Source: a virus. From it: a stretch of 28,808 nucleotides of DNA. Location of the stretch: positions 1 to 28,808 of IMG/VR virus record IMGVR_UViG_3300009164_000267. One strand, written 5' to 3'. The notes under the pieces are model-generated. The model did not search any database. It was not told the DNA's origin and saw only the letters and a program-made list of their open reading frames with translations. Shown here in pieces: positions 1 to 28,808 of the stretch; within the stretch, counting starts at the first letter, position 1, and each line of letters begins with the position of its first letter. The position numbers and the translations under genes were made by a program.

Positions 1-1
1 A

Positions 2-544
2 CGTGCTGATACTCCTAAATACGTGCAAGAATTTTTAATGCAAGTATTGAGTATGGTTATTCAAGCAGGTAATGGTCGTGATGAGGTTATTGAAACTATT
101 AAAGACTTCAAACGAAATCTCAGCAAACAAGATAGTTGGACAAAAGGTTCTCCTAAGAGTGTTAATAAACTAACAAGCTATGGAGAACTAGAAGCAAAGA
201 GTGCAACTGGTCGTGCTAATATGCCCGGGCACGTTCGTGCGGCATTGAATTATAACTATCTACGTAGAGTTAACGGTGATCAATATAGTCAAAGAATTGT
301 TGATGGTATGAAGGTAGTAGTTTGTAAACTAAAATCTAATCCATTAAACTTTACAAGTATTGCTTACCCAACAGATGAACTACGATTGCCAAAATGGTTT
401 ACGGAGTTGCCTTTTGATGATGAAGCAATGGAACAAACACTTGTCGATGAAAAGATTGACAATTTACTCGGGGTATTGAATTGGAACATCAAAACCAATA
501 TCGATACTAATTCAACATTTAGTGATTTATTTACGTTTGGTTAA
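2..544 (+). CDS. 43: DNA polymerase family B, C-terminal part (5' truncated by window)
   Basis: The frame is open from the window edge, so the start lies upstream; about 180 residues are visible. This is the thumb/C-terminal end of a replicative family B polymerase of the T4 gp43 type. The recognisable block is the PTDELRLPKWFTELPFD stretch followed by a helical region ending in NLLGVLNWNI, which I know from phage polymerases. The last residues, FSDLFTFG at 518-541, match the position and pattern of the T4/RB69 polymerase tail (LFDMFDF) that binds the gp45 sliding clamp. The clamp gene follows directly, as expected for a replication cluster. The catalytic palm motifs are outside the window, so the assignment rests on the C-terminal segment and context. 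Confidence 0.85.
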   Translation, partial: RADTPKYVQEFLMQVLSMVIQAGNGRDEVIETIKDFKRNLSKQDSWTKGSPKSVNKLTSYGELEAKSATGRANMPGHVRAALNYNYLRRVNGDQYSQRIVDGMKVVVCKLKSNPLNFTSIAYPTDELRLPKWFTELPFDDEAMEQTLVDEKIDNLLGVLNWNIKTNIDTNSTFSDLFTFG

Positions 545-552
545 ACTAATGT

Positions 553-581
553 TTGACATTCGTAAAATATTCCACTATAAT
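553..581 (+). promoter_or_regulatory. Consensus sigma-70 promoter for the sliding clamp operon
   Basis: TTGACA at 553-558 and TATAAT at 576-581 are both perfect consensus hexamers with a 17-bp spacer. Start of transcription is expected near 588, leaving a leader of about 32 bases with an AAAGGA ribosome binding site before the clamp ATG at 620. It lets the clamp be transcribed more strongly than the polymerase just upstream. Confidence 0.85.
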
Positions 582-619
582 ACACAGATAATCTTCCTAA
601 ATAACTTAAAGGACATAAA

Positions 620-1351
620 ATGAAAGATACATTACTAGACATTATTCAACATACCTCAGCATTAGGCATTATTGACCTAATCAAGGTAACCGGTACTGAT
701 ACATCTACCGTTATCAATGCAGTTGCAGAAGATAAAAGCGTTATCGTTACTGGAACATTCAAAAATCCTCACCCCGAATTCATCGGTGTATTTGGTATGC
801 CTAACTTAGGCAAACTTAAAACTATTTTGAGTTTTGATGAATATGATAATACATCAAAAATTTCAATGACACGGGTAAATCGTGATGGTGTTGATACTCC
901 TGATAGCATTCACTTTGAAACACTTGACAAATCATTTATCAATGATTATCGCTTGATGCCAAAAATAATTGCAGAAGATAAAGTAGGCAATGTTTCTTTC
1001 AAGGGAACAACTTGGAACGTAGATTTTGAACCAAGTGTTGCAAATATTCTACGACTAAAGAAGCAAGCAAGTGCTAACAGTGAAGAATCAACTTTTATGA
1101 CTAAAGTTGACGGAACTGATTTGAAGATTTACTTTGGTGATCCTAGCACACACAGTGGTAACTTTGTTTTTCAAAGTAATGTCGGTGGCTCATTGACTAG
1201 CAAATGGCAATGGCCTGTTAATGCTGTCATTAGCATTCTTAGTTTGCCAGGTGACAAGCAATATCGCATCAGCGATAAGGGCGCAAGTGAAATCATTGTT
1301 GACAGTGGTCTTGCAGTTTATCAATATCTGTTGCCTGCAAAAACAAAATGA
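620..1351 (+). CDS. 45: Sliding clamp (T4 gp45-type DNA polymerase processivity factor)
   Basis: 243 aa, close to the 228 aa of T4 gp45. The family forms a trimeric ring around DNA that tethers the polymerase and other tail-bearing proteins. The stretch GMPNLGKLKTILSF followed by DYRLM is a pattern I recognise from clamps of T4-like aquatic phages. The protein is built of alternating strands with few cysteines, as expected for a clamp fold. It starts at an ATG with an AAAGGA site seven bases upstream and has its own consensus promoter. Its stop overlaps the next ATG (ATGA), which begins a run of overlapping genes reaching glycosyltransferase 1. Three proteins in this window carry a C-terminal tail that could bind it: the polymerase, the DpdA-like enzyme and glycosyltransferase 2. 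Confidence 0.85.
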   Translation: MKDTLLDIIQHTSALGIIDLIKVTGTDTSTVINAVAEDKSVIVTGTFKNPHPEFIGVFGMPNLGKLKTILSFDEYDNTSKISMTRVNRDGVDTPDSIHFETLDKSFINDYRLMPKIIAEDKVGNVSFKGTTWNVDFEPSVANILRLKKQASANSEESTFMTKVDGTDLKIYFGDPSTHSGNFVFQSNVGGSLTSKWQWPVNAVISILSLPGDKQYRISDKGASEIIVDSGLAVYQYLLPAKTK

Positions 1352-1746
1352 TTAAGGGTCTACAAGGCACATGCGGAGTCACAGTATCAGCTGGAAACAC
1401 TAGCTTGCCCTATATTTCTCCTAATAATAATAATCCTATTCAGGGTATGCTGAGAATCAATGGCACAGAGATAGAAGTGTTCAATGGCACTGGCTGGCAA
1501 CTTATATCTTCAAGCTATGCCACAGTGACTTTGGATCAAGATATAATAGACGTAATACAGTGGGCACGTAAAAAACGTGATGAAGACTTTGAACTTGAAC
1601 ATTTAGCAAAAGAAAATGTTGCTATACAAGATTTAGTAAATCAAATTAAAGAGAAGAAGGATCAAATCAAAATGGTCCATATACTCACTAAAAAAGAATC
1701 AGAAAAATCAATTGAATGGGCTACAGCACCTTATGGATCAAGTTAA
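1348..1746 (+). CDS. Conserved phage protein, beta-rich head with coiled-coil tail
   Basis: 132 aa, function not recognised. It starts by an ATGA overlap with the clamp stop. Residues 25-55 (NNNNPIQGMLRINGTEIEVF, then NGTGW) resemble the G-M-x-R-Y/I-N...V-F/Y-D/N-G-x-x-W motif common in phage structural and fibre proteins. Residues about 65-120 are charged and helical with a coiled-coil look (KKRDEDFELEHLAKENVAIQ). The 3' end overlaps the following transglycosylase gene by 14 bases if that gene starts at 1733. It sits between a replication protein and a DNA-modification enzyme, but nothing in the sequence links it to either job. Confidence 0.7.
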   Translation: MIKGLQGTCGVTVSAGNTSLPYISPNNNNPIQGMLRINGTEIEVFNGTGWQLISSSYATVTLDQDIIDVIQWARKKRDEDFELEHLAKENVAIQDLVNQIKEKKDQIKMVHILTKKESEKSIEWATAPYGSS

Positions 1747-3214
1747 TTTATCAAATAGTCATGACCCTGAATGGGCGTTATTCTTGCCAGCAGTTAGTAG
1801 TTTTTATATTAGCGGTTTAGGTAAACAACGTGAGGGTGAAAACTATTTTGACCAAGCACGTATCCCTGCAAGTTTTAACGGAGATGTTGAAAAACTAAAT
1901 TTCTTAAATTCTAAAGAAGGCTTGTATTATTATAAATGGGGATTGTATTCTGCTGGTCACGCTAATTTAGATACAAACAAAATTGATCACAATGAAAGTA
2001 TCATTCGCAAACGTGAAAAAGGTACATTCATCTTAGGTGATTCAGGTGGATTTCAGATTCTTAAAGGTCAATGGCCTGCTGATTGGAAAGATCCTAACTG
2101 CCCCCGCGCTATGGTAAAGCGCAAAGCAGTATTGAACTGGATGGATACATACATGGACTATGGTATGTGTTTAGATATTCCTAGCCAATCTGAAACTACT
2201 TTTCATATTAAAGACAAGAATGGTAATAGTGTACATGGAATTCAAAATGTACAAGATGCGATAGATGCTACTCATATTAATAATGAATACTTTATTAAAA
2301 ATCGTTCAGGTGAATGTAAATTCTTAAACGTATTGCAAGGTCGTACTCATACTGATAGTGATAAGTGGTATGATGAAATGAAGAAATATTGTGACCCAAA
2401 CATTTACCCAGACAATCACTTCAATGGTTGGGCATTCGGTGGGCAAACAAAGATTGATGTCCATCTTATGTTGCGTAGAATGGTTGATATTATATATGAT
2501 GGATTGCTACAAGAGGGTAAGCATGACTTGATTCACTGTTTGGGTGTATCAATACTTGAGTATGCAGTGTTGTTTAGTGATATCCAGAAAGCTATTCGTA
2601 AGAATCACAACCCAAAACTACAAATTACATTTGACTGTGCTAGCCCATTCTTTAGTGCGGCTAAAGGTTTAGCATACTTCAATAACAGTATTGAGCATGA
2701 AAAGAAATGGTCATACAGTATGGAAAAAACTGCCGAAAACAAAGACTATGCTACTGATAATCGTAAATTTAGTACTGGTGTTTTGGCTGACGGCATCCAT
2801 AAAGTCTTTACAGATAGTCCAGTAACTGATAAACTACTGATGCGGGACTTATGCTATCGAGGACAAGGATTCATTGGTCAACATGGTAAAGAAACTAAAA
2901 CAAGTTGGGATACTTTGAGTTATACATTGTTACAAAGTCATAATGTTTATCAACATATGATTGCTGTTCAGGAAGCTAATCGTAAGTATGAAACCGGTGT
3001 TATTCCGGCAATGCTTAAACATGATTTGTCTGGTCTAACATTCAAACAAGTAGTAAATGAGGTATTTGCACAAAAGACTAGACAAGCTAGCCATGATGTT
3101 ATTGAAGCACATAGCAATCTTTGGAAGCAAATGCAATCAGGTAGTCAAGGTATGAGTGGCAAGAAAACTGTTAACTCACTAACTAAGTTCAATGAATTGT
3201 TCGAATTTGTATAA
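1733..3214 (+). CDS. dpdA: DpdA/TGT-like guanine transglycosylase with clamp-binding-like tail
   Basis: 493 aa from ATG 1733; an upstream in-frame ATG at 1712 would add seven residues, and neither has a clear ribosome binding site. The tRNA-guanine transglycosylase fold is shown by DSGGFQ (residues 103-108, the general acid Asp) and TFDC (299-302, Asp301 as nucleophile), spaced as in bacterial TGT (Asp102 and Asp280 in Zymomonas). A C-terminal LLQSHNVY segment matches the TGT zinc-histidine region, but the Cys-x-Cys-x2-Cys partners are missing. In phages such divergent enzymes are DpdA, which exchange guanine in DNA for a 7-deazaguanine. folE, queD and queE in the same window support that role over tRNA modification. 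The protein ends in FNELFEFV, very like the polymerase tail FSDLFTFG. It shares the clamp's run of overlapping genes. Confidence 0.8.
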   Translation: MDQVNLSNSHDPEWALFLPAVSSFYISGLGKQREGENYFDQARIPASFNGDVEKLNFLNSKEGLYYYKWGLYSAGHANLDTNKIDHNESIIRKREKGTFILGDSGGFQILKGQWPADWKDPNCPRAMVKRKAVLNWMDTYMDYGMCLDIPSQSETTFHIKDKNGNSVHGIQNVQDAIDATHINNEYFIKNRSGECKFLNVLQGRTHTDSDKWYDEMKKYCDPNIYPDNHFNGWAFGGQTKIDVHLMLRRMVDIIYDGLLQEGKHDLIHCLGVSILEYAVLFSDIQKAIRKNHNPKLQITFDCASPFFSAAKGLAYFNNSIEHEKKWSYSMEKTAENKDYATDNRKFSTGVLADGIHKVFTDSPVTDKLLMRDLCYRGQGFIGQHGKETKTSWDTLSYTLLQSHNVYQHMIAVQEANRKYETGVIPAMLKHDLSGLTFKQVVNEVFAQKTRQASHDVIEAHSNLWKQMQSGSQGMSGKKTVNSLTKFNELFEFV

Positions 3215-3441
3215 TGCATAATTTTATGATACAAGAAACACATGCGGCACCCATAACACATATGGAAATGAAAGATTCGATTACATTCAGGTCATCTACT
3301 AATAGTGAAATGCTAAAGATTGCACCTGATGGTTTCTATGTTCGTGGGGTGAAGGTATCACAAGACGAACGTGAGGCAGAAACAGTTTACAAAACATTTC
3401 ATCAATGGCTCACATGGGCAACATTAAATAGGACTTTTTAA
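3214..3441 (+). CDS. Conserved phage protein, 75 aa
   Basis: Starts at an ATG that overlaps the previous TAA (TAATG). The core MLKIAPDGFYVRGVKV followed by an acidic helix (SQDEREAETVYKTFHQWL) is a pattern I associate with small conserved phage proteins of unknown function. No catalytic motif, signal or membrane segment. It is translationally coupled to the DpdA-like gene. Confidence 0.7.
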   Translation: MHNFMIQETHAAPITHMEMKDSITFRSSTNSEMLKIAPDGFYVRGVKVSQDEREAETVYKTFHQWLTWATLNRTF

Positions 3442-3442
3442 A

Positions 3443-3898
3443 ATGGATATTCAACGAGAACAAGCAGAATTTGAAAAACGTAATCGCATCAAGCAACATG
3501 CCAGACGTATGATTTTCGTAACATTTCAAAAAGAGGGTATTCACAAATACCCAGCGGCAGCAACAGATCCATCACTTGCAACGGGTGATGAATATGATGT
3601 TAGCTTTTTAGCAACTCCACATCGTCACATCTTTCATTTTAATGTGGCTATTGAAGTATTTCACAACGATAGGGATATTGAGTTTATTCAATTCAAACGC
3701 TGGTTAGAGAACCTCTATAAAGGCGGTACACTTGAATTGAATTACAAAAGTTGTGAAATGATTAGTGACGATTTATATATGCAAATCGCCACTAGATATC
3801 CTGATCGTAACATTGAAATCACTGTAAGCGAAGATGGTGAGAACGGTGCTACGATTTATTACAATACAATTAAACCTTATCTTTCAACCGCTATTTAA
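3443..3898 (+). CDS. Conserved phage protein, 151 aa
   Basis: Function unknown. It begins one base after the preceding stop. The sequence has several well-defined blocks: MIFVTFQKEGIHKYPAA (23-39), SFLATPHRHIFHFNVAIEVF (54-73) and RDIEFIQFKRWLENLY (77-92), then CEMISDDLY and a strand-rich end with VSEDGENGA. The histidine cluster PHRHIFHF could bind metal, but no known metalloenzyme signature is complete. The protein looks soluble, with no signal peptide. It lies in the clamp-dpdA-glycosyltransferase run and so may be made early or during replication. Confidence 0.7.
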   Translation: MDIQREQAEFEKRNRIKQHARRMIFVTFQKEGIHKYPAAATDPSLATGDEYDVSFLATPHRHIFHFNVAIEVFHNDRDIEFIQFKRWLENLYKGGTLELNYKSCEMISDDLYMQIATRYPDRNIEITVSEDGENGATIYYNTIKPYLSTAI

Positions 3899-3909
3899 AG
3901 GAAAACAAA

Positions 3910-4119
3910 ATGGCAAAACTAACTTTTCAACCTAACCCCAAAGTTCATCAAATTTTTGAAGACCTAGAAAAATACAAAGAGTTTTGTGTAGACTTTGGAT
4001 ATAAGTATGATGAGACAACATTATACGACATGCGTTCATACGTATATCGTCAACATCAAAAACAACTTTCAGGTAAATGGCCTAAAGACAGTTGGGCTGA
4101 GGATGCACGTAGAATATGA
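3910..4119 (+). CDS. Small hypothetical protein, 69 aa
   Basis: Preceded by an AAAGGA site six bases before the ATG. It is aromatic and charged (LEKYKEFCVDFGYKYDE, then YVYRQHQKQLSGKW) and looks mostly helical. No family recognised. Its stop overlaps the start of the glycosyltransferase gene (ATGA), so the two are probably translated together. Confidence 0.65.
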   Translation: MAKLTFQPNPKVHQIFEDLEKYKEFCVDFGYKYDETTLYDMRSYVYRQHQKQLSGKWPKDSWAEDARRI

Positions 4120-5297
4120 CCATGCGTAAACTTTATTATATGGGTCTTGAACCCTATAAAGCACGATACACATTACAACTAACAGATTGGAATGAGCGTG
4201 TATTTAAACGCCGAGGTATTGATTATGTTATTGTACCCGGTGATACTCTAAGCAATGATCAGGCAATTGTCACTGGTCAAGTATTAGACGCACATGGTCG
4301 TACATACTTTGGTATGTCGCAACTAATGAATTTGATTCGTATGATGAAAGCAGGAGAACTTAATAATGAAGATGTTATCTACTTTGAAGACATGTTTCAA
4401 CCCGGTATCGAGAGCCTTCCTTATATACTTAATCAAATCGACAGCATTAATCGTCCTCGCATTTTTGTTCGTTGTCTTGCTCAATCCATTGATCCTGATG
4501 ATTTCGTACATGTATGGGGCATGTCTAAGTTTATGGGTCACTATGAAAAGATGGTGGACTCATTCGTAGACGGTGTTCTTGCATCAAATGAAGAAATGGT
4601 AATGCACATGAAGATCGCAGGCTGGGAAGCCCCGATTTATAATATATCAGGACTTGCATTTGGTAAGGATGAAGTACGTGAACGTGTTAGTGAAATCAAA
4701 CCTTTCAACACACGTAAAAATCGTATTGTATTTACCGCACGTTGGGATCAGGAAAAACAACCTGATTTCTTCATGGATGTTATTGAAGAATTCAATAACC
4801 GATATGGAAATAGAAGTGCTGAATTTGCAGTATTAAGTGGTGCACCTTTGCGTAGTAACAATAGTAGTTACATGGAACGTACACAACAAATGCGTAGTGA
4901 AGGTAAATTATCAATCTACGAGGATTTGGATAAGAATCAATACTATAATATACTAAATGATAGTCGCATTCTATTCAACTGTGCATTGCAAGATTGGGTA
5001 TCAAATACAATTAGTGAAGCAGATGCATTAGGTTGCAATGTTTGTTATCCAGCTTATCGTAGTTTCCCAGAAACACTAAGCAATGATGCAAGCAGAATGT
5101 ATTTACCCTGGTCAGTTGAAGACGCGGCTATTAAGTTGTATAATATGCTACATCAACCAAATAGTAAGCAAGGTAATATCAGTGATTGGACAGATAAAAC
5201 AATTGACCGAATCATTGATATAATTGAAGGCAATGGGGAACAATGGTTGCGTATGAGTACTGATTATCGTAAGCATACGAGAGAATATAAATATTAA
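4116..5297 (+). CDS. GT-B fold glycosyltransferase 1 (GT4-like)
   Basis: 393 aa from an ATGA overlap; a second ATG two codons later is possible. The C-terminal half has the typical retaining GT-B/GT4 donor-domain pattern: RIVFTARWDQEKQPDFFMDV (about 203-222), a GAPL/NNSSY segment, a Tyr-rich YEDLDKNQYYNIL linker and SNTISEADALGCNVCYP, which corresponds to the E-x7-E-bearing sugar-nucleotide loop although the second Glu is not in register. The acceptor is unknown: DNA base, surface polysaccharide or another small molecule. It ends in an Arg/Lys/Tyr-rich tail with no clamp-like motif, unlike glycosyltransferase 2. Its place at the end of the clamp-dpdA gene run makes a DNA-modification role thinkable but not shown. 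Confidence 0.75.
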   Translation: MTMRKLYYMGLEPYKARYTLQLTDWNERVFKRRGIDYVIVPGDTLSNDQAIVTGQVLDAHGRTYFGMSQLMNLIRMMKAGELNNEDVIYFEDMFQPGIESLPYILNQIDSINRPRIFVRCLAQSIDPDDFVHVWGMSKFMGHYEKMVDSFVDGVLASNEEMVMHMKIAGWEAPIYNISGLAFGKDEVRERVSEIKPFNTRKNRIVFTARWDQEKQPDFFMDVIEEFNNRYGNRSAEFAVLSGAPLRSNNSSYMERTQQMRSEGKLSIYEDLDKNQYYNILNDSRILFNCALQDWVSNTISEADALGCNVCYPAYRSFPETLSNDASRMYLPWSVEDAAIKLYNMLHQPNSKQGNISDWTDKTIDRIIDIIEGNGEQWLRMSTDYRKHTREYKY

Positions 5298-5306
5298 GGA
5301 ATAATT

Positions 5307-5891
5307 ATGGCAACTTGGAGCGTTAAACCTGAATGGAAGAAATCAATCATAGAGCGTAATTACTTTGTAAAAGGTGATAACAAATTAATGGTTGAAACTG
5401 GTTGGCGATGGGGAGAGTTTCACGTTTATACCGACGATGATAATCCCCCAAACATTGAGTCTGGTGTAGATATTTACAATTGTGAATATGAAACTGAACT
5501 TGTTGAAACTAGCGACGGTTGTTGGGAAGAACATGACATGGATGAATGTGATGAAGAAACCCAAGAATGGCTAGAAGAATTTTTTGATGAGGGAAATAGC
5601 TGGCTAGATTTAGAAGAACATGGTTGGAGCCAAGATGAATGTGAAATGATCATTGATTGCGATTTGATCATTGAGAATGTAGACACCGGTGAAGTTGTGG
5701 ATAGTTCTAATGAGGATGAGGCAAGAGCAATGCTAGAAAAACCCACTCAGTGGCCTTGGGGCCCTGAACTTGCGTCTACTGTAGAAACAGCAAAGTGGCC
5801 CTTTGACAGACCAAAAGAAGGACCTAAATCTGAGTTAGATCCAAACTGGCCTTTCCCTGGAGTAACAGATATGAAAAAGGAAGAAGAATAA
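5307..5891 (+). CDS. Highly acidic phage protein with Trp-Pro motifs, 194 aa
   Basis: Function unknown. A GGA-containing site (AAGGAATAATT) precedes the ATG. The N-terminal ~50 residues look like a strand-rich domain. The centre (about 65-115) is extremely rich in Asp, Glu and Trp (EEHDMDECDEETQEWLEEFF). The C-terminal third carries repeated W-P motifs: QWPWGPE, KWPFDRPK and NWPFPGV, the last echoed by TWPFPAD in the membrane protein at the window's right end. Strong acidity is common in phage DNA mimics and host-takeover proteins, but there is no specific evidence. The next gene overlaps its stop (TAATG). Confidence 0.7.
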   Translation: MATWSVKPEWKKSIIERNYFVKGDNKLMVETGWRWGEFHVYTDDDNPPNIESGVDIYNCEYETELVETSDGCWEEHDMDECDEETQEWLEEFFDEGNSWLDLEEHGWSQDECEMIIDCDLIIENVDTGEVVDSSNEDEARAMLEKPTQWPWGPELASTVETAKWPFDRPKEGPKSELDPNWPFPGVTDMKKEEE

Positions 5892-6076
5892 TGGCTAAGA
5901 AAAAAGTAAAAATAGAATTATATGCAGAAGCTCCTTATAAACAAGGATATGATTCTGGATTAGCAAAAGAGGAATTTTTTAATCCATACGCAGACATTGA
6001 GAATGCAGAGGCTGACGCTGATGACTATCAACGTGGATACGAAAATGCTACAGAAATTGTAGAGAGCGTAGAGTAA
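5891..6076 (+). CDS. Small acidic hypothetical protein, 61 aa
   Basis: TAATG overlap with the previous gene. A basic N-terminus (MAKKKVKIELYAE) is followed by an acidic, Tyr-containing stretch with two similar blocks, YKQGYDSGLAKEEFFNPY and DYQRGYENATEI, each with a Q-x-G-Y core. This may be an internal duplication. No known family. Confidence 0.6.
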   Translation: MAKKKVKIELYAEAPYKQGYDSGLAKEEFFNPYADIENAEADADDYQRGYENATEIVESVE

Positions 6077-6096
6077 TTTAACATAAAGGAAATAAA

Positions 6097-6285
6097 ATGA
6101 GCGCACACAATGATATTAAAACACACTTTGATGACTACTTAATGGAGAACGAAAAGTTTGACAAAGGTAATGCATCAGCGGGTACACGTGCCCGCAAAGC
6201 ACTAGCAGAAATGGCTAAAGCAATCAAAGCACGCCGTAATGAAATTACTGCTGAAAAAGCCGCACGTAAAGAAGCTAAGGCTTAA
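6097..6285 (+). CDS. Basic helical small protein (histone-H1/Hc1-like phage protein)
   Basis: 62 aa with a good AAAGGA site at the right distance. The acidic N-terminus is followed by GTRARKALAEMAKAIKARRN and an Ala/Lys/Arg-rich helix. I recognise this type from phage proteins labelled histone-like; a DNA-binding or packaging role is inferred only from composition. Separated by two bases from the following methyltransferase GTG. Confidence 0.6.
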   Translation: MSAHNDIKTHFDDYLMENEKFDKGNASAGTRARKALAEMAKAIKARRNEITAEKAARKEAKA

Positions 6286-6287
6286 CA

Positions 6288-7049
6288 GTGATACCAACTG
6301 CACCGGAACGATATAAAAATCTTTCTTGTAAAGTTTGTAATGGAAAGACCAGTATATTTGGTTATACGGATATAAACAAAACATGTGAAGAGGCTAGAAA
6401 CAAAATAGTCATTTCATATATTGGTCATCCTATATGTTATCACATATGTAACAATTGTAATTTCATATTCACTGTTGATTTTGATGATTGGGATAAAAAA
6501 GATTTTCTGGAACACATTTACAATGATGATTACACTTTAACTGATCCAGATTATGTAGGTGTTCGTTCAATTGAAAATGCAAACTGGTTATGTTCAGGAC
6601 TAGCTAATTTAATCAATAACTCTATGCAACTGTTAGATTATGGTGCAGGAGATAATCAACTATGTAAAGAACTGAACCGTAGAGGTTACAACACAATAGG
6701 ATGGGATCCGATGTGGGATACTAAACCAGAATTCTCTGCTAGCGAAACATTTGATGTAGTAACTGCATTTGAGGTATTGGAACACACACCCAATCCATTA
6801 AAAACCATAAAAGAAATTGCAAAGTTTGTAAAACCAATAACCGGAATAGTAGTATTCAGTACATTAATCAATGAAGTAGTTAAGCCAGAGGAAAGATGTA
6901 ATCACTGGTATCTGGCTCCTAGAAACGGTCACGTGTGTATGCATTCTTTATCCAGTTTAAAATTAATGTTTGAGTTAGTGGGTATGCAAGTAACCACAAT
7001 CAATGCAAGTCAACACATTGCCACTAGAGTAGAAAAAATTCATGTTTAG
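6288..7049 (+). CDS. Class I SAM-dependent methyltransferase with N-terminal zinc ribbon
   Basis: 253 aa. The start is a GTG at 6288 with a TAAGG site about eight bases upstream; no ATG fits. The N-terminus has a zinc-ribbon pattern: Cys14-x2-Cys17 and Cys54-x2-Cys57. The methyltransferase domain follows: LLDYGAGDN (115-123) is motif I for SAM binding, GWDPM supplies the acidic residue of motif II, and TFDVVTAFEVLEHTPNP (154-170) is the motif IV-like region. The later GHVCMHSLSSLKLMFE segment is typical of sugar or small-molecule methyltransferases with a zinc ribbon. The substrate is unknown; a sugar or a deazaguanine-linked group is conceivable given the neighbours. The gene ends in a hairpin. 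Confidence 0.8.
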   Translation: MIPTAPERYKNLSCKVCNGKTSIFGYTDINKTCEEARNKIVISYIGHPICYHICNNCNFIFTVDFDDWDKKDFLEHIYNDDYTLTDPDYVGVRSIENANWLCSGLANLINNSMQLLDYGAGDNQLCKELNRRGYNTIGWDPMWDTKPEFSASETFDVVTAFEVLEHTPNPLKTIKEIAKFVKPITGIVVFSTLINEVVKPEERCNHWYLAPRNGHVCMHSLSSLKLMFELVGMQVTTINASQHIATRVEKIHV

Positions 7050-7058
7050 TAAAACATG
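7041..7058 (+). other. Hairpin at the methyltransferase stop
   Basis: CATGTTT (7041-7047) pairs with AAACATG (7052-7058) around a four-base loop, with the TAG stop at 7047-7049. There is no T-tract, so it is not a classical terminator. A second hairpin follows, TGTAAC (7070-7075) with GTTACA (7082-7087). It lies in the folE leader. Confidence 0.4.
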
Positions 7059-7125
7059 ATAAATAAGTATGTAACACAAAGGTTACAAAATATCAAAACA
7101 AAACCATCACAAAGGAAGGTTATCT

Positions 7126-7803
7126 ATGAGTTATAATAAAACAAAAACAGACCCAGAGTTGGGTCAACAAGTACACGAACACTTAGTTAAAATGGGTGTT
7201 GAAACACCAACAACTTACACAGGTCATATGTCCCGTGTAGGTAAGATTGAATTGATTGAGAGTCATTTCAAAGGTATCATGGAAATATTAGGACTAGACT
7301 TGTCTGATGACAGTTTAATAGAAACACCAAAACGTGTTGCTAAAATGTATGTCAATGAAATTTTCTGGGGGTTAGATTATGAAGCATTTCCAAAGTGTAC
7401 GACTGTCGATAACAAGATGCATTACAATGAAATGGTCGTTGAACGCAACGTTAATGTCCAAAGTAATTGCGAACATCACTTTGTTGTTATTGATGGGCTG
7501 GCTACAGTGGCTTATGTTCCGAAACAAAGAGTCCTCGGATTATCAAAAATTAATCGTATTGTCGAATATTTCAGCAAACGCCCTCAAATCCAAGAGCGAC
7601 TTACAGAACAAATCTTTCATACTCTCCAATTTATACTGGAGACTGAAGATGTTGCGGTAATGATTGACGCACAACACTATTGTGTTAAGTCCCGCGGTGT
7701 AGAAGATACCGGTAGTTCTACTGTAACAAGTAGATTGGGCGGTGGATTTAAGTCTGATCCAGCGGCACGTGCAGAATTCTATCAAATTGCGAGACAGAAA
7801 TGA
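7126..7803 (+). CDS. folE: GTP cyclohydrolase I (FolE)
   Basis: 225 aa. It converts GTP to 7,8-dihydroneopterin triphosphate, the first step towards 7-deazaguanines and folate. Seen motifs: TPKRVAKMY (67-75), the zinc and catalytic NCEHHF (Cys115, His117, His118), VPKQRVLGLSKINRIV (131-146) and AQHYCVKSRGVEDTGS (182-197) with the third zinc ligand Cys186. The length agrees with bacterial FolE. An AAAGGAAGG site precedes the ATG. The stop overlaps the next gene (ATGA). With queD and queE 2-4 kb downstream it completes the GTP-to-CDG part of the pathway, which points to supply of a DNA base rather than folate. I see no consensus promoter in the 76-base leader. Confidence 0.95.
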   Translation: MSYNKTKTDPELGQQVHEHLVKMGVETPTTYTGHMSRVGKIELIESHFKGIMEILGLDLSDDSLIETPKRVAKMYVNEIFWGLDYEAFPKCTTVDNKMHYNEMVVERNVNVQSNCEHHFVVIDGLATVAYVPKQRVLGLSKINRIVEYFSKRPQIQERLTEQIFHTLQFILETEDVAVMIDAQHYCVKSRGVEDTGSSTVTSRLGGGFKSDPAARAEFYQIARQK

Positions 7804-7994
7804 ACAAACGAATCAAAGAATTATTTGAACAAGCTGGTACTGATGTAAGTGGTAAATGGATGAGCATTGATAATGCTGAAAAGTTTGCCGATTCGATTGT
7901 ATGGGAATGTATGAAAATCTGTGAAGATGTTATGAAAAAAGATAACTCTGCACTTACCTGCTGGAGTGCGATCAAAGGAACATTTAGGAGTTGA
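7800..7994 (+). CDS. Small paralogue family member 1 (C-terminus frameshifted)
   Basis: 64 aa. N-terminus MNKRIKELFEQAG and centre KFADSIVWECMKICEDVM place it in a family with four other members in this window (7998, 23275, 25071, 25286). Full-length members end in HFGVEE. Here an extra G at 7977/7978 shifts the frame so that the end reads IKGTFRS. One base less would give IKEHLGVEE and a stop overlapping the next ATG as ATGA. The member at 23275 carries the same shift. The family is familiar from uncultured phages, function unknown. It starts by ATGA overlap with folE. Confidence 0.7.
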   Translation: MNKRIKELFEQAGTDVSGKWMSIDNAEKFADSIVWECMKICEDVMKKDNSALTCWSAIKGTFRS

Positions 7995-8001
7995 AGAATG
8001 A
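7881..8001 (+). repeat. Duplicated segment, copy 1 (matches 23368-23488)
   Basis: By hand alignment 121 bases match the copy at 23368-23488 without gaps and with ten differences. The block covers the C-terminal part of a small paralogue, the shared extra G and the ribosome binding site of the next gene. Confidence 0.8.
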
Positions 8002-8246
8002 ACGAACGAGTTAAAATACTTTGGTCTGAAGCGGCTGAATCCACGATTGGTGATAGTTGGGAAGAGCAGACAAAGTTTATGGAAAAGTTCGCCGAGTTGA
8101 TTGTTCAGGAATGTGCCGATATTATCAATCATCGTGCTGACACATGCAGTGATTGGTTAGATAGTATCAAGGCAAATGAAGCAGTCCGTGAAGTACAAAG
8201 AGAATGTGCTAAAACGATCAAAGAACATTTCGGAGTTGAAGAATGA
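7998..8246 (+). CDS. Small paralogue family member 2, 82 aa
   Basis: Full-length member: MNERVKILWSEAAE, then KFAELIVQECADIIN in the centre and KTIKEHFGVEE at the end. Helical, slightly acidic, no membrane segment or catalytic motif; function unknown. The ribosome binding site GGAG lies inside the end of the preceding paralogue, and its own last codons (GGA GTT GAA GAA) supply the GGAG for the next gene. Confidence 0.75.
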   Translation: MNERVKILWSEAAESTIGDSWEEQTKFMEKFAELIVQECADIINHRADTCSDWLDSIKANEAVREVQRECAKTIKEHFGVEE

Positions 8247-8638
8247 TTGATTGCATGATCTTAGGTGATAGTATTGCTGTTGGCATGCATCAATTTAAAC
8301 CGGAATGTGTAGCTTATGCAAAGGGTGGAATAAATTCTTGGCAATGGAACAAAACTAATCTTAATAAAAACTTATCCGCTTCTAATGTAGTTATTAGTCT
8401 AGGAAGCAACGATCATCCGGGTGTAAGAACTATCTGGGAATTGCAACAACTTAGAGATAAAGTAAAAGCAGATAGAGTATATTGGATTTTACCTGCCATC
8501 AAACCAGACATTCGAGAAATGGTTAAACTTATAGCAAAAGACTATAATGATATTATTCTGCCTATACCTAATTTACAAAAGGATGGTATACATCCAAGTT
8601 GGGAAGGTTATAAAAAATTAGCAAAGGAAATTAAATAA
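8243..8638 (+). CDS. SGNH/GDSL-family hydrolase
   Basis: 131 aa, at the short end for this family. Block I is ILGDS with the nucleophile Ser10, block III is LGSND (Gly54 to Asp57) and block V is DGIHPSW with Asp114 and His117, giving the Ser-His-Asp triad. The block II glycine is probably in YAKGGINSW. SGNH enzymes act as esterases, lipases or sugar deacetylases; the substrate here is unknown. No signal peptide, so it is cytoplasmic or virion-associated. It overlaps both neighbours (ATGA before, TAATG after) in the folE gene run. A sugar O-deacetylase working with the window's glycosyltransferases is one possibility. Confidence 0.8.
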   Translation: MIDCMILGDSIAVGMHQFKPECVAYAKGGINSWQWNKTNLNKNLSASNVVISLGSNDHPGVRTIWELQQLRDKVKADRVYWILPAIKPDIREMVKLIAKDYNDIILPIPNLQKDGIHPSWEGYKKLAKEIK

Positions 8639-8874
8639 TGGGATTTCGTAAACCTATGGATTATAATTCAGTAAATCATCAGATTTGCATGACTGGAATT
8701 GAAGTCTGTGATAATAAAAATGACGGCTATACTGCATTTTATCTTAAACAAGATTTATACAGATTGAAATGGTTAATTGATGAAATTATGAGAGACAGTC
8801 CTGCTTTTGTCGGAGAAGATGAATTTGTCAAGGAACATGAACAAAAAGTTATGTGGAGACGATTAAAAGAATGA
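8638..8874 (+). CDS. Hypothetical protein, 78 aa
   Basis: TAATG start on the SGNH gene stop. It is mixed charged with two Cys near the N-terminal half (HQICMTGIEVCDN) and a helical LKQDLYRLKWLIDEIM segment. No family recognised; it overlaps the next gene by ATGA. Confidence 0.6.
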   Translation: MGFRKPMDYNSVNHQICMTGIEVCDNKNDGYTAFYLKQDLYRLKWLIDEIMRDSPAFVGEDEFVKEHEQKVMWRRLKE

Positions 8875-9137
8875 ACCGTTCACCTTTCAGAAACCAAGAA
8901 GAAGCACTAGCCTTTCTGAAAAAGATAGGCATGAAGAAGCGCAGAACGTTATTGGGGACTGAGCGTGAACAAATGTTATTAATTTTTGCATTGATTGGTC
9001 CAACTGAATCAAGTAACAATCAACGAACAATCTCAGAAACTTATCATCATTGTGGTAAAGAATATGATGTAACATATGGGTTTAGTGAGAAAGACGAACC
9101 TGATCCTATAGTAGAAGAAATTACGGAGTTAGAATGA
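8871..9137 (+). CDS. Hypothetical protein, 88 aa
   Basis: The ATGA junction start at 8871 is preferred over the upstream in-frame ATG at 8853, which lies deep in the previous gene. The sequence has a basic N-terminal half (NQEEALAFLKKIGMKKRRTL) and an acidic tail. A His/Cys pair (YHHCGKEYDV) occurs at the centre. No known domain. Confidence 0.6.
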   Translation: MNRSPFRNQEEALAFLKKIGMKKRRTLLGTEREQMLLIFALIGPTESSNNQRTISETYHHCGKEYDVTYGFSEKDEPDPIVEEITELE

Positions 9138-9262
9138 AATTGTATAAGCATAGCAACGGTAAAACACATTTTTTCCCAGAAGTAATTCCTAAGGGATGGG
9201 AAGTTATGTTAAGACCAGATACTTTTGAAGTTGTATGGCGTAAAATTAGGGGTAGAGAATGA
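9134..9262 (+). CDS. Small ORF, 42 aa
   Basis: Short frame that fits exactly between its neighbours, with ATGA overlaps at both ends. It begins MKLYKHSNGKTHFFPEVIP and continues with KGWEVMLRPDTFEVVWRKI, which looks like a small strand-rich fold. The coupling at both ends is the main reason to call it real. Confidence 0.6.
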   Translation: MKLYKHSNGKTHFFPEVIPKGWEVMLRPDTFEVVWRKIRGRE

Positions 9263-9723
9263 TATTCAACAAGATTAAAGAACTAAAAGAACGTGGATTA
9301 GTTATTGGTATAACCTTTAGTCAATTTGACTTATTACATGCAGGTCATATTGCAATGCTAAGTGAAGCAAAGAATCACTGTGATTATTTGATTGCTGGAT
9401 TGCAAAACAATGCTCAATGGGATAGACCAGAAAAGAATGAACCAATTCAAAGTATTGTAGAACGACAAATCAGTTTAAGTGCAGTACGTACAGTAGATGA
9501 AATTGTAATCTACAACACAGAAAAAGATTTAGAAGACATACTATTAACGTTGCCCATTGATGTGCGTATTTTGGGTGTAGAGTATTCAGACAAAGATTTC
9601 AGTGGTAAAGAAATTTGTCAAAAAAGAAATATAAAGATTATCTATAATGGGCGTGACCATAGTTTTAGTAGCAGTAGTTTGCGAAAAAGAATTATGGAAG
9701 CAGAGCAGAAAAAAGGTAAATAA
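9259..9723 (+). CDS. Cytidylyltransferase-like nucleotidyltransferase (TagD/HldE-C type)
   Basis: 154 aa. It has the alpha/beta-phosphodiesterase signature: FDLLHAGH (residues 23-30, the HxGH loop) near the N-terminus and SSSSLRKRI near the C-terminus, corresponding to the conserved nucleotide-binding [ST]-S-x-x-[LK]-R region. Such enzymes join CTP or ATP to a phosphorylated alcohol or sugar, for example glycerol-3-phosphate or heptose-1-phosphate. The R-D-H-S-F-S-S-S form is familiar from cytidylyltransferases in T4-like aquatic phages. It could supply an activated group to one of the glycosyltransferases. It is the last gene of the overlapping run that starts at folE. Confidence 0.8.
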   Translation: MIFNKIKELKERGLVIGITFSQFDLLHAGHIAMLSEAKNHCDYLIAGLQNNAQWDRPEKNEPIQSIVERQISLSAVRTVDEIVIYNTEKDLEDILLTLPIDVRILGVEYSDKDFSGKEICQKRNIKIIYNGRDHSFSSSSLRKRIMEAEQKKGK

Positions 9724-9725
9724 AG

Positions 9726-9755
9726 ATAACCGGCCTTATGGGCTCATCCCGGTAT
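9726..9755 (+). other. Intergenic hairpin before queD
   Basis: ATA-a-CCGG (9726-9733) pairs with CCGGTAT (9749-9755) with one bulged A; the 15-base loop contains a GCC/GGC pairing option. It may end transcription weakly (no T-tract) or be a structured leader. It does not match the preQ1 riboswitch patterns I know. Confidence 0.35.
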
Positions 9756-9781
9756 ACAAATTCTGCGTCCTATGATATAAT
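9753..9781 (+). promoter_or_regulatory. Probable sigma-70 promoter for the queD-queE-glycosyltransferase run
   Basis: TATAAT at 9776-9781 with the extended TGA just upstream; a 17-bp spacer leads to TATACA at 9753-9758, four of six matches to TTGACA. CCTATG (9769-9774) and CATAGG (9785-9790) are inverted repeats that overlap the -10 and the TAGGAG ribosome binding site, so they could also modulate initiation. Confidence 0.55.
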
Positions 9782-9798
9782 CAACATAGGAGAAAATA

Positions 9799-10341
9799 AT
9801 GTCATTAATAGAAGATACAGTAAGAAAACACAAGTTGCAAAATCAACCAAGTATTTCATATAGATTCACAAGTACAAAAGAATATCACGATAGTTTCCCA
9901 TGTGCATATCGTCAATGGCGTGCAGATAGTCATTGCAATATGATTCATGGTTATAGTTTCAGTATGAAATTCTATTTTGGTACAGATGACTTAGATGTAC
10001 GCAATTGGGCGGCTGACTATGGTGGACTAAAAGAATTGAAGAAGATTCTTGAGGATCAATTTGACCACACATTGTTAGTCGCACAAGATGACCCAGAACT
10101 ACAAACATTTTTAATGCTACAAGAAAAGAAATTAGCTAAGTTAACTATTCTCCCAAGAATTGGGTGTGAGAGTTTAGCCGATATGCTTTACAAATATGTC
10201 AATGGGGTGTATATTCCAGATATGTGGGGTCAAGGTGAAAGTGACCGTCTATGGTGCTATCGTGTTGAAGTACGTGAAACACAAGCTAATATGGCATTCC
10301 GTGAAGGTCATCGTGAATGGAATGAAGATTTATTTGCATGA
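9799..10341 (+). CDS. queD: 6-carboxytetrahydropterin synthase-like protein (QueD)
   Basis: 180 aa. QueD turns dihydroneopterin triphosphate into 6-carboxytetrahydropterin. The family pattern is clear: FPCAYRQWRADSHCNMIHGY (33-52), then WAADYGGLKELKKILEDQFD (70-89) with HTLLV and DDPEL next, and a late WCYRVEVRET segment with the catalytic Glu. It belongs to the longer QueD subtype with HGY instead of HGH. The usual zinc-ligand His of the C-x-H-R-Q motif is Tyr37 here. An AGGAG site precedes the ATG. It opens an overlapping run with queE and glycosyltransferase 2 (ATGA to the next gene). Confidence 0.85.
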   Translation: MSLIEDTVRKHKLQNQPSISYRFTSTKEYHDSFPCAYRQWRADSHCNMIHGYSFSMKFYFGTDDLDVRNWAADYGGLKELKKILEDQFDHTLLVAQDDPELQTFLMLQEKKLAKLTILPRIGCESLADMLYKYVNGVYIPDMWGQGESDRLWCYRVEVRETQANMAFREGHREWNEDLFA

Positions 10342-10577
10342 GTCCTGAACAACAGATTAAGGCACACGAAGAATGGTGTCAACTGCGAATCAAGGCAGCT
10401 GAAGAAGAACGTGACTATGCACTAGGTTTAGCTAGTGCCGCTCACTTAGAATTGATACATGCTATAAAGTATGGATTCAACCCAGGCACAGCACACAGCA
10501 CACTAATCAGTATTGGTAAGTTGAGTCCAAGATTAAATGAAATACGAGAAAAAATGTTAGGTTCAAAGAATGAGTAA
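10338..10577 (+). CDS. Small helical protein between queD and queE, 79 aa
   Basis: ATGA overlap with queD and an eight-base overlap with queE. It is largely helical with a coiled-coil-like N-terminus (EEWCQLRIKAAEEERDYALG). Its position inside the deazaguanine genes suggests a shared schedule, but no function is recognisable. Confidence 0.65.
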   Translation: MSPEQQIKAHEEWCQLRIKAAEEERDYALGLASAAHLELIHAIKYGFNPGTAHSTLISIGKLSPRLNEIREKMLGSKNE

Positions 10578-11412
10578 ATTAAAAATATCAGAATTGTTTT
10601 ATAGTATTCAGGGTGAGGGAAGATACATGGGTGTGCCAAGTGTATTCTTACGCACATTTGGTTGTAACTTCAAATGTGATGGCTTTGGAATGCCTAAAGA
10701 AGAAAAAAGTGTTGAACGTTTTACGGTGGACGGAGAGAAGTTTAAATCTTATAAATCACTACCACTTGTATCTACTGGATGTGATAGCTATGCGAGTTGG
10801 GATCCACGCTTCAAACATCTCAGTCCTGTTCTCGACACCAATATTATTGTTGATACTATTACCAATTTACTTCCTCATGGTCGTTGGAAAGATGAGCATT
10901 TGGTTATCACGGGTGGTGAGCCGCTATTAGGCTGGCAACGTGCTTACATAGACTTGTTGTCACATGACAATATGCGTGGCTTGCAAGAAATAACATTTGA
11001 AACTAATGGCACACAGTTATTAGAATCTGAATTAGTTAGCTTTCTACACGAATGGAAGAAACATCGTTTCTTACATTGTCTGACTTTCAGTGTAAGTCCT
11101 AAACTAAGTATCAGTGGTGAAAATTGGGAAGATGCTATTTGTCCTGATGTTGTTGTGCAATATTATAATACTGGATTTACTTATTTGAAGTTTGTAGTAG
11201 CAACTAAAGAAGATGCAGAAGAAGCGGAGCAAGCAGTAAATGAATATCGTAAAAAGGGTTTTAAAGGTCCTGTGTATCTTATGCCTTGCGGGGGTGTTGA
11301 ACGGGTGTACTCTCTTAATAATAGAAATGTGGCGGAACTCGCAATGCAAAAAGGATGGCGATATAGTGACAGACTCCAAGTCCCACTGTTCAAAAACGAA
11401 TGGGGAACTTGA
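10570..11412 (+). CDS. queE: 7-carboxy-7-deazaguanine synthase (QueE), radical SAM, with loop insertion
   Basis: 280 aa. QueE makes CDG from 6-carboxytetrahydropterin. Seen: SIQGEGRYMGVPSVFLRTFG (12-31) as in QueE, cluster cysteines Cys32 and Cys36 in CNFKC, and Cys71 in STGCDSYASW, which aligns with the WCDT segment of standard QueE. The third cysteine is therefore 34 residues from the second, not two: an insertion in the cluster loop. GGEPLL (115-120) is the SAM-binding glycine motif and ETNGTQ follows. I recall a similar GFGMP-type insertion in QueE of other phages. It overlaps both neighbours, the downstream one by TGATG. Confidence 0.9.
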   Translation: MSKLKISELFYSIQGEGRYMGVPSVFLRTFGCNFKCDGFGMPKEEKSVERFTVDGEKFKSYKSLPLVSTGCDSYASWDPRFKHLSPVLDTNIIVDTITNLLPHGRWKDEHLVITGGEPLLGWQRAYIDLLSHDNMRGLQEITFETNGTQLLESELVSFLHEWKKHRFLHCLTFSVSPKLSISGENWEDAICPDVVVQYYNTGFTYLKFVVATKEDAEEAEQAVNEYRKKGFKGPVYLMPCGGVERVYSLNNRNVAELAMQKGWRYSDRLQVPLFKNEWGT

Positions 11413-11654
11413 TGCCGTTAGATAGTACGGTAACTCAAGCGCCACGCACAGAAGACTGGGGATTGAATCGGGCCAGAGGATGGAAACTTAAGTTATGTTG
11501 GACAAGCCCACAAACTTGTTTTCTAACTGGTAAACAACTTTGGGGAAGGCAGGCTTATCACGGTGTCCGAATGATTGATGGTCCCGGTGATCCAGTTATT
11601 AATAGTTATTGGATAGAAAAAAACGAATTTATAATTTGGCAATTAAAAAAATGA
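11412..11654 (+). CDS. Conserved phage protein, 80 aa
   Basis: The TGATG junction start at 11412 is preferred; an in-frame ATG at 11400 would extend into queE. It is Trp-rich, with GWKLKLCWTSPQTCFLTGKQ, LWGRQAYHG and then SYWIEKNEFIIWQLK. I recognise the C-F-L-T-G-K-Q-L-W...W-I-E-K-N-E-F pattern as a recurrent small phage protein of unknown function. The Cys pair might bind metal. It overlaps glycosyltransferase 2 by ATGA. Confidence 0.7.
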   Translation: MPLDSTVTQAPRTEDWGLNRARGWKLKLCWTSPQTCFLTGKQLWGRQAYHGVRMIDGPGDPVINSYWIEKNEFIIWQLKK

Positions 11655-12988
11655 GAACTTACGACAAACGCATTGGCTTCTTAGTCAGTTATCAAACACT
11701 TATTCCACATGGTGGCATTGGTCAATTTGCAAAAAGTTTTTGTGAGTTAATGGATAGTCACAACATCAAGGTTGATATCATTACCGATAAAGAACCTAAG
11801 GATAATGAGTTTGTCAAGTCACTAAAAGCAAATATTATTTCACCAAAAGAATCATTACCATATACAACACACAGCAACATCTTTATGTACGGTGATACAT
11901 TTTGCTATGAGCGTATGGCTAACTTTCGCAATAGTATTGTAGAAGCATTAGAACATAATTTGTATGATGCATTCATATGTAACACATACGAAACAGTGCA
12001 GGTTGCGAGTACAATGGGACTTGAAGATTGTATTCAAATAATTGCTTATACTCACTTAGAAAGTCAAATCTTTAAGGATACAAAGAACCCTTTCTTATAT
12101 AATGCCAATGTATTGATGCGTCAGCAACTTACTACACCAGGTGTGTATGTTGGTACACAAAGCAAATACAATTGGCTTAACCTAGATGAATCATCTTATC
12201 ATTTACCTATTCCAATTACTGAAATAGAGTTACTAGAAGAACATCACAACCCACGTGAAGGTATATTATTTATTGGTCGTTGGGAAGAGGGAAAGAATCC
12301 AGAATTGTTTTGTGACTTGATAGAACAAACACAATTGCCTGCTAAGGTAATGACTAGTGCAAACGGTGCAAAGAAGTTTGAAGAACGATTGAAGAAGATT
12401 GGTGTACCTTATGAAATAAAAGTAGGTATTATTGGTAAAGAAAAAGTTGACTTTATGACCTCTGCACGTATCGCATTTAACCCTAGTATTGTTGAGAGTT
12501 ATGGTATGGCTTTCTATGAACAGATTACACAACTACCCACATTCTGTTTAGAGAATCAACGATGGACTAATAATTTTACAGGTAGATTTTTCTTTGTAAC
12601 TAACAAAAAACAAATGGCAGAAGATATTAAAGATGCCTATTATGCATACCCAACCGCTAAATCTTGGTATGACAAAAATGCATTACAAGATACACAAAAC
12701 TTAGAGTCAAGTGTTTTTCATAAATGGAATGAATGCTTTAATGAGTTCAAACCAAAACAATCAAATAGTAGCACAGCCAAAATACTAGAGAACACTACGG
12801 TCAAACATAGTGATTACATTAAAGATTTGGGTCGTAGTTTAATTTGCATTGATGACATTCGTAGTGTATTGACAAATAAACACAAGTATCGTATAATATA
12901 CACAGACAAGGAAACTTACCTAACTAAGGATCCTAACTATGAACCATTAGAAGAGGAAATGGGTTTCGACCTATTTAGTTTTACATGA
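11651..12988 (+). CDS. GT4-like glycosyltransferase 2 with clamp-binding-like C-terminal tail
   Basis: 445 aa from the ATGA junction at 11651 (an ATG at 11609 lies inside the previous gene). GT-B features: PHGGIGQF (19-26) resembles the N-domain glycine loop, GILFIGRWEEGKNPELF is the donor-domain start and VESYGMAFYE contains the E-x7-E motif of GT4 enzymes. After a Ser/Asn/Thr-rich linker (KQSNSSTAKI) an extra ~60-residue segment leads to the last residues GFDLFSFT at 12962-12985. This end matches the polymerase and DpdA-like tails. From memory, T4 alpha-glucosyltransferase has been reported to bind gp45, so a DNA-glycosylating role is plausible. It is coupled to queE upstream and the epimerase downstream (ATGA). 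Confidence 0.8.
   Translation: MRTYDKRIGFLVSYQTLIPHGGIGQFAKSFCELMDSHNIKVDIITDKEPKDNEFVKSLKANIISPKESLPYTTHSNIFMYGDTFCYERMANFRNSIVEALEHNLYDAFICNTYETVQVASTMGLEDCIQIIAYTHLESQIFKDTKNPFLYNANVLMRQQLTTPGVYVGTQSKYNWLNLDESSYHLPIPITEIELLEEHHNPREGILFIGRWEEGKNPELFCDLIEQTQLPAKVMTSANGAKKFEERLKKIGVPYEIKVGIIGKEKVDFMTSARIAFNPSIVESYGMAFYEQITQLPTFCLENQRWTNNFTGRFFFVTNKKQMAEDIKDAYYAYPTAKSWYDKNALQDTQNLESSVFHKWNECFNEFKPKQSNSSTAKILENTTVKHSDYIKDLGRSLICIDDIRSVLTNKHKYRIIYTDKETYLTKDPNYEPLEEEMGFDLFSFT
12869..12897 (+). promoter_or_regulatory. Internal consensus promoter ahead of the epimerase
   Basis: TTGACA (12869-12874), 17-bp spacer, TATAAT (12892-12897), both perfect, inside the 3' end of glycosyltransferase 2. Transcription from about 12904 would give the epimerase its own supply besides read-through. 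Confidence 0.7.
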
Positions 12989-13818
12989 AAAAAGTTTTAA
13001 TCACAGGTAATTCAGGTTATATTGGTAGTCATCTTAGTAAATTGCTTAATGACGAATACGAGGTCTATGGGCTAGATATAGTAGACCCGCAATTTAGTGT
13101 TAAGAAACATTATAAATTTGATATTAAAAGTCAACTAAAAGTTAAGGAAGAGTTTGATGCTATCATTCACTTAGCCGCATTAGTTAATGTGGGTGAAAGC
13201 GAACTAGAACCCACAGATTATTACATGACTAACCTGTTTGGTACACTAAACATTCTACAACATATTAAGACAAAGAACTTTATCTTTGCTAGCACAGGTG
13301 CAGCCGAAAAGTGCGAAAGTGCATATGGCGTAAGTAAACGGGCAACCGAAGATTGTGTACGTGAGTTTTGTGAAGTGAACAAAGTTCCATACACAACTTT
13401 TAGATTCTACAACGTCATCGGTAGTGATGGATTTAACCCAACCAATCCTGACGGGTTAATGCATAATCTAATGCAAGCCCCAACTAAGGGTGACTTCACT
13501 ATATTTGGTGCAGACTATAATACTCCAGACGGAACTTGTATACGAGACTATGTTCACGTAAACGAGATATGTCATTCCCTTAAATTGGCAATTGAAGAAC
13601 CTAGCAACAGTATAGAGAATTTGGGTCATGGCGTTGGGCATAGTGTCAAAGAAATAGTTCAAATCTTTGAATCCATAAATAACGTGAAATTCTTCACTTT
13701 ATACGGTCCTAGACGTAAAGGTGATATAGAAGTATCTGTTTTAGCAAATCCGTCAAAATACATGAAAAAACTCTATGATATTACGGGACTATTGACGGTT
13801 GACACTAAATATGTGTAG
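12985..13818 (+). CDS. NAD-dependent sugar epimerase/dehydratase (extended SDR, GalE-like)
   Basis: 277 aa, shorter than GalE (about 338). The Rossmann motif is TGNSGYIGSHL (7-17), the acidic residue after strand 2 is in GLDIVD, ASTGAAE supplies the catalytic Ser/Thr region and SAYGVSKRATED contains the Tyr-x3-Lys pair. FYNVIGSDGFNP and TCIRDYVHVNE are typical of GalE-like NDP-sugar epimerases. It probably makes a nucleotide sugar in the cytoplasm. The ATGA overlap with glycosyltransferase 2 suggests that enzyme uses the product. It has an internal promoter upstream, and its own 3' end carries the uvdE promoter. Confidence 0.85.
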   Translation: MKKVLITGNSGYIGSHLSKLLNDEYEVYGLDIVDPQFSVKKHYKFDIKSQLKVKEEFDAIIHLAALVNVGESELEPTDYYMTNLFGTLNILQHIKTKNFIFASTGAAEKCESAYGVSKRATEDCVREFCEVNKVPYTTFRFYNVIGSDGFNPTNPDGLMHNLMQAPTKGDFTIFGADYNTPDGTCIRDYVHVNEICHSLKLAIEEPSNSIENLGHGVGHSVKEIVQIFESINNVKFFTLYGPRRKGDIEVSVLANPSKYMKKLYDITGLLTVDTKYV

Positions 13819-13827
13819 TGATATACT
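13799..13827 (+). promoter_or_regulatory. Consensus promoter for uvdE
   Basis: TTGACA (13799-13804), 17-bp spacer, extended TGA-TATACT (13822-13827), partly inside the end of the epimerase gene. Start expected near 13834, giving a 23-base leader. Confidence 0.8.
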
Positions 13828-13856
13828 TAAGACTTCACATACTTTACATAATATAT

Positions 13857-14876
13857 ATGACTATTAAACGCATTGGTTTTGCTTGCAAATTTGCCGAGAT
13901 TAACAAGAAGGGCGAGATTGCAAGTGTTGACGGACTAAATACTGGCGGTACTACACTTGCATGGGCAAAGCGCCAAACTCGGAGTGTTGCGGAAGATAAG
14001 ATATTGGAAGTTGCACAACGCAATATTACCAATACCCATAATCTCATCAAACGAGTTAGCACACTTGACCCGAGTTTGCGTATGCTACGACTAACTAGCG
14101 ATATGCTTAGTTTTTATACTCACCCCGAATTTCTGGACTTCTGGCATTCAACTGACAATCAGAAATTTCTAAGCGAACAGTTTGCACCCTTAGGTGAGAC
14201 TGCACGACAAAATAATGTGCGTCTTAGTATGCACCCAGACCAGTTTGTTGTTCTGGCAAGCGATAGGGAAGAAGTTGTAACTAACAGTATTCGGGAGTTT
14301 GAGTATCATGCGGACATGGTTAGATTTATGGGCTATGGCAAAACATTTCAAGATTTCAAAATCAATGTACATATCAGTGGACGACAGGGTCCTGAAGGTA
14401 TTCGTAAAGCCTATACCAAACTCTCACCGGAAGCACGTAATTGTATTACTATCGAAAACGAAGAAATTAGTTGGGGTCTAGATGACTGCTTAGAGTTGGC
14501 AGACTTACTACCTATTGTATTAGACATTCATCATCATTGGATTAAAACTGGAGAATATATTGAACACGATAGCGACTTGGTTAAAAAGGTTATTGATAGT
14601 TGGCGTGACCGTAGGCCTACTATGCACTATTCCGTATCTCGGGAAGATGTACTTGTTGACCATGACAGACTTATCGCACCCGATCATGGTGCGTTAATAG
14701 AGGCTGGGCATAATAAACAAAAACTACGTGCCCATAGTGAGTACTATTGGAACGAAGCTGTGAACGACTGGGCATTGACATTCTGTAATAACTTTGATAT
14801 AATGTGCGAATCAAAGGCAAAGAATCTTGCCAGCTTTAAATTATACGAAAGAGCAAAACAAAATGGGATTATTTGA
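13857..14876 (+). CDS. uvdE: UV-damage endonuclease (UvdE family)
   Basis: 339 aa. The enzyme nicks DNA 5' of UV photoproducts and starts an alternative excision repair. The family blocks are complete: KRIGFACK at the N-terminus, LRLTSDML, RLSMHPDQF, NVHISG, ENEEISWGLDDCL and LDIHHHW, carrying the metal-binding His, Glu and Asp residues of the TIM barrel. The ATG at 13857 is chosen because the GTG at 13818 lies at the predicted -10 and would add a hydrophobic non-family stretch. There is no obvious Shine-Dalgarno in the short leader. It fits a phage exposed to sunlight. The 3' end overlaps the next gene by 14 bases. Confidence 0.92.
   Translation: MTIKRIGFACKFAEINKKGEIASVDGLNTGGTTLAWAKRQTRSVAEDKILEVAQRNITNTHNLIKRVSTLDPSLRMLRLTSDMLSFYTHPEFLDFWHSTDNQKFLSEQFAPLGETARQNNVRLSMHPDQFVVLASDREEVVTNSIREFEYHADMVRFMGYGKTFQDFKINVHISGRQGPEGIRKAYTKLSPEARNCITIENEEISWGLDDCLELADLLPIVLDIHHHWIKTGEYIEHDSDLVKKVIDSWRDRRPTMHYSVSREDVLVDHDRLIAPDHGALIEAGHNKQKLRAHSEYYWNEAVNDWALTFCNNFDIMCESKAKNLASFKLYERAKQNGII
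14775..14803 (+). promoter_or_regulatory. Internal consensus promoter in the end of uvdE
   Basis: TTGACA (14775-14780), 17-bp spacer, TATAAT (14798-14803) preceded by TGA. It would serve the gene starting at 14863. Confidence 0.7.
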
Positions 14877-15285
14877 TAGATTTAAAAAGAAGCCAGTAGA
14901 AAAGGTTGCGGAACCGATTAAGGAAAAGAAACCTCGGAAGCCTAAAGAAAAGAAACCAGTAGTAGAATTGACTGAGAAAGAAAAAGCAACCGCGGCAGGT
15001 GAACCGTATATTCAAATTTTACGTATGGACATTGATCCTGAAAATATAAATGCAGGTGCATTTGAAATGGACTGGAATGATAAATTCATTTTGAATTTAA
15101 TTCGTGCAGGTTACAAAATGCGAGATGATGATACAGACAATTTGATTGTTGATCGGTGGTTTCAGACAATTTGTAGAAACATTGCTTTGGAAGTGTATGA
15201 GCAAGCACAAGCAGACCCAACCAATAGAGACTTGCGAGAGATTAAAACACGTGATTTGGGTAATGGGCGCACTGAAGTAAGCTAA
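14863..15285 (+). CDS. Conserved T4-like phage protein with Lys/Pro-rich N-terminus, 140 aa
   Basis: Start at ATG 14863, overlapping uvdE; the ATG at 14827 gives no family-like sequence. The N-terminus MGLFDRFKKKP could be an amphipathic anchor. A Lys/Glu/Pro-rich linker of about 35 residues follows, then a domain with GEPYIQILRMDIDPENINAG and FEMDWNDKFI, then VDRWFQTICRNIALE. I recognise this domain as a conserved hypothetical of T4-like aquatic phages. Function unknown. Confidence 0.7.
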   Translation: MGLFDRFKKKPVEKVAEPIKEKKPRKPKEKKPVVELTEKEKATAAGEPYIQILRMDIDPENINAGAFEMDWNDKFILNLIRAGYKMRDDDTDNLIVDRWFQTICRNIALEVYEQAQADPTNRDLREIKTRDLGNGRTEVS

Positions 15286-15302
15286 TAGTATTACGGTTTT
15301 GG

Positions 15303-15331
15303 TTGACACTTTACCTATTAGGGTATATAAT
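15303..15331 (+). promoter_or_regulatory. Consensus promoter for the gene at 15358
   Basis: TTGACA (15303-15308), 17-bp spacer, TATAAT (15326-15331). Expected start near 15338, so the leader is about 20 bases and has no strong ribosome binding site. Confidence 0.85.
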
Positions 15332-15357
15332 AACTTCTATTAACTTAGAAAGTTTTG

Positions 15358-16149
15358 ATGTCCGAAATATCTTTTGATTTGTTCAAACAATCCTGTGAGG
15401 ATCGTGGGTATACTGAGCGTATCTACCATGATCGGGGTGTTTGTGTATTGTATTCCAATAACGGAATCAAATGTGAAATTAAAAAGAATCACTATACAAT
15501 CGGATGGTTAGCAAGACCAGAAGATGTTGCAACCATGCGTCAACAATTCATTGATGCCGGGTTCTCTGAGAAAAAGGGCAAACGTAGTGAAGGGCGCAAG
15601 GATGAAAAAGATTTTATCAATGTACACTTTGACGGAGATGTACTTGAAAACTTTTGGGTTCTAGTTGGAATCATTGAATCCATTACAACTATTGTACGCA
15701 AGGTACGAGGTCAAGCAATTAAACCAATTGCACGTGAGGTTTCTGAACGTAATATATTTGAGAAGATTGCGAAACGTTTCAAATACTTTATTGACAGTGA
15801 AGATGGATTTGGTTTAGAAAATACTAGAGCATTACTTGAGGGTGATAGTATTGACCATTTGATCACAATCGGGGAGTCAGTCAATCGTACTAAAGAAAAT
15901 ACTTACCGTGAACATATTGTTCCATGTATCTTAATTTACAATCAAGCGGTTACAATGACTATGGAAAAACGTAGTGTTACCGAAATTGCACAAATGATTA
16001 AGAATAATTTGGCTATCGTATTGATTACTAACGAGGAAGCAGAGTTGTTAGACAATGAATTAGACTTACAAACTAGTATGCCCGAAGATTGGAAATTTGG
16101 TGATGATGTTTTTGCACGATTAAATGTTGCCCAAATTAAATTGAAATAA
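15358..16149 (+). CDS. Conserved phage protein, 263 aa
   Basis: Function unknown. ATG 15358 is preferred to the TTG one codon earlier. The N-terminal ~85 residues look like a small strand-rich domain ending in a basic GRKDEKDF stretch. The C-terminal half includes NTYREHIVPCILIYNQAVTM (181-200), EIAQMIKNNLAIVLITNEEA and MPEDWKFGDDVFARL, blocks I associate with a conserved protein of aquatic phages. The R-E-H-x-V-P-C motif recalls nuclease-like histidine motifs, but I cannot complete a known active site. It is transcribed from its own promoter between uvdE and the exonuclease, so a DNA-metabolism role is possible. Confidence 0.7.
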   Translation: MSEISFDLFKQSCEDRGYTERIYHDRGVCVLYSNNGIKCEIKKNHYTIGWLARPEDVATMRQQFIDAGFSEKKGKRSEGRKDEKDFINVHFDGDVLENFWVLVGIIESITTIVRKVRGQAIKPIAREVSERNIFEKIAKRFKYFIDSEDGFGLENTRALLEGDSIDHLITIGESVNRTKENTYREHIVPCILIYNQAVTMTMEKRSVTEIAQMIKNNLAIVLITNEEAELLDNELDLQTSMPEDWKFGDDVFARLNVAQIKLK

Positions 16150-16150
16150 C

Positions 16151-16179
16151 TTGACAAAATCTAAATATACGCATATAAT
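16151..16179 (+). promoter_or_regulatory. Consensus promoter placed for a leaderless exonuclease mRNA
   Basis: TTGACA (16151-16156), 17-bp spacer, TATAAT (16174-16179). The +1 predicted from the hexamer position is 16186, the A of the exonuclease ATG. Confidence 0.85.
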
Positions 16180-16185
16180 ACACAC

Positions 16186-17187
16186 ATGAAATACGCACTC
16201 ATAGACACAGCAAATACATTCTTCCGTGCTAGACACGTTGCAAGTCGTAACTCTACACTAGAAGAAAAAATCGGCATGGCACTTCATCTAACACTTGCTA
16301 GCGTTAATCAAGCAGTAAAACGTTATGGAATTGATCATGTTGTGTTTTGCTTAGAAGGCCGCTCATGGCGTAAGGACGTTTACGGACCTTACAAAAAGAA
16401 TCGTGTAGTTGATGCAATGTCAGTTACCGAAGAAGAAAAAGCCGAATCAGAAATGTTTTGGGATACTTACGAAAAGTTTACCACATACATACGAGAAAAA
16501 AGTAATGTCAGCGTACTCAGGCACCAACGGGCTGAGGCTGATGACTTGATTGCCCGTTTTATTCACTTACATCCAAATGACACGCATTATATTATTAGCA
16601 CTGATTCCGATTATGTTCAGCTTATTACTGATAAGGTGTTCCAGTACAATGGAGTCGCAAATGAACTTATCACCATCAACGGATATCTCAAAGACACCGG
16701 CAAACCAATACTAGACAAGAAAACTAAAGAACCTAAACTCTTAGAAGATCCTCAATATTTGCTCTTTAAGAAAATTGTACGCGGTGATGCTGGTGACAAC
16801 GTATTCACTGCATATCCCCGAGCACCCGAAAAAGGTTCTGCAAATCGTGTGGGTATTCGTGAGGCATTTGAGGATCGTGACAAGCAGGGCTTTAAATGGA
16901 ATAATTTCATGTTACAACGCTGGATAGATCACAACGGTGAAGAACAAGTAGTACGTGATTGTTATCAACGTAATAAAATGTTAATTGATTTAACTGCACA
17001 ACCTGACGAGATTAAACAATTGGTTGATGAATCAATTCGAAATGGTGTACGCACTACGACAACACCTCAAGTGGGTATTCACTTTATGAAATTCTGTGGT
17101 AAGTATGAATTGACTAAGATTAGTGAACAAGCAGAAACCTATGCACGTTGGCTTAACAGTCCTTATACAGGAGTACTTCATGGATGA
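16186..17187 (+). CDS. 5'-3' exonuclease (T4 RNase H / FEN-like)
   Basis: 333 aa; T4 RNase H is 305 aa. The family removes RNA primers and flaps at Okazaki fragments. Metal-binding acidic residues are visible in order: Asp7 in ALIDTANTFFRAR, the VVFCLEGRSWRKDVYGPYKK block (52-71), AEADDL (116-121), ISTDSDYVQL (137-146) and RGDAGDN (199-205). No ribosome binding site precedes the ATG, and the promoter places transcription start at the ATG itself, so the mRNA is probably leaderless. It may act with the ligase and polymerase also encoded here. The next gene overlaps by eight bases. Confidence 0.9.
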   Translation: MKYALIDTANTFFRARHVASRNSTLEEKIGMALHLTLASVNQAVKRYGIDHVVFCLEGRSWRKDVYGPYKKNRVVDAMSVTEEEKAESEMFWDTYEKFTTYIREKSNVSVLRHQRAEADDLIARFIHLHPNDTHYIISTDSDYVQLITDKVFQYNGVANELITINGYLKDTGKPILDKKTKEPKLLEDPQYLLFKKIVRGDAGDNVFTAYPRAPEKGSANRVGIREAFEDRDKQGFKWNNFMLQRWIDHNGEEQVVRDCYQRNKMLIDLTAQPDEIKQLVDESIRNGVRTTTTPQVGIHFMKFCGKYELTKISEQAETYARWLNSPYTGVLHG

Positions 17188-17386
17188 TAAAAAATTTAAT
17201 ATTAAAGTAGCAGGTGTCGATGAACTTGACGAACAAATGTTAGGTATGCTAATTGATACTCTTGTTGAATTTTATCAAAACAAGTTTGGATTAGATATCA
17301 CACTTGACGAACCAGAAAAACCTGTGTATGATGCAGAGAATGTAGACTTTGCAAAAGATTATTTGAAAAAATTTAGATTACAATGA
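17180..17386 (+). CDS. Small acidic protein, 68 aa
   Basis: ATG 17180 with AGGAG six bases upstream inside the exonuclease end; an upstream ATG at 17123 is less likely. Acidic and helical (VDELDEQMLGMLIDTLVEFY, then LDITLDEPEKPVYD). No family recognised; possibly a partner of the exonuclease by coupling only. Confidence 0.65.
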   Translation: MDDKKFNIKVAGVDELDEQMLGMLIDTLVEFYQNKFGLDITLDEPEKPVYDAENVDFAKDYLKKFRLQ

Positions 17387-17865
17387 GTGAAAAAATAATT
17401 TTCTATAAGAAGGTAGGTCGTAGATACGTACCCGTTTACGAATACGACCAAACAATTATGGATGCGTTTCCTAAAGGTACTCATATTGTAATGTGCTATC
17501 CCGGTGGACAAAGCAGACGTTACAACATTGACCCTGCATATGCTCCTATGATTGCGGCTGGTCGTGTTGCGGAAGATGCAATTAGTACGGCATTGATGAA
17601 AGCTAGTGATATACGTGCTGCCAATAAAGAAACAAAATTAACCGATGAGCAATTGCGTTGCTGGAAAGCATTGAACAAAGCCTTCGGAAACGAAAGACAT
17701 GCATTGCAGTGGCCCAGTGCTAGAGAGGCCTGTGAGGAAGCAGTCAAGGCAATGTCAGCGGAAGCTGAGAAACTATTAACTGTCCCAGCAGTTAGAAAAG
17801 CCTATGAACATTTTTTGTTTGTAGCAGAATTAACCAAGGATACTAAAAATGAATCTAATAGCTAA
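17383..17865 (+). CDS. Conserved phage protein, 160 aa
   Basis: ATGA junction start. The block KGTHIVMCYPGGQSRRYNID, then PAYAPMIAAGRVAEDAIS is strongly reminiscent of a conserved hypothetical present in many phages. The rest is helical and Ala-rich with QWPSAREACEEAVKAM. Soluble, no motif for catalysis. It overlaps the next gene by 17 bases. Confidence 0.7.
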   Translation: MSEKIIFYKKVGRRYVPVYEYDQTIMDAFPKGTHIVMCYPGGQSRRYNIDPAYAPMIAAGRVAEDAISTALMKASDIRAANKETKLTDEQLRCWKALNKAFGNERHALQWPSAREACEEAVKAMSAEAEKLLTVPAVRKAYEHFLFVAELTKDTKNESNS

Positions 17866-18310
17866 ACCAATTATTAAAAATCAATATTGGGTTGTCACTG
17901 ACGGTGACAAAAAAGTGGGTAATGTTATAGCTGAGGGTAGCGAATATAAAGTTAAACTTAATAACAAAACCGAACTATATAATAGTACCAAAACTATTGA
18001 AAAACTAAAACACATTGAATTTGAGAAACTTGCAAAGGTCAAACCCAAGGACAATAACCCGCCCTTTGCAGTCTTCCCAACAAGTAGGAATAAAATCTAT
18101 AACAGCGTACTAGATGTTAAACGCAAGCTACATTTATATACCACGACACCCAAAAGCAAATGTTATTATGTTGCTGGATGGTTTGCTATTAAGACAGGAG
18201 CTGAATATGTTGCTACTTTTTGCCCTAAATACATATTTGTCCAACGATATGACTATAAAGGACCGTTTAACTCTGAGTCCGAAGCAAATAATAGCATAAA
18301 TACACTATGA
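17849..18310 (+). CDS. Conserved phage protein, 153 aa
   Basis: Function unknown. The N-terminus (KPIIKNQYWVVTDGDKKVGN) resembles a small beta domain. The C-terminal block has FPTSRNKIYNSVLDVKRKLH, KSKCYYVAGWF and CPKYIFVQRYDYKGPF, a set I know from T4-like and other phages. Cysteines at the K-S-K-C and C-P-K sites might coordinate metal. It overlaps the next ATG. Confidence 0.7.
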   Translation: MNLIAKPIIKNQYWVVTDGDKKVGNVIAEGSEYKVKLNNKTELYNSTKTIEKLKHIEFEKLAKVKPKDNNPPFAVFPTSRNKIYNSVLDVKRKLHLYTTTPKSKCYYVAGWFAIKTGAEYVATFCPKYIFVQRYDYKGPFNSESEANNSINTL

Positions 18311-18495
18311 ACCAAATTAAAAAGTTTATTGATAAAATAACGGTCATAGAAGGACGTCAAGCAAGGGAAGTTGTACTTACATTAAGTGATGCCAAAGAAT
18401 TACGTGATGAAATTATGAAAATTCTATTGGATAATCGTGAGTACAATAAAGAACCCGAAACTATTAACGTAGTAATGCAAGGCGGTAAATGGTAA
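18307..18495 (+). CDS. Small conserved phage protein, 62 aa
   Basis: ATGA junction start. Helical; LTLSDAKELRDEIMKILLDN followed by a short strand end (ETINVVMQGGKW). This combination recurs in phage hypotheticals. A TAA at 18493-18495 leaves four bases to the next ATG. Confidence 0.65.
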   Translation: MNQIKKFIDKITVIEGRQAREVVLTLSDAKELRDEIMKILLDNREYNKEPETINVVMQGGKW

Positions 18496-18499
18496 ATTA

Positions 18500-18793
18500 A
18501 TGAGCAGAACACAACCCAAAGTTATATTAGAAATAACAGATAAAGTAACATACAAGTGCGACCAAATCGTAGAAGCCGCTGGTATATGGGCTGTGTTTTA
18601 TGACGGGCAACCGATCAATTTAAAGGCACAGCACGCCTACGATAGCGAAAGTGTACCTAAGTATAAAAAGACCAGTTTCAGTAATCCTGGTCATGCAAGA
18701 AACCTGTGTCGTAAATTAAACGCACAATTTAAATCAGATAAATTTAGTGTTGTGTTTATGAACAACGGCACAAAAGTTTATCCTGATGACTAA
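18500..18793 (+). CDS. Conserved phage protein, 97 aa
   Basis: Contains AVFYDGQPINLKAQHAY, VPKYKKTSFSNPGHARNLCR and KLNAQFKSDKFSVVFM, recognised as a recurring phage hypothetical with a compact alpha/beta look. No active site visible. It overlaps the following gene by eight bases. Confidence 0.7.
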   Translation: MSRTQPKVILEITDKVTYKCDQIVEAAGIWAVFYDGQPINLKAQHAYDSESVPKYKKTSFSNPGHARNLCRKLNAQFKSDKFSVVFMNNGTKVYPDD

Positions 18794-19178
18794 GCCAAAT
18801 CTCAAATATTTAATAACTGAAGCTGTATTAAAGCAGACTCCAGATAATCAATGGACCATTGACCAAGCCATGAGTAAATGGTGGATGACCATGCGTAATG
18901 AGAGTGGAATGAGATTGACCGACATGGGTGATTTGGCATTTCGGTTTGCACAGATAGAATATTATAATTATGATTTTTCTATTAAGATTGACAGTGGCTG
19001 GCATGCCTTCATCTTAGATTTAAATAAAAAAATCAAATGCCCTTACTACATAGGGGTAAATAAAACTAAAGAACATAAACAACCCTTTATACGATTCTAT
19101 GATAGCAAGGTAGCTATGATGGTTGGGTTGTATGGTGACTTGAATAGTTATTTAAAATCAATAAAGGTAAGAAAATGA
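18786..19178 (+). CDS. Conserved phage protein, 130 aa
   Basis: Begins inside the previous gene's end. WWMTMRNESGMRLTDMGDLA (32-51) looks like a winged-helix-type start, and IKCPYYIGVNKTK, then FIRFYDSKVAMMVGLYGDL recall a conserved phage protein. A DNA-binding role is a guess from the R-L-T-D-M-G helix only. ATGA overlap with the next gene. Confidence 0.65.
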   Translation: MTKPNLKYLITEAVLKQTPDNQWTIDQAMSKWWMTMRNESGMRLTDMGDLAFRFAQIEYYNYDFSIKIDSGWHAFILDLNKKIKCPYYIGVNKTKEHKQPFIRFYDSKVAMMVGLYGDLNSYLKSIKVRK

Positions 19179-19345
19179 CAGAAGAAAAGAAAAGTAAAAA
19201 CCCATTTATCAATATGGCTAACGATTCCAAAAAGAATAATATTCACCCTGGATTAGGTAAAGCGCCAAAGAAACAAGGACCAAAAGCAAATAGTAAAGGC
19301 TTTGGTGGTGCTAGTGTAGTTCGTAGAACTGGGCGCGGTGGGTAA
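19175..19345 (+). CDS. Small basic protein, 56 aa
   Basis: Real by its ATGA junction. Lys-rich and probably unstructured at the start (MTEEKKSKNPFINMAND), with a Gly/Arg end (GFGGASVVRRTGRGG). I recall similar K-G-F-G-G-x-x-V-V-R-R-x-G-R-G tails in phage proteins. The composition suggests nucleic-acid binding. Confidence 0.6.
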   Translation: MTEEKKSKNPFINMANDSKKNNIHPGLGKAPKKQGPKANSKGFGGASVVRRTGRGG

Positions 19346-19413
19346 TATACTGTCAACTAAACCACAGTCTACCGCGTTATATATATGAGTAATATTTTAT
19401 AAAGGAACTCAAC

Positions 19414-19647
19414 ATGAAACAACTTATCGCAATTATTGCAACAACATTCGCACTTACAGCATTTGCCGCAGATACAGCTACTGCACCGGCAGCACCAGCC
19501 AAAGAAGCACCAAAGAGTGAAATGAAGTTGGCTAAGAAGAAGGCTGACAAGGAGGCTGAAAAGAAAGCTGCCAACAAAAGTCCCAGTAAACCTGCTACCA
19601 AGGACACAACGAAATCTACTAAAGCTGACGCTAAACCAGCCAAGTGA
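19414..19647 (+). CDS. Secreted Ala/Lys-rich small protein
   Basis: 77 aa with a clear Sec signal peptide: MKQ start, hydrophobic LIAIIATTFALTAF, and an Ala-Phe-Ala-Ala cleavage region near residue 18. The mature part is almost entirely Ala, Lys, Pro, Ser, Thr and Glu, like periplasmic acid-shock-type or envelope proteins of proteobacteria. Such low-complexity proteins are common in betaproteobacteria, so it hints at the host group and may be host-derived. An AAAGGA site lies seven bases upstream. The 68 bases before it are AT-rich with TATATA-like sequence but no good -35 hexamer. Confidence 0.75.
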   Translation: MKQLIAIIATTFALTAFAADTATAPAAPAKEAPKSEMKLAKKKADKEAEKKAANKSPSKPATKDTTKSTKADAKPAK

Positions 19648-19849
19648 TTGCGAAGATTCTGATGACGGTCCATCCGGGCCTGATGAACTAGACCTTCATC
19701 GTGGGTTTGAACGCCCTAAAATAGTCCATATTATGGTCATCGATGATGAACCGTTATCAGATTATGTAACTGTTAGATTGGCTGTGATTAGAGCGAAGGC
19801 TCTACAAAAACACCGAGAAATATGTTATAATAAGAATTCACAAGCATAA
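19646..19849 (+). other. Open frame without a usual start (possible remnant or +1 continuation)
   Basis: After the secreted protein's stop the +1 frame stays open to TAA 19847-19849 and reads like protein: SDDGPSGPDELDLHRGFERP and then DYVTVRLAVIRAKALQKHRE. The frame is open from 19526 but the first ATG is at 19733, which has no ribosome binding site. It may be the end of a lost gene or the product of frameshifting. Confidence 0.35.
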
Positions 19850-19864
19850 ATACTTGTGCAGTTA

Positions 19865-19885
19865 TGGGTTCTGTATAAAAACCCA
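19865..19885 (+). other. Leader hairpin before the phasin-like gene
   Basis: TGGGTT (19865-19870) pairs with AACCCA (19880-19885), nine-base loop. A CATACACACAT stretch and an AGGAG site follow before ATG 19912. A CATAAATA at 19845-19852, similar to T4-like late promoters, and TATAAT at 19826-19831 lie upstream; neither is certain. Confidence 0.4.
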
Positions 19886-19911
19886 ATATCATACACACAT
19901 AGGAGAAAAAT

Positions 19912-20208
19912 ATGATTCAATCTTTCACGCACGATGCCGTTGACGCGGTGCAAAAGGGCAAACTACAATTTGTTTCAGCTTTCGTTAAACACGAAGGTCT
20001 AGCAGACACAATGACTAAGTTTGTCGAAGCCCAAACAGAATACACAAAATCAGTATTAGATACAAACATTGACACCATGTTGAATTTTGGTACACTTATT
20101 ACAAAGAAAGACTTTGTTAAGGACCTTATTTCATCATATGGATTTGACAAATTTGTTCCTACAACACCAGCTACTCCTGCTAAATCCGCAAGTAAAAAGG
20201 CCAAGTAA
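19912..20208 (+). CDS. Helical protein with phasin-like features, 98 aa
   Basis: An AGGAG site precedes the ATG. The helical body includes VDAVQKGKLQFVSAF, KFVEAQTEYTKSVLDTNIDT, then MLNFGTL. The alternation resembles phasins, the granule-coating proteins, and the end (PATPAKSASKKAK) is an Ala/Pro/Lys tail like theirs. Similarity by eye only; it could equally be a generic coiled-coil phage protein. It is followed after one base by a small membrane protein gene. Confidence 0.6.
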   Translation: MIQSFTHDAVDAVQKGKLQFVSAFVKHEGLADTMTKFVEAQTEYTKSVLDTNIDTMLNFGTLITKKDFVKDLISSYGFDKFVPTTPATPAKSASKKAK

Positions 20209-20209
20209 T

Positions 20210-20395
20210 ATGTTAATTGGTCTAATAATAATAGGGCTGGCCTATGCCGGCTATAAGATTGCAAAATCTTCAAACAATGCTACATATGGTTCTAGTTTAG
20301 AACAGTATATTACTCAACGTAATCCACAACATTCAGGTGACGTAGAACGTCTTACGGTTGAATACAACATGAAAATATCAAGAGGTGTATTATGA
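20210..20395 (+). CDS. Small protein with N-terminal membrane helix, 61 aa
   Basis: ATG 20210 right after the previous stop; an upstream in-frame ATG at 20087 lies inside that gene. Residues 2-17 (LIGLIIIGLAYAGYKI) form a membrane helix. The rest is polar and contains NPQHSGDVERLTVEYN, which recurs in small phage proteins. ATGA overlap with the next small ORF. Confidence 0.65.
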   Translation: MLIGLIIIGLAYAGYKIAKSSNNATYGSSLEQYITQRNPQHSGDVERLTVEYNMKISRGVL

Positions 20396-20475
20396 AAAAA
20401 TTTATTTTGAGCATTTTAGAAGCTATTCAGGCCATCAAAAAACATAGAAATGGTCCTGGTTTAAAGGGGCGTTAA
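20392..20475 (+). CDS. 27-residue basic peptide ORF
   Basis: ATGA junction start; begins MKKFILSILEAIQAIKKHRN. Amphipathic and basic, possibly membrane-associated. Supported only by coupling and by its exact fit before the next promoter. Confidence 0.45.
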   Translation: MKKFILSILEAIQAIKKHRNGPGLKGR

Positions 20476-20488
20476 TTTCCCAAAAGAA

Positions 20489-20517
20489 TTGATAGTGTAT
20501 CGCAATAGTGATATACT
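20489..20517 (+). promoter_or_regulatory. Promoter with a 5'-terminal hairpin in its leader
   Basis: TTGATA (20489-20494), 17-bp spacer, extended TGA-TATACT (20512-20517). Transcription would start near 20524, exactly where GTGTTC (20524-20529) pairs with GAACAC (20535-20540), so the mRNA would begin with a stem-loop. Confidence 0.75.
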
Positions 20518-20571
20518 TCAATCGTGTTCACAGGGAACACAACAGACATACACACATTAAAGGAGAAAATT

Positions 20572-20844
20572 ATGTCAAATTTTGAAACACCAAAGATACC
20601 AGAAATTAAATTTAACAAGAACGGCTACGAGATTCGCACAGATATTCTTGCTATGGCAAAGGATCTAATCAGCGATGACTTCCATGTAAAATTTTCAGGT
20701 TGGGAAATGACTGCAACACGTGATGAAAAGACAGGTCAAATTGTTACTACAGTTGGCATGCCTCAGCATCCAGGTCTAGAAAAGATTTTGGAAACTGCTG
20801 AAAAGATGTACGGTTTCGTAAATCAAGGCACTACTAAAAAGTAA
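20572..20844 (+). CDS. Conserved phage protein, 90 aa
   Basis: ATG 20572 follows AAAGGAG at a good distance; the upstream ATG at 20524 is at the predicted transcript start. FNKNGYEIRTDILAMAKDLI (19-38), then HPGLEKILETAEKMYGFV is a pattern I recognise from small abundant proteins of T4-like aquatic phages. Function unknown. It forms a one-gene unit with its own promoter, 5' hairpin and terminator, which suggests high expression. Confidence 0.75.
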   Translation: MSNFETPKIPEIKFNKNGYEIRTDILAMAKDLISDDFHVKFSGWEMTATRDEKTGQIVTTVGMPQHPGLEKILETAEKMYGFVNQGTTKK

Positions 20845-20862
20845 TACTTTTAGTTTCAAAGA

Positions 20863-20889
20863 AAGCTCCGCTAGTCGGGGCTTTTTTTT
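20863..20889 (+). terminator. Rho-independent terminator
   Basis: AAGCTCCG (20863-20870), five-base loop, CGGGGCTT (20876-20883), then a run of T to 20889. Eight-pair stem with one G-T wobble. It closes the unit of the gene at 20572. Confidence 0.9.
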
Positions 20890-20898
20890 GCCCAAAAT

Positions 20899-20927
20899 TT
20901 GACAATAAATGGGTTTAGTGCTATACT
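20899..20927 (+). promoter_or_regulatory. Repeated promoter, copy A
   Basis: TTGACA (20899-20904) and extended TGC-TATACT (20922-20927), 17-bp spacer beginning ATAAATGGGTTT, shared with copies at 21268, 21560 and 22001. Its leader (TGTATTGATT then ATTAAAGGAGCT) is nearly the same as that of copy B. Confidence 0.85.
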
Positions 20928-20956
20928 ACATGTATTGATTAATTAAAGGAGCTTGT

Positions 20957-21244
20957 ATGACAGTTGATGTTGCTATCGCCCAAGGTGTTGCTAAAGACAT
21001 GCAACAAAAACGTGAAATCCGCATGTATGGTTGCACTGAAGCCCAGATGCGTGAGGCTGTAGAGCAAAGTATTACTTTTCGTCATAGTGGTCCTGCTATG
21101 ATGGCCGCTAGTCTCATGTCCGATTGTCAGGAAATGATTGCTCACGACAACGGTGGTTCTTACGATTTCATGGTTATCGAAGATGTTCGCCAAGCACTGA
21201 ATCGTGCTAAGTGGATCCTGTTTGAATACTGTGACAAAAGGTAA
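20957..21244 (+). CDS. Conserved phage protein, 95 aa
   Basis: AAAGGAG site eight bases before the ATG. Helical; the block AVEQSITFRHSGPAMMAASL (33-52), then MSDCQEMIAHD recurs in phage hypotheticals. Single-gene unit driven by promoter copy A; probably early. No motif. Confidence 0.7.
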   Translation: MTVDVAIAQGVAKDMQQKREIRMYGCTEAQMREAVEQSITFRHSGPAMMAASLMSDCQEMIAHDNGGSYDFMVIEDVRQALNRAKWILFEYCDKR

Positions 21245-21257
21245 TACTTAATGTTAC

Positions 21258-21296
21258 ATACCCAAACTTGACAATAAATCGGTTTGGGTATATAAT
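21258..21296 (+). promoter_or_regulatory. Repeated promoter, copy B, inside a perfect inverted repeat
   Basis: TTGACA (21268-21273), 17-bp spacer, TATAAT (21291-21296). ATACCCAAAC (21258-21267) and GTTTGGGTAT (21282-21291) are perfect 10-base inverted repeats that enclose the -35 hexamer and touch the -10, a possible operator. Confidence 0.85.
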
Positions 21297-21326
21297 ACTT
21301 GTATTGATTGATTAAAGGAGCTAGTT

Positions 21327-21563
21327 ATGAAGGTAAAACTTTTTGTTACAGGTAGTCAGAATTACATGTATTTCAAAAACAAACTTCCTACTAGGCGTTG
21401 GGATTACTGTGAGACAGCCCGTACAGTGACCATCATCCCTGATCCGGTCAACGTCTACCAAGACGGTGAGTATGGTTTTGTGACAGTTTTTGGTCGTAAG
21501 ATTTTTGTCAAATGTGACGGAAGTCACTGGGAAATCGTTGGTGCTGAGAAATCCAAAACTTGA
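21327..21563 (+). CDS. Small phage protein, 78 aa
   Basis: AAAGGAG before ATG 21327. Strand-rich: KVKLFVTGSQNYMYFKNKL, TARTVTIIPDPVNVYQDGEY, then GFVTVFGRKIFVKC. No family named with confidence. Its TGA stop lies inside the -35 hexamer of promoter copy C. Confidence 0.65.
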   Translation: MKVKLFVTGSQNYMYFKNKLPTRRWDYCETARTVTIIPDPVNVYQDGEYGFVTVFGRKIFVKCDGSHWEIVGAEKSKT

Positions 21564-21588
21564 CAGTAAATGGATTTGGGTATATAAT
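21560..21588 (+). promoter_or_regulatory. Repeated promoter, copy C
   Basis: TTGACA (21560-21565), 17-bp spacer, TATAAT (21583-21588). An imperfect inverted repeat ATCCAAA / TTTGGGT flanks the -35, as in copy B. The leader resembles that of copy D. Confidence 0.85.
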
Positions 21589-21620
21589 AGAATCTTAAAC
21601 AGTCGAAACAAGGAAACAAA

Positions 21621-21998
21621 ATGTCAAACGAATTCAAATCTTGGGAAGAAATGTCTGAGCTGGAACAAGCCCGCGAGACCTTCTGGGACATGTACAAGGA
21701 TGCTCATGGTTTTCGTCCCCGACATGTAGATACCTCGGGCTGGACTCTTGCTGAGTTCCAAGCAGAGTTTGATTACCTTGGTGGAATTATTGAACAAGAG
21801 GAAGCCCATCGCAAAGCCTCCGAAGCAGAGGCTATCATCAAGTTTGAACAGCATGTGACCAACACTATATGTATGGGTGCTCGCAACCGTGAGACCGCGC
21901 TTAAATGGATTATGGATGCTAGCAATGCTAATGGCGACTGGGAATATCTTTCCCATGAACTGGGCTTGCCCTATAGCTATTTCAAGCAAGTGGCCTGA
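21621..21998 (+). CDS. Conserved phage protein, 125 aa
   Basis: Preceded by an AAGGAAAC leader. Residues 18-30 (ARETFWDMYKDAH) and GFRPRHVDTSGWTLAEFQAE form a motif that I recognise in many phage hypotheticals (F-W-x-M-Y-K-D-x-x-G-x-R-P-R). The rest is helical with an acidic QEEAHRKASEAEA segment. Function unknown; likely early by its strong promoter. Confidence 0.75.
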   Translation: MSNEFKSWEEMSELEQARETFWDMYKDAHGFRPRHVDTSGWTLAEFQAEFDYLGGIIEQEEAHRKASEAEAIIKFEQHVTNTICMGARNRETALKWIMDASNANGDWEYLSHELGLPYSYFKQVA

Positions 21999-22000
21999 GG

Positions 22001-22029
22001 TTGACAATAAATGGGTTTGGGTATATAAT
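22001..22029 (+). promoter_or_regulatory. Repeated promoter, copy D
   Basis: TTGACA (22001-22006), spacer ATAAATGGGTTTGGGTA (17), TATAAT (22024-22029). Directly after the stop of the preceding gene. Confidence 0.85.
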
Positions 22030-22061
22030 AGAGTCTTAGACAGTCAAGAAAAGGAAACGAA

Positions 22062-22334
22062 ATGTCACAAATGCTTTGCTACACACTTGAAATTTACAAA
22101 TCTGACAAGCGTACCAAAGAAGGTAAGCGTTTGGTTGCAAAACAAGATTTTGGCCCTTCTACTAAAGACTATATTGAGACTGTTGCCAATGCTAAACGCA
22201 AGTTGGGTTTCATTGTTGAGATGTTCCAAACTTATGAGATTAAGCAAAATTTAATGACTGGCAAAACATATAAGGAACGTTACGACACCCCGTATTTCTG
22301 TTCTCCTTCTAGCGAATCTTTTTGGAGCATGTAA
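22062..22334 (+). CDS. Conserved phage protein, 90 aa
   Basis: AAGGAAAC leader like that of the gene at 21621. YTLEIYKSDKRTKEGKRLVA at the start and AKRKLGFIVEMFQTYEIKQN in the middle suggest a small alpha/beta fold; I recall the D-x-R-T-K-E-G motif in other phage proteins. No catalytic residues evident. Confidence 0.65.
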   Translation: MSQMLCYTLEIYKSDKRTKEGKRLVAKQDFGPSTKDYIETVANAKRKLGFIVEMFQTYEIKQNLMTGKTYKERYDTPYFCSPSSESFWSM

Positions 22335-22336
22335 TC

Positions 22337-22993
22337 ATGGCTCGCTATCAAAAACCCGTACTTAATTATAACGCCGATGCTGTTTGGGCCGCGTCTTGTG
22401 CCGCTCAACGTATCAATGGTGCTTATGTTAAACTGAGTATGATTAGCGAATCGGATCCTGAAATGGATCGTAAATCTAATCGCCAAATTATAGAATCATT
22501 GATGACCGATGCTACACCGATCACCGATGAGGACCGTGAACAGGGAAAGAAAGTTCGCAAATACTATCAAGCACTTACCTTCAAAATCCTTAAAGGAATT
22601 AAATTAAGTGAATTTGATAACACTGCAATGCTTATTAGTAATCGTGATATCATTAATGATAATTATGATGTGGCAGTTATAGCAAGTTTGCCTAGTTGCT
22701 ATGAGCGAGGTGTTAAACGTGATGGTGTGGACCAACGAGTCAAATTTGCTACCGGCGGGTATATCGGTAGAGTTGGTGATAAGGTTACTTTTACGGTTGA
22801 AATTGCCAAAACTAATTATAGTCAAAAATGGAATACCAATTATGTTACTGGAATTACTACCGATGACCAAGCAGTATTTTTTGCCTACAATCACATTGAC
22901 AATGTTGAAATCGGGAATACTTATACCTTTTCCGGAACTATTAAATCACACCGAGACAACCTAACACAACTGAATCGGGTAAAGATCGTTTGA
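22337..22993 (+). CDS. Phage protein with C-terminal OB-fold-like domain, 218 aa
   Basis: ATG 22337 with GGAG ten bases upstream. The N-terminal half is helical (NADAVWAASCAAQRINGAYV). The C-terminal ~85 residues (YIGRVGDKVTFTVEIAKTNY, TNYVTGITTDDQAVFFAY, YTFSGTIKSHRDNLTQLNRV) follow the strand order and G-x-v-G-x-K...G-T-[IV]-K-x-H...L-N/T-R-V-K pattern of an OB fold found in several phage proteins. A role in binding single-stranded DNA or another nucleic acid is likely but not proven. The TGA stop is part of the next promoter's -35. Confidence 0.7.
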   Translation: MARYQKPVLNYNADAVWAASCAAQRINGAYVKLSMISESDPEMDRKSNRQIIESLMTDATPITDEDREQGKKVRKYYQALTFKILKGIKLSEFDNTAMLISNRDIINDNYDVAVIASLPSCYERGVKRDGVDQRVKFATGGYIGRVGDKVTFTVEIAKTNYSQKWNTNYVTGITTDDQAVFFAYNHIDNVEIGNTYTFSGTIKSHRDNLTQLNRVKIV

Positions 22994-23018
22994 CAATATA
23001 TCCTCTATACTGTATACT
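22990..23018 (+). promoter_or_regulatory. Consensus promoter for two tiny membrane proteins
   Basis: TTGACA (22990-22995), 17-bp spacer, TATACT (23013-23018); a TATAAT at 23018-23023 is out of phase. CAGGAG follows before ATG 23049. Confidence 0.8.
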
Positions 23019-23048
23019 ATAATCATTCTTCACACACAGGAGTTTTAC

Positions 23049-23180
23049 ATGAGTCACCTTGTTTCATTCATTCTTGGTATCGTAGTCGCAACAGTAGGCT
23101 TTACTGGTGTTGCTAAACTACTTGACAGCGGTGTCGATAAGACCAAAGCAATTGTGCAAGAACAAGTTAAGGAACAATAA
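23049..23180 (+). CDS. 43-aa single-span membrane protein
   Basis: Has a promoter and AGGAG site. LVSFILGIVVATVGFTGVAK is a membrane helix at the N-terminus, followed by a charged tail (DKTKAIVQEQVKEQ). Function unknown. TAATG overlap with the next ORF. Confidence 0.6.
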   Translation: MSHLVSFILGIVVATVGFTGVAKLLDSGVDKTKAIVQEQVKEQ

Positions 23181-23269
23181 TGGCTTGGATTGCCGTTCTA
23201 CTGTTATTGTTCTTTGGCCAATTTCTCTTTGCATTCTTATTGGCTGCCCTAATACTTATGTTTGAGTGA
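23180..23269 (+). CDS. 29-aa hydrophobic peptide
   Basis: TAATG start. Almost all hydrophobic: WIAVLLLLFFGQFLFAFLLA and on. Either one membrane helix of unusual length or a re-entrant hairpin. Support: coupling and hydrophobic composition. Confidence 0.5.
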   Translation: MAWIAVLLLLFFGQFLFAFLLAALILMFE

Positions 23270-23274
23270 ATTAT

Positions 23275-23481
23275 ATGAATCAACGAATTAAAGAACTAGA
23301 ACAACAATGCTGGAGCCATCGTGTAGACGGCGTACTAGTAGACGGCCATTTACACTTTGATACAAAAAAGTTTGCTGATTTGATTGTATGGGAATGTATG
23401 AAAATCTGTGAAGATGTTATGCAAAAAGATAACTCTGCGCTTGCCTGTTGGAGTGGAATCAAAGGAACATTTCGGAGTTGA
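23275..23481 (+). CDS. Small paralogue family member 3 (C-terminus frameshifted)
   Basis: 68 aa from ATG 23275; the GTG at 23266 is less likely. MNQRIKELEQQCW, then KFADLIVWECMKICEDVMQK define the family. Ends IKGTFRS because of an extra G at 23464/23465, the same change as in the member at 7800. Without it the end would read IKEHFGVE with a stop at TAATG of the next gene. Its middle and end are nearly identical at DNA level to that member. Confidence 0.7.
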   Translation: MNQRIKELEQQCWSHRVDGVLVDGHLHFDTKKFADLIVWECMKICEDVMQKDNSALACWSGIKGTFRS

Positions 23482-23488
23482 ATAATGA
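23368..23488 (+). repeat. Duplicated segment, copy 2 (matches 7881-8001)
   Basis: Ungapped 121-base match with ten differences by hand alignment, including the shared extra G and the GGAG site. Confidence 0.8.
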
Positions 23489-23736
23489 TATTTGATTTTT
23501 TTAAGAATCGCGGTGACTACTCTAACGTAGTTAAATTCCCTGATAAGGTGCCTTATGTTGAGCCACCAAAAAGAGAAGTTGGACCAGAACCAGTGTATAG
23601 TATTGGAACAACTGATCAAAGTACTCACATGACTTTCAAGATTGGTTATACTACACTTACTATGACTAAGCAAGGTTGTCAAGATTTGATAGACCAACTT
23701 GAAGTTTTTAAAAATCAATTGAGGGGTGAAGAATGA
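23485..23736 (+). CDS. Small phage protein, 83 aa
   Basis: ATG 23485, with GGAG supplied by the end of the preceding paralogue. N-terminus MIFDFFKNRGD is followed by a Pro-rich linker (DKVPYVEPPKREVGPEPVYS) and a small strand domain (STHMTFKIGYTTLTMTKQGC). The domain resembles short phage hypotheticals, function unknown. ATGA overlap with the ligase gene. Confidence 0.65.
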   Translation: MIFDFFKNRGDYSNVVKFPDKVPYVEPPKREVGPEPVYSIGTTDQSTHMTFKIGYTTLTMTKQGCQDLIDQLEVFKNQLRGEE

Positions 23737-25070
23737 GTGCAAGTTGGATTAGAAAACTAAACGAGAGTGACAGTCGCCTTCATAAAGAAGATGTGATTTT
23801 GCAGGCACTTGAGGCAAGTGTCCTAGGCAGTCGCAATAGTCAGATTTTCTTAGGCTTTACTAAGGCTTGTTATAATCCTTATGTTACATTTGGAGTGCGT
23901 CAAGTGCCCGATACAGTAGGCATTGTTGATGCAGAAAATCCTTGGGATGATTTTAACGAGTTGATGTTGCAACTTAGTCAACGTCAATTGACAGGGCATG
24001 CCGCACGTGATGCTATTCAAAACTTGGCTGAACGTTTTGATAGTGTTGAATGGAATACATTTTTAGCACCTGTACTACGCAGAGACCTTCGTGCAGGTAT
24101 TAGTGATAAGACAATCAATAAAATTTGCAAAGGTACTGATTACGAGATTCCAATCTTTGGTTGTCAACTAGCAACTAACAGTGAAGGTCGTCCCGAGATG
24201 AAAGGTATCAAACGTCTTGAACCTAAGCTAGACGGCGTTCGTATGTTGCTGATGCTTATTCCTAGTGATGATGGTACAGTTACAACTATTTGCTTTAGTC
24301 GTAATGGTAAACAGTTTGACAACTTTGGTCATATTGAAGAACAGATTCGTGATAACTGGGTCAAGATGGTTCGTAAAGCCGCAACAAGTAATTTAAGCAT
24401 GGGCTTTGTACTTGACGGTGAAGTGATTGGTAATACATTCCAAGAACTCATGCGACAAGCACGCCGTAAGACTGATGTACAAGCAGAGGATAGTGTGTAC
24501 AATGTGTTTGATATTATTCCTCTTGATGCTTTCCGTAAAGGTCATTGGAATGCACAGTTGAGTAAACGCATTACTATTTTAGAAGACATGCGTTCAACTA
24601 TTGATACTATGCCCAATGTTGAGTTGTTACCACACTTGATGGTTGACTTGGACACCGGAGCAGGTGTGGATCAACTACAACGATATGCTAAGGATCAAGT
24701 CAATCTAGGATTCGAAGGCATTATGATTAAGAATGTTGATGCCCCGTATATCTGTAAACGCAGTACAGATTGGATGAAATGGAAGCCCACAATTACTGTA
24801 GACTTGGAGGTCGTAGGTGTTGAAGAAGGTACTGGAAGAAATGAAGGGCGACTTGGTGCATTAGTTTGCGCCGGACAAGATGACGGAAAAGATATTACCG
24901 TCAATGTTGGCAGTGGCTTTAGCGATACTGATAGAGATGATTATTGGAGCAATAGTAATCATATTATTGGTCGTACTGCTGAAATCATGTGTGATGTAAT
25001 TACGCAAAATCGTGATGGTACATACAGTTTGCGCTTTCCACGATTTGTTAGATTTAGGGATGACAAATGA
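23733..25070 (+). CDS. ATP-dependent DNA ligase
   Basis: 445 aa, near T4 gp30 (487 aa). Motif I is EPKLDGVR (163-170) with Lys165 as the AMP-accepting residue; FSRNGKQFDNFG is motif Ia-like; VLDGEVIG is motif III; FEGIMIKNVDAPY is motif IV; and DWMKWKP is motif V. The N-terminal helical ~140 residues correspond to the DNA-binding domain, and an OB domain follows motif V. It seals nicks left after flap removal, matching the exonuclease at 16186. It has ATGA coupling upstream, then a family paralogue begins directly at its stop. Confidence 0.95.
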   Translation: MSASWIRKLNESDSRLHKEDVILQALEASVLGSRNSQIFLGFTKACYNPYVTFGVRQVPDTVGIVDAENPWDDFNELMLQLSQRQLTGHAARDAIQNLAERFDSVEWNTFLAPVLRRDLRAGISDKTINKICKGTDYEIPIFGCQLATNSEGRPEMKGIKRLEPKLDGVRMLLMLIPSDDGTVTTICFSRNGKQFDNFGHIEEQIRDNWVKMVRKAATSNLSMGFVLDGEVIGNTFQELMRQARRKTDVQAEDSVYNVFDIIPLDAFRKGHWNAQLSKRITILEDMRSTIDTMPNVELLPHLMVDLDTGAGVDQLQRYAKDQVNLGFEGIMIKNVDAPYICKRSTDWMKWKPTITVDLEVVGVEEGTGRNEGRLGALVCAGQDDGKDITVNVGSGFSDTDRDDYWSNSNHIIGRTAEIMCDVITQNRDGTYSLRFPRFVRFRDDK

Positions 25071-25289
25071 ATGAACGAACGAATTGAACATTGTTTGTAT
25101 CAAGCAGGACTCACTGCACAAGGTTGCTGGGAGGATTTAGATACTTACACGCAAGAAGGCATTGAAAAGTTTGCCGAGTTGATTGTGAAGGAATGTTTGG
25201 CTGTAATCAATCAGTCTAATGGTGTGGGTGACGATGATGTTATCAAAATTAGCAGGGATGTGAAGAAACATTTCGGAGTTGAAGAATGA
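25071..25289 (+). CDS. Small paralogue family member 4, 72 aa
   Basis: MNERIEHCLYQAG, KFAELIVKECLAVIN and the HFGVEE end place it in the family. It begins immediately after the ligase stop. Its last codons carry the GGAG for the next paralogue. Intact reading frame. Confidence 0.75.
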   Translation: MNERIEHCLYQAGLTAQGCWEDLDTYTQEGIEKFAELIVKECLAVINQSNGVGDDDVIKISRDVKKHFGVEE

Positions 25290-25528
25290 ACGAACAAATT
25301 AAAAAACTTTTAGATGAAGCCACTGTTTATGCATTGCATGAAACTAAAGATGCGGTTGACTTCTTTGATAATCCTGTAACAAAACAACAACGTGAACGTC
25401 AATTAGAACTGTTTGCCCAGTTGATTATTAAGGAATGTGGCGTAGCATTGGCACCAATGTTACGTGATATGATTAGTCGTGGTCAGGCATATGATTTGAT
25501 TAAACAACATTTCGGAGTTGAAGAATGA
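25286..25528 (+). CDS. Small paralogue family member 5, 80 aa
   Basis: MNEQIKKLLDEAT, LFAQLIIKECGVAL and IKQHFGVEE. ATGA overlap with member 4; tandem arrangement suggests local duplication. The end provides the GGAG for the small membrane protein that follows. Confidence 0.75.
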   Translation: MNEQIKKLLDEATVYALHETKDAVDFFDNPVTKQQRERQLELFAQLIIKECGVALAPMLRDMISRGQAYDLIKQHFGVEE

Positions 25529-25701
25529 TTAAACTTTGGTTAGCATTTATTATCCTTGCTGTTCTTATTCACCTTGGCATTAGTGCTTTGCGAAATATGA
25601 ACGGTTTGGAACAATTAGCCTTGACAAAAAGCATAGGCTATAGTATACTTGTATCACTGGCAGCAGTAATGCTGATGACAGTAATTGTTATTTTATTTTA
25701 A
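25525..25701 (+). CDS. 58-aa two-helix membrane protein
   Basis: ATGA start. Two membrane helices: KLWLAFIILAVLIHLGISAL and later YSILVSLAAVMLMTVIVILF, joined by a short polar loop. Function unknown. The promoter of the SPFH gene lies inside it. Confidence 0.65.
   Translation: MIKLWLAFIILAVLIHLGISALRNMNGLEQLALTKSIGYSILVSLAAVMLMTVIVILF
25621..25649 (+). promoter_or_regulatory. Consensus promoter for the SPFH lipoprotein gene
   Basis: TTGACA (25621-25626), 17-bp spacer, TATACT (25644-25649), within the upstream membrane-protein gene. Leader of about 54 bases ends in AAGGAAAAAC before ATG 25710. Confidence 0.8.
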
Positions 25702-25709
25702 GGAAAAAC

Positions 25710-26510
25710 ATGAAACGTATTTTTACTCTCTCTATTCTTGCCGCCGCAGTTTTGGCAACAGGTTGCACCCGTATTGAAACTGGTGAAGTTGGTCTCCGTG
25801 TAGGTTTTGATAAACAGGTTAAGACTGAGGAATTGCTCCCAGGCTCTTTTAATCAAACTATCATCGGTGATGTTATTACATTCCCAACTAAGGAAATCAC
25901 TGTCAAGGTCGAAGACATGACTCCGTTGGCTAAAGATAATAGCACAATGAAAGACTTTGATGCTATGATTACGTACAACATTAATCAAGCACAGGTTGCT
26001 GAAATTTATAATAGCAAGAACAAATCGTTCCATGCTAAACACGATGGCGATGTTTACTTGATGTACAACTATGTTTTCAATGCTACTCGCAATGCTATCT
26101 ATAAGTCAGCACGTAAGTTTGAGGCATTGGAAATGGGCGATGCTCGACAAGCAATGGAAACTGAAATCAAAGAGCAAGTGATTAAAACACTAGCAGAAGA
26201 AAAGTTAGATGGTACTATCGTAATCAGCCAAGTGTTGATTCGTAATATCGTGCCAGCAGATTCAGTTGTAGCAAGTGCCAATGAATTGGTTAAAGCTAAA
26301 AATGAATTCAAAACTGAAGAAGTTAAAGTAGCTACTGCTAAAAAGCGTAACGAAAGTATGCAAGCTAATCCAATGGCAATTCCCTTGTTGATGGCAGAAG
26401 CCCAAGCAGATGCTATGCGTAACTTGCCAGGTGCTATTGCTAACTTTAAAGGTCAAACTTTGGTTATCAACGGTGTGGTTACTCCAACTGTGCAAACTAA
26501 CGGAAAATAA
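25710..26510 (+). CDS. SPFH/prohibitin-domain lipoprotein
   Basis: 266 aa. The signal peptide ends in a lipobox (LATGC, Cys19), so the protein should be lipid-anchored in the cell envelope. The SPFH domain follows: RIETGEVGLRVGFDKQVKTE (21-40), LLPGSFNQTIIG, FPTKEITVKVEDMTPLAKDN and LDGTIVISQVLIRNIVPADS, then a long helical stretch (ANELVKAKNEFKTEEVKVAT) and an Ala-rich end. HflC/prohibitin proteins form membrane scaffolds and modulate FtsH protease; usual members use an N-terminal membrane helix, not a lipid anchor. It may alter the host envelope or shield phage proteins from proteolysis. Confidence 0.8.
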   Translation: MKRIFTLSILAAAVLATGCTRIETGEVGLRVGFDKQVKTEELLPGSFNQTIIGDVITFPTKEITVKVEDMTPLAKDNSTMKDFDAMITYNINQAQVAEIYNSKNKSFHAKHDGDVYLMYNYVFNATRNAIYKSARKFEALEMGDARQAMETEIKEQVIKTLAEEKLDGTIVISQVLIRNIVPADSVVASANELVKAKNEFKTEEVKVATAKKRNESMQANPMAIPLLMAEAQADAMRNLPGAIANFKGQTLVINGVVTPTVQTNGK

Positions 26511-26516
26511 AATATT

Positions 26517-27230
26517 ATGGTAACTCTAGTTAAACATGAATGGCACCAAGTTGACAGTCAATTTGCACTTGAATTGGATGAGAGTACTCTAAACGAAATC
26601 TATCCTGATTTAGATGATGAAGAAATTGCTGAGAAACTTAGACAAATTGAAGAGGGCGAAATTGATGTTGAAGAAATCGTCAATGATGCTTGGGACAATG
26701 ATGTTGAACTAGAGTGGGACCGTCAATATGATGATTGGTGGACTGACCGAAAAGGTGGGTATGAAGTTACATACGAATTAGGTGATGAAGATAGCTGGCA
26801 TACCCCACCCAAAGAACCTGAATCAACACACAAATGTACCAAATGTAAATGGGAAGGTCAGAGTTATCAAACTACTACCGAATACTTACGTGAAGATGGT
26901 AGTGTAATTGAGGATTACTTTTCGTCAGAAGAAGAATCAAATACAACTAAAGACACATGTCCAATGTGTAATAGTGATACTGAACTAACCGAAGTTGGTC
27001 TAAAAGAAGACCAAGAACGTAAAGAGCGTGAAGCACTTTGGGAAGAAGAAGATAATAGTCCTGAACGTCAAGAAGAATTGGCAGCGGCATTGGAAGAACT
27101 CAAATTAGAGTTTGAACAATTAATGGCACATACACATAAATGTACAGAATGCGAATGGACTGGTACAGAAGAACAATGTGAGACAGAAGGTATCTGTCCA
27201 AATTGTGCGGCTCACACCGAAGAAATTTAA
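26517..27230 (+). CDS. Acidic protein with two zinc-ribbon modules, 237 aa
   Basis: The first ~95 residues are very acidic (DLDDEEIAEKLRQIEEGEID). Zinc module 1 uses HKCTKCKW and DTCPMC, module 2 HKCTECEW and GICPNC; each has two Cys-x2-Cys knuckles, separated by about 45 and 20 residues, and the two start with nearly the same sequence, suggesting internal duplication. A charged helix (QERKEREALWEEEDNSPERQ) joins them. Likely nucleic-acid or protein binding; no enzyme domain seen. Its ATG at 26517 follows the SPFH stop by six bases, without a strong ribosome binding site. Confidence 0.7.
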   Translation: MVTLVKHEWHQVDSQFALELDESTLNEIYPDLDDEEIAEKLRQIEEGEIDVEEIVNDAWDNDVELEWDRQYDDWWTDRKGGYEVTYELGDEDSWHTPPKEPESTHKCTKCKWEGQSYQTTTEYLREDGSVIEDYFSSEEESNTTKDTCPMCNSDTELTEVGLKEDQERKEREALWEEEDNSPERQEELAAALEELKLEFEQLMAHTHKCTECEWTGTEEQCETEGICPNCAAHTEEI

Positions 27231-27234
27231 AGTG

Positions 27235-27432
27235 ATGGATAACTTAGTAGGTAAATCATACACGTTTGAAGACGGCGGCAAAATCGAAGTAATTCAGGTT
27301 AAACAGAGAGATGATGGACTATGGGTACATTATTTCATATCAATGAATTCAAATTTACCTAGAAAATTAGTTATGAAACATGATGAATTTATGAATCATT
27401 ACAAACACTTGTTTAAGGATAATAATGTATAA
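27235..27432 (+). CDS. Small protein with SH3-like strand pattern, 65 aa
   Basis: ATG 27235, four bases after the previous stop; an upstream ATG at 27178 would lie in the zinc-ribbon gene. GKSYTFEDGGKIEVIQVKQR, then GLWVHYFIS is a small beta-barrel-like pattern with a basic C-terminal helix. Overlaps the next gene by eight bases. Confidence 0.6.
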   Translation: MDNLVGKSYTFEDGGKIEVIQVKQRDDGLWVHYFISMNSNLPRKLVMKHDEFMNHYKHLFKDNNV

Positions 27433-27646
27433 GACAATTTACACTGAGGTTGAAGTTGATGTTGATCTTGGAGACTTTGATACCGATGATCTAATTGAAG
27501 AATTAGAAAGCCGAGGGTCCGGTGTTATGGAATACGGTGATGGTAAAGAAATCCTTGGATCCATATATGAAAAACGCCGATTGGGTAAAAATTATCAATC
27601 TGAATTAGACCAATTGATTTGGCTAGGTCTAGGTAAAGTGTTATAA
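27425..27646 (+). CDS. Conserved small acidic phage protein, 73 aa
   Basis: Begins with MYKTIYTEVEVDVDLGDFDT, then DDLIEELESRG, a pattern I have seen in many phage hypotheticals. Acidic, strand then helix. Its 3' end contains the next promoter. Confidence 0.7.
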   Translation: MYKTIYTEVEVDVDLGDFDTDDLIEELESRGSGVMEYGDGKEILGSIYEKRRLGKNYQSELDQLIWLGLGKVL

Positions 27647-27647
27647 T
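27619..27647 (+). promoter_or_regulatory. Probable promoter for the membrane coiled-coil gene
   Basis: TTGGCT (27619-27624, four of six), 17-bp spacer, perfect TATAAT (27642-27647). A TGTTAACA palindrome sits at 27649-27656 over the start region. Confidence 0.55.
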
Positions 27648-27679
27648 ATGTTAACATTTTAACCAGACTAAATATACAG

Positions 27680-28808
27680 ATGTTTTCACGATTCTTATCA
27701 ATATTTTCATTAAGTAATGCCACACTATTAGTGGCATTATCGCTTAGTACTATCGCCGCTTGGTATAGTATTATTGGTTTAACCGCTATCTTTGCAGGTG
27801 CGGTTATACCTATTATCATTATGGGTTCAGTACTTGAACTTGCAAAGATTACAACAACAGTTTGGCTACGCAAGTACTGGAAGCGTTGTACATGGATAAT
27901 GAAGATTTATCTTGTGCCTGCCGTTATTGCATTAGCAGTATTAACAAGTATGGGTATCTTTGGTTTCTTATCAAAGGCACACATGGATCAAGGTTTGATA
28001 GGTGGTGATAGCGTGGCCAAAGTACAAATCTTAGATGAAAAAATTAAAACTGCAAAAGACAATATAGAGGCTAATCGCAAAGCACTTAAACAAATGGATG
28101 AAGCTGTTGACCAAGTTATGGCAAGATCAGACTCAGAAAAAGGTGCGGAGAAAGCAGTTGCTATTCGTAGAGGTCAAGCAAAAGAACGTGTTAGATTGCA
28201 AAATGAAATTAGTACTGAACAAGCAACGATTGCTAAATTGAATGAGGAACGAGCACCAATTGCGTCAGAAGTACGTAAGGTTGAGGCAGAAGTAGGTCCA
28301 ATAAAATATATTGCGGCATTCATTTATGGTGATAACCCTGATGCTAATCTATTAGAACGTGCTGTTCGTTGGGTAATTATTTTACTTGTTATTGTATTTG
28401 ATCCACTTGCTATTATGCTAGTGATTGCGGCTAATCAAAGTCGTGATTGGGATAAAGAACAATTAATTGAAGATGATAGAAATGCTATGGCTATCATACC
28501 TCCTAAAGAAGAGGACACTCGACCGTTTACTGAAGAAGAAATAACGGCATTAGACGGGCCACTTATTGAACCAAAGGCAACATGGCCCTTCCCAGCAGAT
28601 CCAAAACCTGAATCAACTAAACATTATGTAGCAAATGAATTTACTGAATATGTTTCGGAAGAACCAAAATATGAACCAGATGACGGTCCATTAACAGATG
28701 AACAAGTTGAACAACTTAAAAAATCAGTAGAGGCATTTAACGAAGTACCTGTTGAAGAGGAAGATTCTCCACCTGTGACAAGTTGGGTAGAGATACCAGA
28801 ACCAGAAG
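27680..28808 (+). CDS. Membrane protein with coiled coil and acidic tail (3' truncated by window)
   Basis: 376 residues visible, no stop before the window edge. Three membrane helices in the first ~100 residues (for example YSIIGLTAIFAGAVIPIIIM and YLVPAVIALAVLTSMGIFGF) are followed by a long Lys/Glu/Ala coiled coil (about 110-205), a fourth membrane helix (WVIILLVIVFDPLAIMLVIA) and an acidic Pro-rich tail with TWPFPAD. I recognise the S-M-G-I-F-G-F-L-S-K-A-H block from coil-containing proteins of uncultured aquatic phages. Function unknown; possibly an envelope or superinfection-exclusion protein. The start ATG has no strong ribosome binding site. Confidence 0.75.
   Translation, partial: MFSRFLSIFSLSNATLLVALSLSTIAAWYSIIGLTAIFAGAVIPIIIMGSVLELAKITTTVWLRKYWKRCTWIMKIYLVPAVIALAVLTSMGIFGFLSKAHMDQGLIGGDSVAKVQILDEKIKTAKDNIEANRKALKQMDEAVDQVMARSDSEKGAEKAVAIRRGQAKERVRLQNEISTEQATIAKLNEERAPIASEVRKVEAEVGPIKYIAAFIYGDNPDANLLERAVRWVIILLVIVFDPLAIMLVIAANQSRDWDKEQLIEDDRNAMAIIPPKEEDTRPFTEEEITALDGPLIEPKATWPFPADPKPESTKHYVANEFTEYVSEEPKYEPDDGPLTDEQVEQLKKSVEAFNEVPVEEEDSPPVTSWVEIPEPE

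Follow-up and report, generated by a model that had tools for sequence, protein, structure and literature searches.

Why would four promoters in a row, each placed before a different small gene, resemble one another in the spacer as well as in the −35 and −10 hexamers? The question is raised by an array of small genes in a 28.8-kb fragment of one virus record (28,808 nt, hereafter the window). The genes of the window, which include those for a DNA polymerase, a ligase, an exonuclease, GTP cyclohydrolase, QueD/QueE and an endonuclease of the UV-damage type, suggest by their predicted products a large tailed phage. The 6-kb stretch around the array has no nucleotide match among 50,697 cultured phages, nor does gene A of the array show nucleotide similarity to cultured phages. 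Elsewhere in the window, the GTP cyclohydrolase, QueD-like and QueE-like genes (7126–7803, 9799–10341 and 10570–11412) together suggest that phage DNA or tRNA may be modified with 7-deazaguanine (preQ0-type), and the endonuclease (13818–14876) is 48% identical to an enzyme of 260-kb phages of Dickeya and Erwinia that is a putative endonuclease of UV damage repair.

Results

Four promoters with one spacer precede four unrelated genes

All features of the array lie on the + strand. Gene Z (20572–20844, 90 aa), the conserved left neighbour of the array, has a promoter which a pattern scan placed at 20489–20517 (TTGATA-N17-TATACT with an extended −10) and which lies outside the class defined below. 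Between gene Z and the array, folding predicts an intrinsic terminator (20858–20888; 13-bp stem, T8, z −2.3) with counterparts in the related loci L334 and L089; this is the sole terminator of the array, and none was found between the cassettes. Promoter A (20899–20927), a variant of the form TTTAGTGC-TATACT with an extended −10 (TGC), is followed by a leader that carries a ribosome-binding site (20928–20956; TGTATTGATT...AAAGGAGCT, type 1) and by gene A (20957–21244, 95 aa; all-helical model, pLDDT 90), which ends 23 nt before the next −35. Promoter B (21268–21296) again has a type 1 leader (21297–21326) and leads to gene B (21327–21563, 78 aa), whose TGA stop (21561–21563) falls within the −35 hexamer of promoter C (21560–21588). 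A second type of leader (21589–21620; CTTAAACAGTC...AAGGAAAC, type 2) precedes gene C (21621–21998, 125 aa), and only 2 nt separate this gene from the −35 of promoter D (22001–22029), the spacer of which is the exact class consensus and which is followed by another type 2 leader (22030–22061) and by gene D (22062–22334, 90 aa). Gene E (22337–22993, 218 aa) comes directly after D and has no promoter of its own, and the −35 of the promoter of gene F (22990–23018), which is not of the class, also holds the stop codon of gene E. An Rfam search of the array returned nothing, and the folding of the leaders, weaker than that of shuffled sequence, does not suggest a riboswitch or thermometer.

The sequence-only reading of this DNA had pointed to promoters starting at 20899, 21268, 21560 and 22001, and all four are there, with the form TTGACA-N17-TATAAT except that the first copy has TATACT. 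The shared spacer that it described is borne out as well: the six pairs of copies match at 11–16 of 17 positions, against a mean of 4.6 for random 17-mers of the window (P(≥11)=0.0014) and of 5.35 for the 60 other spacer pairs that the window's 12 perfect promoters form. About one perfect promoter would be expected by chance; only four carry the class spacer, and the promoter at 13799 partly resembles copy A (12 of 17 spacer positions). The reversed promoter pattern has zero matches in the window. Furthermore, the leaders pair as had been proposed, A with B (83% over 65 nt) and C with D (88% over 67 nt), and the four products, which had been called unrelated, share no sequence similarity with each other.

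The promoters belong to a discrete class with a constrained spacer

Relatives of gene A occur in 269 stretches of viral contigs, and the loci compared here were fetched solely for encoding relatives of genes A, C or D. Among the distinct perfect promoters of these loci (TTGACA-N17-TATAMT), which were unselected for spacer, the spacer match is bimodal with centres at 4–5 and 14–15 of 17 positions, and the promoters of the array therefore represent a discrete class. In 1.85 Mb, a weight matrix of the class finds 505 sites at score 24, against 0 in the reversed sequence. Members carry the hexamers and spacing of sigma-70 promoters (TTGACA and TATAAT about 17 bp apart), and the consensus of 93 representatives, one per downstream gene family, is CAAARk-TTGACA-ATAAAT-SGN-TTTGGGTA-TATAAT-A.

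In the logo of these representatives, positions −28 to −24 and −20 to −16 hold 1.2–2.0 bits, position −21 is nearly free (0.13 bit) and signal is absent upstream of about −42; the absolute spacer values are inflated by the choice of class sites through a threshold of spacer similarity, whereas the dip in mid-spacer and the bimodality are not artefacts of that choice. Across genomes, positions −23 to −21 have drifted, the two flanking halves of the spacer are fixed, and the leader and upstream flank are conserved far less than the spacer. Since drift is confined between two fixed flanks, selection appears to read the spacer, and in the relatives of the array the spacer is indeed conserved, so that the sequence-only reading withstands the refuting test that it had set itself.

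In 80% of class members the start codon follows the −10 at 27–34 nt, which leaves space for a short leader, and the downstream proteins have a median length of 89 aa. In 168 of 475 class promoters TTGACA contains the TGA stop of the upstream gene, and no more than 3 of 460 upstream ORFs continue beyond the −35 stop into the promoter; genes and promoters therefore abut exactly.

Distribution and lineage dialects

The strict class pattern occurs in at least 120 stretches of viral contigs, and a slightly broader one in two stretches among 257 Gb of contigs from bacteria and archaea. One of the two is on a contig of 4.9 kb from a metagenome-assembled genome, and the proteins encoded there leave the nature of this contig unsettled. 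Among cultured phages no match covers 80% of the 32-base query. Four records hold 17–21 strict-to-near copies each, and one of 525 kb holds 35 (the counts listed for long records are 21, 21, 19 and 35), with zero in the controls. The class precedes about 100 families of small proteins, a count that is approximate as single-linkage clustering merges A with D through a chimeric protein; almost all are without known function, and few Pfam matches were found among 102 family representatives.

Spacers are more alike within a contig (13.25/17) than between orthologous promoters of different contigs (12.10/17; permutation p=0.0002), and whole lineages use other spacers. Several large records that encode orthologs have no class copies. 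Three records with orthologs of C or D (G014, G006 and G015, the records of L142, L016 and L143) hold 0, 0 and 2 class copies and, in each case, eight copies of a second dialect, TTGACC-ARAAATNCCCAWTTTGC-TATAAT (reversed matches, 0). In this dialect an extended −10 is paired with a weaker −35, which looks like a trade-off in promoter strength. Further dialects occur in L117, L238 and L095; a third one, roughly TTGACT-TTGGGnnnnATTGGGCA-TATAAT with the TTGGG box twice in the spacer, is found in L095, L099, L101, L238 and L230, at one copy per short contig.

Small genes are swapped at class promoters

The gene order Z-A-B-C-D-E of the window is replaced by Z-A-D-E in L334, Z-X-D-E in L089 and Z-A-C-D-E in L012. 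An identical stretch comprising the end of gene A, the promoter and the type 1 leader leads to gene B in the window, to gene D in L334 and to gene C in L012. Leaders are exchanged too: gene D has a type 2 leader in the window and a type 1 leader in L087, L175, L012, L334 and L089, and the leader of gene C in L087 is a hybrid, half of each type. In L175, a 52-aa ORF (5997–6155; MRKVSTLVLVVMLASCAQ..., lipoprotein-like) forms a precise insertion between gene C and the gene D promoter.

We examined junctions more generally with a simple gene caller, using pairs of junctions (not independent of each other) whose upstream orthologs were 85–95% identical. The downstream gene was unchanged in 34% of the pairs where a class promoter lay at the junction, in 98% where another promoter did and in 62% where there was none, and where both genes encoded at most 160 aa the values were 33%, 96% and 54%; the family means were 0.39, 0.94 and 0.68, respectively. 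At all identity levels the class gave the lowest value when the upstream gene was kept constant; when the downstream gene was kept constant instead, at 70–85% identity, family means did not differ (0.19 for the class versus 0.16 for other promoters). Faster turnover of the genes behind class promoters may contribute to the junction result; the size-matched controls still differ, and the gap is smaller after averaging by family. The gene orders thus show that neighbours are shuffled at class promoters, which act as recombination joints for small genes. The proposal of duplicated promoter cassettes is thereby strongly supported, by the leader swaps among orthologs, by the presence or absence of genes with joints at promoters and by the homogeneity of copies within genomes.

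Separately, the window contains families of dispersed repeats of 53–123 nt, up to 92% identical, which lie at the ends or starts of small genes in two distant clusters (7798–8282 and 23362–25530) and apparently form a second set of repeated gene-boundary sequences.

Products of genes A–D

Searches of Pfam and PHROG gave no informative function for genes A–D: A, B and D belong to no functional family, and gene C matches phrog_21968, an unannotated PHROG. Gene D is predicted to encode an alpha/beta protein (pLDDT about 90, as for gene A), and the models of A and D had no Foldseek match to solved structures at E≤0.001. Dmd is an antitoxin against RnlA/LsoA, and the two best second-look structural alignments of gene D were with the Dmd proteins of T4 and RB69 (Z 5.8 and 5.4 over about 50 residues); these values lie below the trusted level and a profile comparison with T4 Dmd was empty, so that we reject the assignment and keep it only as a lead.

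The C-terminal end of gene D, CSPSSESFWSM, is near-invariant to the last residue and closes a module that occurs on at least three different N-terminal parts (in gene D and in L153–L163, L202, L203 and L247). One N-terminal part, AAKRSATC, is also fused to a C-terminal end of the gene A type in L203. Judging from these fusions, the small proteins are built from modules of their own, and the invariant tail may serve as a tag.

What reads the spacer

The sequence-only reading had held that sigma-70 does not read the spacer. This was too strong, given that RNA polymerase contacts the promoter at −18 to −12 (PMC5101437). TTTGG at −20 to −16 and an extended −10 (TGn) are nearly exclusive of each other (3/92 versus 52/142, p=4e-10); exclusion between TTTGGG and TGn is partly built in at position 20, and the figures given were recomputed with TTTGG alone, where it still holds. 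Moreover, TGn within the class accompanies a weaker −10, such as the TATACT of copy A (p=3e-9 at the level of families; p=8e-5 for distinct 29-mers), and orthologs of gene A have either TTTGG or ACTCTGC at the same promoter position. The exclusion and the trade-off point to RNA polymerase as one reader, and the pattern resembles the trade-off known among elements of sigma-70 promoters; the exclusion could instead come from two separately descended promoter lineages. TAAAT at −28 to −24, which is present in 101 of 234 unselected promoters, one third of them without TTTGGG, lies outside the known sigma-70 contacts (PMC5101437), and polymerase alone may be insufficient to explain it. From these patterns we favour polymerase as the main reader and regard a lineage-specific factor as a serious rival.

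Discussion

Taking the evidence as a whole, the explanation that we lean towards, with modest confidence, is that of a discrete class of strong sigma-70-type promoters shaped both by selection on the spacer and by recombination between copies. The four promoters of the window would be members of a class of phage promoters predicted to be active and very strong, and each promoter with its short leader would form a cassette of 60–65 bp that has been copied before unrelated small genes. Selection would act on most positions of the spacer: TTTGGG at −20 to −15 most likely replaces the extended −10 in the contacts with RNA polymerase, and TAAAT at −28 to −24 may be an extension of the −35 element. 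Recombination between copies, in turn, would swap small genes between promoter joints and homogenize promoters within each lineage of phages, giving it a ‘dialect’.

A dedicated regulator that binds the spacer, as the sequence-only reading allowed, is possible, and of the alternatives it survives best, though we think it distinctly less probable. The spacer would then be bound by an activator or early-gene repressor that the phage or its host encodes, the genes behind the cassettes would form one regulon, and a regulator specific to each lineage would account for the dialects. Aca proteins, which regulate acr promoters, provide a model for such a repressor. The strong conservation of TAAAT beyond the known polymerase contacts fits this proposal, as do the absence of class copies from several large records with orthologs and the recurrence of dialects on orthologous genes (the second dialect with its eight copies in each of three records, for example). 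In addition, a conserved early promoter of the archaeal virus SIRV2 is likely to be repressed by Aca8 (PMC11065993). However, AAA/TTT is the only inverted repeat seen in the motif, and several relatives have TGC rather than TTTGG in the gene A promoter, which fits a polymerase element and not an operator. We also consider, as a tentative reading of doubtful standing, that the spacer is a lineage-specific address for a cognate factor, a phage-encoded or virion-delivered appropriator of polymerase, which would read TAAAT-N3-TTTGGG or the spacer of another lineage.

It is improbable, in our estimate, that the likeness reflects copying alone, with one cassette recently duplicated and spread and a spacer read by nothing. 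Identical copies do occur within a genome (nine exact copies of TTGACATTAAATGGTTTTGGGTATATAAT in a 303-kb record), spacers are similar within genomes and leaders have been copied together with promoters; but neutral decay should be even, whereas −23 to −21 has drifted between spacer halves that were kept, leader and upstream flank are far less conserved than the spacer, and TAAAT occurs without TTTGGG in other promoters of the same genomes. Finally, the idea that these are ordinary strong sigma-70 promoters, alike by chance or through AT-rich composition, might appeal to the 12 near-perfect promoters of the window, a sign that strong promoters are common in this phage, but it is refuted by the spacer-pair and reversed-sequence controls and by the T4 early-like promoters taken as a contrast set (mean spacer identity 4.9/17), and can be dismissed with near certainty.

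For the selected and recombining class that we favour, the closest known system is that of the mobile regulatory cassettes of T4, the PeSLs, which are described in T4-type phages as composite promoter–terminator motifs (Arbiol et al., 2010, and Comeau et al., 2014, as cited in PMC4503421 and PMC4177764). As far as those accounts portray them, PeSLs share with the present class the repetition of early-type promoter units between small accessory genes, marking the joints of modular shuffling, and differ in their terminators: an upstream terminator hairpin accompanies only 42 of 483 class promoters, and one of the four in the window. The two also differ in that the gene before a class promoter often has its stop codon within the −35 hexamer, and in the spacer, which reaches 2 bits per position in the class and at most 0.26 bit in T4 early-like promoters. 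In certain archaeal viruses, likewise, one closely similar regulatory sequence precedes many unrelated, poorly conserved small genes, and these conserved early-promoter sequences served to find anti-defence genes; those are TATA/BRE promoters, early by transcriptome data, whereas the present class is of the sigma-70 type and known from sequence alone (PMC11065993). With respect to promoter elements, sigma region 3.0 and the beta-prime zipper make contact with the sequence upstream of the −10, and TTTGGG resembles the extended −10 and the −17/−18 Z-element in spanning contacted positions and trading off with TGn; in contrast, TAAAT at −28 to −24 and the near-fixed 17-bp spacer match no known element (PMC5101437).

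The sequence-only reading had also found that genes A–D fit a set of early host-takeover genes. This is plausible, considering their small size, their rapid swapping and the analogy with the archaeal virus early promoters (PMC11065993), and the class would accordingly be expected to fire early and its products may act against the host. The class may thus serve as a sequence beacon for small genes of rapid turnover, possibly anti-host ones, in uncultured large phages, and it offers a tractable case in which promoters are expression signals and recombination joints at once. If confirmed, TAAAT would represent a new promoter element that extends the −35. Whether promoter spacers serve phages as a recognition code, moreover, can be tested directly on the near-fixed spacer and its dialects; if the spacer is indeed an address, a gene landing behind a cassette would be enlisted at once in the early programme, and the promoter would be a plug-in socket for foreign small genes.
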